Below are positions 1 to 64,000 of a stretch of 64,000 nucleotides of DNA, piece by piece. Source of the DNA: Candidatus Microthrix parvicella Bio17-1 (GTDB lineage Bacteria > Actinomycetota > Acidimicrobiia > Acidimicrobiales > Microtrichaceae); contig NZ_AMPG01000002.1 in the NCBI RefSeq assembly GCF_000299415.1, positions 372,001-436,000 of the forward strand. Direction: 5' to 3'. A program made the translations under genes and the position numbers. Each line of letters opens with the position of its first letter. Position 1 is the first letter of the stretch. Below the pieces are notes generated by a model that searched no databases, was not told the origin of the DNA, and saw only the letters and a program-made list of their open reading frames with translations.

Positions 1-869
1 GGGATCGCCAGCGTGGGGGCCAGACCGTTTCGCTCCACCATGTCGGCCGCCGATGCCCAGGAGCGGATCGTCGCCAGCGGGGTCAGACCATGACTGGTGG
101 CGAACTCGCGGCTGCACAGCACCATGGCGGCAGCGCCGTCGTTGAGGCCCGAGCTGTTGCCGGGGGTGACGATGGCACCCTCCAACATCGGGTTGATCAC
201 CGGCAGAGACGCCAGTTTCTCGAGCGACGAGGTGCGACGCGGGTGTTCGTCGACGCTGAAGTTGTTGCCGTCGCCGAGCGGAACGGGCACCAACTCGGCG
301 TCGAAGTAGCCGTTGTCGATGGCTGCGATTGCCCGCTGATGGGAGTGAAATGCCCACTCGTCAGCCTGCTCACGAGTGACGCCGGCGATACGGGCGGTGT
401 TCTCCCCCACCGTCATCGCCATATTGAAGGCCGGCGTGATGTCGGTCTCGGGGTGGGCGGCGGGCAGCCAACTCTGCTGTGACCCATCGGGACCCGGCTT
501 CATGGTGGCCGGTGCCGTCGACATCGACTCGGTACCACCCGCGATACCGCACTCGACCATGCCCGAGGCGATGTTGGCGGCCAGGTAGTTGACCGCCGAC
601 ATGCCCGAGGCGCACCAGCGCTGAATCGCCGCACCGGGCACGCTGTCGAGACCCAACTCGATGGCCGTGTAGCGGGCGATGTTGCCGCCACCCTGCATCG
701 ACTCGCCCATCACGAGGTCTTCGATCGCCTCGGCGGGCACACCGGAGCGCTCAAGGGCGGCCCCGACGGCCACCTCGGAGAGCTGCTGGGCGGTCGTCGC
801 CGCCAGGGTGCCCTTGTAGGAGGTGCCGATGGGGGTACGAACAGCGCTTGCGATCACTACGTCAGCCAT
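1..869 (-). CDS. Acetyl-CoA acetyltransferase (thiolase), 3' end cut by window edge
   Basis: Thiolase-superfamily enzyme that condenses or cleaves acyl-CoA by a ping-pong mechanism, likely in fatty-acid or steroid side-chain metabolism. The visible 289 residues start MADVVIASAVRTPIG, the usual thiolase opening, and carry the nucleophile Cys86 in QRWCASGM. Downstream are GGTESMS and NSSGLNDGAAA, both family signatures. The C-terminal catalytic Cys/His blocks lie beyond the left edge, so whether it is degradative or biosynthetic cannot be decided. It reads outward from the window. A near-perfect palindrome lies 24 bases upstream of the ATG and probably controls it. The family call is firm; the substrate is unknown. 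Confidence 0.93.
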   Translation of the reverse strand, partial: MADVVIASAVRTPIGTSYKGTLAATTAQQLSEVAVGAALERSGVPAEAIEDLVMGESMQGGGNIARYTAIELGLDSVPGAAIQRWCASGMSAVNYLAANIASGMVECGIAGGTESMSTAPATMKPGPDGSQQSWLPAAHPETDITPAFNMAMTVGENTARIAGVTREQADEWAFHSHQRAIAAIDNGYFDAELVPVPLGDGNNFSVDEHPRRTSSLEKLASLPVINPMLEGAIVTPGNSSGLNDGAAAMVLCSREFATSHGLTPLATIRSWASAADMVERNGLAPTLAI

Positions 870-893
870 CGACTCATCCTACCCGCCGGGCTA

Positions 894-915
894 AAACGAG
901 AACACGTTCTCGTTT
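894..915. promoter_or_regulatory. Palindromic operator-like site upstream of the thiolase gene
   Basis: Ten-base arms AAACGAGAAC and GTTCTCGTTT are separated by the two bases AC. The centre reads AACACGTT, which fits the AACnnGTT core of KstR-type TetR operators known from actinobacterial lipid genes, although the flanking T/A positions of that consensus are not kept. It sits just upstream of the thiolase start codon, a position suited to repression. Regulator identity is inference. Confidence 0.55.
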
Positions 916-960
916 CAGCCAACGCGCCTCTGCACTTGATGGTCGGTTCAATCCACGTGC

Positions 961-1019
961 TGAGGTGGTATTCCACCTCAGAGGCCTCTGAATTTCGCAG
1001 GCGTCTGAATTTCGCAGGC
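961..1019. repeat. Stem-loop followed by a 16-bp direct repeat in an intergenic gap
   Basis: Positions 961-980 form an inverted repeat with arms TGAGGTGG and CCACCTCA around four bases. Directly after it, TCTGAATTTCGCAGGC occurs at 987-1002 and again at 1004-1019. The gap 870-1311 has no gene I trust; an open minus-strand frame spans most of it but has no recognisable domain. Confidence 0.5.
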
Positions 1020-1311
1020 TGATCGACCCCACTCGTCCCCCGTCCAGATCCCGTTGCGCTGCAACCAGATCGCCGGTCCCGTGCCTTCGGTCCCTGAATC
1101 CTCGGGCAGCCAACGCCTGCACGACACCGGCACGGAACTCGGCCGGATTCCCCAAGCCTGCGAGCTTGAGATGGATGACCAGCTGGGAAGGAATCGGCCG
1201 AGAGCCTTCGTTTCGACACTTCAGCGTTTCGACAGTGTCGATTTCGTCGGCGAGCTCCGCAACCTCGGCAGCCACGGCCCTGGCATCGGCATGCAATCGC
1301 CGCACGACCGC

Positions 1312-2061
1312 TCAGCCCAGGTGGAACTCGGCGAGCAGCTTTCGGTCGGCCGCCGTCAGGCCACCTCGGGCCTCGATGAGGTCCGGACGGTCGGCCAGCG
1401 TGCGGGCCAGGGCCTGAGCCCGGCGCCAACGGGCCACCCGAGCGTGGTCGCCGGATGTCAACACGTCGGGCACCTCCCAGCCCCGAAACTCGGCCGGGCG
1501 GGTGTAGTGCGGGTACTCGAGCAGGTTCTCGGAGTGCGACTCCTCCAAGGCGGAGGTGGCGTTGCCCATCACGCCGGGAACCAGGCGTGCAGTGGCCTCG
1601 ATGAGGGCAAGGGCTGCCACCTCGCCACCGGCGAGCACGAAGTCGCCCAGCGACACCTCACCGTCCACCAGGTGGTCGCGCACCCGGGCATCGATGGCCT
1701 CGTAACGTCCGCACAGCAGCGAAAAGCCACCGCCCGCCGCCAGTTCGGCCGCCATCGCCTGGCTGAACGGCCGACCGGCGGGTCCCAGCATCAGCAATGG
1801 ACGCGGCGGCTCGATGGCCTCGACGGCGCTGAAGATGGGCTCCGGGGTCATCACCATGCCCGCGCCTCCCCCGAACGGGGCGTCGTCGACGCTGCGGTGC
1901 ACGCCGGTGGTGTAGTCCCGCAGGTCGTGGGTCCTGACCCGCACCAGATGCCTGCGTTGCGCCTTGCCCAACAACGACTCACCCGCGAAGGCGTCGATCA
2001 GTTGCGGAAAGATCGTGAACACCGCGATGTCGAGCCGTGGCGCATCGGGGGATGGCGACAC
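1312..2061 (-). CDS. trmD: tRNA (guanine(37)-N1)-methyltransferase TrmD
   Basis: SPOUT-fold methyltransferase that makes m1G37 in tRNAs with a G36, which prevents frameshifting. The start of the conserved domain is LDIAVFTIFPQ. The SAM-binding trefoil-knot region is present as LLCGRYEAIDARV and SLGDFVLAGGE, and the tail has the family motif LLEYPHYTRP. The family usually has a Gly where this protein has Ala in YEAID. About 249 residues from the GTG at 2061, which has GGACGGG nine bases ahead; a GTG at 2079 and in-frame ATGs further upstream inside rimM are alternatives. It follows rimM in the standard khpA-rimM-trmD order and is probably co-transcribed with rpsP. Confidence 0.95.
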   Translation of the reverse strand: MSPSPDAPRLDIAVFTIFPQLIDAFAGESLLGKAQRRHLVRVRTHDLRDYTTGVHRSVDDAPFGGGAGMVMTPEPIFSAVEAIEPPRPLLMLGPAGRPFSQAMAAELAAGGGFSLLCGRYEAIDARVRDHLVDGEVSLGDFVLAGGEVAALALIEATARLVPGVMGNATSALEESHSENLLEYPHYTRPAEFRGWEVPDVLTSGDHARVARWRRAQALARTLADRPDLIEARGGLTAADRKLLAEFHLG

Positions 2062-2089
2062 GACTGCCGGCCCGTCCACCGGCGTGGCG

Positions 2090-2554
2090 TCAGGCGTAGA
2101 GGTCGAAGAGCCCATCGGGAACCTCAACGGTGATGCGGCCATCAACGGGGCCATCGACGATGAACGTCACCGGCACCAGCGCACCACCCTCCAACACCAA
2201 CAGATCGTGTGCGGGGTTGGCCTGCACCGACTCGACGACGCCGCGCCCGATGCCATCGGAGGACACCACGGTTGCGCCGACCAGTTCGTGCACCCAGAAC
2301 CCGTCAGCATCGTCCAACGGTGGCGCGGACAGTACGACGCCTCGCAACGCATCACCCTGCTCGCGGGTGGACACCTCGGCGAAGCGCACGAGATGACGGT
2401 CCTGGTGAGGGCGCGAGGATCGAACGGTCAGCGTGCCACCTTCGTGGTGCAGGACCGAACCGGGCTTCACCCGTTCGAGCCGGTCGGTGACCAACTGCAC
2501 CACGACCTCGCCCGCAAGCCCGTGGGGCTTCAGGAGGCGACCCACCTCCAACAA
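2090..2554 (-). CDS. rimM: Ribosome maturation factor RimM
   Basis: Assists maturation of the 30S head region by binding uS19. The 154-residue protein starts LEVGRLLKPHGLAGEVVV, the characteristic RimM N-terminal barrel opening, and ends in the PRC-barrel tail VTVEVPDGLFDLYA, matching the usual family ending. Length is slightly below the typical 165-180. It lies between khpA and trmD, with 35 bases to khpA and a close junction to trmD, so one transcript is likely. Function assigned from family and gene order. Confidence 0.95.
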   Translation of the reverse strand: MLEVGRLLKPHGLAGEVVVQLVTDRLERVKPGSVLHHEGGTLTVRSSRPHQDRHLVRFAEVSTREQGDALRGVVLSAPPLDDADGFWVHELVGATVVSSDGIGRGVVESVQANPAHDLLVLEGGALVPVTFIVDGPVDGRITVEVPDGLFDLYA

Positions 2555-2589
2555 CTCCTCCCCTGTGCTGGAGGCAGTGCCGGGATCGG

Positions 2590-2838
2590 TCAGGAGTCGA
2601 ACTCCACGTCCACCGACGAACCGTCCTGGTGGGCGGCGGCCCGCACGACGGTACGGAAGGCGTTGGCCACCCGGCCACGCTTGCCGATGACCCGCCCGAG
2701 GTCGCCCTGGGCGACGGTGACGTCGATCTGGGGGGTGTCGCCCTCGGTGTTGACGGCGACCGACACCGCATCGGGCTCATCGGCCAGTGCCTTGGCCAGA
2801 TACTCGGCCACCTCGGTGGCCTTGGAGAGGTCGCTCAT
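2590..2838 (-). CDS. khpA: KH-domain RNA-binding protein KhpA
   Basis: Small single-KH RNA-binding protein of the KhpA (formerly YlqC) family; in other bacteria it pairs with KhpB and affects cell division or small-RNA biology. The 82 residues hold one KH fold with the signature loop as VIGKRGRVANAFR. The chosen ATG at 2838 overlaps the rpsP stop codon as ATGA, which implies translational coupling. Longer frames upstream run inside rpsP and are not credible. The rpsP-khpA-rimM-trmD order is standard for actinobacteria and Firmicutes. Confidence 0.93.
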   Translation of the reverse strand: MSDLSKATEVAEYLAKALADEPDAVSVAVNTEGDTPQIDVTVAQGDLGRVIGKRGRVANAFRTVVRAAAHQDGSSVDVEFDS

Positions 2839-3191
2839 GCGTCGCTCCCGGAGGCCACGGCGCTCACCGGCTCGGAGGTGGGCTCGGGGGCGGCCTCCGG
2901 CTCGGGCACCTGAAACACCTCGGGCGCATCTGCACCGGTGGTGTGGGCGGCCCAGGCGCCACTGAGCTCGAGCAGTTTGCGCACTCGCTCGGAGGGCTGC
3001 GCGCCCTGGCTGAGCCATTTGACCGCGGCGGTGTTGTTCACCTTGATGGCGGACGGCTCAGCCCGGGGGTTGTAGGTGCCGATGATCTCGATGAAGCGCC
3101 CATCACGGGGGGAACGTTGATCAGCAGCGACGATGCGATAGGTCGGCTGCTTCTTCTTTCCCACCCGGGTGAGGCGGAGGCGTACGGCCAC
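2835..3191 (-). CDS. rpsP: Ribosomal protein bS16
   Basis: Structural protein of the 30S subunit. It begins MAVRLRLTRVGKKKQPTYR and continues with the conserved DGRFIEIIGTYNPR segment. At 118 residues it is longer than the roughly 80-residue core because of an Ala/Pro/Glu-rich tail after about residue 85, a common actinobacterial extension. First gene of an operon with khpA, whose start overlaps its stop. The 135-base gap to ffh upstream should contain its promoter; I could not pick out convincing -10 and -35 boxes there. Confidence 0.97.
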   Translation of the reverse strand: MAVRLRLTRVGKKKQPTYRIVAADQRSPRDGRFIEIIGTYNPRAEPSAIKVNNTAAVKWLSQGAQPSERVRKLLELSGAWAAHTTGADAPEVFQVPEPEAAPEPTSEPVSAVASGSDA

Positions 3192-3326
3192 AGTGAAACT
3201 TCCTGACGTTGAGTGGAGGGGGTGTTGTTGACGCGGAGCGGCCGTCCATTCTTGCCGCTGGACGATCCTCGGACAACTCAGCGGGTCGAACGCCGCAAAG
3301 TTCGAGGGCCGGCCATGACCGGTGAA

Positions 3327-4829
3327 TCAGCCCAGGCCGGGGAAGCCCTCGGGCAGGCCCAGGCCGCCCAGGGGGTTGCCCTGCTCGTCCAACTGGGGCA
3401 ATTGGAAGCCACCGGCAGGCACCTTTGGACGGTTGGAACCCTTCGGCGTCGTTCGACCGCCGCCCTTACCCCCCTTGCCCTTCTTCTTCTGCTTCTTCAT
3501 CTTGCGAGCCTTCTGCTTGGCGAAACCGCCGCCCATCGACTGCATCATCTTGCGCATCTCGCCGAACTGGTCGAGCAACTGGCTCACCTCTCCCGGTGAG
3601 GTGCCCGACCCTTTGGCGATGCGGGCTCTGCGAGAGCCGTCGACGATGTCGGGCTCGGTGCGCTCGGCCCGGTTCATCGAGTGGATGATCGCCTCCACCC
3701 GCGCCAGGTGGGAGTCCTCCAGCTCGACGTCACGGATCTCTTTGGGCATGCCGGGCATCATTCCGACCAGGTTCTTGATCGGACCCATCTTCTTGATGGC
3801 GGCCAACTGATCGAGGAAGTCGTCCAGTGTGAACGTGCCCGACATCAGCCGCTCGGCGGCGACCTCGGCCTCGGCCTCCTCGTAGACCGATTCGGCCTTC
3901 TCGATGAGGGTGAGCATGTCGCCCATGCCCAGGATGCGACCTGCCAGCCGGTCGGGATGGAACAACTCGAACTCGTCGAGCTTCTCGCCGGTTGACGCAA
4001 AGGCGATGGGGCGACCCACCACCTCCTTGACCGACAGGGCGGCGCCGCCGCGTGCGTCGCCATCCAGCTTGGTGAGAATCACACCATCAAGCTCGAGGGT
4101 CTGGTGAAACGACTCGGCGACGCCGACGGCATCCTGGCCGGTCATCGCATCGACGACGAGGAAGGTGTAGTTCGGGTTGACCTCGGCAGAGATACGCCGC
4201 ACCTGGTCCATCAGCTCTTCGTCGATCGCCAGGCGGCCCGCCGTGTCGACGATCATCACGTCGCGCCCGGTTCGGCGGGCCTCGGCGAGCGCACCGGCCG
4301 CGACCTCCACCGGGTCGCCGGTGCCGGAGGCAACCACGTCGTCCGGTGCCGAGTACACCGGCACGTCCACCTGGGCGGCCAGCGTGCGCAGCTGCGCCAC
4401 GGCGGCGGGACGCTGCAGGTCGGCACCCACCAACATCGGTTGCCGGCCCTGGGCCTTGAACCAGCGGGCCAGCTTGGCCGAGTTGGTGGTCTTACCTGAA
4501 CCTTGAAGCCCCGCCATGAGCACCACGGTGGGTGGCTTTGATGCGAAGGCGATACGGATGGCCTCGCCGCCGAGGGTGGCGGTGAGTTCCTCGTTGACGA
4601 TCTTCACCACCTGCTGGGCGGGGTTCAGCGCTCCGGAGAGTTCCTCCCCCACCGCGCGCTCGCGGATGCGGCCCTGCAGCGTCTTGACGACCGACAGGTT
4701 GACGTCGGCCTCGAGGAGGGCGAGGCGGATCTCTCGGAGCACCTCATCAACATCGGCCTCGGAGAGCTTTCCCTTGCCGCGCAGCTTGGTGAAGATGCCT
4801 TCAAAACGGTCGGTCAGTGATTCGAACAT
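3327..4829 (-). CDS. ffh: Signal recognition particle protein Ffh
   Basis: SRP54-family GTPase that binds signal peptides and 4.5S RNA and delivers ribosomes to FtsY. The 500 residues show the N domain (1-90), the G domain with GLQGSGKT at 107-114, DTAGR at 195-199 and TKLD at 253-256, and a methionine-rich M domain containing MMPGM and EMRKMMQSM with the SGTSPGEV RNA-contact segment. A Lys/Gly-rich and Pro-rich tail of about 60 residues follows the M domain. Its receptor gene ftsY lies upstream, with a PIG-L gene between them. Confidence 0.98.
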   Translation of the reverse strand: MFESLTDRFEGIFTKLRGKGKLSEADVDEVLREIRLALLEADVNLSVVKTLQGRIRERAVGEELSGALNPAQQVVKIVNEELTATLGGEAIRIAFASKPPTVVLMAGLQGSGKTTNSAKLARWFKAQGRQPMLVGADLQRPAAVAQLRTLAAQVDVPVYSAPDDVVASGTGDPVEVAAGALAEARRTGRDVMIVDTAGRLAIDEELMDQVRRISAEVNPNYTFLVVDAMTGQDAVGVAESFHQTLELDGVILTKLDGDARGGAALSVKEVVGRPIAFASTGEKLDEFELFHPDRLAGRILGMGDMLTLIEKAESVYEEAEAEVAAERLMSGTFTLDDFLDQLAAIKKMGPIKNLVGMMPGMPKEIRDVELEDSHLARVEAIIHSMNRAERTEPDIVDGSRRARIAKGSGTSPGEVSQLLDQFGEMRKMMQSMGGGFAKQKARKMKKQKKKGKGGKGGGRTTPKGSNRPKVPAGGFQLPQLDEQGNPLGGLGLPEGFPGLG

Positions 4830-4878
4830 GGGCCTGCGATCCTACCGCCCGTGCCGCACCCGACCACCGGCCCCGTGC

Positions 4879-5676
4879 CTACCAGCCCGCCCGGGCCGAC
4901 GAAAGACCGTCCAACAGCGAGCGTGGGCCCGAGCGGCGATACCACTCCAGCCCGTAGACATCGCCAAAGTCGGCCCGAGCCAGACGCATCGCAGAGCTGT
5001 GGGCCGGAACCTGGCTGGAATGGGCCGCCATCGCCGCCCGCTTGCGGGCCAGTTGCGCCGCCACCTCGACCGTCAGGTCGATCTCGACGCTGGGTGTGCC
5101 CAACATCGAGTTGACCAGACCCAGGTCGACGCTGCGGTGGGCCTCCTCCACCAGGTGGCTCTCCACGAAGTGAAGGTACTCACGGTCGACGGTGGCCTCG
5201 TACACGGTGGGGCACCCCACCAGCGTTGCGGCCGCGTGGGCCACCCGATGCACCGCCACGTGATCGGGATGGCCATAAATGCCCACCTCGTCGTAGCCGA
5301 CCACGCAGCCGGCACCCACGTCGTCGAGCACCCTGCCCAGGGCCGCCGCCGCGGAGGCCACGTTCTGGTTGGCAAAGCCCTCGGCGCTCTGATCCGTCCC
5401 CTCCTGGGGCGAACCGGCGCGGGGAGGCAGCGTCATGCCGCTGTCTCGAAACCCCAGCCAGCGCACGTCGGTCACCCCGAGCACCCCGGCCGACCACTCG
5501 GTCTCGGTTCGGCGGATCGAGGCCATCTGAGGGTCGTCGCCGCCCAACTCCCCACCGGTGGCGAACACCAGGGTCACGCCAACGCCCGCCTCGGCCAGGG
5601 CCATCATGGTGCCACCGGTAAAAATTGCCTCGTCGTCTGGATGGGCGTGAAAAAACACTGCCGTGTCGACGGTCAA
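4879..5676 (-). CDS. PIG-L family deacetylase (MshB/Mca-like)
   Basis: Zinc-dependent amide hydrolase of the LmbE/PIG-L family; actinobacterial members deacetylate GlcNAc-inositol (MshB), cleave mycothiol conjugates (Mca) or act on other N-acetyl sugars. The zinc signature AHPDDE is at residues 11-16 and a second ligand block GHPDH follows near residue 135. 265 residues. It starts six bases after the ftsY stop, so it is probably translated from the ftsY transcript. A second PIG-L gene is at 51255-52055; which of the two, if either, serves mycothiol metabolism cannot be told from sequence alone. Confidence 0.88.
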   Translation of the reverse strand: MTVDTAVFFHAHPDDEAIFTGGTMMALAEAGVGVTLVFATGGELGGDDPQMASIRRTETEWSAGVLGVTDVRWLGFRDSGMTLPPRAGSPQEGTDQSAEGFANQNVASAAAALGRVLDDVGAGCVVGYDEVGIYGHPDHVAVHRVAHAAATLVGCPTVYEATVDREYLHFVESHLVEEAHRSVDLGLVNSMLGTPSVEIDLTVEVAAQLARKRAAMAAHSSQVPAHSSAMRLARADFGDVYGLEWYRRSGPRSLLDGLSSARAGW

Positions 5677-5682
5677 GGGCGC

Positions 5683-6813
5683 TTACTCCTCGAAGAGGGC
5701 GTCAACGAATGCACCGGCGTCGAACTCGATCAGGTCATCGGCACCCTCGCCCAGACCCACCAACTTCACCGGGATGCCCAGGTCGGACGCGATGGCAAAC
5801 ACGATGCCTCCCTTGGCCGAGCCGTCCAGCTTGGTCAGCACCACACCGGTGACCTCGACCGCCTGGGTGAACTGTCGGGCCTGGGTCAGGCCGTTTTGGC
5901 CGGTGGTGGCATCGAGCACCAGCAACACCTCGACCACCGAACCCTCGCCCTTGTCGGCGACCCGCCTCACCTTCGACAGCTCGTCCATCAGGTTGGACTT
6001 GGTGTGCAGCCGCCCGGCGGTGTCAGCCAGGACGACGTCCAAATTCTGGGCCGCGGCCTTGGCAACGCCGTCGAAGATCACCGAGGACGGGTCGGCCCCT
6101 TCGGCGCCCCGCACCAGTTCGGCGCCGCAGCGCTCCGCCCAGGTACCCAACTGCTCCGCAGCAGCGGCACGGAAGGTGTCGCCCGCGGCCATCAGCACCG
6201 AGGTGCCCTCGTCGGTGAGGCGGCGCCCCACCTTGCCGATCGTGGTGGTCTTACCCACACCGTTGACACCGACGAACAACCAGATGCTCGGCGGCGAGTT
6301 CGACCGCTTCAGCTCCACCGAACCAGCCAGCCGGGACTTCATTTCGTTCTTGACCGCCTCGATCAGCTCCGCAGGCTGCGTCAGGCCCTGCTCCTTGACG
6401 GTGGCTCTCACCGAGTCGAGCAGTTCGGTGGCGGGCCCCACACCCACGTCGGCCCGAATGAGCGCCTCCTCCAGCTCCTCCCAGGACTCGGCGTCGATCG
6501 CCGAGCGGGACAGGATCGAGCCCACGTAGCCCGAAAACGTCGATCTGGCACGCGTCAACCGGTCCCGGAACGATGGCTTGAGCGGCGGCGCCTCGACGAC
6601 GGGTAGGGCCTCCAGTACCGGCGGCGCCTCTTCGTCCGGGGGGACCGCCACCAACGTGTCGCCACGGTCGGGCAGGTCGGGGCGCGGCTCGGTGAGCACA
6701 TCTCCGGGAGCCGTCGGCTCGTCCGCCGAGGGACCCCGGCCCACCAGAAAGAATCCAGCGGCTGCTGCCACCACAGCGACGCCAACAATCAGCAGTATCC
6801 ATTGGAGGTCCAC
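5683..6813 (-). CDS. ftsY: Signal recognition particle receptor FtsY
   Basis: SRP receptor GTPase. From the GTG at 6813 the 376-residue protein opens with a membrane helix (about 4-24, WILLIVGVAVVAAAAGFFLV), then an acidic, Pro-rich linker, the NG domain with GVNGVGKTT at 182-190, DTFRAAA at 212-218, DTAGR at 264-268 and TKLDGSAKGG near the end. An N-terminal membrane anchor is typical for actinobacterial FtsY. Longer frames upstream have shadow-like composition. The PIG-L gene follows after six bases. Confidence 0.97.
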   Translation of the reverse strand: MDLQWILLIVGVAVVAAAAGFFLVGRGPSADEPTAPGDVLTEPRPDLPDRGDTLVAVPPDEEAPPVLEALPVVEAPPLKPSFRDRLTRARSTFSGYVGSILSRSAIDAESWEELEEALIRADVGVGPATELLDSVRATVKEQGLTQPAELIEAVKNEMKSRLAGSVELKRSNSPPSIWLFVGVNGVGKTTTIGKVGRRLTDEGTSVLMAAGDTFRAAAAEQLGTWAERCGAELVRGAEGADPSSVIFDGVAKAAAQNLDVVLADTAGRLHTKSNLMDELSKVRRVADKGEGSVVEVLLVLDATTGQNGLTQARQFTQAVEVTGVVLTKLDGSAKGGIVFAIASDLGIPVKLVGLGEGADDLIEFDAGAFVDALFEE

Positions 6814-7031
6814 GGCGGGGACCCTACCGCCGACGCCGAGATGCACGGCCAAGGGCGCCACCCGCGACTCCGGTCCGGGGCTGAGAGCCGGCCCAGCATG
6901 CCGCGGGGCTGCACATCCGGAGGCGGCGGGCCTCGTACCCTTGACCAGCACGCCGCCACGGTCCGACCCTGGCAACCCCCCGCTGCGGCGCCGTCCACTC
7001 GGCGCCGCCCGCCCGACACACAGGAGAACCG

Positions 7032-8168
7032 GTGGATCAACACAACCCCAACGACTGGACCGCCCCGTCGGGACCCCCGCTGGTCGGGGCGATCTCGCCC
7101 GAGCCACCGCCGCAGGCGGCCCCCACGCCCGCCGCCCTCTCCGGCGAGGCGGAGACGCTGGAGCGGGTGCTGTTCGAGATCAAGAAGGTGATCGTGGGCC
7201 AGGACCGGGCCATCGAACGCATGCTGGTGTGCCTCATTTCAGGTGGCCACTGCCTGCTGGAGTCGGTGCCGGGGTTGGCAAAGACCCTGTCGGTGGAGAC
7301 GATGGCCAAGGCCGTCGGCGGCACGTTCAGCCGCATCCAGTTCACGCCCGACCTGTTGCCGTCGGACATCACCGGAACCCGCATCTACCGGGCCAGCTCC
7401 GAGACCTTCGACGTGGAGTTGGGTCCGGTGTTCGCCAACTTTCTGCTGGCGGACGAGATCAACAGGGCGCCCGCCAAGGTGCAGTCGGCGCTGTTGGAGG
7501 TGATGGGCGAACACCAGGTGAGCCTGGGCGGCAAGACCCACATCCTGCCCGACCCGTTCCTGGTGCTGGCCACTCAGAACCCCATCGAGTCCGAGGGCGT
7601 CTACCCGCTGCCCGAGGCTCAGCGGGACCGGTTCATGATGAAGGTGCTGATGGGTTACCCGAGCCCCGCCGAAGAGGTGGCGATCGTCGACCGCATGGGC
7701 AAGGTGCCGCCAAAGGCCACCCAGGTGATCTCCCCGACCGACGTGCTGGGGCTCCAGGCCGCGGCCCGCGAGCGCTACATCGACCGCAGCGTGGTCGAGT
7801 ATGCGGTCAACCTGGTGCTGGCCACCCGTGCACCCGAGAACTTCGGGCTGGGCGACCTTCGGGCCCTGATCGAATACGGCGCCAGCCCCCGCGCCAGCCT
7901 GGCCCTGGTGAAGGCGGGCCGATCGCTGGCACTGCTTCGAGGCCGGGCCTACGTGTTGCCCCAGGACGTGTTCGATGTGGCCCCAGAGATTCTGCGTCAC
8001 CGCCTGGTGCTGACGTACGAGGCACTGGCCCAGGACATCGACACCGAGGCCGTGGTCACCCGCATCCTCTCCACCGTGCCGGCACCTCGGGTGACACCGT
8101 CGCAGTCCAACGGCGCAGCCGATGCCTACCACGGCGCGGTCACCGACGCAGTCGCCTGGCCGTCCTGA
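7032..8168 (+). CDS. MoxR-family AAA+ ATPase
   Basis: AAA+ chaperone-like ATPase of the MoxR group, usually paired with DUF58 and von Willebrand factor A proteins and thought to insert metals or remodel partner complexes. Walker A region SVPGLAKT at 78-85, Walker B LLADEIN at 138-144, and the arginine-containing LPEAQRDRF segment. The family more often has GVPG, so Ser78 is a mild deviation. A Pro-rich 40-residue N-terminus precedes the ATPase core. GTG start with CAGGAG eight bases before it. First of a three-gene operon with DUF58 and VWA genes, divergent from ftsY across 218 bases. Confidence 0.95.
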   Translation: MDQHNPNDWTAPSGPPLVGAISPEPPPQAAPTPAALSGEAETLERVLFEIKKVIVGQDRAIERMLVCLISGGHCLLESVPGLAKTLSVETMAKAVGGTFSRIQFTPDLLPSDITGTRIYRASSETFDVELGPVFANFLLADEINRAPAKVQSALLEVMGEHQVSLGGKTHILPDPFLVLATQNPIESEGVYPLPEAQRDRFMMKVLMGYPSPAEEVAIVDRMGKVPPKATQVISPTDVLGLQAAARERYIDRSVVEYAVNLVLATRAPENFGLGDLRALIEYGASPRASLALVKAGRSLALLRGRAYVLPQDVFDVAPEILRHRLVLTYEALAQDIDTEAVVTRILSTVPAPRVTPSQSNGAADAYHGAVTDAVAWPS

Positions 8169-8172
8169 CCCG

Positions 8173-9171
8173 ATGGCCCTCCGTCGATCCCAGCCCGGCT
8201 CGCCCCCTGAGGGGGGTGCGACCGCCGGCGCCGAACGCATGACCACCGCAGGTGGCGGCGCGCCGGTGGCCAGCACGCAGGAGGTGTTGCGTCGGCTGGA
8301 GCTGAACGTCAACCGCCGTCTCGACGGCATCCTGCACGGCGAGTATCGAGGCCTGGTGCCCGGCCACGGGTCGGAGCCCGGCGAGACGCGCATCTATGCC
8401 CCCGGCGACGACACCCGGCGCATCGACTGGAACGTCACCGCCCGTATGCAGACACCCCACATTCGTGAGGCCGTCGCCGATCGGGAGTTGGAGGCCTGGC
8501 TCTGCGTCGACCTCTCCCCCAGCCTGGACTTCGGCACGCACACCTGGGAGAAACGCGACCTGGCACTGGCCACCGCCGCCGGCATCGGGTTTCTCTCAGC
8601 ACGGTCGGGCAACAGGGTGGGCGCCGTCCTCAACCTGGGCTCCGAACTGGCCGTGGTACCGGCCAAACAAGGCCGACGTCATCTTCAGGCCATCTTGGGT
8701 CGCATTCAGACCGCTCCCCGAGCCACCAGGGGCGACGTCGGCCTCGGTGAGACCCTCGACCGGCTCGGCCGGGTGGCCCGCCGCCGCGGCCTGGCCGCGA
8801 TCATCTCGGACTTCCTCGACCCGATCGACTCCTGGCGACAGCCGCTGGCCACCGTCGGCCTCCGCCATCAGGTATTGGCTGCCGAGGTGCTCGACCCCCG
8901 AGAGGTTGACCTGCCGCCGCTGGGTTACGTCGAGCTGACCGACCCGGAGACCGGCCGCACCCGTGAGGTGCACGTCACCAAGGCCGTGCAGGCCCGCTTT
9001 GCCGAGGCTGCCATCGAGCAGCGGGCCGGCATCGGCGCCGCCATCAGGTCCACCGGTGCCGACCACATGGTGGTGCGCACCGACGGTGACTGGCTGCTCG
9101 AGCTGGTGCGGTTCGTGGCCAAGCGACGCCACCGGGCGGCCAACCTCGGCGCCGCACGGGTGGCGCCGTGA
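8173..9171 (+). CDS. DUF58 domain-containing protein
   Basis: Partner of MoxR ATPases with a degenerate von Willebrand A fold; biochemical role unknown. The hallmark YAPGDDTRRIDWNVTAR is at about 75-91, followed by a VDLSPSLDFG strand that resembles a MIDAS start (112-121). The chosen ATG is four bases after the moxR stop; an ATG at 8239 or an overlapping one at 8122 are possible. 332 residues. No membrane helix seen, unlike some DUF58 proteins. Operon position between MoxR and VWA genes is the standard arrangement. Confidence 0.93.
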   Translation: MALRRSQPGSPPEGGATAGAERMTTAGGGAPVASTQEVLRRLELNVNRRLDGILHGEYRGLVPGHGSEPGETRIYAPGDDTRRIDWNVTARMQTPHIREAVADRELEAWLCVDLSPSLDFGTHTWEKRDLALATAAGIGFLSARSGNRVGAVLNLGSELAVVPAKQGRRHLQAILGRIQTAPRATRGDVGLGETLDRLGRVARRRGLAAIISDFLDPIDSWRQPLATVGLRHQVLAAEVLDPREVDLPPLGYVELTDPETGRTREVHVTKAVQARFAEAAIEQRAGIGAAIRSTGADHMVVRTDGDWLLELVRFVAKRRHRAANLGAARVAP

Positions 9172-9259
9172 GTCGCGACACCCCCGCCCCTGCCAGCCGC
9201 ACGGCGCACTCGAACACATTCGCCGGTGATGTCATTTCCGTACTGAGGAGTTTCCAGCT

Positions 9260-10234
9260 GTGAGCAACTTTCTAAGCCCCGGGTGGCTTTTCGCCGAGCT
9301 GATCGTGCTGGCACTCGCCGTCGCCTACGTGGCCTGGTCGCTGGTGGGCAAACAGCGCTTCGCGGTTCGCTACTCCAACGTGGAACTCTTGGACAAGGTG
9401 GCCCCGAAGCGTGCGGGCTGGCGACGCCACGTGGTGTCTGGGCTGTTCCTGGTGGCGCTCGCATTGATGGTGGTCGCCCTGGCGCGCCCCCAAACCGACG
9501 TGACCGTCCCCACCGAGAAGGCCACGTTGATGCTGGCGATCGACACGTCCCTGTCGATGGAGGCGACCGACGTCGACCCAAACCGCCTCAAGGCGGCCCA
9601 GGCCGCCGCGGTGAGCTTCATCGACAACCTGCCCGACAAGTTCAATGTGGGCCTGGTGGAGTTCTCCGGATCGGCCCAGGTCCTGGTGCCCCCCACCACC
9701 GATCACTCCAGGGTGCAACGCTCCATCGGCAAGCTGAAGCTGGACGAAGGCACCGCCATCGGTGACGCCGTTGACGTCAGCCTGAAGTCGATCAACGACT
9801 TCACCGCCGATGCAGAGACCTCCGGCGATGCGGCGCCCGCTGCGGTGATCGTGCTCTCCGACGGTGAGACGACCGTCGGTCGGCCCACTCTGGAGGCCAT
9901 CCCCGTGGCCAAGGAGGCCGGGGTGCCGGTCTGGACCATCTCATTCGGCACGCCCGAGGGTGTCATCACCATTCCCGGCGAGTTCGGCGGTGAGCAGTCG
10001 ATCCCCGTGCCGGTGGCGCCGGAGCCGCTCAAGGCCCTGGCCGAGGGCACCGGTGGGAAGGCCTTCACCGCCGAGTCGGCCGGTCAGCTCAACAAGGTGT
10101 ACGAGGAGCTCGGTTCGGCCATTGGCCAGGACACCGAGCTGGCGGAGATCGGTTGGCGCTGGACGCTCGGTGGCTTCGCTCTTCTGCTCGTGGCGGGCGG
10201 CCTGTCCACCTGGTGGTTCCGTCGCATGATCTGA
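9260..10234 (+). CDS. Membrane-anchored von Willebrand factor A protein (BatA-like)
   Basis: Metal-binding adhesion-fold protein of the BatA/BatB group that works with MoxR and DUF58. It has two N-terminal membrane helices (about 11-29 and 57-75), a VWA domain with a complete MIDAS motif DTSLS at 95-99 and LSDGETT near 205, and a final membrane helix before the WWFRRMI end. 324 residues, GTG start preceded by CTGAGGAG. The 88-base gap from the DUF58 gene is longer than elsewhere in the operon but still compatible with one transcript. Transcription converges with the membrane protein gene at 10425. Confidence 0.92.
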   Translation: MSNFLSPGWLFAELIVLALAVAYVAWSLVGKQRFAVRYSNVELLDKVAPKRAGWRRHVVSGLFLVALALMVVALARPQTDVTVPTEKATLMLAIDTSLSMEATDVDPNRLKAAQAAAVSFIDNLPDKFNVGLVEFSGSAQVLVPPTTDHSRVQRSIGKLKLDEGTAIGDAVDVSLKSINDFTADAETSGDAAPAAVIVLSDGETTVGRPTLEAIPVAKEAGVPVWTISFGTPEGVITIPGEFGGEQSIPVPVAPEPLKALAEGTGGKAFTAESAGQLNKVYEELGSAIGQDTELAEIGWRWTLGGFALLLVAGGLSTWWFRRMI

Positions 10235-10290
10235 CCCTTCGGCGGCCGGTGCCGCCGTGGCGAACCCAACAGGTGCAGCAGACGCTGCCC

Positions 10291-10446
10291 ACTCTGCCTG
10301 CTGGGACCACTCTGCCTGCTGGGACCACTCTGCCTGCTGGGACCACTCTGCCTGCTGGGACCACTCAGCCCTCTGGCTTGGGGACCACTCTGCCTGCTGG
10401 GACCACTCTGCCTGCTGGGACCACTCAGCCCTCTGGCTTGGGGACC
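10291..10446. repeat. Minisatellite: 18-bp unit in A4-B-A2-B arrangement
   Basis: Unit A is ACTCTGCCTGCTGGGACC, present at 10291-10362 as four perfect copies and 10387-10422 as two. Unit B is a 24-base variant starting ACTCAGCCC at 10363-10386 and 10423-10446. On the minus strand unit B encodes VPKPEG followed by a stop codon, and the rightmost B supplies the C-terminus of the membrane protein gene ending at 10425. The array therefore lies over the tail and 3' flank of that gene, between two convergent genes. It has no unique spacers, so it is not a CRISPR array. Confidence 0.95.
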
Positions 10447-12449
10447 ACGACCGGCCGATCGATCAGCCGCTGATACTCGGTCTCGTCGATCTTCAGAATC
10501 TTGAGGTACCGCTCGCCGGCAAGTGGCGGCTTGCCCGATGCAAGCTCGTAGGCCGCCAGCAGTTCGGGGTCAAACGGATCTGAGCTGTAGTAGCCCGCGG
10601 CGACAGCGGCCAGGAACGACCGGTCGTCGATCGGTGCCTCCCGAGTCTCGTCGCCTTCAGGCACGTTCTCAATGATCGCGTCCGCGAACCCCTCCCCGTA
10701 GCGAGCGATCAGCCGGTCTCGGCCATCCTCGGCCACCACCAGGTTCGGGTCGGCCCGAAACTGAGCGAGTAGTTCTTCTCGCAGCGCGGCGGCGACACGA
10801 TCGACATCCCATCGCTTCAGCAGACGTCCTGCGCGCTGCTCTGGATTGTTCGACGACTCGATCGCGTAGGTGGCGCCGGGGTCGATGTCCGAGAGCACAT
10901 CGGAGTCACCAAAGTTCTTCACGAGGAACGCCGACTGCACCTCGTGACCATCGACTGTGAGCGCCAGATCGAGCATTGGCGACACCACCAGGACCGCGCC
11001 GATGCCCGACTCCGTCAACGTGACCTTGCCATCACCGTCGGCTGCTTTGAGCATCAGGGCGCGCATCTCGGCCAGATCGCCGAAGATCGACTGCTCGCGA
11101 AATCTGTCGTCCTGACCTGGGTTGACCTTGGCCGCCACCACCGGGACCACGGCCAGCACCACCAGCCCGAACGCCCCAAGGCCTCGGAACAACGCAAGCC
11201 GCTGCGGTGCCCGCCGCCGTGTCCATCTGCCCGCCACATCGGTGGCCAGCCATCCGGCCACCACGACGAGGCCGAGCCCCACCACCGGGGTCCAGCGGTA
11301 GAAGTTGATCCGAAACTGCTCCAGCGAGTCGGGCACGTTCATCGTGTTGACGAACCCGGCAAACGCCAACCCCAACGTGACACCCAACCACACGCGGGCC
11401 CCGCGTGACCGGGGGCCTGCCCGGAGTGCCCCTGCCAGCAACACCACGACGGTGACTATGGCTCCAGCGATCACCAAGGTCGACGGCGGGGCCACCAGCC
11501 CGGATTGTTCCAACTCGGTGCGCACCAACAGCGTGGGCGCCGTCACCGCCCGCAGTGCCACCCCTGCGGCCACGTCGGCCGGAACCCGCGGTCCACCGCC
11601 ACCCGAGTAGCCCATCATGGCGGTGAGGTTGCCCGTGCCAAAGAACTGGTCGAGGAGCACAGGCAGCCACAGCACCACTCCAAGCACCGCCGCACCACCG
11701 CTCCACCGGGCGATCGACCAGCGCGTCGAGCGATCCGGGGCGCGAAGCACCGCAGCAAGCACCCCGCCCAGCGCAATCGCCACCAACACCGCCGCAGGTA
11801 ACACGATCGCCAGATGTTGTTGGGCCACCCACGACCCGTACGCGACGGTCACCGGCAACAGCCGGAAATCGCCTTGTGCCACCGCTGCCGCACCGGCAAA
11901 GAGCACCAGCAGGGGTAGGCCCCCCGCATTGGACGAAAGCGGGTCGATCAGCAGGGCACCCCCCGAAACCGACAACACCCCGGCGAGTGCCATCGCACCG
12001 ATTGCACCTGGCATCGGGCCTGCACGCCGAAAAACCATCCAGGCGGTCACCAGCACGGCCGAGAAATACAGCGCCGACATCGCCAGGATGGTGCCCAGCG
12101 CGGGACCGAGCACCCGTTGGGGCACCGCCAACCAATAAAACTCGATCGGCCCGGGATGAGCGATCACCTTCGCCCCGTACAGGTGGCTGGTGGACGGCTG
12201 GCCCACCAACGGAAAATCCCCTCGGGAGGCCTCCTGCGCGCGCAGGCTGATCAGTGCGTCGTCCCCGAGCGGGTACCAATCCGCCCGAATTGCGCGACCG
12301 ACGCTGAGCACAAAAGGCGCCATCATCACCAACACGAGGACGCCGGCCACCCACCGCTCCCGAGCCTTCAGATCCCTGAGGCGGTAGGGCGGCCGTTGCG
12401 ATGGGGCGCTGGGCATCGGTGCTGCCGACGCCGGTGATGTAACGGTCAT
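10425..12449 (-). CDS. Polytopic membrane protein, GT-C glycosyltransferase-like
   Basis: A 674-residue protein with about ten to twelve hydrophobic segments in its first 440 residues and a soluble C-terminal domain of about 220 residues. The region after the first helix reads YPLGDDALISLRAQE, with acidic residues in the first external loop as in GT-C enzymes that use polyprenyl-phosphate sugars. I recognise no specific family. Its start overlaps the stop of the GT2 gene upstream by four bases (ATGA), and that GT2 could make the lipid-linked donor, which supports a role in surface glycan or lipid glycosylation. The C-terminal residues are encoded by a tandem repeat unit. Confidence 0.75.
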   Translation of the reverse strand: MTVTSPASAAPMPSAPSQRPPYRLRDLKARERWVAGVLVLVMMAPFVLSVGRAIRADWYPLGDDALISLRAQEASRGDFPLVGQPSTSHLYGAKVIAHPGPIEFYWLAVPQRVLGPALGTILAMSALYFSAVLVTAWMVFRRAGPMPGAIGAMALAGVLSVSGGALLIDPLSSNAGGLPLLVLFAGAAAVAQGDFRLLPVTVAYGSWVAQQHLAIVLPAAVLVAIALGGVLAAVLRAPDRSTRWSIARWSGGAAVLGVVLWLPVLLDQFFGTGNLTAMMGYSGGGGPRVPADVAAGVALRAVTAPTLLVRTELEQSGLVAPPSTLVIAGAIVTVVVLLAGALRAGPRSRGARVWLGVTLGLAFAGFVNTMNVPDSLEQFRINFYRWTPVVGLGLVVVAGWLATDVAGRWTRRRAPQRLALFRGLGAFGLVVLAVVPVVAAKVNPGQDDRFREQSIFGDLAEMRALMLKAADGDGKVTLTESGIGAVLVVSPMLDLALTVDGHEVQSAFLVKNFGDSDVLSDIDPGATYAIESSNNPEQRAGRLLKRWDVDRVAAALREELLAQFRADPNLVVAEDGRDRLIARYGEGFADAIIENVPEGDETREAPIDDRSFLAAVAAGYYSSDPFDPELLAAYELASGKPPLAGERYLKILKIDETEYQRLIDRPVVVPKPEG

Positions 12450-13420
12450 TCGTCCTCGAGCTGGGCGAGACGACGGTCTCCACCAACCGGAACCTCACGG
12501 CCTGGAGGCGGGCGCTTCCGCCGTGCGTTCCCGTAGGAGATCAGTTCACCGAGCAACCCGAACGACAACAACTGCACCGCCACAACACACAACAACACGC
12601 CGGTGACCAGGGCCGGGCGGGTGCCGATGGTGGCTCCAGAGAGTCGCTCGATCAGCATCCAGGTCAGCAGCCCCCCGCCCAACATGCCCGACAGCAACCC
12701 CAGGCCACCGAACAGGTGGAAGGGCCGACCGGTGTACTGGGTGAGGAACTTCACGGTGAGCAGGTCCATCATGCCTCGCCAAAAGCGGTTGAGGCCGAAC
12801 TTGGTGGTGCCGTGCAACCGGCTCCGGTGTGTCACCGGCACCTCTCCGACCGCGAAGCCCGACCAGGCCGCCAGCACCGGCAGGTACCGGTGCAACTCAC
12901 CGTGCACCGTAAGTGCCGTGGCCACTTCAGAACGCATCATTTTGAACCCGCTGTTCATGTCTGCGGCATCGATGCCCGTCGCGGCCCGGGTAACCCGGTT
13001 GTACACCCGGGAGGTCGACCGCTTCACCAGCCGATCCCTTCGGTTGGCCGAACGGCTGCCGGTCACCATGTCGAGACCACCGTCGACCGCCGCCAGCATG
13101 GTCGGCAACTCGGCGGGATCGTCCTGTCCGTCGGCGTCCATCAGCACCACCACCTCGCCTCGGGCACGGGCCAGCCCGGAGTCCAGCGCCGCCGACTTAC
13201 CCAGGTTGGAGCCCAGCCGCACCTGACGTAGGCCCGCCAGCTCTTCGCCCAATCGGTCCAGCACGTCGCGGGTGCCGTCCGTTGAACCATCGTCGACCAC
13301 CAGGATCTCCCAGGACAGCCCCAGCGAGTCGAGGACGCCGCGCAACTCGGACAGTACGTCGGGAAGGTTGTCGGCTTCGTTGTACGCCGGCATGACCACG
13401 GAAAGTGCCGGCACGTTCAT
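12446..13420 (-). CDS. Family 2 glycosyltransferase, polyprenyl-phosphate type
   Basis: GT-A fold transferase related to dolichyl-phosphate mannose synthase and ArnC. SVVMPAYNE opens the domain, DDGSTDGT is at 43-50 and the metal-binding DAD is at 95-97, followed by a GSRSANRRD block. Two membrane helices near 235-300 anchor the C-terminus, as in the GtrB/ArnC group. 324 residues from the ATG at 13420; the frame stays open upstream but there the sequence looks non-coding. Overlaps the downstream membrane protein gene, so the two probably form a donor-synthase / transferase pair. Confidence 0.9.
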   Translation of the reverse strand: MNVPALSVVMPAYNEADNLPDVLSELRGVLDSLGLSWEILVVDDGSTDGTRDVLDRLGEELAGLRQVRLGSNLGKSAALDSGLARARGEVVVLMDADGQDDPAELPTMLAAVDGGLDMVTGSRSANRRDRLVKRSTSRVYNRVTRAATGIDAADMNSGFKMMRSEVATALTVHGELHRYLPVLAAWSGFAVGEVPVTHRSRLHGTTKFGLNRFWRGMMDLLTVKFLTQYTGRPFHLFGGLGLLSGMLGGGLLTWMLIERLSGATIGTRPALVTGVLLCVVAVQLLSFGLLGELISYGNARRKRPPPGREVPVGGDRRLAQLEDE

Positions 13421-13579
13421 GACCAAGAGACTACCCAAGGGTGGCCGTCCCCTTCGGCGGATCCTTTGCCCCATGGGCTCCCACGTTCTGGAGGGGCAGA
13501 TCCACAGCGGTGCGTCCATCTTGATGCGGGTGCCCGGGTTGAGCTTGTGCTGGGGCTTGATCGGCACCACGCTGGAGGC

Positions 13580-14542
13580 GTGTCCGCCCCCGACCCACGA
13601 CGTCTGCCCCGTTGGTCGGTGCCGGCGCTGGGCGGTGCCATCGCAGTTTTGGCGATCATCTTCGTGATTCGCTCGCTGAGTCGCGATTGGGACCGCATCT
13701 CCGACGCGTTCTCCACCATGGCGATCGCACCGGCGCTGTTCGCAGCAGCGTTGGCGACCGCGTCCATGACCCTCATCGGGATGCTGTGGGGGCTGGTCCT
13801 CACCGAGCGGGGTGCCCCGACGCCACCCTGGACGGCGGTTCGTTGGTACTACGTGGGCGAGCTTGGGAAGTACCTGCCGGGCGGGATTTGGCCGGTACTC
13901 GGTCGAGGTGAGTTGGCGCGCCGTTCGGGAGCGCCCGCAGGAACCGCGTACGGCTCCACCATCATCTCGTTGCTCTACCTCTATGGCGCCGCCGTGCTCA
14001 CCGTTGCTGGCGGCGCCCCATGGCTGGACCGGCTACCGCCATGGGCCCGCGTCACCGTGATCGTCGGTGGTGCCACGGTCATCATCTGTCTGCACCCCAC
14101 CATCGGCGCGTGGGTGCTGGGCAAGATCGAATCCTTGTCCGGACGGCAGCTGAAGATCGCCTCGCCACCGTGGGGACGGGCGCTGAGATTGGTGGTGGCC
14201 TACGTCCCGGCGTGGTTGGGAATCGGCTCGGTCAGTTGGGCCCTGGCCGTGGCGTTGGGCTTTGACATCTCTCCGGTGGGCATCGTCGGCGCCACGGTGG
14301 CGGCATGGCTTGCCGGCTTTCTGGCGATCCCGGTACCCGGCGGAGCCGGGGTTCGAGAAGCCACCTTCGTGCTGCTGTGTGGACTGCCACGGGCCGAGGC
14401 CGCCGCCATCGCCGTCGCCGCCCGCGTCATCTTCGTTGTTGTGGATCTCGCCGGCTTCGGCATCTGCGCACCATCGGTGCGTCACCTCACCAAGTCGGCC
14501 GACCGAAGGTCGCAGGCAACCGATCGGAACGGGCGGGACTAA
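13580..14542 (+). CDS. Lysylphosphatidylglycerol synthase-type transmembrane (flippase-like) protein
   Basis: Integral membrane protein of the UPF0104/LPG_synthase_TM family, which includes MprF flippase domains. The family hallmark GELGKYLPGGIWPVLGR is at 93-109 and IPVPGGAGVREAT appears near residue 255. Roughly eight membrane helices in 320 residues. The GTG at 13580 has CTGGAGGC just ahead; the open frame upstream of it lacks coding character. It is divergent from the GT2 gene over 159 bases and overlaps the 3' end of the methyltransferase by four bases. Lipid substrate unknown. Confidence 0.88.
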   Translation: MSAPDPRRLPRWSVPALGGAIAVLAIIFVIRSLSRDWDRISDAFSTMAIAPALFAAALATASMTLIGMLWGLVLTERGAPTPPWTAVRWYYVGELGKYLPGGIWPVLGRGELARRSGAPAGTAYGSTIISLLYLYGAAVLTVAGGAPWLDRLPPWARVTVIVGGATVIICLHPTIGAWVLGKIESLSGRQLKIASPPWGRALRLVVAYVPAWLGIGSVSWALAVALGFDISPVGIVGATVAAWLAGFLAIPVPGGAGVREATFVLLCGLPRAEAAAIAVAARVIFVVVDLAGFGICAPSVRHLTKSADRRSQATDRNGRD

Positions 14543-15144
14543 CGACGCGGTTTGGCCACAGCCAGCAACCACGGGGTCACACGGGTGACCTCGACCGATT
14601 CGAAATGCGGCTCGAGCACCGCTCGTAGCCGTCTCGGCGTGAACTGCTGGAGGTGTTCCACATCGTTGCCCCAGCGGGCCAGGTTCTTACCGCGCACAAA
14701 GTTGCCGCCACGAAAGAACGGCTCATGGGGCACCGTGAGGATGCATCGGCCTCGGGTGATCCGAGCCAGTTCGGCCACTGCACGGTCCACGCTCGGGAGG
14801 TGTTCCAGCACCTCCTGGCACACCACCGTGTCGATCGAGCGATCTGGGAACGGCAGGGTGCCGATGTCACCCACCGACGCCGCCAGTCCCGGCACGGCCA
14901 CAGCGGCAAGCGCAACCTTGGCACGGCGATACTCCACCCCGATGGGCACGACGCCCTCGGGCACCACACGTGCCAGAGCCAGTCCCTCGCCGGTGCCAAT
15001 ATCGGCAAGCCGACCCGGCGTCGACCCGATCTCGGCTGTCACCCGGCCCAGCAATCGCCCGATCAACCGTCGGACCACCGGGTTGGAGGTCGTGTACTTC
15101 TGCTCGTCCTGGCCGGCCGCCTCAGGGTCCACCCCGGGCGCCAA
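14539..15144 (-). CDS. Class I SAM-dependent methyltransferase (Methyltransf_11 type)
   Basis: Small SAM-dependent methyltransferase of unknown substrate. Motif I is LADIGTGEG near residue 46-54, with VCQEVLEHLP at the motif-III position. 201 residues. The only in-frame start before an upstream stop is a TTG at 15144, so the true start is less certain than usual. Convergent with the flippase-like gene, four bases overlapping at the stops. The divergent upstream region contains a strong 18-base inverted repeat. Confidence 0.85.
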   Translation of the reverse strand: MAPGVDPEAAGQDEQKYTTSNPVVRRLIGRLLGRVTAEIGSTPGRLADIGTGEGLALARVVPEGVVPIGVEYRRAKVALAAVAVPGLAASVGDIGTLPFPDRSIDTVVCQEVLEHLPSVDRAVAELARITRGRCILTVPHEPFFRGGNFVRGKNLARWGNDVEHLQQFTPRRLRAVLEPHFESVEVTRVTPWLLAVAKPRR

Positions 15145-15201
15145 GCCGATGCTTCGGGTTTCGATGTCCGAACTCTACCGGCAGCCTCCGCCGCGCCCTG
15201 A

Positions 15202-15259
15202 GAATCGAGGTTCCCCCCTATCGTGCTTCTCCGGATGCAGAAGGGGGGAACCTCGATTC
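15202..15259. repeat. Perfect 18-bp inverted repeat in a divergent promoter region
   Basis: Arms GAATCGAGGTTCCCCCCT (15202-15219) and AGGGGGGAACCTCGATTC (15242-15259) are perfect complements around a 22-base loop. It lies between the methyltransferase start and the AbiEi/DUF559 gene start. There is no run of T after either arm, so a simple terminator is unlikely. It could be a palindromic repetitive element, a hairpin in a leader or an operator. Confidence 0.85.
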
Positions 15260-15338
15260 GACCCGCCACTCCATGAGCCCAAGTCCCCGGGACGCGACAC
15301 CCGGTGACGGCCCACGCCTACCGTCGTACCGTGGCTCC

Positions 15339-16265
15339 ATGTTCGACGAGGCCGCTGCCGCAGCGCTTGCAGCCCAACAGCACGGCCTCGCAACCCGGAC
15401 ACAACTGCTGGAGCTTGGCTTCACGAGGGGCATGCTCAACCAACGTTTCCGGTCGGGGCGTTGGACCCCGCTCGGTCGCAGCGTCGTGTCGTTTGGCCCC
15501 GCTCCACACGAACTCCGGGCTCGCACCATGGCGGCGCTGCTGGCCGTGCCAAACAGCGTGGCCAGCCACCGCACGGCCGGACTCCTGCACGAGCTGCCGG
15601 GCCTCTACATCAGCCGACCCGAGCAGCGGCGGTTGCTGCGGGGGCCAGTGGAGCTGTCCACCACCGGACGCAGCCGGGTTCGCCCATTCGATCTCCTAAT
15701 CCACGAGCGAACCACGATGCCCCGGTCGCTGTACCTGCACGGCATTCGGGTGACTACGGTGCCCCAGACGCTGATCGATCTGGGCGCCGCGCTTGAGCCG
15801 CGACTCCTCGATCGTGTGATCGACATGACCGTGGCCGCCAACCGCTGCCCGTTGGAGGCGCTGGAGCGGCTGCTCGACGAGTCCCCAGGTCAAGGCGTTG
15901 CCGGACGGGCAGCAGTGCACCGGATCGTCACCTCCCGTCACCTGCCGGGCGGATCGATGAGCGTCATGGAGCGCCTGTTCTGGGAGCGCATCCGTCCGTC
16001 GGGTCTCGCCATTCCAGAGCGACAGGTTCAGATGCCGTGGGGCGCCACCGTTGACCTGTTCTGGGTCGCCTGGCGGTTGATCGGCGAGCTGGACAGCCGC
16101 TCCTGGCACGAGCGACAGCGGGACCGGGAGCGCGATGCCCGCCGGGATGCCGAGGCCCTCAGTCGGGGATTCGCCACCTTTCGCATGACCTGGGAGATGA
16201 TCACCGACGAGGTTGAGCGCACGATCAGCCTCCTGGCATCCACGATGGAGCGGCGCACCGTCTGA
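15339..16265 (+). CDS. AbiEi-like N-terminus plus DUF559 (Vsr-like nuclease) protein
   Basis: A 308-residue protein of a type frequent in actinobacteria. Residues 5-60 resemble the winged-helix AbiEi antitoxin domain (LATRTQLLELGFTRGML). The C-terminal 100 residues match the DUF559 / very-short-patch-repair endonuclease pattern: a hydrophobic strand into LIGELDSRSWH, then DRERDARRDAEAL, then FRMTWEMI. The acidic pair in GELDS and the W-H are the likely active-site elements. No cognate AbiEii toxin gene is adjacent, so a toxin-antitoxin role is doubtful. Many genomes carry several dispersed copies of this gene type. Function unproven. Confidence 0.8.
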   Translation: MFDEAAAAALAAQQHGLATRTQLLELGFTRGMLNQRFRSGRWTPLGRSVVSFGPAPHELRARTMAALLAVPNSVASHRTAGLLHELPGLYISRPEQRRLLRGPVELSTTGRSRVRPFDLLIHERTTMPRSLYLHGIRVTTVPQTLIDLGAALEPRLLDRVIDMTVAANRCPLEALERLLDESPGQGVAGRAAVHRIVTSRHLPGGSMSVMERLFWERIRPSGLAIPERQVQMPWGATVDLFWVAWRLIGELDSRSWHERQRDRERDARRDAEALSRGFATFRMTWEMITDEVERTISLLASTMERRTV

Positions 16266-16304
16266 CGGCGCGGGAACGCCACGGCGGGCACGGCGGTCGA
16301 CGGG

Positions 16305-16316
16305 CCAACCGGTTGG
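16305..16316. terminator. Palindrome in the convergent gap after smc
   Basis: CCAACCGGTTGG is a perfect 12-base palindrome in the 165-base space between the convergent DUF559 gene and smc. It may help termination on either strand, but there is no T tract and no spacer loop, so the assignment is weak. Confidence 0.2.
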
Positions 16317-16430
16317 GTCGGCCGCTCGAAGCGAGGCGTGTTGCCAACGCGTGCCGGGCGCCGGGCAAGGTGGCGACGCGACATGATGGTCTCTGTCTCT
16401 CCACTCCGGGTGCCCTTGGATGGCCAGGCG

Positions 16431-19400
16431 CTAACCCGCCACTCGCTTTTCGGACAGCACCTTGGAGGAGCCGCCAGGTTCCATGGTGACGCCATAGAGC
16501 ACGTCGGCGGCCTCCATGGTTCGTTTCTGGTGGCTCACGATGATCAGCTGCGCGGCGTCGCGGAATTCTGCGACCAGGTCGAGGAAGCGATGCAGGTTGA
16601 CGTCATCGAGGGCGGCCTCCACCTCGTCCATCACATAGAACGGGGAGGGGCGGCTGCGAAACACTGCGAAAAGGTAGGCCAAGGCGGTCAACGACCGCTC
16701 GCCACCGGACAGCAACGACAGCTTCCGCACGTTCTTGCCCGAGGGTCTGGCCTTGAGCTCGATCCCGGTGTTCAGCAGGTCGTTGGGGTCGGTGAGGCTG
16801 AGCGACCCCTCCCCGCCCGGAAACAGGGTGGAGAACAACGCCTCGAAGTGCCCGGCCACATCGGCATATGCGGCGGCGAAGACCGAGACAATCTCGTCGT
16901 CGACCGCCTTGATGATCTTGGACAACTCCCGCCGTGAGGAGCGCACGTCCTCCAACTGCGCCCCAAGAAACTCGTGACGCTCGGACAGTTCGGCGAACTC
17001 GGCCAGTGCCAGCGGGTTGATCGGTCCCATCAGCCGCAATTCCCGCTCGAGCACTCGGAGGTGTTCAGCCGCTCCAATGCCCTCGGGCAACTCGGGGGCC
17101 GGGGCGGCCTCGGCAACCTCGGGCTCCACTTCGAGCTCGGTCCGGACCTGCTCGGTAAGGGTCTCCAGACGCAGCTTGAGTTCTGCGTCGGCCACCTCGG
17201 CCTGATGCCGGCGCTCGGACAGCTCGCCGAGCGAACGCTCGCTCGCGACGCGCTCCGAGCGGAGGGTCTCCAACTCGCCGGTGAGGGCTCGGGCCTGCTC
17301 GCTCTGCGCCCGTCTGGCCTCCCGGACCCCCACCAGATCGGATTCGACGACTCCAAGGCGCTTGGCCACAAAGGTTGCAAGGCGTTCGGTGGCCTCTGCT
17401 CGGGCGTCCAGCTCCACCCGACGCTCGGCGGCGGCCTCCGCCTCGGCCCGGTTGCGCTCCAACCGGTCGCGCACCGAGACCCGGCGGTTGGTCAGCAGGC
17501 GGCGGCGCTCTTCAACTCCGGCGGCCCGCACCTCCAGGTCGCGACGCAGCGCTGCAGTGGCCGCCGCCCGTTCGTCCAGTCGGGCCCGAGCCTCACCAAG
17601 CGCCCGCTCCCGCTCGGCGAGGTCAGCCTCCTCGGCCTCCAGAGCGGGCAGGCGGCGCTCCAGCTCCAGTCGGTGGTCGCCGTCGGCCCGGTGTCGCTCG
17701 GCCAATTCGGCGACATCGGCGTCGAGGCGCACCGCCTCCCCCTCCGCTTCAGCGATGGACCTGGTCGACCGTTCGATGCGCTCGCGGGCCGAACGCCGCG
17801 TCGCCTGGGCCGAGTCACGGGCCCGCTCGGCCTGACGAAGCTCACCCTCGGCTTCCCGAACGGTCGCCTTCGCAATGTTCAGTCCGGTAGCGGCCAGGTC
17901 GTGGGCCGCCTGGGCCTCCTGCGCCCGCGCCTCGGCTTCTTCGAGCGCAGCGCCCGTGGCCTCGGTGGTGGAGGTGCCCACCCGCCAACCGGTCAACCCA
18001 AAGCGGTCGCCGTCGCGGGTCACCACCACCCGCCCCTGGTTGGCCAGCGCCACGTCGACGGCCTCCGCCCAACCGCCGTCGACGCACACGGTCCCGCCCA
18101 GCAGGGCACCCAGCAGGCGATCGACCGCAGCGCTCTCCGGTGCCGCCTTGGCGCGCACGTGGGCGCCAACCATCGACGTTCCGGGGATCGGCCCTTCCGT
18201 CGGTGCACCTCTCGACGCACCGAGTGCCAGGACCGCACCCGCCGCGCCGTCGACGCTGAGGGTCTCGAGGGCCCGGCGAGCCGAGGTGGGGTCGGCCATC
18301 ACGACCGATGCCAAGGAGTCACCGGCGGCCGCCTGGAAGGCGGCCTCCCAGCCCGCGTCGACCTCCACCAGGTCCAGCAGGGTGCCCAGGTAGCCGTCCA
18401 CCTCGGCCAGTGCCGCCGCTCCGGCGCGACTCCGGGCAGCATCGAGCGCCTGGCCCAGCGCCTTGGCACGCGCCGCCCAGCTCGCCCGGTCATCGGCCGC
18501 CCCCCTGGCCTCGGTATCGGCGGCGCTCAGCGCGGTGCCGGCTGCTTGCACCCTCGAATCCAACGCCGCCACCAGCGCATCGTGGTCCTCATCGCCCTGC
18601 GCCAGCTCCGCCTGGGCCAGTTCCAGCTCCTCGGCCAATCCGGTCAGACGCTGTCCCAGCTGATCGCGGCGCTGGTTGAGGCGCAGGGTGTCCCGCTCCT
18701 GCTGGTCGATGCCGCGCCGCAGCGCACCCAGCTCGGCCCGGGTCGCCGCAGCATCACCGCTGGGCTTGGGCACCCCCCCGCCCCAGGTGGCCTCGAAGTC
18801 GGCGCGGGCCGTGGCCAGCCCCTCCTCCGCTCGGCGCCACTCGGACTCGGAGGATCCCAACGTGTCGGTGTCGTTGTCGACGCCTGCCAGGTCGAGGTCC
18901 AGCTGGGCGCCCTCCGCCTCCAGCGCAGCGATGACGCCTTCATCGATAAACGACTCGCGTTCGCGCGCCAGGTTGCGGCGCCGCTCGGCCAGCAGCGCGC
19001 CCTGGCCACGGGCCCGCTCGCGCAGCGCCTCGTAGCGGGTCAGAAGCCCCGAGTGATCCACCTCGCCCAGTGCGGCCAGGTTGGTCTCCGCGACAACCAC
19101 CCGTGCATCCAGGTCGGCCAGTGCCGCCCGCAGTCGCTGGTCTTCGGTCCGCATTGTTTCGCCGTCAGCGGCGCGCTCGTTCAACTGGCGTCGCAGCCCG
19201 GCCAGGCGCTTGCCCAGCAGATGGATGCGCAGGGCCGACAGCTCGGCGGTCAGGTCTCCATGTCGTCGGGCCGCCTCGGCCTGACGCCCCAGTGGCCGCA
19301 ACTGACGCCGCACCTCGCGCAGCAGGTCACCCACCCGGGTCAGGTTGGCCTCGGTGGAGTTGAGTCGACGTTCGGCCCGTTCCTTGCGCTTGCGATGCTT

Positions 19401-19904
19401 GAGGATGCCGGCGGCCTCCTCGATGATCGCCCTCCGGTCCTCCGCTTTGGCGTTGAGTACCGCGTCGATCTGCCCCTGGCTGATGATGACGTGCTGGGTG
19501 CGCCCCACGCCGCTGTCCGAGAGCAGGTCCTGCACGTCCAGCAACCGGCACCGAGCGCCGTTGATCGAGTACTCGCTGTCCCCGGAGCGAAACAGCACCC
19601 GTTTGATCGTCACCTCGGCGAACTCGATCGGCAACATGCCCGCCGAGTTGTCAATCGTGAGCGATACCTCGGCACGGCCCAATGCCGACCGATTGTCGGC
19701 GCCGGCGAAGATGACGTCGTCCATCTTGGCCGACCGCACCGCGGAGGGCGCCTGCGCGCCAAGAACCCAACCGATGGCATCGACCACATTGGACTTGCCG
19801 GAACCGTTGGGTCCGACCACCACGGTCACGCCCGGCTCCATCCTCAGGGTGGTCGAGTCGGCGAACGACTTGAACCCCTTCAGTTGCAGGCTCTTCAGGA
19901 ACAC
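16431..19904 (-). CDS. smc: Chromosome segregation protein SMC
   Basis: Structural maintenance of chromosomes ATPase that compacts and segregates DNA with ScpA/ScpB. 1157 residues: N-terminal ATPase half with Walker A GPNGSGKS at 31-38, long coiled coils rich in Ala/Glu/Arg, a hinge near 480-620 (YLGTLLDLVEVDAGWEAA onward), and the C-terminal half with signature LLSGGERSLTALA and Walker B FYVMDEVEAALDD. Length is normal for the family. The mutM-like gene is six bases upstream, so the two are probably one transcript with rnc, as in mycobacteria. Confidence 0.98.
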   Translation of the reverse strand: MFLKSLQLKGFKSFADSTTLRMEPGVTVVVGPNGSGKSNVVDAIGWVLGAQAPSAVRSAKMDDVIFAGADNRSALGRAEVSLTIDNSAGMLPIEFAEVTIKRVLFRSGDSEYSINGARCRLLDVQDLLSDSGVGRTQHVIISQGQIDAVLNAKAEDRRAIIEEAAGILKHRKRKERAERRLNSTEANLTRVGDLLREVRRQLRPLGRQAEAARRHGDLTAELSALRIHLLGKRLAGLRRQLNERAADGETMRTEDQRLRAALADLDARVVVAETNLAALGEVDHSGLLTRYEALRERARGQGALLAERRRNLARERESFIDEGVIAALEAEGAQLDLDLAGVDNDTDTLGSSESEWRRAEEGLATARADFEATWGGGVPKPSGDAAATRAELGALRRGIDQQERDTLRLNQRRDQLGQRLTGLAEELELAQAELAQGDEDHDALVAALDSRVQAAGTALSAADTEARGAADDRASWAARAKALGQALDAARSRAGAAALAEVDGYLGTLLDLVEVDAGWEAAFQAAAGDSLASVVMADPTSARRALETLSVDGAAGAVLALGASRGAPTEGPIPGTSMVGAHVRAKAAPESAAVDRLLGALLGGTVCVDGGWAEAVDVALANQGRVVVTRDGDRFGLTGWRVGTSTTEATGAALEEAEARAQEAQAAHDLAATGLNIAKATVREAEGELRQAERARDSAQATRRSARERIERSTRSIAEAEGEAVRLDADVAELAERHRADGDHRLELERRLPALEAEEADLAERERALGEARARLDERAAATAALRRDLEVRAAGVEERRRLLTNRRVSVRDRLERNRAEAEAAAERRVELDARAEATERLATFVAKRLGVVESDLVGVREARRAQSEQARALTGELETLRSERVASERSLGELSERRHQAEVADAELKLRLETLTEQVRTELEVEPEVAEAAPAPELPEGIGAAEHLRVLERELRLMGPINPLALAEFAELSERHEFLGAQLEDVRSSRRELSKIIKAVDDEIVSVFAAAYADVAGHFEALFSTLFPGGEGSLSLTDPNDLLNTGIELKARPSGKNVRKLSLLSGGERSLTALAYLFAVFRSRPSPFYVMDEVEAALDDVNLHRFLDLVAEFRDAAQLIIVSHQKRTMEAADVLYGVTMEPGGSSKVLSEKRVAG

Positions 19905-19910
19905 GCTGGG

Positions 19911-20777
19911 TCAGACCTGGGTCTGCTCGCAGTAATAGGTCCAGCCGTGACCGTAACGTCGCTTCACGACCGGCCCACGGGCGCGGGGGCTCATCAGGCC
20001 GTCCTTGCGGTACACGGCCAGGTACTCGCCGTATCCGCCGGTTTTGCCCGACAGATCCTCGAACGGCGGGTCGTCAACCGCCGTGCCGCCGTACTTGATG
20101 GCGTCGTGCATCGTCTCCACCACCGCCCGGTAGAGCCGCCGCACCTCTTGGGCCGACAGCGAGGCCGGGTTGCGGTCGAAGCGAAGCCCCGCCGTGTAGA
20201 GGATCTCGTCGGAGTAGATCGGGCCGATGCCGACCAAGAAGCTCTGGTCCATCATGATCGATTTCAGTTTGCCGCTGCGACGCAGCAGTGCGTCGCCAAA
20301 GGCCACCCAGGACACCGGCGTCGCCACCACATCCATCCCCAGGTTCCCGGCGTCGGGCAACCCCAACAGATCGTCCTGGGCCAGCAGGCGAACCTCGGAG
20401 GTGTTCTCGGGATCGTTCAGGCGGATCGGCTTTCCCTGGCTGAACGAGATCACCATGTCCGGTTCCGGTTCGGGTCGAGGCGGCGACGAGTCGGTCTTGC
20501 GGCTTTTCGACTTGGCCTTCTCCGGAATGTTCTTGCGAACCCACGCGCCGTTACCCAAACGGATCACCATCGCATTGCCGGTGGCAAGACGAAAGACCAG
20601 GTAGGGGCCCAGCCGCTCCACGTTGGACACCTTGACCCCATCGGTTCCCTCGGTGAGTGCAGCGGCCGTGGTGTCCACCAACAACTTCTTCTTGTGCACC
20701 TCGATCGAGACGATCTTCTTGCCGCCCGCCTCCCGCTCGAGGTCTCTGCGAATCACTTCGTACTCGGGAAGTTCCAT
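19911..20777 (-). CDS. mutM: MutM/Fpg-Nei family protein, divergent at catalytic N-terminus and zinc finger
   Basis: By position (rnc - this gene - smc) it is the expected formamidopyrimidine-DNA glycosylase gene. The H2TH region GIGPIYSDEILYTAGLRF supports the fold. It departs from true Fpg in three ways. The protein starts MELPEYEV, so the catalytic Pro2 of MPELPEVE is missing. The usual GNIY of the H2TH motif is GPIY. The C-terminal four-cysteine zinc finger is reduced to one Cys in TYYCEQTQV. A Lys-rich, Pro-rich insertion sits near 115-135. The ATG has CGGAGAC ahead, so the start looks real. It may be inactive as a glycosylase or use another nucleophile. 288 residues. Confidence 0.85.
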   Translation of the reverse strand: MELPEYEVIRRDLEREAGGKKIVSIEVHKKKLLVDTTAAALTEGTDGVKVSNVERLGPYLVFRLATGNAMVIRLGNGAWVRKNIPEKAKSKSRKTDSSPPRPEPEPDMVISFSQGKPIRLNDPENTSEVRLLAQDDLLGLPDAGNLGMDVVATPVSWVAFGDALLRRSGKLKSIMMDQSFLVGIGPIYSDEILYTAGLRFDRNPASLSAQEVRRLYRAVVETMHDAIKYGGTAVDDPPFEDLSGKTGGYGEYLAVYRKDGLMSPRARGPVVKRRYGHGWTYYCEQTQV

Positions 20778-20879
20778 GGGTCTCCGTTCGATACTGCTCG
20801 GTGCCGGGATGGTGCCGGACCCCGGTGTTGCGATCGCTTCTCTGGTGCTGATACTCGCGGGCATTGGCGCCGGGCGCCA

Positions 20880-21638
20880 CTAGAGGGTTCGCTCAGGGGA
20901 CTCCAGCGTCCTGAGGGCGGTCTCCGCCACCGCCTGTTCGGACTGTTGTTTCGATGTGCCGGTGCAAGGTCCGAACTGTTGACCGAGCACCTTGACGGTA
21001 GTGCTGAATTCCCTCCGATGTTCAAGACCCGACATGACGGTGGTGTAGTCGGGCATGAAATCCGCCCCGTCGGTTCCGTCACGTTCACCCAGGTCGACAA
21101 CCAGCCGTGCGGCCAGTTCCTGCAGCCTTGACTTGGGATCGAAGGCTCCCAGACGTTCATCAAAGACGTCGCTCAGCAGGTCCATCACCACCCTGCGGGC
21201 CTCGATGATTCCACCGTCGAGATAGACCGCCCCCAGCACCGCCTCCATGGCGTCGGCCAGAACTGCACCGTTGTTGCGCTCCCCTTGCAAATCGGCCCCC
21301 TTGGACAGCCTCAGCGCCCTCCCAAGTTCCAGCGTGCGGGCCAGATCCGTCAGCGTGGCCTCGTTGACGAGCGTGGACCGGGCCCTGGTGAGTCGGCCCT
21401 CGGAATGATCACTTCTGCGACGGAAGAGCGCGTCGGACACGACGAAGCCCAGGACCGAATCACCGAGAAATTCCAACCGTTCGTTGGACTGGGCAAAGCC
21501 TTGTTGACCGAGAACCGAACGGTGTGTCAGCGCCAGCGCCAGCAGCACAGGATCGGTGAACACGTAGCCCAGGCGTTCGGACAGGGCGCGGTCCTCCGAC
21601 GAGTGGTCGATGGTTGGCACCTTGCGTCGTTTTCCCAT
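20880..21638 (-). CDS. rnc: Ribonuclease III
   Basis: Double-strand-specific endoribonuclease for rRNA processing. The signature NERLEFLGDSVL is at 52-63 with catalytic Glu and Asp present, and the second acidic cluster DAMEAVLGAVYLDGG follows near 128. The C-terminal dsRNA-binding domain (about 165-250) ends with KQQSEQAVAETALRTL. 252 residues, typical length. Lies between acpP and the mutM-like gene in the classical actinobacterial order. Confidence 0.97.
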   Translation of the reverse strand: MGKRRKVPTIDHSSEDRALSERLGYVFTDPVLLALALTHRSVLGQQGFAQSNERLEFLGDSVLGFVVSDALFRRRSDHSEGRLTRARSTLVNEATLTDLARTLELGRALRLSKGADLQGERNNGAVLADAMEAVLGAVYLDGGIIEARRVVMDLLSDVFDERLGAFDPKSRLQELAARLVVDLGERDGTDGADFMPDYTTVMSGLEHRREFSTTVKVLGQQFGPCTGTSKQQSEQAVAETALRTLESPERTL

Positions 21639-21709
21639 AGCTGAGAAGACTCCTCGCGGTCACCGACGCCATGGCGGTGAGGACGGGCGATCGAAGTCGA
21701 ACCCGGAAC

Positions 21710-22003
21710 TCAGGAGTCCATCCGGGCCATGACGTAGTCGACTGCATCACGAACGGTCAGCAGGTCCACCAGGTCTTCATCGTCGAAGAGCACTGCGCAG
21801 GATCGTTCGGCGAGCTCGTCCTCGATCAGCTCAACCAGTTCCACCAGGGCCAGGCTGTCGGCCCTCAGGTCCTCGGCGAACCGGTCGTCCTCAGCGATGG
21901 TGTCGGCGTCGCCCTCCAGGATGTCGGCCAGTTGCTCCCTGACGAGTTGCAGCACGGCATCACGATCAAGCGACTGGCGTTCCATGTGTGTCTCGGCGGG
22001 CAC
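21710..22003 (-). CDS. acpP: Acyl carrier protein
   Basis: Carrier protein for fatty-acid synthesis. The phosphopantetheine attachment site is Ser50 in DLRADSLALVEL. It is acidic with the four-helix ACP pattern. The GTG at 22003 has GGAGG five bases ahead; an ATG at 21985 is an alternative that gives 91 residues. The standard acpP-rnc pairing supports the assignment. The sequence is somewhat unusual for a housekeeping ACP (Arg-Ala before DSL rather than GADSL), so it could be a specialised carrier. Confidence 0.9.
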   Translation of the reverse strand: MPAETHMERQSLDRDAVLQLVREQLADILEGDADTIAEDDRFAEDLRADSLALVELVELIEDELAERSCAVLFDDEDLVDLLTVRDAVDYVMARMDS

Positions 22004-22062
22004 CGCTACCTCCAGGGTGTGGTTCGGGCGCAGTAAGAGGGCGCACGGAGCCAAGGACACTA

Positions 22063-22869
22063 CTACCGCTTGGGTTGGGCCTCACCTCGTTCGGCTGCCC
22101 CGGCGGGAGTCCCTCCTCGGCCGGCGCCGGCGGCGAAGCGACCGGCACCCGCCAACGACTCGCCGCTGCGCAACGTGTCCAACCCCAGCCGAGTCTCGTT
22201 GGCCAGGGCAGCTCCAAGCCCGAGGCCCCATTGTTCGTTGCACGACCTTCGGTCGTTCCTCAGACATGTCTGAGGCAACGCCGACAACGACGTGGCCAGC
22301 TCGATCGCCTCGTCCAACGCCTCACCCGGCTCGCAGACCCGGTTGGCGAGACCCCACGCGCCGGCCTCGCTGCCGGACACGCTCCGACCGGTGAGAATCA
22401 TGTCCATGGCGCGGCTGTGCCCGACCAGCCGGGGAAGGCGAACCGTCCCGCCATCGATCAGCGGCACGCCGAAGCGTCGGCAGTACACCCCGAAGGTGGC
22501 GTCGCTCGCCGCCACCCGCAGGTCGCACCACAGGGCCAGCTCCAACCCTCCGGCGACGGCAAAGCCCTCCACCGCCGCGATCACCGGCTTGTTCAGCTCC
22601 AGCCGGGTGCAGCCCAGCGGAGCCGGTTCCGACAGGTCTCCGGCGACCCGGTTGCCGTTGCCCTCGGCGATGGCGTGCAGGTCGGCGCCTGCGCAGAACG
22701 TTCCGTTCGCACCGGCCAACACCGCCACATCGAGTGTGTCGTCGGCATCGAAGCCGACGAACGTCCGATGCAAATCGTCCGCCGTCGGGCCATCGATGGC
22801 GTTGCGGCGCTCGGGCCGGTTGATGGTGACCACCAGCGTGCGGTCGACGGTGCGGATACCCAGGTTCAT
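22063..22869 (-). CDS. Enoyl-CoA hydratase/isomerase family protein
   Basis: Crotonase-fold enzyme acting on acyl-CoA. Starts MNLGIRTVDRTLVVTINRPE; the oxyanion-hole segment GTFCAGADL and GFAVAGGLELALWCD are typical. In the position of the second catalytic glutamate of true hydratases it has the FGVPLIDGGTVRLPRLVG block, so it may be a hydrolase or isomerase subgroup. 268 residues from the ATG at 22869. It ends 60 bases before the acpP start and reads the same way, so they may be co-transcribed. Divergent from the Tat lipoprotein gene. Confidence 0.9.
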   Translation of the reverse strand: MNLGIRTVDRTLVVTINRPERRNAIDGPTADDLHRTFVGFDADDTLDVAVLAGANGTFCAGADLHAIAEGNGNRVAGDLSEPAPLGCTRLELNKPVIAAVEGFAVAGGLELALWCDLRVAASDATFGVYCRRFGVPLIDGGTVRLPRLVGHSRAMDMILTGRSVSGSEAGAWGLANRVCEPGEALDEAIELATSLSALPQTCLRNDRRSCNEQWGLGLGAALANETRLGLDTLRSGESLAGAGRFAAGAGRGGTPAGAAERGEAQPKR

Positions 22870-22975
22870 GTGCCCAGGCTGCCAGAGCGTCGCCGCGCCG
22901 GCGACGCGTACCATCGGGCGCATTGGCGCAAGGCCGCTGAGGGCCATGTGTCCGGGGGAATGGGGAGGGTCAACC

Positions 22976-25207
22976 ATGAAGTTCGATCGACGCGGATTCC
23001 TGACGGGTTCGGCCGGCTTGGCGGGGGCGTTGGCCCTGACCTCGTGCACCAGCAACGGCCGGCGGGCCGACGACCAGCCCGAGTGCATCGATGGTGCCGG
23101 CTGTGCCACCGCGCTCTCCCAGCCTGGAAGCGATGGGCTGATCGACGAGGCGGTGTACCAGCGGCGCATCGACGAGTACCTGAGGTTCGCAACCGCCGAG
23201 TTCATCCCCGGCAGCGCTCCCGGCGTGGCCGGTCATCTCATTCGGGCAGGTCGAGACCCCGACTACCGCTGGGCCGTCGACGAGGTCACCGTCGACGCCT
23301 TCGCCGACACCTGGGACAAGATCGATTCGTGGGAGGACACCCGCGACTTCGACCTGATGTACCTGCTGTGGCTGCTCAAACTGGGTGCCGGGTCCGAGTC
23401 GAGTGGGGCCACCGTCGGCAACAACATGACCACGCTCAGCCCCAAGCTGCTTCAGGCCATCGAGCAGCGGCTGGTCGACAACCGTTACCGGTACAACGAC
23501 CCCAACCCCGACGGACGCCTGGACAACCTTTGGTACTGGTCGGAGAACCACATCGTCATCGGGCGGGTCATCGAGTTTCTCGCCGGGCAGCACCTCAGCG
23601 AGCAGACCTTCACGGTCACCGGCCTGACCGGCGCCGAGCACATGGAGCGCTCCAAGCCCGAGATTCTCCAGTGGATCAGCGAGCGCGCCCGGTTTGGCTT
23701 CTTCGAGTGGCACTCCAACGTGTACATGCTGAAAAACATCACCCCGTTGATCACCTTGATCGAGCTGGGCGACGACCCCGAACTCACGGTGCCTGCGGCC
23801 ATGGCCCTCGACCTTTGCCTCGTCGACCTGGCCGCCCACACCCACGCCGGGTGCTACACCGCACCCCGGGGTCGCACCTACAAAAAGGACAAGATGACCT
23901 CGCGTGACGAGGCCACCTTTGGCACCGCCAAGCTACTTTTCGACGACACCACCTTCGACTACCAGAGCCACACCGACACCGGTGTCACCTACCTGTGCGC
24001 AGCCGGCGCATACCGTCCGCCCCAGGCGGTCGTCGACATGGCCTTGGCCAAGGCGCCCGGCGTGGTTCGCGAGCGTCACGGCATCTTCGTCGACGACGCT
24101 GCGCCGGTGGCCGAGTACCCCAAGGCCCCGTTCGGATACCACTTCGATGACCCGGCCAACCTGTCGTTCTGGTGGAGTCTTGGAGCGGTGGGCACCTGGC
24201 AGGTGGCGGGTATTGGCCTGTCCGAGGCCAAAAGGTACGACCTGTTCGAGGTACCCCTGTTGGCCCAGGTGAAGGCGCTGGTCGACCTCAACGGCGGCGA
24301 CATCGACCGCATCCGACCCTGGCTCCAAAAGAACCACGCCATCGTCAACTTCGGGTTTCTCGGCGAGGCCAACACCTACGCCTGGCGAGGCGACGCCGTG
24401 TCGCTGGCATCGGTGCAGGATCACCGATTTGGCCAGATGCGCGATCAGGCCCACAGCTGGCAGGCGGCCATCGACGCCGACGCCCTCGTCTTCACCAATC
24501 ACCCGGTGACCGACCGAGATGAGAGCACCGACTGGGCCGAAGACGGGCGGCCCGGCTACTGGACCGGCGAGGCGTCCATGCCCCGTTCGGCCCAACACGA
24601 GCGGGCGGCCATCCACATCTACCAACCGGCGTGGGACGAGACCACCGACGAACTGTTGTGGGGCGTGTTCGGCTACCAGCCCTTCACACACGCGTACGTG
24701 CCGCAGGACCGCTTCGACGAGGTGGCTCAGGAAGGCCGCTGGACCTTCGCACGAAAGGGCGAAGGTTGGATCGCGCTGTGGTCGTGGCGCACCCCCACCT
24801 GGCGCGACTACGACCCCACCAGGTTCGCCACCGATGGCATGGAGCAACCCTTCGACCTGGTGGCCGAGGGCGGCCCCGACAACGTCTGGATCGTCGAGGT
24901 CGGCGAGGCCGCCGACGGCGGCTTCGCGGCCTGGAAGGCATCGGTCTTGAAGGTTGAACCGCAGGTGGAGCGCACCGACAGCGGCTTCGTCGTCAGCTAC
25001 GACTCCGCTTCGGCGGGGACGATGACCTTCGGGTCAACCGGGCCCCTCACGTTGGACGGGTTAGAGGTGGACCTCGGCGACTTCCCACGCCACGATTCGG
25101 CGTTCGGCACGGTCGACCACCTGGACACAACGATGGAATTCACCACCGAATCAGCCAAGCTCAAGCTCAACTTCGAGGCGAAAACACGTGCGGTCGGCCT
25201 CGTGTAG
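22976..25207 (+). CDS. Large Tat-exported lipoprotein of unknown function
   Basis: 743 residues. The N-terminus has the twin-arginine motif DRRGFLTG (Arg5-Arg6), a hydrophobic core and the lipobox LTSC with Cys24, so it is probably exported folded and lipid-anchored. Residues about 60-480 are helical and Trp/Tyr rich (LWYWSENHIVIGRVIEFLAG, FFEWHSNVYMLKNITPLITL), which could be an alpha/alpha toroid as in polysaccharide lyases; residues about 520-743 look like beta-sandwich. I do not recognise the family and no catalytic site is evident. Start ATG preceded by GGGGAGGG. Divergent from the enoyl-CoA hydratase gene. Confidence 0.85.
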   Translation: MKFDRRGFLTGSAGLAGALALTSCTSNGRRADDQPECIDGAGCATALSQPGSDGLIDEAVYQRRIDEYLRFATAEFIPGSAPGVAGHLIRAGRDPDYRWAVDEVTVDAFADTWDKIDSWEDTRDFDLMYLLWLLKLGAGSESSGATVGNNMTTLSPKLLQAIEQRLVDNRYRYNDPNPDGRLDNLWYWSENHIVIGRVIEFLAGQHLSEQTFTVTGLTGAEHMERSKPEILQWISERARFGFFEWHSNVYMLKNITPLITLIELGDDPELTVPAAMALDLCLVDLAAHTHAGCYTAPRGRTYKKDKMTSRDEATFGTAKLLFDDTTFDYQSHTDTGVTYLCAAGAYRPPQAVVDMALAKAPGVVRERHGIFVDDAAPVAEYPKAPFGYHFDDPANLSFWWSLGAVGTWQVAGIGLSEAKRYDLFEVPLLAQVKALVDLNGGDIDRIRPWLQKNHAIVNFGFLGEANTYAWRGDAVSLASVQDHRFGQMRDQAHSWQAAIDADALVFTNHPVTDRDESTDWAEDGRPGYWTGEASMPRSAQHERAAIHIYQPAWDETTDELLWGVFGYQPFTHAYVPQDRFDEVAQEGRWTFARKGEGWIALWSWRTPTWRDYDPTRFATDGMEQPFDLVAEGGPDNVWIVEVGEAADGGFAAWKASVLKVEPQVERTDSGFVVSYDSASAGTMTFGSTGPLTLDGLEVDLGDFPRHDSAFGTVDHLDTTMEFTTESAKLKLNFEAKTRAVGLV

Positions 25208-25231
25208 GCCGGACCGCTCTCGATCGAAGCC

Positions 25232-25368
25232 ATGTCACCGCGGCTGCTCTCCGCCGTCGACGTCGTTGTTCCTTGCCTCTTGGCCAAGGCCACGATCGCG
25301 ACCACCACGCCCGCGACCAGCGCCAAGAAGGAGAGCCCAATGAGGCCGACCCACACCCATTCGTTCAA
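25232..25368 (-). CDS. Possible small membrane protein overlapping antisense region
   Basis: From a TTG at 25368 a frame encodes NEWVWVGLIGLSFLALV and further hydrophobic residues, then KRQGTTTS, which looks like a single membrane helix with a positive stop-transfer end. The frame stays open beyond this into the antisense of the Tat lipoprotein gene, and the true stop is at 24997, so only the first part looks protein-like. No ribosome-binding site is visible. It is the only coding candidate in the gap 25208-25445. Confidence 0.2.
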
Positions 25369-25445
25369 TTTCTAAGAACCAGCGCCATCAGGTTCATTCA
25401 CTCGATCAGGAGCGAAATCCCCTGCGATGGTCGACCCAAGCGGGT

Positions 25446-25625
25446 CTAGCTGACCTCGATGGCCTGACGGCCGTGGTACCAACCGCAGTTACTACACACG
25501 GCGTGGGGGCGCTTCGGGGTGTTGCAGCGATCGCACAGCGACCGGGGTGCCGACTCGAGGCGCCAGTTGGAGGCCCGACGGCTGCGGCTCTTCGCCTTGG
25601 AGGTCTTGCGCTTGGGAACAGCCAT
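25446..25625 (-). CDS. rpmF: Ribosomal protein bL32
   Basis: 59-residue 50S protein starting MAVPKRKTSKAKSRSRRA. It has two CxxC pairs (CDRCN and CSNCG), so it is the zinc-binding form. The longer open frame upstream is not credible. It follows the DUF177 gene, the usual partner in bacteria, 117 bases downstream. Confidence 0.97.
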   Translation of the reverse strand: MAVPKRKTSKAKSRSRRASNWRLESAPRSLCDRCNTPKRPHAVCSNCGWYHGRQAIEVS

Positions 25626-25742
25626 GAGAAACACCTTGATCGAGGGGTACCCCACACCATTGCATGGGTGTGAGCGTCGGGCAGCCGACAACGATACCGC
25701 CCAGAGCCCACCGGATGCACCTCGGGCGCCGACGGTGGCGAT

Positions 25743-26243
25743 TCAGCGGTCGGGGTGAACCTCTGCCAACGCCGCCCATCGAGGGTCGGGAGGGCGCTCC
25801 TCGGTCTCGGCGGGCCCGTCATCTGCATCGTCGGCGACGGTCACCGGGTGCCCCTCTGGATCGGGTCCGGCACAGTCCTCGCGACACAGCGGTGCCAGCG
25901 GCAACCCGAGAACCACGGCCGCTCGGACCGCCTCGGTGACGTCGATTCGATCGTCCTCGATCCCCAACTCGCCGTCCAGTGGGTAGGGCCGCGCCACCTC
26001 GTCGATCTCACCATTGGTCACCCCCGATACCGGCTCCAGGCAACGGCGGCACTCCCCCGTCCACTCCGCCTCCGCCGACCCGCCGATCACCACACCATCG
26101 GACAGCGCCTCCAACCGAAGCTTGACGCGTGCCTCGGTGCCGTCCACCAGCCGGGTGCCGATGACCTCGGCGCCGGCCAGTGCCACCTCGGCATCCACCT
26201 CGTCCACATTCCCCACCCGGCGTCGCAGCTCGGCGACGGGCAC
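25743..26243 (-). CDS. DUF177 (YceD) family protein
   Basis: YceD-family protein, linked to 23S rRNA or 50S assembly in other bacteria and almost always next to rpmF. Family features are CRRCLEPV near the middle and LCREDCAG toward the C-terminus. About 166 residues if the GTG at 26243 is used; the start is uncertain, because the sequence upstream passes through a CAG/TAG trinucleotide tract shared with the end of the SepIVA-like gene. It is probably translated from the coaD transcript. Confidence 0.85.
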   Translation of the reverse strand: MPVAELRRRVGNVDEVDAEVALAGAEVIGTRLVDGTEARVKLRLEALSDGVVIGGSAEAEWTGECRRCLEPVSGVTNGEIDEVARPYPLDGELGIEDDRIDVTEAVRAAVVLGLPLAPLCREDCAGPDPEGHPVTVADDADDGPAETEERPPDPRWAALAEVHPDR

Positions 26244-26301
26244 CAGCAGTCGGCGGGGAGCACCTCCGCGCGGGCCGGAGGCACCACAGTGGCCAGTGCT
26301 G

Positions 26302-26327
26302 CTACTGCTACTGCTGCTGCTCACGCT
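26302..26327. repeat. Short CAG/TAG trinucleotide tract at a gene end
   Basis: In the minus direction the septation gene ends CAG CAG CAG TAG CAG TAG CAG. The stop codon is one base change from the CAG unit and a second in-frame TAG follows two codons later. It is a small microsatellite that could change length by slippage. Confidence 0.6.
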
Positions 26328-27033
26328 CAGCGTCCATCGCGTCCTGGTCGAAGAACAGCGCCTCCGACAGCGAATCCTCCTCGTCAGGCGCCAGCGCCGC
26401 CTCGGCCAGCGAAGTGGCCGACAGCTTCTGGCGCCCGGCGCCAACCGCTCGCGTGATTCGCTCCAGCACGATCTCGAAGCTGGCCAGCTTCTGGTCGCAA
26501 TAGTCCTCCACCTCGTGATGCATACGCCGGGCCTCGGCCTCAGCGTCCTCGGTGACCTTGCGTGCACGGCTCTCAGCGGTCTTCACCACCTCGGTGCGCT
26601 GCACCATGTGGGCCACTCGGGCCTTGGCATCCGAGATGATCTCCTCGCCATCACGCCGGGTCTTCGCCAGGAACTCGTCGCGTTCCTTCAGCAGCCAGCG
26701 GGCGGCACGCAGTTCGTCTGGCAGTCGGGCAACGGCATCGTCCAACAGCTCCAGAATCTCTTCCTTGTTGATGCGAACCGAGGCCGACATCGGCAGGCCG
26801 GGGGCCCCTTCGATCAGGTCGACAACCCGGCGCAGCAACTGTTCGGTGCGCGGCATTGTGTACCCCGCGGTGTCCAGGGGCTCGTCGGCGAAGTCGACGT
26901 TGAGGTCCTCGACCGGGGCCTCCTCCACGTAGTCGCCGGCCGAGTACGCCTGGTACTCGCCGGAGGCCAGTGGCCTGGTGTCATAGCCGTCGTCATCCCG
27001 ATAATCGTCGTCAAAACTCACGCCGTCGGTCAT
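26308..27033 (-). CDS. sepIVA: SepIVA-like DivIVA-domain septation protein
   Basis: Coiled-coil protein that matches the mycobacterial Rv2927c/SepIVA position between coaD/rsmD-type genes and DUF177-rpmF-rnc. 241 residues: acidic disordered N-terminus (1-60), then VRINKEEILELLDDAVARLP and a long charged coiled coil (about 85-200, ARWLLKERDEFLAKTRRDGE), ending EREQQQ. In mycobacteria the homologue acts in septum formation and interacts with the divisome; that role here is inferred from synteny and architecture. Start overlaps the coaD stop by four bases (ATGA). Confidence 0.75.
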   Translation of the reverse strand: MTDGVSFDDDYRDDDGYDTRPLASGEYQAYSAGDYVEEAPVEDLNVDFADEPLDTAGYTMPRTEQLLRRVVDLIEGAPGLPMSASVRINKEEILELLDDAVARLPDELRAARWLLKERDEFLAKTRRDGEEIISDAKARVAHMVQRTEVVKTAESRARKVTEDAEAEARRMHHEVEDYCDQKLASFEIVLERITRAVGAGRQKLSATSLAEAALAPDEEDSLSEALFFDQDAMDAEREQQQ

Positions 27034-27530
27034 GTGGGGTTCTCCTCGTTCGAATCGGCGAATTTGTGCTGGAGCGCCTCGGCAACCGCCGGGGGCACCA
27101 TCGCCGTGATATCGCCACTGAAGCGGGCGATCTCTCGGATCAGTTTGGATGCCAGGAATGAATGTGAGCTGGCGGATGGGATGAACAGGGTGTCCACGCC
27201 AGAGATGGTGGTGTTGGTCTGGGCCATCTGCAGCTCGGATTCAAAATCCGAAACGGCACGCAGCCCCTTCACAATGAAGTCGGCCTTCACCTCTCGTGCC
27301 AGGTCCACCACCAGGCTGGAGAAGCTGGTGACCGACACGTTGTCGAGGTGATCCAGGCTGGCCTCGATCAGTGCGCTCCGCTCGGCCAGGTCGAACAGCC
27401 CCGAGTGCTTCTGGGGGTTGTACAGGGTGGCGACCACCACCCGATCAAAGAGCCGGGAGGCGGTTTCGACGATCTCCACGTGTCCGTTGTGGATGGGATC
27501 GAACGAGCCGGGATAGAGCACCGTGGTCAC
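27030..27530 (-). CDS. coaD: Phosphopantetheine adenylyltransferase
   Basis: Penultimate enzyme of coenzyme A synthesis: 4'-phosphopantetheine + ATP gives dephospho-CoA. The nucleotidyltransferase signature GSFDPIHNGH is at 8-17, and the C-terminal block SSHSFLASKLIREIA corresponds to the ISSTxxR region. 166 residues, normal length. Lies after rsmD as in many bacteria, separated by 92 bases that contain an imperfect repeat of GGATGCGG. Overlaps the septation gene by four bases. Confidence 0.97.
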   Translation of the reverse strand: MTTVLYPGSFDPIHNGHVEIVETASRLFDRVVVATLYNPQKHSGLFDLAERSALIEASLDHLDNVSVTSFSSLVVDLAREVKADFIVKGLRAVSDFESELQMAQTNTTISGVDTLFIPSASSHSFLASKLIREIARFSGDITAMVPPAVAEALQHKFADSNEENPT

Positions 27531-27622
27531 GACGGCGAGGCTAGCTGCGCTGGGTGCCCGGATGCGGAGCAGGGCGCTCGGATGCGGTGCAGGGTGCTGA
27601 GCGAGGTCTCACAGCCGATGCT

Positions 27623-28147
27623 TCACGGAGCATCTCGGTAGAGCACCGACACCCAGGTACCGCCGTAGCGGCGGGCCCGCTGAAGCGTCCACCCCTTGGG
27701 GGCCTCGGTCTCCACGTCTCGTTCCACAACCGCCCACTCGGTGGTCAAAGCCGCCCACAGCCGATCCCACCCGTCCCACGCGTAAGGCGGGTCGAGGAGC
27801 GCCACATCCCAGGTTCGGGTCGTCGATTCGAGAAAGGCGAGCGCCTCAGCGCGCACCACCTCGGCCGGCTCGGTCAGCCCGACGGTGGCCAGGTTGGCCC
27901 GCACCACCCGCACGGCCCTGGCGTCCCGTTCGACGAACGTCAGCTCGCTTGCGCCCCTGGACAGCGCTTCGATACCGAGCGCACCGCTGCCAGCGAACAG
28001 GTCGACCATAGTGGCGTCCTGCACCAGACCCAGGGAACCCAACGAGTTGAAGGTGGCTTCGCGCACCCGGTCGCCCGTCGGGCGGGTTCCCGACCCGGGT
28101 GGCGCCTCCAGGCGGCGACCCGCCGCAGACCCAGCGACCACCCTCAT
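27623..28147 (-). CDS. rsmD: 16S rRNA (guanine(966)-N2)-methyltransferase RsmD
   Basis: Methylates G966 in the 30S P-site region. Starts MRVVAGSAAGRRLEAP and contains GTRPTGDRVREATFN, the SAM motif DLFAGSGALGIEALSRGA at 49-66 and the catalytic DPPY at 119-122. 174 residues. Its ATG overlaps the prmA stop by four bases, so the two methyltransferases are coupled. Confidence 0.96.
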   Translation of the reverse strand: MRVVAGSAAGRRLEAPPGSGTRPTGDRVREATFNSLGSLGLVQDATMVDLFAGSGALGIEALSRGASELTFVERDARAVRVVRANLATVGLTEPAEVVRAEALAFLESTTRTWDVALLDPPYAWDGWDRLWAALTTEWAVVERDVETEAPKGWTLQRARRYGGTWVSVLYRDAP

Positions 28148-29121
28148 GCGCGCTCCCCCAAGGCTCGATCAGCGTGAGGGTCGGTAACCAGCAGGGTCAG
28201 GGCCACCCAGGCGACGGTCGGGTCGGTCTCGGATGGCTCAACCAAACGCTTCAGGGGGACCGTCGGCGCCAGGGCGGCCAGCAACCGATCCTCTTGATGC
28301 TCCAATATCCCCGCCACGATGACCGTGCCACCCCCGGCGGCCATTCGTCGCACCGACGGGGCCACCGACTCGTGCTCGCCAATCAGCAGGTTGGCCAGCA
28401 CCAACCGGGCGGCCTCACCTTCCGGGGCATCCAGCTTGGCAACATCGGTTCCCGCCCAACGCACCCGATCGGCCACCCCGTTGGCGGCGGCGTTTGCCAG
28501 GCCCACCCGCTCGCCGGCCGGGTCCAACTCCACCAACCGCACCACGCCCGCACCCAGCAAAGCGGCGGCGATGCCGAGCACGCCGGAACCGCTGCCGACA
28601 TCGATCACTTCGTCCGGCACCACCAGCGGAACGCCGACTTTCGCACCGTCGAATCGTGCTGAGAGCAGTTCCAGAGCCATACGCGTGCTCTGGTGCGAGC
28701 CCGAGCCGAATACGGCGCCCGGGTCGATCACCAGGTCGATTGCCGCTTCGGTGGTTTCATCACCCGACGTTGGCTCCACCCACGGCGGTCGCACCACAAA
28801 CGGTCCGACCGTCCACTCCCGGGCATGTTCACGCCACCCGTCCAGCCCGACATCGAGGGCCACGGTCGTCAACGAGATCTCAGTGGCACCCATCCCACGT
28901 AACGCCTTCACCAGGCGCTCGATCGCCCGGTCGGGGGGCGGATCAAGCCAGCTGATCACCCATTCGGTGACGCCAGGGTCGGCCGCCTGTTCCGAGATCC
29001 CGTCTGGCAGGATCAGGTTCTCGATCAACCCGCCCCACACCAGAGCTTCAACGCCGTCACCGCGCTCGTCGGCCAGCCTCAGGCTCAGTTGCACCGGGGT
29101 GGGTCCGGTCAGGTCACACAT
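28144..29121 (-). CDS. prmA: Ribosomal protein L11 methyltransferase-like (PrmA family)
   Basis: Class I methyltransferase resembling PrmA, which trimethylates ribosomal protein bL11. The C-terminal catalytic half has FGSGSHQSTRMALELL, the SAM motif VIDVGSGSGVLGIAA and LVLANLL. The N-terminal substrate-recognition half is divergent. 325 residues, somewhat longer than the 290-300 of most PrmA. TTG, GTG and ATG starts are possible near 29121. Operon with rsmD. Substrate is inferred from family. Confidence 0.85.
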   Translation of the reverse strand: MCDLTGPTPVQLSLRLADERGDGVEALVWGGLIENLILPDGISEQAADPGVTEWVISWLDPPPDRAIERLVKALRGMGATEISLTTVALDVGLDGWREHAREWTVGPFVVRPPWVEPTSGDETTEAAIDLVIDPGAVFGSGSHQSTRMALELLSARFDGAKVGVPLVVPDEVIDVGSGSGVLGIAAALLGAGVVRLVELDPAGERVGLANAAANGVADRVRWAGTDVAKLDAPEGEAARLVLANLLIGEHESVAPSVRRMAAGGGTVIVAGILEHQEDRLLAALAPTVPLKRLVEPSETDPTVAWVALTLLVTDPHADRALGERA

Positions 29122-29257
29122 GGGCGTCCATGGTCCCAGAACGCCGACGTCACGGCCGAACCACCGCGCACCGACAACCGGCCGGGGAGCACTCCCCGGG
29201 CACCGCTCCCCCGCAGGATGGCTGCGAGGCCTCGGTCCAGGTGGAAGGATTCGGCCC

Positions 29258-29671
29258 GTGGCCTTTGGACAATCACCCGGCCCTCCAGCGGGACAGCGTC
29301 AGGTGAACCGGCTGTTGGAGCTGCTCAACGAGGCGGGTCACAGCGACTTCCGTGACGCACGCGGGCCGCTCGACCTCACCCAGCGTCAGGCCGCGGGAAG
29401 GTTCACCCGCGGCGAGGCGGACGCCTTGATCGAGCTGTTGGAGACCGAGTTGGAGCAGCAACGATCTGACGCGACGGACGCCGGTCCGAGTCCCGAGCCA
29501 CACGGAAGCAACGAAATCGCATCTTCGACGACCGCAACGCCCACAGCACCAAGACGCATCTCACGCGACGAGCGCCGGGCCAAAGAGGCGCAGCGAACGC
29601 TGCGCGACGTGAGCGACGAGGTGTTGGCCACCGAGTTGCAGCGGCGCGGCTGGGTGGTCATGGAGCCATGA
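29258..29671 (+). CDS. Conserved hypothetical protein
   Basis: 137 residues from a GTG at 29258 with GGAAGG ahead. The first 70 residues are ordered (RLLELLNEAGHSDFRDARGP, then AGRFTRGEADALIELLE), followed by a Ser/Thr/Pro linker and a charged C-terminal helix RRAKEAQRTLRDVSDEVLATELQRRG. No enzyme motif seen. Its stop overlaps the channel gene start as ATGA, so the two are translationally coupled. Confidence 0.65.
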   Translation: MAFGQSPGPPAGQRQVNRLLELLNEAGHSDFRDARGPLDLTQRQAAGRFTRGEADALIELLETELEQQRSDATDAGPSPEPHGSNEIASSTTATPTAPRRISRDERRAKEAQRTLRDVSDEVLATELQRRGWVVMEP

Positions 29672-30762
29672 TCGCCAACATCGTCTTGGTGGTTGTCGGG
29701 GCCGTGTTGGTACTGGTGGCGTTCACCGACCTGGTGAACACCCTGGTGACGACGTCGTCCTCCACGTCCCGCTTCGCCGACCGGTGGCCCTCCCGCGTCG
29801 TTGCCAAGATTGGGTTCCGTCTCGTCCGCGCCATGGCGGAGCGCATACCTCAGGACAGGCCGATTCGAGAGCGCCTACTCGCCACGTATGGCCCTTTCCT
29901 GCTGCTGGTGTTGTTGACCCTGTGGGTATCCCTCCAGGTCGTGGGCTTCGGCATGATCTGGGCAGGCGTTGGCGGCGTGAAGGGTGTCGACTCGGTACTG
30001 AGCTCGATCTACTACTCCGGGGTCTCGTTCTTTACCATCGGCTTCGGCGATGCCGTTCCGGTCGAGTTTGTTTCCCGTTTCGGCGTTTTGGTCGAGGGCT
30101 TCGCAGGCGTGGTGACCACGGCGCTCGTCATCGGCTATCTGCCGACGCTGTATGGCGCGTACTCCGACCGGGAACAAATTTTGATGACCATCGACGATGG
30201 CTCCGGCGACCGCATCACCCCAACCAGCTTGATGAAGGCGTGGGCACCCGACGGCGACCCGGCCAAGCTCGACGCCCGCTTTGCCGAGTGGGAGCGCTGG
30301 GCCGCTGCCGTCGCCGAGACCCACGGTTCGGCACCCATGCTGCGCCTGTTCCGCAGCCACGACCGACGGCAAAACTGGATCACCGCTCTGGGTTTGCTTT
30401 CGGACGTCGCCGTGCAGTCGCAAATGGTCGTTGGTGCATCCAACGGGTCGTCGTACTGGTTTCTGCGGCGGGCCGAGACGCTCTTTCGCCAGATGACCGT
30501 TCGAGCAGACCTGGGGCCCTGGCGTGCCGAGACGCGTCTGACCCCGGTGGAGCGCGACCTGATGTTTCGGGAACTCTACGACGAGCTTGAGCAGCACGGC
30601 TTCGAGCTGTTGCCCTACGACCTGTGCGTCGAGGAGGGGACCAAGCTGCGAGCCATGTACGCCCCGTCCATGGAGTTCCTCATCGATACGATGCTGTGTC
30701 CGCGAGGGTTCTGGGCCCCACAAAGCATGGTGCAGCCCATGCCGAGCCCCGACAGACCATGA
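29668..30762 (+). CDS. Potassium-channel-like membrane protein
   Basis: 364 residues. An N-terminal membrane helix (about 2-24), then two more (about 74-98 and 134-158) flanking a pore loop with the selectivity-filter-like sequence TIGFGD at 123-128. The long C-terminal part (about 165-364) is soluble and has no RCK domain I can see; it is rich in Trp, Arg and Glu (RLTPVERDLMFRELYDELEQ). A two-pass ion channel with an uncharacterised cytoplasmic domain is the best reading; subunit number and ion are not known. Confidence 0.75.
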   Translation: MIANIVLVVVGAVLVLVAFTDLVNTLVTTSSSTSRFADRWPSRVVAKIGFRLVRAMAERIPQDRPIRERLLATYGPFLLLVLLTLWVSLQVVGFGMIWAGVGGVKGVDSVLSSIYYSGVSFFTIGFGDAVPVEFVSRFGVLVEGFAGVVTTALVIGYLPTLYGAYSDREQILMTIDDGSGDRITPTSLMKAWAPDGDPAKLDARFAEWERWAAAVAETHGSAPMLRLFRSHDRRQNWITALGLLSDVAVQSQMVVGASNGSSYWFLRRAETLFRQMTVRADLGPWRAETRLTPVERDLMFRELYDELEQHGFELLPYDLCVEEGTKLRAMYAPSMEFLIDTMLCPRGFWAPQSMVQPMPSPDRP

Positions 30763-30832
30763 ACCTCGAATCGGTTCTTCCGATGCCCTGGCTTCATCAC
30801 AGCAACCCATTTTCGTAGTACGGTAGGTTCAT

Positions 30833-31072
30833 GTGGAAATCCACAGCTCGGCAGGTCGCCAAGGAGTATCTACCGCCGAGATGTTGCATGCGTTCGACCA
30901 CTCGGTGCTGGGCGATGACCTCGGCGAAGTCCCGGACCGGTGGCTCGTCATCGGACCGGACTGGGCGGCGAACCTGCTTGAGATCATCGTACTCATTACA
31001 TCCACAGGTGAGCAGATGATCATTCATGCCATGCGACTCCGCGCAACCCACCGAATACTGCTCGACTCATGA
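30833..31072 (+). CDS. Putative BrnT-like toxin
   Basis: 79 residues from a GTG. The layout resembles short RNase-type toxins: GVSTAEMLHAFDHSVLGDDL, a middle strand RWLVIGPDWAANLLEIIVLI, and the C-terminal HAMRLRATHRILL, where BrnT-like proteins have a basic R-x-A-T/R segment. It overlaps the downstream ribbon-helix-helix gene by four bases (ATGA), the typical arrangement of a toxin followed by its antitoxin. A short gap before it contains no clear promoter. Confidence 0.6.
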   Translation: MEIHSSAGRQGVSTAEMLHAFDHSVLGDDLGEVPDRWLVIGPDWAANLLEIIVLITSTGEQMIIHAMRLRATHRILLDS

Positions 31073-31353
31073 CAGATCGCAACTACGGACACACCGAGTC
31101 AGGCGCTCCCATCACCGACCAAATGATCGAACGGCTGGCAGACGAAGCGGAAGCCGGCTTTGACGTCGATGAGATCCTTGCTCGCCGGGGCAAGCGCGGG
31201 CGCCCGCGACTCGGGTCGGCGCCGTCGACGGTCGAGTCCGTGAGACTCGACCCCCAGTTGAAGCAGCGGCTCGCAACCCGCGCCAAGGACGAAGGGGTGC
31301 CGGTCTCCGAAGTGATCCGCGAAGCGCTCCGCCAACACCTTTCCGCAAGTTGA
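31069..31353 (+). CDS. CopG-type ribbon-helix-helix antitoxin
   Basis: 94 residues. The C-terminal half is a ribbon-helix-helix DNA-binding unit (SVRLDPQLKQRLATRAKDEG then VSEVIREALRQHL). The N-terminal half, with ITDQMIERLADEAEAGFDVD and a basic GKRGRPRLG linker, probably binds the toxin. Coupled to the BrnT-like gene, so autoregulation of the pair is likely. Confidence 0.7.
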   Translation: MTDRNYGHTESGAPITDQMIERLADEAEAGFDVDEILARRGKRGRPRLGSAPSTVESVRLDPQLKQRLATRAKDEGVPVSEVIREALRQHLSAS

Positions 31354-31420
31354 CCATCCCCGGCACATTGAGGCATCGAACCAACCTCCATCGAGCGGCG
31401 AGACGCGAAAGAATGACCGA

Positions 31421-31888
31421 GTGAATCGAACGGTGCACCCATCACTCACAGCCGATGATGTGGTTGATCCCACCAGGTTGGACGGCGCTACAGCGCAGGC
31501 GGTGGTGACCGAGTTGATCATGATCTACGACGCCGACGGCGGCCTACGGGGCGAGTTGGCCTACGGCTGGGGCAAGCTGCGCCGCACCGCCCACTGCTCG
31601 CTTTGCTCGATCACCCACGGCCTCGTCAGGGAACGACGGTCGTGGGCAGATTGGCGCTGCAGCGTGCCGGTGCCGGTCGAGGCGCTGCATCGCAACGAGC
31701 GGTCCCCCGAGGTGGAGGAGATCACCGGCGACCGCACCCCGTGTGTGCTCGCATGCGTCGACGGAGCGTGGGTCTTCGTCCTGGGTCCCGGCGAGTTGGA
31801 CGCCTGCGACGGCGACGTCGATGTGTTCGCCAACGTCCTCGCCGCCTCGCTCGAGCGAGTGGAGTTGTCCTTCCCGGACGGCTCCTGA
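31421..31888 (+). CDS. Conserved hypothetical protein with CxxC-TH motif
   Basis: 155 residues from a GTG. The notable region is LIMIYDADGGLRGELAYGWG followed by AHCSLCSITHG, a paired-cysteine block that may bind metal or form a disulfide. I know similar uncharacterised actinobacterial proteins only by this pattern. It follows the toxin-antitoxin pair on the same strand after 67 bases but shows no functional link. Confidence 0.6.
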   Translation: MNRTVHPSLTADDVVDPTRLDGATAQAVVTELIMIYDADGGLRGELAYGWGKLRRTAHCSLCSITHGLVRERRSWADWRCSVPVPVEALHRNERSPEVEEITGDRTPCVLACVDGAWVFVLGPGELDACDGDVDVFANVLAASLERVELSFPDGS

Positions 31889-32094
31889 GGTGCCGAGGGC
31901 GGCTCCGTGCCGGTTTCGATAGCAGCTTCGGATCGCCCAGCGAAGCGAAAGCACGCGTCGGATCACGTCACCTGCTTCATGACGGCAAACCCAAGAGTGG
32001 AGCTGGAATTGCAAGGGGTTTGGGGATCGTCAGCGACGGACCCTCACCTCCTGCTGCGTAGCCGTATTCGTGGTTCGGGTTGAGCGTGAACAGC

Positions 32095-32245
32095 TATGGT
32101 CACCGGTTATGGGACGAAGCGTTGTGGGTCGGGTAGTTACTGGTTGGTTGTTGTTGATTGGAGCGGTGGTCTTGGGGCTACCGGGAAGTGTCGAGGCCGC
32201 ATCGGCCCAGAGCCCACCGGCCCAAATCAGCAGTGCACCAGAACC
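32095..32245. repeat. First copy of a 151-bp duplicated segment (gene 5' end)
   Basis: This segment contains the start codon and signal peptide region of the SLH/RCC1 gene. A copy with four substitutions lies at 35067-35217. Both copies begin at the same base, 14 before the ATG, and end at CCAGAACC. Confidence 0.95.
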
Positions 32246-34919
32246 CGGACCCGGCGGCATTTGTGTGTCTCCCGGACCGCACGGGTTCTCCGACGTGCCA
32301 TCGAACTCCTACTACAACCTGGCAGTCGGCTGGCTGGTGGAAGCCGGGATCACCTCCGGTGTCGCACCCGGCAAATTCGCGCCGACCGCAACGGTCACCC
32401 GAGGCCAGATGGCCGTGTTCCTATGGGCCTCAGCAGGTTCACCGCAACCAGCCGGAGGCCACAGCTTCACCGACGTCAAACCGGGCGTCTATTACGAACA
32501 GGCGGTTATCTGGCTGGTCGGCGAAGGAATCACCTCCGGTGTCGCACCGGGCAAATTCGCGCCGTCCGCGAAGGTCACCCGCGCACAGATGGCGGTGTTC
32601 TTGTGGGCCGCAGCAGGTTCACCAAGCGTGGAAGGCACCCACGACTTCACAGACCTGAACGCAGGCTCCTATTACGAGGGGCCGGTCACCTGGCTGGTCG
32701 GCGAAGGAATCACCTCCGGTGTCGCACCGGGCAAATACGGCCCGACCCGGCCCGTCACCAGAGCCCAAGTGGCCGTGTTCCTCCACGCCTCCGCGTGCAC
32801 AAAAGCGCCTGTGGGCACCTCGATAGCAGCCGGAGACAGCTCCTCGTGCGTGTTGAACGATGACCAGACGGTTGCGTGCTGGGGGCTCAACGCTGAGGGA
32901 CAACTGGGGGATGGGACCACCACCAACCGCCTGGCGCCAACTCAGGTTCCGGGCCTGACCTCGACCATTTCGCTCACGGCCGGTAGATCGCACTCTTGCG
33001 CCTTGAAGGCACACGGCACTGTGGCCTGCTGGGGAAGTAACGACAGCGGTCAGTTGGGGGATGGCACCACCACCAACCGGCTGGAACCAACCCTTGTGCT
33101 CGGCCTCTCGGGAGTGCTGGCAATTGACGCCGGCGACTCCCACACTTGCGCCGTGAAACGCGATGCCAAGGTGGCTTGCTGGGGCTTCAACTACTATGGC
33201 CAGTTGGGAGATGGCACCACGACAAACCGACTGACACCAACTCCGGTGGTCGGCCTCTCCGGCGTCTCCGCAACCGCTCTTGGCTCTGGACATTCTTGTG
33301 CCCTGAAAGACGACGGGCAAGTGGCCTGCTGGGGCGGCAACTACAACGGACAACTAGGAGATGGCACCACTACAAGCCGACTGACACCAACTCCGGTGGC
33401 AGGCCTCACTGAGGTCCTCACGATTGCCGCCGGGGCACGGCATTCATGTGCCCTCAACGTCGAGGGAACGGTGGCGTGTTGGGGGGACAACGATCGTGGC
33501 CAGTTAGGCGACGGGACAACGGCCGAGTCGCTAACGCCAACGCCGCTGGCAGGCATGTCGGGGATGACCGGACTCGCCCTCGGCAGTCAGCACTCGTGCG
33601 CCTCCAAGCAGAATGGGGGGATGGCCTGCTGGGGCGACAACGGCTTTGGTCAAATTGGTGATGGCACCTGGACTAATGATCGCCTGACACCTGCAACCGT
33701 CGTTGGATTGTCTGAGTTCTCAGAGTTGACCGCTGGTGAATCCCACTCGTGTGTCCTCAAGATCGACGGAACAAAGGTCTGTTGGGGGGGAAACGAGTTC
33801 GGGCAGTTGGGTGAAGGGACCACGATCTTTCGTTTAAAGCCACCGGTGTGGCTGACAGGAGTTGCTTCCATCGCCACGGCCGGGCATCAGTCGTGTGCTT
33901 TGAAGATCAACAGTACCGTTGCTTGCTGGGGATCAGGGACGCTCGGAGTCGAGCGTGCGGCAGTTCCCATCGATGGATTGTCGGGAGTTACGGCAATCAC
34001 GGCAGGGTGGTCATCCATGTCTCAACTCGCCCACTTCTGCGCACTAATCGACAACGGAGCTGTGGCGTGTTGGGGGGACAACAATTGGGGCCAATTGGGT
34101 GATGGCAGCCAAATCAAGAAATGGACACCATCACTGGTGGTCGGGCTCTCTGACGCTACTGCGATCACCGCAGGTGAAAGCCACAGCTGCGCACTCAAAG
34201 AGACGGGCACGGTAGCCTGCTGGGGCCTCAACGATGGCGGCCATATTGGAGACGGCACCTATGCCACCAGTCCGCGGTTAACAGCAACGAGTGTGGTTAC
34301 GCTTTCCGATGTTCGAGCAATTACTGCTGGTTCTGACCATACCTGTGCGCTGAAAGCAACTGGCACGGTAGCCTGTTGGGGACTCAATCAAAACGGGCAA
34401 CTCGGAAATGGGACCATCCCAGACCCCGTGGGGGTGAGTGGCAGCGGGACTCCCGTGTCAGTTTCGGGCCTGTCAGGAGTGACGATGATCGATGCCGGCA
34501 GGAACCAAACCTGCGCAGTACTCGACACGGGCACCGTTGAATGCTGGGGGACGTCTGGCTCTATATTTGGTAGCACTCCGGTGCCGGAACCCGTGCCAGT
34601 GATCAACTTAACAGGAGCCACTTCAGTAGCTGCTGGAGGTAATCATTCCTGCGCGTTGCAAGGTGATGGTAACCCGGCGTGCTGGGGGTGGAACGGCGAC
34701 GGTCAGCTGGGCGATGGATCCACCAACCCTCGGTCGGTCCCGGCACCGGTAGATGCGCTGCACGGAGTGCAATCCATCGATTCGGGAATTGACCATTCTT
34801 GTGCACTTAAAGTCGATGGCTCAGTAGCCTGTTGGGGAAACAATCTCTGGGGTCAGCTCGGCGTCGGAGATCTCTGGGGTTCTCCACAGTGGTCTCCAAC
34901 GCTCGCTGTAGAGTCCTAA
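32109..34919 (+). CDS. Secreted SLH-domain protein with 14 RCC1-type repeats
   Basis: 936 residues. Signal peptide at 1-31 (hydrophobic stretch GWLLLIGAVVLGLPGSVEA), three S-layer-homology repeats of 60 residues (about 58-232, for example GQMAVFLWASAGSP), then 14 repeats of about 50 residues of the RCC1 propeller type (HSCALK, ACWG, GQLGDGTTTNRLTPTPV) to the end. Fourteen units would make two seven-bladed propellers. Each unit carries a Cys pair (HSC and ACW), probably a disulfide. SLH repeats 2 and 3 share 47 identical bases exactly 180 apart. It is probably attached to the cell surface. A GTG at 32070 is an alternative start. The second half of the gene is visibly less G+C rich than its neighbours. 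Confidence 0.88.
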   Translation: MGRSVVGRVVTGWLLLIGAVVLGLPGSVEAASAQSPPAQISSAPEPGPGGICVSPGPHGFSDVPSNSYYNLAVGWLVEAGITSGVAPGKFAPTATVTRGQMAVFLWASAGSPQPAGGHSFTDVKPGVYYEQAVIWLVGEGITSGVAPGKFAPSAKVTRAQMAVFLWAAAGSPSVEGTHDFTDLNAGSYYEGPVTWLVGEGITSGVAPGKYGPTRPVTRAQVAVFLHASACTKAPVGTSIAAGDSSSCVLNDDQTVACWGLNAEGQLGDGTTTNRLAPTQVPGLTSTISLTAGRSHSCALKAHGTVACWGSNDSGQLGDGTTTNRLEPTLVLGLSGVLAIDAGDSHTCAVKRDAKVACWGFNYYGQLGDGTTTNRLTPTPVVGLSGVSATALGSGHSCALKDDGQVACWGGNYNGQLGDGTTTSRLTPTPVAGLTEVLTIAAGARHSCALNVEGTVACWGDNDRGQLGDGTTAESLTPTPLAGMSGMTGLALGSQHSCASKQNGGMACWGDNGFGQIGDGTWTNDRLTPATVVGLSEFSELTAGESHSCVLKIDGTKVCWGGNEFGQLGEGTTIFRLKPPVWLTGVASIATAGHQSCALKINSTVACWGSGTLGVERAAVPIDGLSGVTAITAGWSSMSQLAHFCALIDNGAVACWGDNNWGQLGDGSQIKKWTPSLVVGLSDATAITAGESHSCALKETGTVACWGLNDGGHIGDGTYATSPRLTATSVVTLSDVRAITAGSDHTCALKATGTVACWGLNQNGQLGNGTIPDPVGVSGSGTPVSVSGLSGVTMIDAGRNQTCAVLDTGTVECWGTSGSIFGSTPVPEPVPVINLTGATSVAAGGNHSCALQGDGNPACWGWNGDGQLGDGSTNPRSVPAPVDALHGVQSIDSGIDHSCALKVDGSVACWGNNLWGQLGVGDLWGSPQWSPTLAVES

Positions 34920-35066
34920 CGCTGCGAAGCCGTTCGGGACGAGGTCACAGTTGAGCCTTCCACAGACGCCACTCTCCAGAATCATCTCAAGCACCGCGAA
35001 AACCTAAAGCCTGCTCCTTCCTGCCGAAAGCAATCGCTGACATGGCGCGCTTCCACGGCAGACGCT

Positions 35067-35242
35067 TATGGTCACCGGTTATGGGACGAAGTGTTGTGGG
35101 TCGGGTAGTTACTGGTTGGCTGTTGTTGGTTGGAGCGGTGGTGTTGGGGCTACCGGGAAGTGTCGAGGCCGCATCGGCCCAGAGCCCACCGGCCCAAATC
35201 AGCAGTGCACCAGAACCTCCCCTGCGTGCAGCTTGGAGATGA
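35067..35242 (+). pseudogene. Truncated duplicate of the SLH/RCC1 gene 5' end
   Basis: Bases 35067-35217 repeat 32095-32245 with four substitutions. The frame from the ATG at 35081 reads MGRSVVGRVVTGWLLLVGAV and ends after 53 codons at 35242, soon after homology stops. The signal peptide is intact but no SLH or RCC1 part follows. The copy begins only 14 bases upstream of its ATG, so it probably has no promoter of its own. I read it as a relic of a tandem duplication or recombination. Confidence 0.8.
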
Positions 35243-35600
35243 CGACGGCCGCATTGGGCTGGTGCCACACGTGATCCACCGTCACTTCTGTGGGCACAGA
35301 GACTTCTGTGGGAACAGCACTGCTCGATGTGGCGCCGCTCGCCGGCACATCGGGGTCGACCACCCGACGGGGGGGCGTCGGACGAGCCGACCAACCAGTT
35401 CAACAGAACCGGCAGGCCGTAGGGTCGAGGCGGCTGAACGCATCGCCAAGCTGGCGGACGACATCGAGCAAGGCTCACTGCAACCTCCAACCTTGGTGCC
35501 AGAACAGATACCCGAAACCGTTCTGAGAAATTCAAGACTCCTTCCCGAGATCGGCGTAGACCGCCCCTAACTGTCACAGGCCTCCTTCATACTGGGATAC
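35243..35600. other. Gene-poor stretch after the truncated copy
   Basis: No convincing complete gene. A plus-strand frame ending at 35570 includes VEAAERIAKLADDIEQGSLQ and looks protein-like in its last 50 codons only, so it may be the remnant of another gene. ACTTCTGTGGG occurs twice near 35284-35310. Together with the adjacent truncated copy this looks like a recombination scar. Confidence 0.4.
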
Positions 35601-36875
35601 ATGTTCGATGAGGCGGAATCGACTAAGGGCGATGGCACCCCGGCCGACCGTTCGCGGGCTGATACCGACCATTCGACGGCGCTGACCGCGCCGATGGCCG
35701 AGGTGGTCGAGTTGGCCACCCTGCGTCACCGCATCGATGTGCGCGAGGCCAAGTTGCTGGCCGACCTGGACGCCACTGGCGACACCATTGCCTACGCCGG
35801 ACACCTGACGGGCCCGTGGCTGGCCAACAGCACCGGCATCGGCCGGGCGGATGCCAGACGGCGGGTGCGGGTGGCCGCCGAGCTGCGTGCCCACCACCCC
35901 CGCATCGCCGAGGCGTTCAAGGACGCACGGCTGGGTTGGCACCACGCTGCCGCGTGGAGCCGCCACGTCACGCCACTCCTCCGGGCTTTGATCGACGGCT
36001 ACATCGACCCGCTCGTCGACCTGGCCCAGGTGGCTACCTACGACCGTTGGGTTCAAGAACTGCGTGGTGTGTGCGACCTGCTGAACCAGGACGGCAACCA
36101 CGATCCCCTCGGCGACGCCGGCCGCAACCGGCTGCACCTCAACGAACTGCCCGGCGGGGTCACCCGGCTCTCCGGCGAGTTCGTCGGCGAACTCGCCCTG
36201 AAACTCCGGGCTCACCTCGAAGCGGTCACCGATGAATTGATGTTGCAGTATCACCGAGCCTCCGAGGAGGCCGGAGGCGACCTGACCGTCGCCCCATCCC
36301 GCCCTCAAGCACGCGCCGAGGGCCTCGTCGAGCTGTGCGAACGGGCTGCCGGGGTAGACCTCGATGCCACCAAGGCGCCCGAACCCGAGGTGGTTGTGCA
36401 CTTCAACGCCGACAGCGGCGAACTACGCGACACTCACAACGAACGGCTGGACCCACGGCTGATGCGCTGGCTGATCACCGCCGCCGTCATCCGGCCCCTG
36501 GAGACGTCCGGCAATGGCGACGCGCTGCGCATGGGCCGGGCTATCCGCTACGCCAACCGGCACATGCGCCGGGCGCTGACCGTGCGCGACGGGGGCTGCA
36601 TCTTCCCGGGCTGCGACCGGCCCGCCTCCTGGTGCGACGCCCACCACGTCGACGTGTGGGACAACGGTGGCCCCACCGACATCGATAACCTTGCACTCGT
36701 TTGCAGATTTCATCATCGGCTGACCCACCGGCCCGGCTGGACCATGCGCCGTCGCCAGCTACCGGATGACCCCAGCCTGGTGCTCTTCGAATGGCAGACC
36801 CCATACGGGCACACCGTGCACAGCCAACGCTGCGGCGTGCGCACAGGGGCGCCGCCCGAAGTGTCGGCCGCGTAA
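35601..36875 (+). CDS. DUF222 and HNH endonuclease domain protein (13E12-like)
   Basis: 424 residues. The N-terminal two-thirds is the alpha-helical DUF222 region (VVELATLRHRIDVREAKLLA, then GRADARRRVRVAAEL). The C-terminal third carries an HNH nuclease fold with zinc Cys pairs: GCIFPGCDRPASWCDAHH, DNGGPTDIDNLALVCRFHH. Active-site residues of the HNH box (HH, N, H) are intact. Actinobacteria carry many such genes, including 13E12 repeats in Mycobacterium; their natural role is unknown. It lies beside a duplicated, decayed segment, which fits a recombining region. Confidence 0.88.
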   Translation: MFDEAESTKGDGTPADRSRADTDHSTALTAPMAEVVELATLRHRIDVREAKLLADLDATGDTIAYAGHLTGPWLANSTGIGRADARRRVRVAAELRAHHPRIAEAFKDARLGWHHAAAWSRHVTPLLRALIDGYIDPLVDLAQVATYDRWVQELRGVCDLLNQDGNHDPLGDAGRNRLHLNELPGGVTRLSGEFVGELALKLRAHLEAVTDELMLQYHRASEEAGGDLTVAPSRPQARAEGLVELCERAAGVDLDATKAPEPEVVVHFNADSGELRDTHNERLDPRLMRWLITAAVIRPLETSGNGDALRMGRAIRYANRHMRRALTVRDGGCIFPGCDRPASWCDAHHVDVWDNGGPTDIDNLALVCRFHHRLTHRPGWTMRRRQLPDDPSLVLFEWQTPYGHTVHSQRCGVRTGAPPEVSAA

Positions 36876-36988
36876 GCGGCCGCCCCGGAACCGACCACTT
36901 CCAACCAAATCGGTACCTTCCACCCGGGATGGGCGCTTCGGCGCGTCGATGCCCAATCAGCCTGGGAGTTGCCTGCCTCTCGGCCCGG

Positions 36989-39900
36989 TCAGACGCTCCA
37001 AGGTGGCGGCGAACCGGAGAACCGCCAGAGGAACACGGCCATCTGGCCACGGGGGATATCGTTGGTCGGGCTGAACTTCGTGACCGTCGTGCCGCTGGTG
37101 ATTCCCTCACCGACCGCCCAGGTCATCGCACACTCGTAGTACGCATTGGCGGGCACGTCGGTGAACGGATGATCGGAGCAGTCGTCCACCGGCGGCGACT
37201 CCGCCAACCTGTACAAGAACGTCACCATCTGGCCCCGCTTCACCTTGCCCAACGGGGCAAACCTGGTAGCGCCTACTCCCCCGGTGACCCCCGCATCGGA
37301 CGCCCACGTCACCGCACACTCGTAGAACGCGCCACTGGGCACATCGGTGAATGGATTGTCCGAACAGTCGTCCACCGGCGGCGAACCCGCCACCTTGTAC
37401 AGGAACAACGCCATTTGCCCACGGGTCAACTTGGCATTGGGCGAGTACTTGCCAGGCGACGTCCCTGCGGTGATGCCAGCACGCACCAGCCATGCCACCG
37501 CACACTCGTAGAACACTCCGTCAGCCACGTCGGTGAAGTCGTGGTAGCGCGAGCAGCCCTGGCCCATCTCAGCATCGATGTTGGGTGTCGTGTTAGGTGC
37601 GGTGACGCTGACCGGGGTTGCATCGATGCTGTTGATGGCATCATCGAAATACTCCGCACCGTAGGTACCGGACCAGTCGAAGAATTCAACCGTGTGACTT
37701 CCGGTCACGAGCTGGACGATCGTGTACTCACCGTTGGAATCCGTGTACCCGCACTGCTGGAAGTCGCTGCTGTCAGTCTCGGCGCACACCTGAATGTCTT
37801 CAAGCGGATCATGAGTCACCTCGTCGGTGACGGTGCCGGTGATCAACCCGCCCAATTTGAGTGCGGCGTCGATGTTGGGTGTGGTATTTGGCGCAGTAAC
37901 CGCCACCGGCGTGGCCGAGTCTCCGACAAAGACGCCATCGAAGTACTCTCGCAGGAACCTGTCGTCCGACGCATCGAAGCTGACGGTGTAGCTCCCGGTG
38001 GGCAGCCCAGTGACTTCGTAGGTGCCGTTACTGGTGTAGCTGCATTGATAATCGGTTCCATCGCCGTTCTCGGCGCAGATCTCAACGTCTCCAAGCGGGT
38101 CGCCTGAAGCCTCCTCGGTGACCTCACCCGAAATCACGCCGCCCACGGCCAAACCGGCATCGATATTGGGCGTCGAGTTCGGGGCCGTCACGCTCACTGC
38201 TGTTGCCAGGTCGGCATTGATCACGTCATCGAAGTACTCGTTGATGTGGATTGCCGTGTAGTCATAAAAAGCGACGGTGTAGTCGCCGGTCGGCAGGCCC
38301 GTGATGGCATAGGTGCCATCTGGGGCGGTCCCTGCACACAGACTGGCGTCGTCGTTGTCGGCGCACACCTGGACGTATTCGAGCGGGTCGCCCGACCCGT
38401 CCTCGGTGACCGTGCCGGCGATCACTCCGCCCACGGCCAGCCCTGCATTGATGTTGGGCGTCAGGTCTGGGGCGGTCACGCTTACCGGGGTGGCCGATTC
38501 GTAGTCGGTCACGTCATCGTAGAACTCGCCCAGATAGACCTGGCCGGGATCGTGAATGTTGACCAGGAAATCGCCGGACGGCAGACCGGAGATGACGTAG
38601 GTACCGTCAGTCTCGGTACTGGAACACCGGTAGAAGCCTCCAGCGTCATCGAAGGCGCAAACTTCAATGTCTTCGAGCGGATCACCGGACACATCGCCGA
38701 CGACAGTGCCGGAGATGGAGCCCCCCTTCGTCAGGGCGGCGTCGATGTTGGGAGCCACGTCCGGTGCGGTCACCCCCACCATGGTTGCGGTTTCGTACGT
38801 GGCATCGTCGAAGTACTCGTCCAGGTACTGGTCCTGGTCGTCGTCGAAGGAGACCCGATAGGACCCGGTCGCCAGGGTGCCGATCGCGTAGGTACCATCC
38901 GCAGCGGTGGACGTGCATCCGTAACCTTCACCCGTTTCCTCTGAGGCGCAGACGCTGATGTCTTCCAGCGGATCACCGGTGCCATCCTCGGTGACGGTGC
39001 CCGAAATCGACCCGCCCCGACTCAACCCTGCGTCGATTCCAGTGGCGTCAGCGGCCGCCGCAATCACAACCGGGGTGGCCGAGTCGTAGTTGGCGGCATC
39101 GTCGAAGTACTCGCGGAGGTACGTCCCCGCGAAGTCCTGAAAATCAACCCTGTAGCTATCGTCGGGTAGCGGACCGATGCTGTAGGTGCCATCTGCCGCC
39201 GTGTCAGCACATGAGGAGTAGTCGGTGTTGACGCCCGAGGCGCACACCTGAATGTTCTCGAGTGGGTCGCCGGAACCTTCCTCGGTCACCGTTCCGGCGA
39301 TGGAACCGCCGGTGGAAAGGCCGGCATTGATGCCTGCTGTGGTGTCCGGCGCAGTGACCCCAACCAGCGTGGCTGCGTCGTACTGCACGACGTCGTCGAA
39401 GTATTCATCGAGGTGGGTGGCGGAGTAGTCGGTGAACTGAACCCGGTAGTTGCCGCTCGGAAGACCACCAACGGTGTAGCTGCCATCGGCCGCCGTGCCG
39501 GTGCACGAATAGGCGTTCACGTCCTCACCCGCGGCACAGACGCTGATGGCGTCAAGCGGGTCGCCGGAGCCGTCTTCGGTGACCGTGCCCGAAATGGAAC
39601 CACCGGTTGCGAGCCCTGCGTCGATGCCGGCAGTGAGGTTCGGCGCTGTGACGCTCACCGGGGTGGCAGAGTCGGAATCGGTGACATCATCGAAGAACTC
39701 GTCGACGTGGATGCCATCGAAGTCACTGAAGGTCACTGTGTAATTGCCCGTCGCCAGCCCACTGATGGTGTAGGTACCGTCGTTGGCCGTGGTAGCGCAG
39801 TTGTAAGCGCCGTTGTCCACGCCGTCAGCGCACACGTAGATGTCCTGGAGGGGGTCGCCCGTGCCGTCCTCGGTCACGGTGCCGGAGATGGAACCGGCCA

Positions 39901-41332
39901 GGCCAAGTGAAGCGTCGATGTTGGCGGTTTCGTTGGGCACCGTGGTGGTGACCGGGGTGGCCAGGTCGAAATCGGTGACATCATCAAAGAACTCGTTGAT
40001 GTGAGCGCCGGTGAAGTCTGAGAAACCAACGGTGAAGTTGCCCGATGGAAGTCCGCCGACGCTGTAGGTGCCGTCGACGCCCGAATAGTCACATTCGTAA
40101 ACGTTGGCCTGGTCGAAGACGCAGACATACACGTTCTCAAGTGGGTCGCCCGAGCCGTCCTCGGTGACCGTGCCCGAAACGGAGGCTCCGCTCCCAAGTG
40201 CGGCATCGACGCCGGGTGTGGTGGCATGAGGCGTGACGCTGACCGGGGTGGCAGAGTCGTAGTCGAAGACGTCGTCGAAGTACTCGTTGACGTAGATGCC
40301 ATCGAAGTCGGCGAAGGTAACTGTGTAATTGCCGGCCGCCAGCCGACTGATGGTGTAGGTACCGTCATTGGCCGTGATAACGCAGTTGAAACCGCTATTG
40401 TCCCCGCTCGCGCAGACCCGAACGTCGGCCAAGGGAGCGCCGCCGTCTTCGGCGGTCACCGTGCCGCTGATGGACCCGCTTGGTGCGAGCCCGGCGTCAA
40501 TACCCGACGTGGCGTTGGGGTCGGTCACGCTCACCAAGGAGGCCGCGTCGAAGTCGGTCACGTTGTCGAAGTACTCGCTGATGTACGGACCACCGGAATC
40601 GCTGAAGGCAACCACGTAGTCGTCCGATGGAAGACCGGCGAGGGTGTAGGTGCCATCGATGGTGCTGGTGAGCACGCAGAAGTACACGCTGTAGTCAGCG
40701 TTGTGGGCGCAAACATTGATGCTGCCGATCGGGTCAGCAGTGTCGTCAGCAGTAACAGTGCCGCTGATACTGCCCGACCCTGCGACAGCCGGAGCCTGGC
40801 CCGGCGCCGGTCGGCTGGGAGCCGCGTCCCTTTGGGGCGGCTCGCCTGGCTGGGTGGGCAGTGCGCCTGGCTGGGTGGGCAGTGCGCCTGGCTGGGTGGG
40901 CAGTGCGCCTGGCTGGGTGGGCAGTGCGCCGGAGTTGGTCGGACCAGCCGTGCTGGGCGTTCCGCCCTGGGTTGTGGGCTGGGTCCGCGGATCGGTAGGG
41001 GTTGCAGGCGGTGCGACGGGTGCCGTAGTCGGGCCGGGCTCGGGCACCGTCGCTGCGGTCACCGGTGGGTCCAAGGGAGTCGGTGACGTGACACCTGGGT
41101 CGGGAGACTGTTGACCACCACCGCCTTGAACCTTGACCGTGGTTTCGGGCTGCCCCGGCGACAGCGAAGCCGCATCCGAAGGCACCTCAGAACTCGGAGA
41201 AGCACTCACGGGGACGAAGTCGTCCACGCTCTGATCGAGGCCTGCTACCGCCTTGGTCTGCGCTCCCACCGACGGAGCTTGTAACCCCACCAAGGAGGCA
41301 ATCAGCAAAACTGAGACAAGTGCACGCTTCAT
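36989..41332 (-). CDS. Giant secreted SLH protein with eleven beta-sandwich repeats
   Basis: 1447 residues. Signal peptide at 1-24 (MKRALVSVLLIASLVGLQAP), then a Pro/Thr/Gln-rich linker to about 183 that includes four LPTQPGA units, then eleven repeats of about 97 residues of the carboxypeptidase-regulatory / SdrD B-like type. A typical unit runs SISGTVTEDGSGDPLEDI, VCA, DGTYTISGLPTGNY, EYFDDV, ATPVSVTAPN. Nearly every unit has two Cys (VCA and a later Cys), probably a disulfide. Three SLH repeats follow (TRGQMALFLYKVAGSPP and similar) to the end. The family suggests an extracellular stalk or adhesin; ligand unknown. Its SLH module is C-terminal, opposite to the RCC1 protein. Confidence 0.88.
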   Translation of the reverse strand: MKRALVSVLLIASLVGLQAPSVGAQTKAVAGLDQSVDDFVPVSASPSSEVPSDAASLSPGQPETTVKVQGGGGQQSPDPGVTSPTPLDPPVTAATVPEPGPTTAPVAPPATPTDPRTQPTTQGGTPSTAGPTNSGALPTQPGALPTQPGALPTQPGALPTQPGEPPQRDAAPSRPAPGQAPAVAGSGSISGTVTADDTADPIGSINVCAHNADYSVYFCVLTSTIDGTYTLAGLPSDDYVVAFSDSGGPYISEYFDNVTDFDAASLVSVTDPNATSGIDAGLAPSGSISGTVTAEDGGAPLADVRVCASGDNSGFNCVITANDGTYTISRLAAGNYTVTFADFDGIYVNEYFDDVFDYDSATPVSVTPHATTPGVDAALGSGASVSGTVTEDGSGDPLENVYVCVFDQANVYECDYSGVDGTYSVGGLPSGNFTVGFSDFTGAHINEFFDDVTDFDLATPVTTTVPNETANIDASLGLAGSISGTVTEDGTGDPLQDIYVCADGVDNGAYNCATTANDGTYTISGLATGNYTVTFSDFDGIHVDEFFDDVTDSDSATPVSVTAPNLTAGIDAGLATGGSISGTVTEDGSGDPLDAISVCAAGEDVNAYSCTGTAADGSYTVGGLPSGNYRVQFTDYSATHLDEYFDDVVQYDAATLVGVTAPDTTAGINAGLSTGGSIAGTVTEEGSGDPLENIQVCASGVNTDYSSCADTAADGTYSIGPLPDDSYRVDFQDFAGTYLREYFDDAANYDSATPVVIAAAADATGIDAGLSRGGSISGTVTEDGTGDPLEDISVCASEETGEGYGCTSTAADGTYAIGTLATGSYRVSFDDDQDQYLDEYFDDATYETATMVGVTAPDVAPNIDAALTKGGSISGTVVGDVSGDPLEDIEVCAFDDAGGFYRCSSTETDGTYVISGLPSGDFLVNIHDPGQVYLGEFYDDVTDYESATPVSVTAPDLTPNINAGLAVGGVIAGTVTEDGSGDPLEYVQVCADNDDASLCAGTAPDGTYAITGLPTGDYTVAFYDYTAIHINEYFDDVINADLATAVSVTAPNSTPNIDAGLAVGGVISGEVTEEASGDPLGDVEICAENGDGTDYQCSYTSNGTYEVTGLPTGSYTVSFDASDDRFLREYFDGVFVGDSATPVAVTAPNTTPNIDAALKLGGLITGTVTDEVTHDPLEDIQVCAETDSSDFQQCGYTDSNGEYTIVQLVTGSHTVEFFDWSGTYGAEYFDDAINSIDATPVSVTAPNTTPNIDAEMGQGCSRYHDFTDVADGVFYECAVAWLVRAGITAGTSPGKYSPNAKLTRGQMALFLYKVAGSPPVDDCSDNPFTDVPSGAFYECAVTWASDAGVTGGVGATRFAPLGKVKRGQMVTFLYRLAESPPVDDCSDHPFTDVPANAYYECAMTWAVGEGITSGTTVTKFSPTNDIPRGQMAVFLWRFSGSPPPWSV
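40844..40927. repeat. Four tandem 21-bp repeats encoding LPTQPGA
   Basis: Unit GCCTGGCTGGGTGGGCAGTGC is repeated four times without mismatch. On the minus strand it encodes ALPTQPG in the flexible linker of the SLH protein. The length of 21 bases keeps frame, so copy number could vary between strains and change linker length. Confidence 0.95.
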
Positions 41333-41435
41333 AGAAACTCCCCCGAAAGACTCTCAGACCACTTCTTAGCCGGCATTCAATCACCGTTGGTGAGCCTTGT
41401 CCACCCAATGTGACCGGAGCGTCTGAGTTTGCGGC

Positions 41436-41960
41436 TCAACCTTGAATTTGGTTGATGAAATGAGATTCATAAGGGGACCGCCCGAGTTCATCCCAGCTCA
41501 AGCCGTCTCCCGAGCGGCCATCTTGAAAGAGGCAGCGACCGACGAGGGAGAGCGATCCAGCTACGGGTGAGCACCACCACCGGCCGCACCTTGTCGCCCT
41601 CCAAGTCCGCTCACCAGATCCGCCCCTGACCGACCTCGATCCCAAAGCCGGCCGAACCTGCCTACCCCGACGCTCGGCGGCCAGCCGGAGAATCTCTTCT
41701 GGCACCTCGCCGTCGTGGGGCAACTCGTCATGCGGGTCACCCGGCGCGTCCCCCATGTTCAGAACAGGATCGACCTCATATGGAAACAGTGCCAAGGAGG
41801 CGACCTCATGATCAATCGTGCTTTGTCGGACGAACAGGTCGAGGGCCCGGTCGAAGCGCTCCGAGTCGCGAAGGTCGGGCTGCGCCCTGAGCCTTCTCAA
41901 GCTGACCTGCATCCACCGTGGCAGAGATCCGCGCACGCGGCATGCCACGTACCATGCCAT
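41436..41960 (-). CDS. Hypothetical protein coupled to recG
   Basis: 174 residues from an ATG that overlaps the recG stop as TGATG, so translation could be coupled. The first part (VACRVRGSLPRWMQVSLRRL, then RALDLFVRQSTIDHEVASLA) looks protein-like; the second half is basic, Gly/Ser/Trp rich and less convincing. No homology recognised. The remaining gap 41333-41435 has no feature I can name. A frameshift in the second half is possible. Confidence 0.4.
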   Translation of the reverse strand: MAWYVACRVRGSLPRWMQVSLRRLRAQPDLRDSERFDRALDLFVRQSTIDHEVASLALFPYEVDPVLNMGDAPGDPHDELPHDGEVPEEILRLAAERRGRQVRPALGSRSVRGGSGERTWRATRCGRWWCSPVAGSLSLVGRCLFQDGRSGDGLSWDELGRSPYESHFINQIQG

Positions 41961-44137
41961 CACCCCTTCATGAGGTAGCCGACCTCGTCCTGACCGAGGA
42001 TGAGGTCGACCTCGTCGGCGAGACCACCGAGGTCGGCGAGCGAGCCCGCCTGGGCGAGCAGGTCGGTGGCCACCGCCCGGGCCTTGACCACCCACTCGCG
42101 GTCACGTCGGAGCGAGGCCAGGCGCAGGTCGTTGCGGCCCTTCTGGCGCTCTCCCATCAGCGTGCCCTCGCCCCGGAGGTCCAGGTCCACCTCGGCCAGC
42201 TCGAATCCATCGGTCGTTCGCACCATCGCCGAGATCCGCTGTTCGCCATCGTCGGAAGGCTCTGCGGACACCAGCCAACACGACGACTTTGCGGTGCCGC
42301 GCCCCACCCGGCCCCGCAACTGATGCAACTGGGCGATGCCGAAGCGGTCGGCGTCGAGGATGACCATGACAGTGGCGTTGGGAACGTCGACTCCCACCTC
42401 GATCACGGTGGTGGCGACCAACACGTCCAGCTCGCCGGCCCGGAACGCCGCCATGGTGGCGTCGCCCTCATCGGCGACAACCCGGCCGTGCAACAGCCCC
42501 AGCCGCAGACCCTCCAACTCGCCGGCCGCCAACTCTTCCCGGGTGGTCTCGGCCGAGGCCACCTCCAGCTTCTCGGACTCTTCCACCAGCGGGCACACCA
42601 CGTAGGCCTGACGCCCGGCGGCCACCTCGTCACGCACCTGCTGCCAGACGACCTCGACCTCAAGCGGGGTTTGCGCCCAGTGGGTGACGATCGGCGTGCG
42701 ACCCGGAGGCAGTTCGTCCAGGGTGGACACGTCCAGATCGCCGTACACGGTCATGGCTGCGGTGCGGGGAATGGGCGTGGCGGTCATGACCAGCAGGTCC
42801 GGCTGGTTGTCGCCCTCCCCCACCTCGGTCAGCGCGGCCCGCTGATCGACCCCGAAACGGTGCTGCTCGTCCACCACCGCCACGCCGAGGGAGGCGAAAT
42901 CCACCCCCTCGGAGATCAGCGAGTGGGTGCCGACCGCCAGGTCGATCTCGCCAGAGGCCAGCTGGGCCAGCACCATTCGGCGCTGCGGCGCCGACAGGCG
43001 ACTGCTCAGCAGCGCCACGTGCAGCGGCCGTTCGCCCAACAGCGTGTCGGGCGCCGGGACGACGAAGCCATCGAGCAGCTCGGCGATGCCCCGATGGTGT
43101 TGCTCGGCGAGCACCTCGGTGGGCGCCATCAGCGCCCCCTGGTGTCCGCCCTGCACTGCGGCCAGCAGCGCTGCCACCGCCACCAGTGTCTTGCCCGAGC
43201 CGACGTCGCCCTGAAGCAGGCGGTGCATGGCCGAGCGACACTCGAGGTCCGCCATGATCTCGTCGATCGCCCGCGCCTGGGCGCCGGTGAGGGGGAATGG
43301 CAACCCGGTGAGGAAGCGGTCGACCAGCTCGGGAGAGACTGCCTCGGAGGCCCGCTGTCCCACGGCGTGCACCACCCCGGTGACGGTGGCCTCCCGCTCG
43401 GCCTTGGCCGCCACCAGGGCCAGTTGCACACGCAGAAGCTCATCAAACACCAGCCTCGACCTGGCCTTGGTCATGTGGCCCATCGACTCGGGAGCGTGAA
43501 TGGCCGCCATCGCATCCTGGCGTCCGATCAAGTCGTGAGCGTCCAGCACCGTCACCGGCACCGGATCGGCCAGGCCCCGGGGCGCAATTCGACGCAACGA
43601 CTCGGCCACCCAGTCGGCCAACTCCCAGGTGCTCAGCTTGGCCTTCTCGGACTGCGGGTAGATCGGCAGGATCCGCCCGGTGCGATCGCCCACCAGGTCG
43701 ACCACCGGGTTGGTCAGTTGCCGGGCGCCCCGAAACTCGTCGACCTTTCCGTAAAACACCGCCCTGGTGCCGATGGGCAGTTGGCGCTCCCGCCAGCCCT
43801 GGTTGAAGAACGTGACCTTCATCGTGCCACTGCCGTCGGTGACCCGCGCCTCCACCATGGCCCGACCGCCCCGCACCCGACGGCTCGAGATGGACTGCAC
43901 CTCACCGACGAACATGCCTTCCTCGCCCGGCGCCAGATCGGCGATCCGGGCCTCTCGGGTGCGGTCGACATAACGGCGCGGGTAGTGGAACAGCAGGTCG
44001 AGCACCGAGTGAATGCCAAGGACCGCCAGCCCATCGCGCTTCTTGCCGCCAACGCCCTTGAGGCGCTCCACACCAAGCGCATCCAGCTCACGCAGTGAGA
44101 TCGGAGAGTGCTGGGAGCTGGGGCCGGCCGCGGTCAC
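41960..44137 (-). CDS. recG: ATP-dependent DNA helicase RecG
   Basis: Replication-fork reversal helicase. The N-terminal wedge/OB domain includes HYPRRYVDRT; the helicase core has Walker A QGDVGSGKT, DEQHRFGV (motif II), MTATPIPRT (motif III), and motif VI QLHQLRGRVGRG. The C-terminal ending VDLILGQDEVGYLMKG is family-like. 725 residues from the GTG at 44137; a start at 44191 is also open. Length fits. It marks the right end of the conserved minus-strand cluster. Confidence 0.97.
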   Translation of the reverse strand: MTAAGPSSQHSPISLRELDALGVERLKGVGGKKRDGLAVLGIHSVLDLLFHYPRRYVDRTREARIADLAPGEEGMFVGEVQSISSRRVRGGRAMVEARVTDGSGTMKVTFFNQGWRERQLPIGTRAVFYGKVDEFRGARQLTNPVVDLVGDRTGRILPIYPQSEKAKLSTWELADWVAESLRRIAPRGLADPVPVTVLDAHDLIGRQDAMAAIHAPESMGHMTKARSRLVFDELLRVQLALVAAKAEREATVTGVVHAVGQRASEAVSPELVDRFLTGLPFPLTGAQARAIDEIMADLECRSAMHRLLQGDVGSGKTLVAVAALLAAVQGGHQGALMAPTEVLAEQHHRGIAELLDGFVVPAPDTLLGERPLHVALLSSRLSAPQRRMVLAQLASGEIDLAVGTHSLISEGVDFASLGVAVVDEQHRFGVDQRAALTEVGEGDNQPDLLVMTATPIPRTAAMTVYGDLDVSTLDELPPGRTPIVTHWAQTPLEVEVVWQQVRDEVAAGRQAYVVCPLVEESEKLEVASAETTREELAAGELEGLRLGLLHGRVVADEGDATMAAFRAGELDVLVATTVIEVGVDVPNATVMVILDADRFGIAQLHQLRGRVGRGTAKSSCWLVSAEPSDDGEQRISAMVRTTDGFELAEVDLDLRGEGTLMGERQKGRNDLRLASLRRDREWVVKARAVATDLLAQAGSLADLGGLADEVDLILGQDEVGYLMKG

Positions 44138-44281
44138 TCCTCTATGCTGACACCTCGCAGTGGAGCACCGACCGCCGGCCACGTTGCGCACGGCCCCGCC
44201 TCACCGGTTAGCCTGATCTGCTGCGTTGCGTCGGCTTTCGTCTCGTGCCCGGCGCCTCCCCCAACCCGTAAGGATCTTGCC

Positions 44282-44500
44282 ATGGCCAGTGTCTGCGAAA
44301 TCTGCAACAAGAAGCCCAGCTTCGGCATGTCGGTGTCGCACTCGCATCGCCGCACCCGTCGCCGCTGGAACCCGAACATCCAGCGGGTCCGGGCCGTGAT
44401 CAACGGCTCCACCAAGCGCATCGACGTCTGCACCGGCTGCCTCAAAGCCGGCAAGGTCACCAAGCCCCCGGCCCGCAACTGGCAGCCAGAGTCGGCCTGA
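44282..44500 (+). CDS. rpmB: Ribosomal protein bL28 (zinc-binding type)
   Basis: 72-residue 50S protein. It has two CxxC pairs (CEICNKKP and CTGCLKAG) and the conserved SVSHSHRRTRRRWNPNIQ core. The Cys pairs make it the zinc form. Encoded alone on the plus strand, divergent from recG across about 145 bases. Confidence 0.96.
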   Translation: MASVCEICNKKPSFGMSVSHSHRRTRRRWNPNIQRVRAVINGSTKRIDVCTGCLKAGKVTKPPARNWQPESA

Positions 44501-44514
44501 TTCCGGCTGTGCCG

Positions 44515-44536
44515 TTCGGCGTTGCTCAGCGCCGAA
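44515..44536. terminator. Hairpin after rpmB, possible weak terminator
   Basis: Arms TTCGGCG and CGCCGAA form a seven-base stem with an eight-base loop starting 15 bases after the rpmB stop. Only a short TT follows, so termination strength is unclear. Confidence 0.35.
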
Positions 44537-44586
44537 TTGGCGCTTGTGAAAAGTTTGCGTTGTAGGGTTATCCTCGCCCCACTCGC

Positions 44587-44949
44587 ATGGCGTTGATCGT
44601 CACACGGGAACCTCTGAGGAACGGAGCCCACACGTTGCAAGGTGTGATCAAGAGCTACGACCCATCCACCGGTGACGGCAGCGTCATCAGCGACAGCACG
44701 CTCGCTGAATACGACCTGGCGACCGACGCGCTCGACGGCTCACTGTTCCGCATGCTGCGGCAGGGCCAGCGCGTCGTTTTTGAGGTGACCGACGGACCAC
44801 CCGGCGCCGCTCACCCGGCGAAGGTTGCCACCACGGTTCGCCTGGGCTCGGAGATCGACATGGGTACGCCCGGGTTTCCCGACTCGGAACACCTTCCGGG
44901 GCCTGCCCCGGAGACGCGCACAATCCGACACGAAGGAGGCCTGTCCTGA
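44587..44949 (+). CDS. Cold-shock-domain-like small protein upstream of pckG
   Basis: 120 residues if the ATG at 44587 is used. The core from about residue 17, [19 protein letters not shown], and then [12 protein letters not shown] resemble an OB-fold cold-shock domain with weakened RNP motifs. A TTG at 44635 preceded by GGAACGGAG could be the real start. The stop overlaps the pckG start as TGATG, so expression is coupled. A direct role in regulating pckG is possible but speculative. Confidence 0.6.
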
Positions 44950-46754
44950 TGGCGGGTACGACGACCAACCAAAAGCTGCTCGATTGGGTTGAGGAGTGGC
45001 GAGAGATCCTCCAGCCCGATGCCGTCGAATGGTGTGACGGCTCCGAGGAGGAGTACGACCGACTCGCCCAACTGCTGGTCGACGAGGGCGTCTTCACCAA
45101 GCTCGATGAGGCCAAGCGACCCAACAGTTACCTGGCCCTCTCCGATCCCGACGACGTCGCCCGAGTTGAGGATCGCACGTTCATCTCGTGTGAGAAGGAA
45201 ATCGACGCCGGACCCACCAACCACTGGCGCGAGCCCTCCGAGTTGAAGGCCGAAATGCTCGACCTGTACCGGGGTTCGATGACGGGCCGCACCATGTATG
45301 TGGTGCCGTTCTCGATGGGCCCCCTTGGATCCCCCATCGCCCACATCGGCGTTGAGTTGACCGACTCGGCCTACGTGGCCACCAACATGCGCATCATGAC
45401 CCGGATGGGCCAGGGCGCACTCGACGTGCTGGGATCCGACGGTCAGTTTGTGCCCGCCATCCACTCGGTGGGTTACCCGCTGGTCGACGCCGACGGCAAG
45501 GAGCGCCCCGACGTCACCTGGCCCTGCAACGAGACCAAGTACATCAGCCACTTCCCCGAAACCTCCGAGATCTGGTCGTACGGCTCCGGCTACGGCGGCA
45601 ACGCCCTGCTGGGCAAGAAGTGCTTTGCGCTGCGCATCGCATCCACCATGGGCCGCGACCAGGGCTGGATGGCCGAGCACATGCTGATCCTGGGTCTCAC
45701 CTCGCCCGAGGGCGAGAAGACCTACATCGCCGCGGCCTTCCCGTCGGCGTGCGGCAAGACCAACATGGCGATGCTCGTCCCAACCCTGCCCGGGTGGACG
45801 GTGGAGACCGTTGGCGATGACATCGCCTGGATGAAGTTCGACGACGAGGGTCGCCTCCGGGCGATCAACCCCGAGGCGGGCTTCTTTGGCGTCGCACCCG
45901 GCACCTCGGACGAGACCAACTTCAACGCCATGGCGTCGTTGGCGAGCAACTCGATCTTCACCAACGTGGCCCTCACCGACGATGGTGACGTGTGGTGGGA
46001 AGAGATGTCCGAAGAGGCACCGGCGCACCTGATGGACTGGAAGGGCAACGACTGGACGCCCGACTCCGGCACCAAGGCCGCCCACCCCAACGCCCGGTTC
46101 ACCTCCCCGGCCTCGCAATGCCCGTCGATCTCAGCCGATTGGGAGAGCCCGGAGGGCGTGCCGATCTCCGCCATACTCTTCGGCGGACGCCGGGCCACCA
46201 ATGTGCCCCTGGTGACCCAGAGCTTCGACTGGCAACACGGCGTGTTCCAAGGTTCGATCATGAGCTCGGAGAAGACCGCAGCCGCGGCCGGCAAGGTTGG
46301 CGACGTCCGGTTTGATCCCTTCGCCATGTTGCCGTTCATGGGCTACAACGTGGGCGACTACTTCAACCACTGGCTGGAGATCGGCAAGGCGACCGACGCC
46401 GACAAGTTGCCCAAGCTGTTCTGGGTCAACTGGTTCCGCAAGGACGACGACGGCTCCTTCATGTGGCCGGGCTTTGGTGAGAACTCCCGGGTGCTCAAGT
46501 GGGTCGTCGAGCGACTCGCAGGCACCGCTGACGCTGACGAGACCGCCATCGGTCACGTGCCGACGATCGACTCGCTCGATCTCTCCGGACTCGACCTTGA
46601 TGACGAGACGATGGGCAAGATCCTCGAGGTCGACAACGAGGCGTGGCGCGACGAGGTCGAGCTGATCCGCGGCCATTACGAGTTCATCGGCGAGCGTCTG
46701 CCCGAGGAGATGGCCAACGAGCTGTCCGACTTGGAAAAGCGCCTGGCCAACTGA
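44949..46754 (+). CDS. pckG: Phosphoenolpyruvate carboxykinase (GTP)
   Basis: Interconverts oxaloacetate + GTP and PEP + GDP + CO2, the first committed step of gluconeogenesis. 601 residues, normal for the GTP class. The P-loop with the reactive Cys is FPSACGKTN at 264-272. [10 protein letters not shown] and FGVAPGTS are further active-site blocks. Ribosome-binding site AAGGAGG lies inside the 3' end of the preceding small gene. A strong hairpin follows about 40 bases after the stop. Confidence 0.98.
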
Positions 46755-46790
46755 GCCGGTCGGCGTCACGGCGCCGTCAGCCATGTGAGC

Positions 46791-46817
46791 ACGGCCCGGG
46801 CCCCAGGCCCGGACCGT
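46791..46817 (+). terminator. Intrinsic-terminator-like hairpin after pckG
   Basis: Stem of CCGGGCC and GGCCCGG with loop CCA, extended outward by four more pairs past one mismatch, then TTT. GC-rich stem with a short T run, 37 bases after the pckG stop. A reasonable terminator by actinobacterial standards. Confidence 0.55.
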
Positions 46818-46924
46818 TTCGCGTGGTACCACTTTGGAGGTCGCTCTTCGGCCGCCAACCAACTTGCATAGTGTCAATCGAATCCGGTCGAGCCCGTCTC
46901 GACACGATGACGAAACGGGGATCC

Positions 46925-47644
46925 ATGCCTTCCGTCAGCACGTTGATCGAACACCTCGGTGAGTTCAACCCGCGCATGCACCTCGCCGAGACTCCACCAG
47001 CGGAGGCGATCCACCAGATCGACGCAGGTATCCATCCCTCGTCGCAGGTGATCCCAGGATCCGGTGAGACCGAGATCGCCCGCTACCTCTTCACCGGGGG
47101 AATCCTCTCAGCGGTCTCACAGAACAGCGGCATGCCGATGCGCCTGTTACCCGAGGCCGAGGCTCCGGACGTCCAACTCATTCCGTTCGTCTCCGGTGAG
47201 GGCGTCGTCGTCGTGACCGACCGTCGCCTGCTGGGCCAGATGAACGGTGAGAGCCCGTTGAGCGACAAAATCGATGAGCACGCCGACGGCCACCTGTACT
47301 TCTCGATGGGTTACGAGGACGTGAACTCCATCTCGATCAGCCAGGAACCATCGCCCATCGGGGCGGTCAAGCAACGTCGCGTCAACGTACAAGGTCTCGA
47401 AGTTCTGGGGGCGCTCGGAGTGGAGGTGTTCGCCGCCGTGACGCTGGGCGACGGTGACGTCACCCAGTCGACGCTCAGAAGCGGGCGGCCCTTCTTCGAC
47501 CAGGTGGTCCTGGCCGCGGCAACCTATCGAATGGGCCTCGACCCCAACGCGGCCGACCAGGAGCAACTCCGGCGGGTCGTGTCCGGCCTGTACTCCACCG
47601 AGGATGGCGAACTCGTCGCCGACCTGATCGCCGAACGTGAGTAG
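46925..47644 (+). CDS. PH-like fold hypothetical protein
   Basis: 239 residues from the ATG at 46925 with GGGGAT ahead. The region GEGVVVVTDRRLLGQMNG followed by YEDVNSISISQEP resembles the strand pattern of bacterial PH/GRAM domains (VVVTDRRLL is typical). No signal peptide or membrane helix. Function unknown. The 170-base gap from pckG holds the terminator described separately. Confidence 0.6.
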   Translation: MPSVSTLIEHLGEFNPRMHLAETPPAEAIHQIDAGIHPSSQVIPGSGETEIARYLFTGGILSAVSQNSGMPMRLLPEAEAPDVQLIPFVSGEGVVVVTDRRLLGQMNGESPLSDKIDEHADGHLYFSMGYEDVNSISISQEPSPIGAVKQRRVNVQGLEVLGALGVEVFAAVTLGDGDVTQSTLRSGRPFFDQVVLAAATYRMGLDPNAADQEQLRRVVSGLYSTEDGELVADLIAERE

Positions 47645-47693
47645 CGCCGAGGGGGTGCGCTGAACCTTGCGTCGTGAAACTAGTCACAAACAG

Positions 47694-47722
47694 GAAAGTT
47701 GATGTCCCAACACTCAACTTTC
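47694..47722. promoter_or_regulatory. Inverted repeat upstream of hsp20, HAIR-like
   Basis: Arms GAAAGTTGA and TCAACTTTC enclose 11 bases. Read as GTTGATG, seven bases, ACTCAAC it has the spacing of the HspR-associated inverted repeat (consensus CTTGAGT-N7-ACTCAAG), with several mismatches. It lies 70 bases before the hsp20 start. Control by an HspR-like repressor is inferred. Confidence 0.5.
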
Positions 47723-47791
47723 GTGGCATACTGACCATCGTCAACACCGACGGTCCAGTCCGCAGCGACTGCCACAACAGGAGGCCACATC

Positions 47792-48247
47792 ATGCTCACT
47801 ACTTGGGATCCCTTCCGAGACGTCGAGCGGCTGTTCGAGGTCGACCCCCGAACCCGCTCGATCCCTGCGCCCTTCGATGCCGTTCGCACCAGCGACGAGG
47901 TGGTACTCACCTACGATTTGCCCGGTTTCCGAGCCGACGACGTCGATGTCACCGTCGAGAACCACGTGCTCACCCTGACCGCCCGCCGAACCCAGGACGA
48001 GTTGCCCGAGGGCGCTCAACGTCTGGTGAACGAGCGGCGTTTCGGAACCGTGCGCCGTCAGGTCACCTTGTCGGACACGCTGGACGGCCAGAGCGTGAGC
48101 GCCAACTTCGACAACGGCGTGCTTGAGTTGCGCATCCCGGTGTCGGCCAAGGCCCAGGCCGTGAAAGTGCCGATCGGGGTTGGCACCACCAGCATCGAAG
48201 CCGAGGCGAGCTCGGCCGACGAGCCCGTCGGTGCTCCGGCGGGCTGA
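47792..48247 (+). CDS. Small heat shock protein Hsp20
   Basis: Alpha-crystallin-type holdase chaperone. 151 residues: DPFRDVERLF start, alpha-crystallin domain about 28-118 with FDNGVLELRIPV matching the A-x-x-x-n-GvL-x-I/L motif, then an Ala/Glu-rich tail. No clear I-x-I motif in the tail. ACAGGAGG sits seven bases before the ATG. The inverted repeat at 47694-47722 may regulate it. Convergent with the LOG-family gene, 26 bases apart. Confidence 0.93.
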   Translation: MLTTWDPFRDVERLFEVDPRTRSIPAPFDAVRTSDEVVLTYDLPGFRADDVDVTVENHVLTLTARRTQDELPEGAQRLVNERRFGTVRRQVTLSDTLDGQSVSANFDNGVLELRIPVSAKAQAVKVPIGVGTTSIEAEASSADEPVGAPAG

Positions 48248-48264
48248 TCCCTTCGTCCGAGGGA
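48248..48264. terminator. Short hairpin in the convergent hsp20/LOG gap
   Basis: TCCCT and AGGGA pair around seven bases in the 26-base space between two stop codons. It may act as a weak bidirectional terminator; no T tract. Confidence 0.3.
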
Positions 48265-48273
48265 ACGGCCCGG

Positions 48274-49314
48274 TCAGGCCAGCTGGCCGAGACGCTGCAC
48301 CAACACGTGCAACCGCCCATGGGCGGCGTTGTTAAACCGGAGCCGCAGCCTGGGGAGGTCGGGGATGTCGTTATCCTCCACCTCCACCGCTGCGGCTTCG
48401 GCGCGTTCGATCGTGCCGCAGGTCAGCAGGTCTCCAAACTCGGCATTCAGCGTGTCCAGCGCCTCGTCGGAGACATCTGTGTTCAGGCGTATGTACAGCT
48501 TGTTGCCCACGTGTCGGATCGAATGGAACACCCGATAAAAGTCTCGCACGTACGCGACGGCCTCAATCGGGTCGGATGTGATGTGCACGATGTCGAGGTC
48601 GACCGGTGAGATCAGCCCGCCATCGAGCAACTCCACCTCCACGTAGTGGCGCCAGCTGCGCCAATACGCATCGCCCGGCGGCTCGAAGAGCACCACCGGC
48701 GACGGCGGCGCCTTGCCCGTTTGCATCAGGGTGAGGAGTTCCATCGTCTCGTCCAGCGTGCCAAACCCGCCCGGAAAGACCACGTAGCCCGACGACTCCT
48801 TGGTGAGGGTCAACTTGCGGCTGAAGAAGTAGCGGAAGTTGATGTTCTTTCCGTCGAACAGGGCCGCATGCTCGGCACCGCCCGGCTCGAACGGCAACAC
48901 GATCGAAACCCCGAAGCTGGCTTCCGGGCCCGCCCCCTCGACCACGGCGGTCATGATGCCGGGCCCACCACCGGTCAACACCATCCAGTCGGAATCCGCC
49001 AACAGCCGTCCCACCTCGCGGGCCATGCGGTAGGCCTCGCTGTCTTCGGCGGTGCGGGCCGAGCCGAACACGGCGCACTTGCGCACGTCGCCATACGGAG
49101 CAAACACCGCAAACGCATTGCGTAACTCCTTGAGTGCCGAGTTTACGATCTTCACGTCTCCACGATCGGTGCGTTCCCTGCCCATCCGCATCGCCGAGGT
49201 CACGATCTCCGTGTAGAGGTCGTGATTGCCGTCGAGGTCGGCCTGTTCCACCAGTGCCTTGATCGACTCGTCCAACTGGATATCACCGGTGCGGTAGCGG
49301 GGGCGACGGGTCAT
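48274..49314 (-). CDS. LOG-family Rossmann-fold protein (TIGR00730-like)
   Basis: Nucleotide-binding protein related to cytokinin riboside 5'-monophosphate phosphoribohydrolase. The two LOG motifs are GGGPGIMTAVVEGA near 115-128 and PGGFGTLDE at 181-189. 346 residues, longer than plant LOG, with N-terminal and C-terminal extensions (C-terminus ends VQRLGQLA). The MTRRPRYRTGD start at 49314 is preferred over an ATG four codons upstream. In bacteria such proteins hydrolyse nucleoside monophosphates or are uncharacterised. Confidence 0.85.
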   Translation of the reverse strand: MTRRPRYRTGDIQLDESIKALVEQADLDGNHDLYTEIVTSAMRMGRERTDRGDVKIVNSALKELRNAFAVFAPYGDVRKCAVFGSARTAEDSEAYRMAREVGRLLADSDWMVLTGGGPGIMTAVVEGAGPEASFGVSIVLPFEPGGAEHAALFDGKNINFRYFFSRKLTLTKESSGYVVFPGGFGTLDETMELLTLMQTGKAPPSPVVLFEPPGDAYWRSWRHYVEVELLDGGLISPVDLDIVHITSDPIEAVAYVRDFYRVFHSIRHVGNKLYIRLNTDVSDEALDTLNAEFGDLLTCGTIERAEAAAVEVEDNDIPDLPRLRLRFNNAAHGRLHVLVQRLGQLA

Positions 49315-49463
49315 GCCAACCAGCATGGTGCATGACCGGCCAACCGACGCAGCCGCAACTCACCCGCAGCGCCTGACCCCCTCGACACCCCGTGAGGATT
49401 CAGCCTCCTGGAGGGACGAACTCCTCCTGGGGGGGCAAGCCCTACGATGTGCGAGGAGGCCTG

Positions 49464-50888
49464 GTGGAACGACGTCAACTACTTCGTATGGGTGCCACGG
49501 GCGGCGCATGGTGGGCCACACTGGCCACGGCCGGCGGATGCTCCTCGCAGCGCGACGCCGAGCGGAACGCCACCCGGGGGTCGACCTCAACGCGGCAGCC
49601 CGTTCCCGAACCGACCGCCATGGTCCGCACCAACTGGTCAAAGGACCCCTGGGCCCGTGGCTCGTACAGCTACCTGCCGGTGGGGGCAACGCCCGAGCTA
49701 CGCCGGGCGCTGGGCACCCCCATCGGCGATCGCCTGTTCTTCGCCGGTGAGGCCACCGACCTGGGCGACCCCGGCACGGTGCACGGGGCCCGGGCCAGCG
49801 GCATGCGGGTGGCGACACAGGTGGCGGCTGCGACCGGCACCGACGAGACCCTCCTGATCATCGGCGCCGGCATGGCGGGGTTGACCGCGGCGTTCGAGTT
49901 GAGCGCCGGCAGGTTCGCCGACCGCCGATACCGGGTGAGGCTGGTCGAGGCCCGCGACCGCCTGGGGGGCCGGCTCGACTCGGTCAGACCCGCCGGCCTC
50001 GACACCTACGCCGAGCGGGGCGCCTCCTGGGTGCATGGAATCGAAACCAACGAACTGGACACGCTGGTGCACGAGGCCCGGATCGACACCGTGCCCTTTG
50101 ACTACCGCCAGGCGACGCTGGGGTTGGAGGGCCGGCGACTGCCCACCGACTACCTCGATGAGCCCGCCGATGCCGTCGAGCAGGCAGCCGCCTGGGCCCG
50201 GCGACAGGGCGCCGATCAGGCACTCGCCGACGCCGTCGAGGCCAGTGGGTTCGCCGAAAAGGTCGACCAAGAGGCCCTGGAGCACTACCTGACCACCGAG
50301 GTGACCGACGAGTACGGGGCCTCAGCCGCACGGCTCTCAGCGCGGTGGGCGCTGGAGGAGGGCAACGAGGGCACCGACCTGCTGGTGGTGGGCGGCTACT
50401 CCAACCTGGCACGGCATCTTGCGAACCAGATCCCGAAAGTCGATGTCCGCCTCAGCACACCGGTGGCCGAAGTCGCCCACGACCCCGACGGCGTCACCGT
50501 CATCACGCAGACCGACGAGACGTTGAGCGCCGACCGGGTGATCGTCACCGTGCCACTCGGCGTGCTCCAGGCGGGTGACATCTCATTCTCGCCGGCGCTC
50601 TCGGAGGACCACCAGACGGCGATCGACGACCTCGGCATGGGCCTGCTTGACAAGGTGATCCTCTACTTCGATACACCGTTCTGGCAGGAGGCCGCGCCAA
50701 TGTGGACCAGGGTCGCGCCCGGCCATCCGTTCCGAGAATGGTTCAACACCTCCCCCGGCCTGGCCGATACACAACTGACGACCCTGACCGGCGGCGACGT
50801 TGCCCTGGCCTGGGCCGAGAAGACCGATCACCAGGTTCAGGCAGCGGCGCTGGGCGCCCTCGCGACCTTCATGGCAGCCGGATGGTGA
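49464..50888 (+). CDS. Circularly permuted flavin amine oxidase, Tat lipoprotein
   Basis: 474 residues from a GTG with GAGGAGG ahead. Signal VERRQLLRMG then hydrophobic residues and lipobox TAGGC (Cys26) suggests Tat export and a lipid anchor. Residues 48-120 are the canonical C-terminal segment of amine oxidases: RTNWSKDPWARGSYSYLPVG, LFFAGEAT at 91-98, then TVHGARASG. Only after this comes the FAD-binding N-terminal segment LLIIGAGMAGLTAAFELS at about 130, the RDRLGGR block, GASWVHG, ARWALEEGNEG, VIVTVPLGVLQAGD and LGMGLLDKVIL. The protein ends ALGALATFMAAGW, just where the canonical protein would pass into PEPTAMVRTNW. The order is thus C-part then N-part, a circular permutation. Substrate unknown. 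Confidence 0.85.
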   Translation: MERRQLLRMGATGGAWWATLATAGGCSSQRDAERNATRGSTSTRQPVPEPTAMVRTNWSKDPWARGSYSYLPVGATPELRRALGTPIGDRLFFAGEATDLGDPGTVHGARASGMRVATQVAAATGTDETLLIIGAGMAGLTAAFELSAGRFADRRYRVRLVEARDRLGGRLDSVRPAGLDTYAERGASWVHGIETNELDTLVHEARIDTVPFDYRQATLGLEGRRLPTDYLDEPADAVEQAAAWARRQGADQALADAVEASGFAEKVDQEALEHYLTTEVTDEYGASAARLSARWALEEGNEGTDLLVVGGYSNLARHLANQIPKVDVRLSTPVAEVAHDPDGVTVITQTDETLSADRVIVTVPLGVLQAGDISFSPALSEDHQTAIDDLGMGLLDKVILYFDTPFWQEAAPMWTRVAPGHPFREWFNTSPGLADTQLTTLTGGDVALAWAEKTDHQVQAAALGALATFMAAGW

Positions 50889-50898
50889 GCGAACAGGA

Positions 50899-51258
50899 TC
50901 ACGCCAGCAGCAGTGCCCGGATGCACAGGCCCATCAGGAACAACCCGCCCAGCCCATAGAGGAGATACGCCCAGGCCCGAACCTGGTTGCGGTACCCATA
51001 CAGGATCCCCACCGTCACCAGTGCCACGAACCCGTAGAAGATGTGAAAGTCGTCTCCGGGCGCCCGATTGCCGGCCAGGTTGGCGACTCCCAAAGCCACC
51101 TGGATAAAGATCGACGCCTCGGCGGCGATCACGAACCACCAGAGACCCCGCACCCGCAACGGCGCCCACCAGTGTGCGCCCAGGGCCCACAGCCCAGCCG
51201 CCGCGTTCACCCCAATCACCACCCACGCGAAGTTTGCGTGCAGCGTTGCGACGCTCAC
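50899..51258 (-). CDS. Small four-helix membrane protein coupled to PIG-L gene
   Basis: 119 residues, GTG start at 51258 overlapping the PIG-L stop by four bases. Four hydrophobic segments (near 9-29, 39-60, 70-86 and 95-115), with HWWAPLRVRGLWW and DDFHIFYGF between them. The His/Asp residues in loops are notable but the family is not known to me. Translational coupling to the deacetylase suggests a shared pathway. Confidence 0.75.
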   Translation of the reverse strand: MSVATLHANFAWVVIGVNAAAGLWALGAHWWAPLRVRGLWWFVIAAEASIFIQVALGVANLAGNRAPGDDFHIFYGFVALVTVGILYGYRNQVRAWAYLLYGLGGLFLMGLCIRALLLA

Positions 51259-52055
51259 AGAAGATGGGCGATCATCGGCGAATCAGCCGGGCGGGGATTG
51301 GCCGGGTCGACGAACCACTCATGACCGAACGCCACGGCAAAGATGTCATCGGGCAGCTTGAGAAACCACGAGTCATCGCCGATCTGGCTGCGGTGAGCCA
51401 CCATCGCCCGCCGCTTTGCCCCGACGACCGAGGTGACATCGACGCCGTGGGTGATCAGCGCCTCGGGACTGCCCATTTCCTCGTCCATCTTGGGCGGGTC
51501 GTCGGAGGTGGCGTCGCCCAGTTCCGACATCAGGTCGGCGGCACCCGCCATCTGCTCGCGAATCTTGTCCCGGTTCATCGTGGCCCACACCACGCTTGGC
51601 ACCTCCGCCAACTCGCCCGCCCGGGTACCCACCGTGTGCACCGCGATGTGGTCGGGGTGGCCGTAACCGCCGTGATCATCGTAGATCGTGAACACATCGG
51701 CCCGTTCCTCACGCAGGATCGCCGCCACACGTTCGGCGGCCTCGTCGACATCGGCCTGGGCGAAACAGGCCGGGTCGTCGTTGCTGGACTCCCCCGCCAT
51801 GCCGCTGTCGTGGTAGCCGAGGAACTCCACACGGTGGGCACCCAGAATCGACGCGGCCGCCTGGGTTTCGGCCCGGCGGAACGCGCCGAGTGCCTCGGGG
51901 GTTTCGGCCTCACCCTCGACCGTGAAACCGAGCTCGCCGTCAGTGGCGACGATGAGCACCACCCGATGCCCGGCCGCCGACGCCAGGGCCATCGTGCCCC
52001 CGGTGGCGATCGCCTCGTCGTCGGGATGGGCATGGAAACACACGAGCGTGGACAC
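51255..52055 (-). CDS. PIG-L family deacetylase (Mca-like)
   Basis: Zinc-dependent hydrolase with the AHPDDE ligand motif eight residues from the start and GGYGHPDH later. 266 residues from the GTG at 52055. Compared with the copy at 4879 it has a longer C-terminal half with ITHGVDVTSVVGAKRRAMVAHRSQIG, a segment typical of mycothiol S-conjugate amidase/MshB relatives (KRRAM and HxSQ). It is the better candidate of the two for mycothiol metabolism, but that is inference. Confidence 0.88.
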   Translation of the reverse strand: MSTLVCFHAHPDDEAIATGGTMALASAAGHRVVLIVATDGELGFTVEGEAETPEALGAFRRAETQAAASILGAHRVEFLGYHDSGMAGESSNDDPACFAQADVDEAAERVAAILREERADVFTIYDDHGGYGHPDHIAVHTVGTRAGELAEVPSVVWATMNRDKIREQMAGAADLMSELGDATSDDPPKMDEEMGSPEALITHGVDVTSVVGAKRRAMVAHRSQIGDDSWFLKLPDDIFAVAFGHEWFVDPANPRPADSPMIAHLL

Positions 52056-52114
52056 GACCGAGCAGGCTACCGCCACGAGCGCGGCTCGAACCTCCGCTCA
52101 GCGGACCGGTTCAC

Positions 52115-52162
52115 CTCAAATGTGTGTTCGGGCCGCGCCATCGGCTCGGAGACACATTTGAG
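52115..52162. terminator. Perfect 11-bp inverted repeat between CoA-transferase and PIG-L genes
   Basis: Arms CTCAAATGTGT and ACACATTTGAG surround 26 bases. It lies after the stop of the minus-strand racemase gene and before the start of the minus-strand PIG-L gene. A and T rich compared with its surroundings. A terminator or an operator are both possible; no T tract follows. Confidence 0.45.
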
Positions 52163-52184
52163 CCAACCCGGAACCATTTCGGGC

Positions 52185-53333
52185 TCAGGCGACAGCGCCG
52201 CCCGCTCGCAGCTCGGCCACCTTGGCGGTGTCGGCCCCCAACCATTCGGTCAGCACCTCGTCGGTGTGCTGGCCGGCGTGGGGCGGAGGGCGACGGATTT
52301 CGCCGGGGGTGCGGCTGAACCGGGGCGCAGGGGCGGGCTGAGTGATGCCGGCCACCTCGGTGAAGGTGCCACGGGCCACATTGTGCGGGTGCTGGGCCGC
52401 TTCGGACATGGTGAGCACCGGGGCGAAGCACACGTCGGTGCCCTCCATGATCTCCATCCACTCGGCCCTGGTCTTGGCCGCGAACACGCCCCGCAGCCTG
52501 TCCTTCAGCTCGGCCCAGGCGGTCTGGTCCATCTGGTGGGGCAGGTCCTCGCCCGCCAGGCCGGTGAGGCGCAACAGCTCGGCGTAGAACTGCGGCTCGA
52601 TCGAACCAATCGACACCCACTTGTCGTCGGCGGTGCGATAGGTGTCATAGAAGTGGGCGGCGGTGTCCAGCATGTTGGTGCCCCGCTCGTCGGTCCAGAT
52701 GCCCATCGCCTGGAACGCCCAGATCATCGTCATCAGGCTGGCCGAGCCGTCCACCATGGCCGCATCGACCACCTGACCCGCACCTGAACGCCCCGACTCG
52801 AGCAACGCCGCACACAGGCCCAAGGCCATCAGCATGCCGCCACCGCCGAAGTCGCCGACGAGGTTGATCGGCGGCGTGGGCTGCTCGCCGGCGCGGCCCA
52901 GATGGGCCAGCGCGCCGGCCAGAGCGATGTAGTTGATGTCGTGACCGGCCATCGGCGCGTACGGACCGTCCTGACCCCACCCCGTCATGCGGCCGTACAC
53001 CAGCTTGGGGTTGCGGGCCAGCATCTCGTCGGGACCGATGCCCAACCGCTCGGCCACACCGGGCCGGAAGCCCTCGAGAAAGGCATCGGCGGACTCGGCC
53101 AATTGGAGCACCACCTCGACGCCCTCCGGCGACTTCAGGTCCACCCCAATCGACCGGCGGCCCCGGGTCAGTAGATCGCCGGGCGGAAGGTCGGGGCTGC
53201 CCCCCGACACGTTGCCCGCCCGATCGATGCGCACAATGTCGGCCCCCAGGTCTGCCAGCATCATGGCGGCAAAAGGTGCCGGTCCGATGCCCGCAACCTC
53301 GACGATCTTGATTCCTGTCAGCGGTCCACTCAT
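52185..53333 (-). CDS. CaiB/BaiF CoA-transferase, alpha-methylacyl-CoA racemase type
   Basis: 382 residues. The catalytic pair of alpha-methylacyl-CoA racemase is present as His131 in AGHDINYIALAG and Asp161 in NLVGDFGGGG, matching His126/Asp156 of the mycobacterial racemase. The segment GFRPGVAERLGIGPDEML and MTGWGQDGP are also diagnostic. It interconverts 2R and 2S methyl-branched acyl-CoAs before beta-oxidation of branched lipids or sterol side chains. The ATG at 53333 starts MSGPLTGIKIVE. The gene is isolated on the minus strand. Confidence 0.92.
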   Translation of the reverse strand: MSGPLTGIKIVEVAGIGPAPFAAMMLADLGADIVRIDRAGNVSGGSPDLPPGDLLTRGRRSIGVDLKSPEGVEVVLQLAESADAFLEGFRPGVAERLGIGPDEMLARNPKLVYGRMTGWGQDGPYAPMAGHDINYIALAGALAHLGRAGEQPTPPINLVGDFGGGGMLMALGLCAALLESGRSGAGQVVDAAMVDGSASLMTMIWAFQAMGIWTDERGTNMLDTAAHFYDTYRTADDKWVSIGSIEPQFYAELLRLTGLAGEDLPHQMDQTAWAELKDRLRGVFAAKTRAEWMEIMEGTDVCFAPVLTMSEAAQHPHNVARGTFTEVAGITQPAPAPRFSRTPGEIRRPPPHAGQHTDEVLTEWLGADTAKVAELRAGGAVA

Positions 53334-53456
53334 GCCATCATGCTCACCGGCCAGCGGCCGACCGGTCAAGACGTGCCGGCGCATCGCCCCGCGCGTGGCG
53401 ATGCGGGATCACCATCAGTTGGGTCGGCTCAGACGTCCGATTGGCGGAGCGGGCGA

Positions 53457-54701
53457 TCACGGGCGCTCGGGCGCACTCCGACTGAGCGACGTCCCGGGTT
53501 GCTGAGGGCGCAGCCGACCGCGGATCGACGCCAGGCTGGGTATCGGCGGGTTGAACTTGGCCAACAGCGGCCCGAGCACCGCCAGGATCAACACGTAGGC
53601 CGCGGCGGTCGGCGCCAATGCCGCGTTGACGGTGGTGCCGGCGGCAAGCCCGGCGATCACGATGGAAAACTCCCCTCTGGCGATCAGCTCCATGCCCGCC
53701 CGATCGCGACCTTTTGGGCCCACCCCCAGCTGTTTGGCGGCGTAGCGGCCGGTGGAGATCTTGGTCATGGTGGTGACGATGGCGAGCAACGCTGCAACGA
53801 GGAGCACCGGCGGCAGGTCGCCCGGATCGATACGCAGGCTGAACAGCACGAAGAAGATCGCAGCGAACAGGTCGCGTAACGGCGTCAGCAGCGCCTCGGC
53901 CCGGTCGCGCACCTCCCCCGACAGCGCGATGCCAACCAGGAACGCCCCAATCGCCGAGCTGACCTGGACCTGCTCGGCAAGGCCCCCGACCACGAGGATC
54001 CCGCCCATCACGCTCAGAAGCAGCGCCTCGTCCGAGCGCGCCGAAATCACTTTGCTGATCGGCCCACCGAAGCGGATGGCCATGATCAACGCAAGCGTCG
54101 TCACCGCCAGAGCCACACCAACCGAGAGCGTGCCCGACAACAGCGAGCCGCCCACCAGCAGCACCCCGAGCACCGGCAGGTAGGCGGCGACAACCAGGTC
54201 CTCGAACACGAGAACTGCGAGCACCGCCGGCGTCTCGCGGTTGGCCATGCGATCCAAATCCGAGAGCAGCTTCGACACCACCCCGGATGACGAGATGTAG
54301 GTCACCCCGGCCAGCATCAGCCCACCGATCGGCCCCCACCCGAGCACCAGGCCCGCTACGAAACCCGGCGTGAAGTTGAGCAACACGTCGACGAACCCCG
54401 CCCGCCACCCGTTCTTCAAGCCTTCGGTCAGTTCGGCGCCGGTGTATTCCAGGCCAAGTACGAACAGCAACAACAGCACGCCTATTTCCGACGCAAGGTC
54501 GATGAAGTCCTCGGCGAAGTTCAGTTCCACCAGCCCACCGGTGCCGAAGATCAGTCCGGCCGCCAGATACGCAGGAATCGGGCTCAGCCCGATCCGGTGG
54601 GAGAGACGGGCCAAGAATCCCAGCCCGATCAGAAGCACGCCCAACTCGATGAACGCGCGGGCGACATCGGCACCTGCTGATGCCAACACAAGCTGGTTCA
54701 C
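53457..54701 (-). CDS. CPA2-type cation/proton antiporter (KhtU-like)
   Basis: Integral membrane antiporter of the KefB/KhtU type with 12 or so helices. IPAYLAAGLIFGTGG near the start, and the ion-binding region FLVGIALSGEVR and ELIARGEFSIVIAGLAAG are typical. 414 residues. It lacks a C-terminal TrkA domain; the regulator is supplied by the adjacent RCK_C gene seven bases upstream. Likely exports potassium or ammonium in exchange for protons. Confidence 0.9.
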   Translation of the reverse strand: MNQLVLASAGADVARAFIELGVLLIGLGFLARLSHRIGLSPIPAYLAAGLIFGTGGLVELNFAEDFIDLASEIGVLLLLFVLGLEYTGAELTEGLKNGWRAGFVDVLLNFTPGFVAGLVLGWGPIGGLMLAGVTYISSSGVVSKLLSDLDRMANRETPAVLAVLVFEDLVVAAYLPVLGVLLVGGSLLSGTLSVGVALAVTTLALIMAIRFGGPISKVISARSDEALLLSVMGGILVVGGLAEQVQVSSAIGAFLVGIALSGEVRDRAEALLTPLRDLFAAIFFVLFSLRIDPGDLPPVLLVAALLAIVTTMTKISTGRYAAKQLGVGPKGRDRAGMELIARGEFSIVIAGLAAGTTVNAALAPTAAAYVLILAVLGPLLAKFNPPIPSLASIRGRLRPQQPGTSLSRSAPERP

Positions 54702-54708
54702 GGAGCGC

Positions 54709-55191
54709 TCAGCTGCTCAGTCGTTCGCTCAGCACCTCGAGCCCGTCAGGCATACCGACGGCGAACACGGTGGCGCCCACCTCGAAAAGGTCGTCTGGTC
54801 CGGGCGACGGCGATGCCTCGCCATCGCGAATGATGGCCACGATCGACACCCCCGTCTCAGATCGCACCTCGGACTCGCGCAGTGTGACCCCGGCCCAGGC
54901 CGACCCCGGCTCGACGGTCAACCAGTCGAGGGTGATGCCCGCAACCTGATGGCGAAGGCGCGCCACCTCGTCGGACAGGCGGCCGCCGCCCAGCAGTTCG
55001 GCCAGGTCGCGTGCCTCGTGCTCCTCCAGATGCACCATGGCCCGGCAGGCGTCTGGGTCGTCCTTGTCGTAGAAGGCCACGTCGCGACGCCCGGTCCGGT
55101 GCACCACCACCCCCAACTGTTCGCCGTTGTCGGTGGTGAAGTCGAAGCGTGCGCCAACACCCGGCAGTTCACTCTCAGAAACGCGTCCCAT
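54709..55191 (-). CDS. RCK_C (TrkA-C) regulatory subunit, KhtT-like
   Basis: 160 residues. The N-terminal half reads LPGVGARFDFTTDNGEQLGV; the C-terminal half is a TrkA_C domain (TVEPGSAWAGVTLRESEVRS, VSIVAIIRDGEASPSPGPDD, LFEVGATVFAVG). It pairs with the antiporter gene that follows on the minus strand after seven bases, as in KhtT-KhtU of Bacillus. It should gate the antiporter in response to ligand or pH. Start ATG at 55191; an upstream frame on the same strand is not credible. Confidence 0.88.
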   Translation of the reverse strand: MGRVSESELPGVGARFDFTTDNGEQLGVVVHRTGRRDVAFYDKDDPDACRAMVHLEEHEARDLAELLGGGRLSDEVARLRHQVAGITLDWLTVEPGSAWAGVTLRESEVRSETGVSIVAIIRDGEASPSPGPDDLFEVGATVFAVGMPDGLEVLSERLSS

Positions 55192-55242
55192 TGCCCTCAG
55201 GCTAGGCGGCGGCCTTGGCCCTCGGCCTGAAAGACTGGGCCG

Positions 55243-55941
55243 ATGGCGTCCTTCCCGACCTCCACCACGCCGTCGCCGAAGTCGCCTCGGGGTGGCGCGC
55301 TCGACCAGGTTCCGCAGTGGCTCCGCCCCCTGGCGCCGGTGGTCATGATGCTGGCGGTGATGTGGGCGGTGGAGATCATCAACATTCCGTTGGGCGGGCG
55401 GCTGGATCGCTTTGGGGTGCGACCCCGCGAGTTGGCCGGCCTGCCCGGCATCGTGTTTGCGCCCTTCCTGCATGCGGGGTTTGGCCATCTGATCGCCAAC
55501 ACCGTGCCGTTTCTGGTGCTGGGCGCCGTCGTCGCCTACACCGGGCTTCGACCATTCCTCATGATCACTGCGCTCGTTATGGCCGGTAGTGGCGCCGGAA
55601 TGTGGCTGTTCGGCTCGACCAATTCGGTTCAGGTGGGCGCCAGCGGGCTGGTGTTCGGGTACCTCACCTACCTGTTGACCCGCGGGTTCTTCGCCAGGCG
55701 CTTTACCTGGATCCTGGGCGGCGCGCTGATCGCCCTGTTGTACGGCTCGATGCTGTGGGGCCTGATCCCCCGGCACGGCGTGTCGTTCACCGGCCATCTG
55801 TTTGGAGCACTCAGTGGCATCGGTGTGGCGTGGCTGATGCACCGCGACGACTCAACCGATGAGAAACTGCACCCCTATGCTGAGATGACGTCGCCTGGTG
55901 GCGGCGACACCAACGGTTCAGCACCCTGGGGGGACACATGA
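55243..55941 (+). CDS. Rhomboid family intramembrane serine protease
   Basis: 232 residues, six membrane helices. The catalytic Ser134 lies in GASG and His185 in FTGHLFG; HAGFGHLIAN at 77-86 is the family's helix 2 signature with the oxyanion His. N-terminal 25 residues are disordered and cytoplasmic. Stop overlaps the WS/DGAT start by four bases (ATGA), which couples the two genes. Divergent from the RCK_C gene. Substrate unknown. Confidence 0.92.
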   Translation: MASFPTSTTPSPKSPRGGALDQVPQWLRPLAPVVMMLAVMWAVEIINIPLGGRLDRFGVRPRELAGLPGIVFAPFLHAGFGHLIANTVPFLVLGAVVAYTGLRPFLMITALVMAGSGAGMWLFGSTNSVQVGASGLVFGYLTYLLTRGFFARRFTWILGGALIALLYGSMLWGLIPRHGVSFTGHLFGALSGIGVAWLMHRDDSTDEKLHPYAEMTSPGGGDTNGSAPWGDT

Positions 55942-57347
55942 CCACCACCGATCGTCTGAGTCCGTTGGACTCCTCGTTTCTCCACCTGGAGAACGAGTTC
56001 GCGCACATGCACATCGGCAGCACGTCGATCTTCGAGGGGCCACCCCCACCGTTCGAGGATGTTCGGGCGCTCGTGGAATCCAAGCTCATCGACATTCCGC
56101 GGTACCGGCAGGTGGTGCGCTTCGTACCGATGGACCTGGGTCGACCCGTGTGGGCCGACGACCGTCACTTCAACCTGGAATTTCACGTACGCCACACTGC
56201 GCTCCCGCTCCCGGGCGGCCGCGAGGAACTGCGCCGCCTGGTGGCCCGCATCATGTCCCAGCAGCTGGACCGCAGCCGACCGCTGTGGGAGATGTGGGTC
56301 GTCGAAGGTTTGGAGGATGGCCACTGGGCGCTCATCTCCAAGGTTCATCACGCCATGGTGGACGGCGTGTCCGGCGCCGAACTGCTGTCAACCGTGCTGG
56401 ACATCAGCCCCGACGCCACCATCGCCAAAGCAGCCGAGTGGGCGCCGCGATCGTCACCTTCCAACATCGAGCTGGCCACCGACGCGGTCGCCCAACTTGT
56501 GAAGAGCCCCTACGAGCAGGTGCGGGCGTTGCGTGCAGCCGGTCGGGTGCCACGCCAGGCGATCGAACAGCTCAAAGAGGTGGGCGCCGGGCTCAGCTCA
56601 CTGGCGGGGATTCTGTCGGCGACACCCGAGAGCACCCTGAACGGGCCCATCGGCCCCCACCGGAGGTACGTCTGGACGTCGATTTCGGTGGACGACATCA
56701 AGACGGTTCGGGCCGCGCTCGGCGGCACGTTCAACGACGTGGTGCTGGCCACGATCACCCGGGGCTTCCGGTCACTGTTGCGAGCCCGCGACGAGAGCAC
56801 CGACCGTGTGGTGCGCACGCTGGTGCCGGTTTCGGTGCGGCCGCGCAACGATGGTGAGGTGGCTGCCGGCGACGGCACCATGGCCAACAAGGTGTCCGCC
56901 ATGTTCGCCGAACTGCCGGTGATGCTTGACGACCCCGGCGAGGCCCTGGCGGCCGTCTCGGAGCAGATGGCCGACCTCAAGGAGTCCAAGCAGGCGGTGG
57001 CCGGTGAGGCACTCACGTCGATGGCCGACTTCGCCCCGCCCATGCTGTTGGCGTTGGGAGAACGGGTGGCCGCCCGGGCGGCTCAGCGCAACGTCAACAC
57101 GGTGACCACGAACGTGCCCGGTCCCCAACTGCCGTTGTATTCGCTGGGACGGCGGATGCTGGAGATCTTCCCGTTCGTGCCGCTGGCCGGTCAGGTGCGC
57201 GTTGGGGTGGCCATGTTTAGCTATTACGGCACCGTGTACTTCGGTATCACCGGCGACTACGACACGTGCGAAGACATCGGCGTGCTCAGCGACGGCATTG
57301 AGGCGGGCATGGAGGACCTGCTGCACCTGGCTCGGGCCGCCTCCTGA
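55938..57347 (+). CDS. Wax ester synthase / diacylglycerol acyltransferase (WS/DGAT)
   Basis: Final enzyme of triacylglycerol or wax ester storage: acyl-CoA + diacylglycerol or fatty alcohol. 469 residues with the catalytic HHAMVDG at 137-143. N-terminal LSPLDSSFLHLENE and the C-terminal NVPGPQLPLY region are both typical. Coupled to rhomboid upstream; the hydrolase/AMP-binding fusion follows after 53 bases. Storage lipid synthesis is a known trait of Candidatus Microthrix and mycobacteria. Confidence 0.96.
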   Translation: MTTTDRLSPLDSSFLHLENEFAHMHIGSTSIFEGPPPPFEDVRALVESKLIDIPRYRQVVRFVPMDLGRPVWADDRHFNLEFHVRHTALPLPGGREELRRLVARIMSQQLDRSRPLWEMWVVEGLEDGHWALISKVHHAMVDGVSGAELLSTVLDISPDATIAKAAEWAPRSSPSNIELATDAVAQLVKSPYEQVRALRAAGRVPRQAIEQLKEVGAGLSSLAGILSATPESTLNGPIGPHRRYVWTSISVDDIKTVRAALGGTFNDVVLATITRGFRSLLRARDESTDRVVRTLVPVSVRPRNDGEVAAGDGTMANKVSAMFAELPVMLDDPGEALAAVSEQMADLKESKQAVAGEALTSMADFAPPMLLALGERVAARAAQRNVNTVTTNVPGPQLPLYSLGRRMLEIFPFVPLAGQVRVGVAMFSYYGTVYFGITGDYDTCEDIGVLSDGIEAGMEDLLHLARAAS

Positions 57348-57399
57348 AGAACGCTCCGCGCTGACCGAGCGTTGCCCGCTGAGCGGGCAGAATGCAAGC

Positions 57400-60336
57400 A
57401 TGGATCTTTCTCCGGCATTCCTCCTCGAGTTTGCCAACCGAATCGGAGCGGCGGCCCAAAACGTGATGGAGGTCGCCCGGTTCGGCGGCCTGGAAACCGA
57501 TGAGGTGCCTTCACCGTTCGAGGTGACCTACGAGCACCGCACCTATCGCCTGCGTCGGTACTTCCCCGACCTGGTGCCCACCACCAAAAGGCAGCGCTTG
57601 GCCAGGCCGCCGGTGGTGCTGGTACCACCCATGATGTTGTCGGCCGACGTGTACGACGTGGCACCCGCCATCAGCGCCGTGGCCCACCTGGCCGCTGCCG
57701 GAATCGACCCGTGGGTGGTCGACTTCGGTGCACCCGAAAACGAAGAAGGCGGACTGGAGCGCACGCTCACCGATCACGTGCTGGCGGTCAGCGATGCGGT
57801 CGACCGGGTACGGGAGCAAACGGGTCGTGACGTGCACCTCGGTGGCTACAGCCAGGGAGGCATGTTCTGCTACCAGGCCGCCGCCTATCGGCGCAGCGTC
57901 GGGTTGACCTCGGTGGTGACCTTTGGCAGCCCGGCCGACACCAGCGGCATGGTTCCCTTTGGTATCCCCGAGGACGTGGCCGGCCGGGTGCTCGGGCTGG
58001 TGGCCGACAACCTGCAGCTCTGGGGTCTGCCATCGTGGGCCTCGAGTCTCGGCTTCAAACTGATGGACCCGCTGAAGTCGTTGCGGTCCCGAATCGACTT
58101 CGTCACCCAACTGCACGACCGGGATGCGCTGCTCCCCAGGGAGCGGCAGCGGCGATTTCTCATGGGCGACGGGTGGGTCGCCTGGCCCGCCCCGGCGCTG
58201 GCCGACTTCATGCGTCAGTTCGTCGCCCACAATCGCATGTTGCAGGGCGGCTTCGTGATCGAGGGTCGCACGGTCACGCTGGCCGATATCTCGGTACCGG
58301 TGCTGACGTTCGTCGGCGAGGTCGACGAAATCGCTCCAACCGCGGCTGTGCGGGCCGTGCACAAGGCCGCTCCTCGCACCGACATCTATGAGACGTCGAT
58401 GCGAGCCGGACACTTTGGCTTGGTGGTGGGCAACACGGCTGCCACCGTCACCTGGCCGACGGTGGCGGCGTGGGCCCTCTGGCGCGATGGCATTGGCGAA
58501 CAGCCGGTCAACGTAGCTCGGGTTGGCGACGTGGCAGAGTCCGAGGCGGACATCGTCGGCTCCTCCGAGCGGGCCGCGTTCAACCTGAACCTGGCGGCCG
58601 GCGTGGGCTTGAACATGGCCCGCTCGGTGGTTGGCACCCTCGTCGACACCGGCAAGACCGTGCAGAGCCTGACCGGTCAGGCCATGGCCCAGTTGCCTCG
58701 GCTGGCCCGCCTTGAGCAAGTGGGCCACGACACGCGCATCAGCCTGGGGACGCTGCTCGATGAGCAGGCCTCCAGCCACGCCAACGACCCCTTCTTCCTG
58801 TTCGAGGGCCGCAGCCACAGCTACGCCGACGCCAAGGTTCGTATCGACAACGTGGTGAAGGGCCTGATTTCGATTGGGGTGCGCCAAGGCGAACACGTTG
58901 GAGTGCTGATGGACACCCGCCCATCCGGCCTCGCTGCGGTGGCGGCCCTCAGTCGGCTGGGAGCCATCGCCGTGATGCTCCGACCCGGCCCCGACATCGC
59001 CCGCGAGGTGCGGCTCGGTGAGGTGGACCGGATCGTGGCCGACCCCGAGAACGGCGCGCTGGCCGTCGACGCCACCTCGGTGCCCGTCTATGTGTTGGGT
59101 GGCGGCGGCGACGAGCGGGACCTCGGCCCACGGGTGACCGACATGGAGCGCATCGACCCCGACGCTGTGCGGATTCCGGCCTGGTACCTGGCCAACCCGG
59201 GTCGGGCCGAAGACCTGGCGTTCATCCTGTTCACGGGCGGGGGCGACAAGATCCGCATCAACCACATCACCAACCGGCGTTGGGCCCTGTCGGCGTTCGG
59301 TACCGCCTCTGCCGCAGCGCTGTCATCGAGCGACACGGTGTACAGCGTCACGCCGATCCACCACCCCAGCGGCCTGCTGACCAGCATCGGCGGGGCGGTG
59401 GCCGGAGGCGCCCGGCTGGCCTTGGCCACCCGCTTCGACCCGACCACGTTCTGGGACGAGGTCCGTCGCTATGGCGTCACCATCGTGTCCTACACGTGGA
59501 CGCTGGTTCGTGATCTGGTCGAGGCACCGCCCGACCCGGCCGAGCGCCACCATCCAGTCCGCATGTTCATCGGCTCCGGGATGCCGGCGGGACTGTGGAA
59601 GCAGGTCACGGATCGGTTCGCTCCGGCCACCGTGCTGGAGTTTTATGCCTCCACCGAAGGCGCTGCGGTGTTGGTGAACCTCAGCGGCCGCAAGGTTGGT
59701 TCCAAGGGGCGCCCGCTGCCGGGCAGCGCCGAGGTCCGACTTGCCCGGTACGACACCGTCGCCGGGCGGCTCATCGAGGGACCCGACGGCTTCGCAATCG
59801 AGTGCGACGTCGGCGAGACCGGGATTCTCTTGGCCCAGGCCCGTCGAGCGAGCGGCATCATGGCCGTCACGCCACTCCGCGGCCTCTTCAATCGCAACGA
59901 TGCGTGGATCGCAACCGACGACCTGTTTCACCGGGATGAAGACGGTGACTTCTGGCTGGATGATCATGTCCCTGCGTTGATCCGAACGGCACAGGGCACG
60001 GTGCCATCTGTGCCCATCGAGGATGCCCTGGGTCGGCTCGATGAGGTGTCGCTCGCCGTTGCCTACGGCGTGGCGTCTCCCGCTGGGGATGACGAGGTGG
60101 CGGTTGCTGCGGTAACCCGGTCGGGCGGCCGCGAGATCGACCCGGTCACATTGTCGGAGGCGCTCGACCGGCTTCCGGCCCACGAGCGGCCGGTGGTGGT
60201 CCACGTGGTGGAGGACATCGACCGCACCGCCTGGTTTCGGCTTCGGAAGTTCGCTCTGCGCCAGGCCGGACTGCCCGGGGGAGGCGAGCAGTTCCATCTC
60301 GACCAAAACTCCGGCGCCTACGACACAAGCAGCTGA
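57400..60336 (+). CDS. Fusion of alpha/beta hydrolase and AMP-binding (acyl-CoA synthetase-like) domains
   Basis: 978 residues. Residues about 70-380 form an alpha/beta hydrolase of the PHA-synthase/lipase type: nucleophile Ser151 in GGYSQGGM, acid in VGEVDEIAP, His in RAGHFGL. A linker with amphipathic sequence (about 400-460) leads to an AMP-binding domain (about 480-960). The latter has YASTEG, SKGRPLPG and DLFHRDEDGDFW, but the ATP loop YTSGTTGxPKG is replaced by LFTGGGDKIR and the final catalytic Lys motif reads TAWFRLRK, with Arg at the usual Lys. So the synthetase half may be weak or altered. It follows the WS/DGAT gene and may release or activate acyl chains for it. Confidence 0.88.
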   Translation: MDLSPAFLLEFANRIGAAAQNVMEVARFGGLETDEVPSPFEVTYEHRTYRLRRYFPDLVPTTKRQRLARPPVVLVPPMMLSADVYDVAPAISAVAHLAAAGIDPWVVDFGAPENEEGGLERTLTDHVLAVSDAVDRVREQTGRDVHLGGYSQGGMFCYQAAAYRRSVGLTSVVTFGSPADTSGMVPFGIPEDVAGRVLGLVADNLQLWGLPSWASSLGFKLMDPLKSLRSRIDFVTQLHDRDALLPRERQRRFLMGDGWVAWPAPALADFMRQFVAHNRMLQGGFVIEGRTVTLADISVPVLTFVGEVDEIAPTAAVRAVHKAAPRTDIYETSMRAGHFGLVVGNTAATVTWPTVAAWALWRDGIGEQPVNVARVGDVAESEADIVGSSERAAFNLNLAAGVGLNMARSVVGTLVDTGKTVQSLTGQAMAQLPRLARLEQVGHDTRISLGTLLDEQASSHANDPFFLFEGRSHSYADAKVRIDNVVKGLISIGVRQGEHVGVLMDTRPSGLAAVAALSRLGAIAVMLRPGPDIAREVRLGEVDRIVADPENGALAVDATSVPVYVLGGGGDERDLGPRVTDMERIDPDAVRIPAWYLANPGRAEDLAFILFTGGGDKIRINHITNRRWALSAFGTASAAALSSSDTVYSVTPIHHPSGLLTSIGGAVAGGARLALATRFDPTTFWDEVRRYGVTIVSYTWTLVRDLVEAPPDPAERHHPVRMFIGSGMPAGLWKQVTDRFAPATVLEFYASTEGAAVLVNLSGRKVGSKGRPLPGSAEVRLARYDTVAGRLIEGPDGFAIECDVGETGILLAQARRASGIMAVTPLRGLFNRNDAWIATDDLFHRDEDGDFWLDDHVPALIRTAQGTVPSVPIEDALGRLDEVSLAVAYGVASPAGDDEVAVAAVTRSGGREIDPVTLSEALDRLPAHERPVVVHVVEDIDRTAWFRLRKFALRQAGLPGGGEQFHLDQNSGAYDTSS

Positions 60337-60377
60337 AGGGCGGCCAGGTCGACGGTGCCTTCCCGGCCCGTCCACTA

Positions 60378-61922
60378 CTAAGGATTCAGCAACTCCAAGA
60401 CCGGGATGAGTGCATCGAAGGCGCGCTCGAACGCCTGCTGCTGCCGTTCGTACACGCCCCGTGCCTCCAAATTTGGTTGGAGCGACGCCGAGGTCGCTGC
60501 GGGCGTCGGGGACCACTCGTCGCTGCCCGAACCCAGATGGCGTGCCCGCAGTGCCGCCGACCGAGCGGCCGCCAACCCCGGTTCGGCCACGACCCGCACC
60601 GGACGATTCAGCACATCGGCGATGATCTGGGGCCAACCCGCCACCTGGGCACCACCTCCGGTGAGGCGGATCTCGTCCACTGGTGCGCCAATGAACGCCT
60701 CGACGTGGCGAAGCAGCCATGCCAGGTTGTGCGCCACTCCCTCGAAGGTGGCCCGGATCAGTTGGGCTCGGGTCGTCGACAGCGACACGCCGATGAATCC
60801 ACCGCGCGCCGTCGAGCTGCCCGACGGCGCCATCGAGCCATCCAGCCACGGCAGGCCCAGCACTCCCCCAGCGCCCGGCTCCGTAGAGGCCAAGGCGGCC
60901 TCAGCCCCGGCGAAACGCGTCTCGCCCATCTCATCGGCTCCGTCGAGCAGCGCCAGCATCGCCTCAGGAACCCTTCCGCCCAGGCCGTTCTCCGCCATCA
61001 CCAGGTAGCCGATGTCCGGGGCGGGCATCGTCAGGATCTCGTGGTCGAGGTCCTCGGCCTTGTGGTCCATGCTGGTGACCAACACGCTGGTGGTCCCGAT
61101 GGAGACACCCGCAATCACCCCCCCTTGCCGGGGCTTCTCAGCGCCGGTGGCCAGCGCGACCGCGCCGGTGTCGTTGATGCCGGGTGCCACGTTCGAGGCT
61201 GGATCCACCCCAAGCCTGGCGGCCAGGTCGGCGGTCACCGTGCCCACCGGTTCATCCGGGGCAACCAGCGGAGGAAGCCGAGCAGGGTCGATGCCGGAGG
61301 CGGCCAGCAGGTCCGGGTCGTACGCACGTGACACGTCCTGCGGGCTGCGGTTGTCGCACAGCTGGCTGGTGAACATGCTGTGTCGGGTGGCGGTTACCCG
61401 GCCGGTCAGGCGGGCGGTGATGCCATCCATCACCTCGACAAACCGGGTCTGCCCGCCGGGGTCCTCGGCGCTGAGGTGCAGCAGGTGAGCCAGGCCGAGC
61501 CCACCACCGATGGGCGGGATGCCGTGGCGCTCCACCCAGAGCTCGAACAGTCCAGGCGTGCCCAGCAGCTCGTGGCAGGCTTCGGTGCCTCGCCGGTCCC
61601 GCCACATCACCAGCGGCCCGGCAGGCGTTCCGCCCGGGCCGACCGGCACCGTGGAGGAATACTGGCTGGTCACGCCAATCGTCACCAATGGCGCCACGCC
61701 AACAACCGGTGCGTCGATCGTGGCCTCGGCAACACACTCCGCAACACCGCTGAGCACCGCATCCCAGATCTCTTCGGGTTCCTGCTCGCAGATCGGCGGC
61801 CGGTCGTTGGTCGCCAGCGGGCGCCGGCGATGGGCCGCCAGCGACCCATCGGCGGCGAGGGCCACCACCTTGACGTTGGTCGACCCGACGTCAATCCCGA
61901 TGGCGAGCGCCGCTGCGCTCAC
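60378..61922 (-). CDS. FGGY-family carbohydrate kinase (xylulokinase-like)
   Basis: Sugar or polyol kinase, 514 residues. N-terminal phosphate loop GIDVGSTNVKVVAL, MWRDRRGTE, and the C-terminal ATPase signature TGGGAQVAGWPQIIADVLNRPV. Overlaps the PLP enzyme's stop by four bases, so it is translated from the same message. The exact sugar is not predictable. The pairing with a sphingosine-phosphate-lyase-like enzyme is unusual. Confidence 0.9.
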   Translation of the reverse strand: MSAAALAIGIDVGSTNVKVVALAADGSLAAHRRRPLATNDRPPICEQEPEEIWDAVLSGVAECVAEATIDAPVVGVAPLVTIGVTSQYSSTVPVGPGGTPAGPLVMWRDRRGTEACHELLGTPGLFELWVERHGIPPIGGGLGLAHLLHLSAEDPGGQTRFVEVMDGITARLTGRVTATRHSMFTSQLCDNRSPQDVSRAYDPDLLAASGIDPARLPPLVAPDEPVGTVTADLAARLGVDPASNVAPGINDTGAVALATGAEKPRQGGVIAGVSIGTTSVLVTSMDHKAEDLDHEILTMPAPDIGYLVMAENGLGGRVPEAMLALLDGADEMGETRFAGAEAALASTEPGAGGVLGLPWLDGSMAPSGSSTARGGFIGVSLSTTRAQLIRATFEGVAHNLAWLLRHVEAFIGAPVDEIRLTGGGAQVAGWPQIIADVLNRPVRVVAEPGLAAARSAALRARHLGSGSDEWSPTPAATSASLQPNLEARGVYERQQQAFERAFDALIPVLELLNP

Positions 61923-63307
61923 GAGGCCGGGGGCACGCCCTGCTGTTCGTCCATCATGTTGGCCATGATGTCGCGGATGAACTCGTCGACGTCGCTGGTC
62001 ATGCCGCCTGGGATTCCGCCGTAAATCGCTGCGCTGTCCGGCGTGCCGTCGGAGTTCTCCGTGGCGTAGACGACCGCCTCGGCCAGGTCCTTCTCGAACG
62101 CCTCGGCCACGCCCTCCTGGGTCTGGGGGCGGGTGACCGCCATGTGGATGGCGTTGGGGTACTGCTGGCCGTTGAAGCGCCAGCCGCGCAGCTTCATGAA
62201 GTCGTTGACGTGGTAGATGTCGAACTCGTCAGAGGTGAAGCTGAACAGGAACGTGGGGTCGCCCATGATCCTCAGCTCGGGGTGCGAGCGCACGGCTGCG
62301 ATCATCTTGTCGGCCGTCTCGAAGATCTCCTTGGCGTACTTGAGGTAGCCGTCGCGGCCCAGCTTCACCATCGAGGCCCAGGTGGCGGCGAGCAGGCCGC
62401 CGCTGCGCGATCCGTCCATCGACGGCGAGCAGTACTTTCCACCGGTCCACTCGGTCTCGTAGAAGTACTGGCCCCGACGCAGCGCCGTGTCACGGAACGT
62501 CACCACGGACGAGCCCTTCAGCCCGTAGCCGTACTTGTGGGTGTCCGAGCTCATCGAGGTCACGCCGGGGAGGCGGTAGTCGAACACCTCGAACGGGTAG
62601 CCCAGCTCCTGGCCGAAGGGCAGGATGAACCCGCCCAGGCAGCCGTCGACGTGCAGGCCGACGCCGCGCTCGACCGCCAGCTCGGACATCTCGCCGATCG
62701 GGTCGATCGTGCCGTAGCCGTAGTTGCAGGCCGAGCCGATGATCGCCACCGTGTTCTCGTCGATCTGGGCGCGCACCGCAGCCATGTCGGCCTTGGTGCT
62801 CACGGGGTCGATCGCCACGTTCCGCTGCTCGAGGCCGAACAGCTGGGCGGCCTTGCCGAAGGCGGGGTGCGCCGTCTCGGCCTTCACGATGTTGGGGTTG
62901 GTGATCCCGCGCGCCCGGCCGGCCTCGCGGTAGGCGAGGATCGCGTGGGCGATCGACGCGGTGCCACCCGAGGTGACGATGCCCACCGGCGTGCCGTCGG
63001 TGACCGCGTCGGCATGGAACAGGTCGAGCGTCATGGCGATGATCTCGCCCTCGAAGCGGGTGGCCGACGGGCAGATGTCGCGCTGCAACGCGTTGACGTG
63101 GGCGAAGAGCGCGAACGCCTCGTTGAGAAACTCGTAGTGATCGTGGTCGCCGCAATACATCGTGCCCGACACCTTGCCGTCCTCCCAGGAGGTGTCCTCC
63201 TCGGTGGCCAGGGTGCGCAGCTCGTCGATGATCTCACCCGGGTCCCTGCCCTCCTTCGGAAGGGTGCGGTTGACGGGGAAACGATCGGCGTAGGGGTAGG
63301 CGCTCAT
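61919..63307 (-). CDS. PLP-dependent lyase, sphingosine-1-phosphate lyase-like
   Basis: Group II pyridoxal-phosphate decarboxylase family, 462 residues. The PLP Lys is in SSDTHKYGYGLKG and HVDGCLGGF provides the cofactor Asp. SGTMYCGDHDHYEFLNEAFA and FAHVNALQRDICPSATRFE match the substrate-site blocks of sphingosine-1-phosphate lyases rather than glutamate decarboxylases. It cleaves a phosphorylated amino-alcohol or amino-polyol C-C bond; with the kinase next door a phosphorylate-then-cleave route is plausible. First gene of the two-gene operon, divergent from galK. Confidence 0.85.
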   Translation of the reverse strand: MSAYPYADRFPVNRTLPKEGRDPGEIIDELRTLATEEDTSWEDGKVSGTMYCGDHDHYEFLNEAFALFAHVNALQRDICPSATRFEGEIIAMTLDLFHADAVTDGTPVGIVTSGGTASIAHAILAYREAGRARGITNPNIVKAETAHPAFGKAAQLFGLEQRNVAIDPVSTKADMAAVRAQIDENTVAIIGSACNYGYGTIDPIGEMSELAVERGVGLHVDGCLGGFILPFGQELGYPFEVFDYRLPGVTSMSSDTHKYGYGLKGSSVVTFRDTALRRGQYFYETEWTGGKYCSPSMDGSRSGGLLAATWASMVKLGRDGYLKYAKEIFETADKMIAAVRSHPELRIMGDPTFLFSFTSDEFDIYHVNDFMKLRGWRFNGQQYPNAIHMAVTRPQTQEGVAEAFEKDLAEAVVYATENSDGTPDSAAIYGGIPGGMTSDVDEFIRDIMANMMDEQQGVPPAS

Positions 63308-63483
63308 GAGTGCTGACCGTAGCTGAAAGGGGCCAATCAACCCACGGGAGGCACTGTGACCATTGACCCACCGTTCGCGTTCGGTTTGTCTCCGCTCACG
63401 TGCCCGGTCGCCGGCCGACCCGATAGTTTCGCCCCGATGACCAGATCTCACGCTCTGACGACACACCTTCGAAGGGCACGTTG

Positions 63484-64000
63484 ATGGTCACCGAAACCCT
63501 TCGGTCCTGGGCACCGGGCCGAGTCAACCTCATCGGAGATCACACCGACTACGCAGGCGGTCTGGTGTTGCCAATGGCGATCAACCTGGGCACGACGGTC
63601 ACGTTGCAGCCGGGGGGCAACACGCTCCACCTGCGATCGGCACGACGCCAGTCGCTGCACCTCGACCTGCCTCTCGGCGGTGTGCTGGCCGAAGACCTGA
63701 CGACGTTGGAGCCCGCCTGGGGTCGATTTGTCGCAGCGGCCGCCTTGGAACTGGCATCCACCGTGGGCGGATCCGGCGAGGTCACCACCACCCTGCCCGT
63801 CGGGGCCGGACTGTCGTCGTCGTCGTCGCTGGAATTGGCGGTGGCCCTTGCCCTGGGGTTCGACGGGTCACCGCTTGAGCTCGCCCGCTTCGGTCAGCGG
63901 GCCGAGCAGGTCGCGTCGGGCGTACCCTCCGGCATCATGGACCAGTTGACGATCGCCGCCGGCGTCGCTGGACACGCCCTCCTGATCGACTGCGCCACCG
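63484..64000 (+). CDS. galK: Galactokinase, truncated by window edge
   Basis: GHMP kinase of the Leloir pathway, phosphorylating galactose at C1. The visible 172 residues begin MVTETLRSWAPGRVNLIGDH and include the GalK signature GRVNLIGDHTDY and the ATP-loop PVGAGLSSSSSLE. SGVPSGIMDQ carries catalytic site residues. A TTG three bases upstream is an alternative start. Other GHMP kinases such as mevalonate kinase are less likely given GRVNLIGDHTDY. Confidence 0.93.
   Translation, partial: MVTETLRSWAPGRVNLIGDHTDYAGGLVLPMAINLGTTVTLQPGGNTLHLRSARRQSLHLDLPLGGVLAEDLTTLEPAWGRFVAAAALELASTVGGSGEVTTTLPVGAGLSSSSSLELAVALALGFDGSPLELARFGQRAEQVASGVPSGIMDQLTIAAGVAGHALLIDCAT

Follow-up and report, generated by a model that had tools for sequence, protein, structure and literature searches.

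The window analysed here, a stretch of 64,000 nucleotides from Candidatus Microthrix parvicella Bio17-1, carries on its forward strand an intact open reading frame that starts with GTG at 49464, ends with a stop codon at 50888, and encodes a flavin amine oxidase homologue of 474 residues. The sequence AGGAGG (49454 to 49459), which resembles a ribosome-binding site, is located 4 bases upstream of the GTG. Counted from this start, the protein begins with a putative Tat leader (MERRQLLRMG...) that runs to the lipobox residue Cys26 (49464 to 49541), followed by residues 27-45 (49542 to 49598), a linker of low pLDDT that is probably a flexible tether. Flavin amine oxidases, including MAO, PAO, and LSD1, are a heavily studied family, in whose canonical order a Rossmann GxGxxG motif lies near the N-terminus and a FAGEAT block closes the protein. 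In the window protein, the block that is normally C-terminal occupies residues 46-123 (49599 to 49832) and contains Trp58, GSYSY (66-70), FFAGEAT (92-98), and GTVHG (104-108). A closing linker, residues 124-128 according to the model (49833 to 49847), connects the old C-terminus with the old N-terminus. Residues 129-474 (49848 to 50885) form the FAD-binding and substrate core, normally the N-terminal part, with the dinucleotide-binding motif GAGMAG at 134-139 (49863 to 49880), Lys397 (50652 to 50654) aligned with a lysine of LSD2 in the column of the conserved flavin-facing lysine, and Trp426 (50739 to 50741), which is invariant in 24 aligned permuted proteins. The GC content at third codon positions is 0.87 in the moved block and the core alike, as expected for coding DNA here. 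An earlier note on this DNA, made from the letters alone, had described a FAGEAT block ahead of the FAD-binding GAGMAG, and the reading frame and motif order are as it described.

Both blocks are homologous to the LSD1-LSD2 (KDM1) and polyamine oxidase family. The Pfam profile PF01593 (Amino_oxidase) matched the protein with 223.4 bits (cut-off 19.8, E 8.9e-66) in two stretches, the better of which placed residues 138-471 on profile positions 1-365 of 443 (numbered on a 475-residue query that starts one codon earlier). LSD2 also aligned in two swapped stretches, with query residues 128-422 on LSD2 337-643 (80.3 bits) for the core and residues 40-122 on LSD2 693-775 (48.2 bits, i-Evalue 5.8e-12) for the moved block; the latter match is, therefore, not due to chance. 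LSD2, LSD1, spermine oxidase, and polyamine oxidase are among the top-scoring PDB sequences, and NCBIfam gave only sub-cut-off matches among the matches listed. When the PDB was searched with the family profile, no best stretch covered both blocks among the 60 chains listed of the 106 matched. The GxGxxG, FAGEAT, and TVHG motifs, the catalytic-type lysine, and the tryptophan are kept, whereas the window protein differs from LSD1-LSD2 and PAO in its swapped blocks, in new termini that fall after the last core helix and before the vtrW strand, in its Tat/lipobox leader, and in that no SWIRM domain was found in the Pfam scan. Since the FAGEAT block precedes GAGMAG and the canonical order of PF01593 is absent, the protein was filed as a permuted homologue and not as a canonical PAO, MAO, or LSD1.

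AlphaFold2, run on A1, returned a confident model (mean pLDDT 84.2, pTM 0.84) in which only residues 1-42 fell under 50 and the ten-residue pLDDT means across residues 51-130 were 86-97. The elements of the moved block are predicted as strand 52-55, helix 77-84, strand 91-93, and helix 106-123, with spacings of 25, 14, and 15 residues; the helix closes the block and is followed by 5 residues and then by strand 129-133. A canonical control from Halomonas (L064), modelled with a pLDDT of 90.1 and a pTM of 0.88, showed the corresponding elements at 390-393, 415-422, 429-431, and 444-460 with the same spacings, and the modelled secondary structure of the window protein is thus a rotation of that of the control. 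Using VIA-align, residues 126-471 of the window model were superposed on LSD1 277-736 (2z5u; Z 26.1, rmsd 2.1 over 328), whereas the control was superposed on LSD1 277-828 (Z 51.0, rmsd 1.6 over 418). Alignment of the core alone is what we would expect from a chain-order aligner given a permutant, and the modelled core appears to share the fold of LSD1 and PAO. Judging from pTM, pLDDT, and the order of the elements, the moved block probably sits at the canonical C-terminal position. The proposal that the fold could still form because the two ends meet at the FAD site is, thus, supported by the model of the window protein and by the canonical control.

The same order was found in many other genomes. 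A scan of GTDB species genomes gave 343 candidate stretches. Relatives are encoded by 306 of them, and among the best 80 of these 306 relatives, 66 were permuted and 14 canonical. The permuted ones come from Microbacterium, Rathayibacter, Naasia, other Microbacteriaceae, metagenome-assembled genomes of Acidimicrobiia, and one Microthrix metagenome-assembled genome; L012 is one example, and the 66 include one copy that ends with its locus (L016), two that are split (L076 and L080), and one whose leader is out of frame with the rest (L038). According to the record titles, all permuted relatives among the best 80 of 306 belong to Actinomycetota, although the order may also occur elsewhere. Canonical relatives belong to Halomonas, Gemmatimonadota, Nocardiopsis, Ralstonia, Roseateles, Verrucomicrobiota, and others; L064 and the Gemmatimonadota proteins L068 and L069, for instance, have the canonical order, unlike the window protein. 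Together with the swapped blocks seen against Pfam and LSD2, this recurrence bears out the circular permutation that had been proposed, and it answers the suggestion to look for the order in other genomes.

These data also bear on whether the gene is an artefact in which parts of two amine oxidase genes, the end of one and the beginning of another, were misjoined or fused in this genome only. The window by itself could not exclude such an event, and apparent tandem canonical copies do occur elsewhere (L149 to L151). However, the order and the cut point recur in dozens of genomes, including records titled as chromosomes (L039, L056, and L058), and both blocks contain columns that do not vary across the 24 permuted proteins of the alignment. 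Since 66 of the best 80 relatives share the order, an error joining two genes in the source genome is untenable; assembly error was rejected, and a false gene is exceedingly improbable.

To describe the distribution, genomes were searched with the profile A1, an alignment of 24 permuted proteins, and matches had to run colinearly through both blocks; E cut-offs varied from 1e-10 to 1e-50, and counts were read by eye from the match tables. Within the family of the window genome, 9 of 33 genomes carried the permuted gene and four more carried partial pieces. Its class yielded at least 12 among 296 drawn genomes, from several families; counted among the 12 are matches whose start lies beyond the leader, one truncated by a contig end, and one interrupted by an internal TAG. 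The phylum draw yielded at least 10 of 396 genomes, plus G637, where the copy (L156) is broken, with an interrupted frame and part of the core seemingly missing. At least 60 of 199 genomes were positive in the family of G556, which is Microbacteriaceae-like and which we infer to be Microbacteriaceae, as three of its loci are the same as loci from named Rathayibacter records. Low counts are lower bounds, because the E cut-offs differed between searches and, for the class, the phylum, and the family of G556, only 4-8 candidates were scored per genome. Two of five genomes in the family of G470 and 3 of 42 in the order of G453 were also positive; with the phylum draw, these extend the permuted order to further families of actinobacteria. 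Ten of the 60 genomes in the family of G556 had a second match to the core alone, which was confirmed as a canonical-order gene in G566 (L163) and was taken as such in the other nine.

For residue and leader counts, 22 ORFs with unclear or fragmentary order were left out, and 9 of 152 classified rows were removed as locus repeats. This left 94 permuted and 49 canonical proteins, none identical, whose counts do not represent independent events because some rows are close relatives; the classifying profile was built from permuted sequences only. The window leader shows a twin-arginine motif, a short hydrophobic stretch, and a lipobox cysteine (ERRQLLR...AGGC), and all 24 permuted proteins of the alignment share Arg3, Arg4, and Cys26. 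Less typically, its lipobox has Ala at position -3, where Leu is the usual residue. The combination of a twin-arginine motif and a lipobox cysteine occurs in 91 of the 94 permuted proteins and in 11 of the 49 canonical relatives, and after thinning at 70% identity in 47 of 49 and 9 of 39, respectively. With or without the lipobox, a twin-arginine motif is present in 27 of the 49 canonical relatives. The three permuted proteins without the pattern are L038, whose leader lies in another frame than the oxidase, L121, which starts at a contig end, and L125, a leaderless permuted oxidase of 427 residues (minus strand of L187:6617-7900, genome G302). The Tat/lipobox leader noticed earlier in the window protein is, thus, a nearly constant feature of the permuted proteins.

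Beside the oxidase gene, the window has a LOG/lysine-decarboxylase-like gene, a small ORF that matched nothing in Pfam, and a PIG-L deacetylase. No conserved neighbourhood was detected; among the 25 most widespread ORF clusters from 64 permuted loci and the window, the window was present only in those of the oxidase and of frames overlapping it. Twelve regions around permuted genes had no neighbour in common with the window, save one CaiB-like ORF in L187; genes in these regions were picked by a rough GC criterion that failed to pick up the L187 oxidase. The earlier note had named a canonical copy at the same synteny in close relatives as evidence against the permutation. The oxidase was permuted in all 12 regions, but synteny with the window was nearly nil, and the comparison is not a strict test of that point. 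Synteny was also considered as a clue to the substrate and was uninformative, there being no conserved neighbourhood.

At L186:5020-7044 (G255), a single reading frame joins a GNAT acetyltransferase to a permuted amine oxidase that lacks a leader. Nearly full-length copies of the fusion occur in G876 (83% identity) and G875 (59%, with one internal TAG), which makes three genomes of one genus; in G877, of the same genus, the match covers the GNAT part only. By analogy, the pairing of GNAT and oxidase resembles the acetylation and subsequent oxidation of polyamine back-conversion. The search of the GNAT part against the PDB gave generic GNAT matches only (best E 0.00025) and no specific polyamine acetyltransferase. 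Since L125 and the GNAT-fused oxidase are permuted and have no leader, tethering is separable from the permutation.

Conservation of the active site divides the permuted proteins. The window protein keeps Lys397, which we take to be equivalent to Lys661 of LSD1 and Lys300 of maize PAO and to have a flavin-facing catalytic role, together with Tyr68, Thr105, His107, and Trp426. Among the 27 permuted proteins outside Microbacteriaceae, the lysine is present in 26 (Arg in one), Tyr68, Thr105, and His107 in all 27, and Trp426 in 26 (one gap). The 67 Microbacteriaceae proteins retain Trp426 and Glu96 of FAGEAT throughout and Thr105 in 65, while the catalytic-type lysine is kept only in L172 (with Thr in its place in 51 of 67), Tyr68 in two, and His107 in none; L009, L024, and L141 are examples that lack the lysine. 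The corresponding counts in the 49 canonical relatives are 47 for Lys, 45 for Tyr, 37 for Thr, 31 for His, and 29 for Trp. The loss of Lys, Tyr, and His with every Glu96 retained would fit the view that the permuted proteins are FAD-binding non-oxidases, such as pseudo-enzymes or binding or redox-sensing lipoproteins. We consider this view improbable, as the window protein and the other permuted proteins outside Microbacteriaceae keep these residues nearly without exception. The window protein retains the residues of the catalytic columns and probably works as an oxidase, whereas the Microbacteriaceae branch, having lost Lys, Tyr, and His, is probably inactive as an oxidase or has an altered chemistry. 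Activity should not be assumed across the family, since only 1 of 67 Microbacteriaceae copies has the lysine.

In 45 of the 49 canonical relatives, 2-5 residues lie between the core and the block that is moved in the permuted proteins; therefore, the cut is clean, and the chain was opened at one place with no notable loss. The distance from the serine of aSG to GAG, which spans the closing linker, is 22 residues in 79 of 94 permuted proteins. No duplication intermediate was found, as the moved block never occurred twice among 186 block-bearing ORFs (ORFs of at least 60 residues in 195 loci). Separately, L149, L150, and L151 (G670, G663, and G410) each contain a full canonical amine oxidase ORF and, ca. 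1 kb away, the end of another, which suggests tandem canonical copies. Duplication and trimming of such an arrangement could give a permutation.

The permutation may have had several origins in actinobacteria. In a tree of 88 proteins, 49 of them permuted and 39 canonical, six changes of order were needed, and in a 66-row tree nine. Permuted and canonical lines are intermingled in these trees, and when the permuted proteins were constrained to a single clade, the best tree obtained was 40.9 log-likelihood units worse. However, the tree backbone is poorly supported, well-supported branches force only one change of order, and the single-clade tree was not rejected by the AU test (p 0.101). The permuted proteins also have in common the cut point, mostly the length of the closing linker, and nearly always the Tat/lipobox leader. 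Several origins seem less likely than one. One origin is favoured because cut point, closing linker, and leader are shared; the sequence trees alone do not favour it.

Taken together, the most probable reading, to which we assign a probability of ca. 0.8, is that a natural, old circular permutation gave rise to a predicted surface-tethered FAD amine oxidase of the polyamine type. As the sequences show, a canonical PAO/LSD1-type chain was opened once, between the last core helix and the strand to the vtrW...FAGEAT block, and the old ends were closed by a short linker from the last helix to the first Rossmann strand, with a geometry as suggested by the model. Given its leader, the folded FAD enzyme probably leaves the cytoplasm by Tat and stays anchored outside the cell through a lipid on Cys26. 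Since Lys397, Tyr68, Thr105, His107, and Trp426 are in place, the most likely reaction is the oxidation of a polyamine-like or other primary or secondary amine with O2 to an imine or aldehyde and H2O2. Through the permutation, the tether would enter at the junction of the substrate and FAD domains and not at the Rossmann N-terminus, and the enzyme may thus be re-oriented on the membrane. We propose that this shift of the tether may be the reason for the success of the permutation. More tentatively, and with odds short of even, a single ancient event that moved the tether point may have founded a lipoprotein branch of Actinomycetota, in which Microbacteriaceae lost Lys, Tyr, and His and turned the protein into a surface FAD protein with a different chemistry, while the window line is still a working oxidase.

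A literature search, largely without subscription journals, found no paper on circular permutation in flavin amine oxidases, and the earlier remark that no such case was known thus holds within that search. PMC2876114 names glutathione synthetase as a case of circular permutation; the rearrangement is of the same kind as in the window oxidase, whose fold is predicted to be retained as well. Neither PMC2876114 nor PMC2213659 concerns flavin amine oxidases. The permutation of this oxidase fold is real and conserved, occurs mostly in putative Tat lipoproteins of actinobacteria, and is apparently undescribed. The earlier note could not foresee that the branch is widespread in actinobacteria and that a large part of it is nearly without the catalytic-type lysine. 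The permuted order may explain why automatic annotation would report the oxidase as truncated. In addition, a large Microbacteriaceae branch comes to light in which the FAD-site motifs are kept and the catalytic lysine is nearly lost. A conserved natural permutant marks where the flavin amine oxidase fold tolerates opening, and it provides a natural experiment on the folding and membrane tethering of a putatively Tat-exported flavoenzyme.
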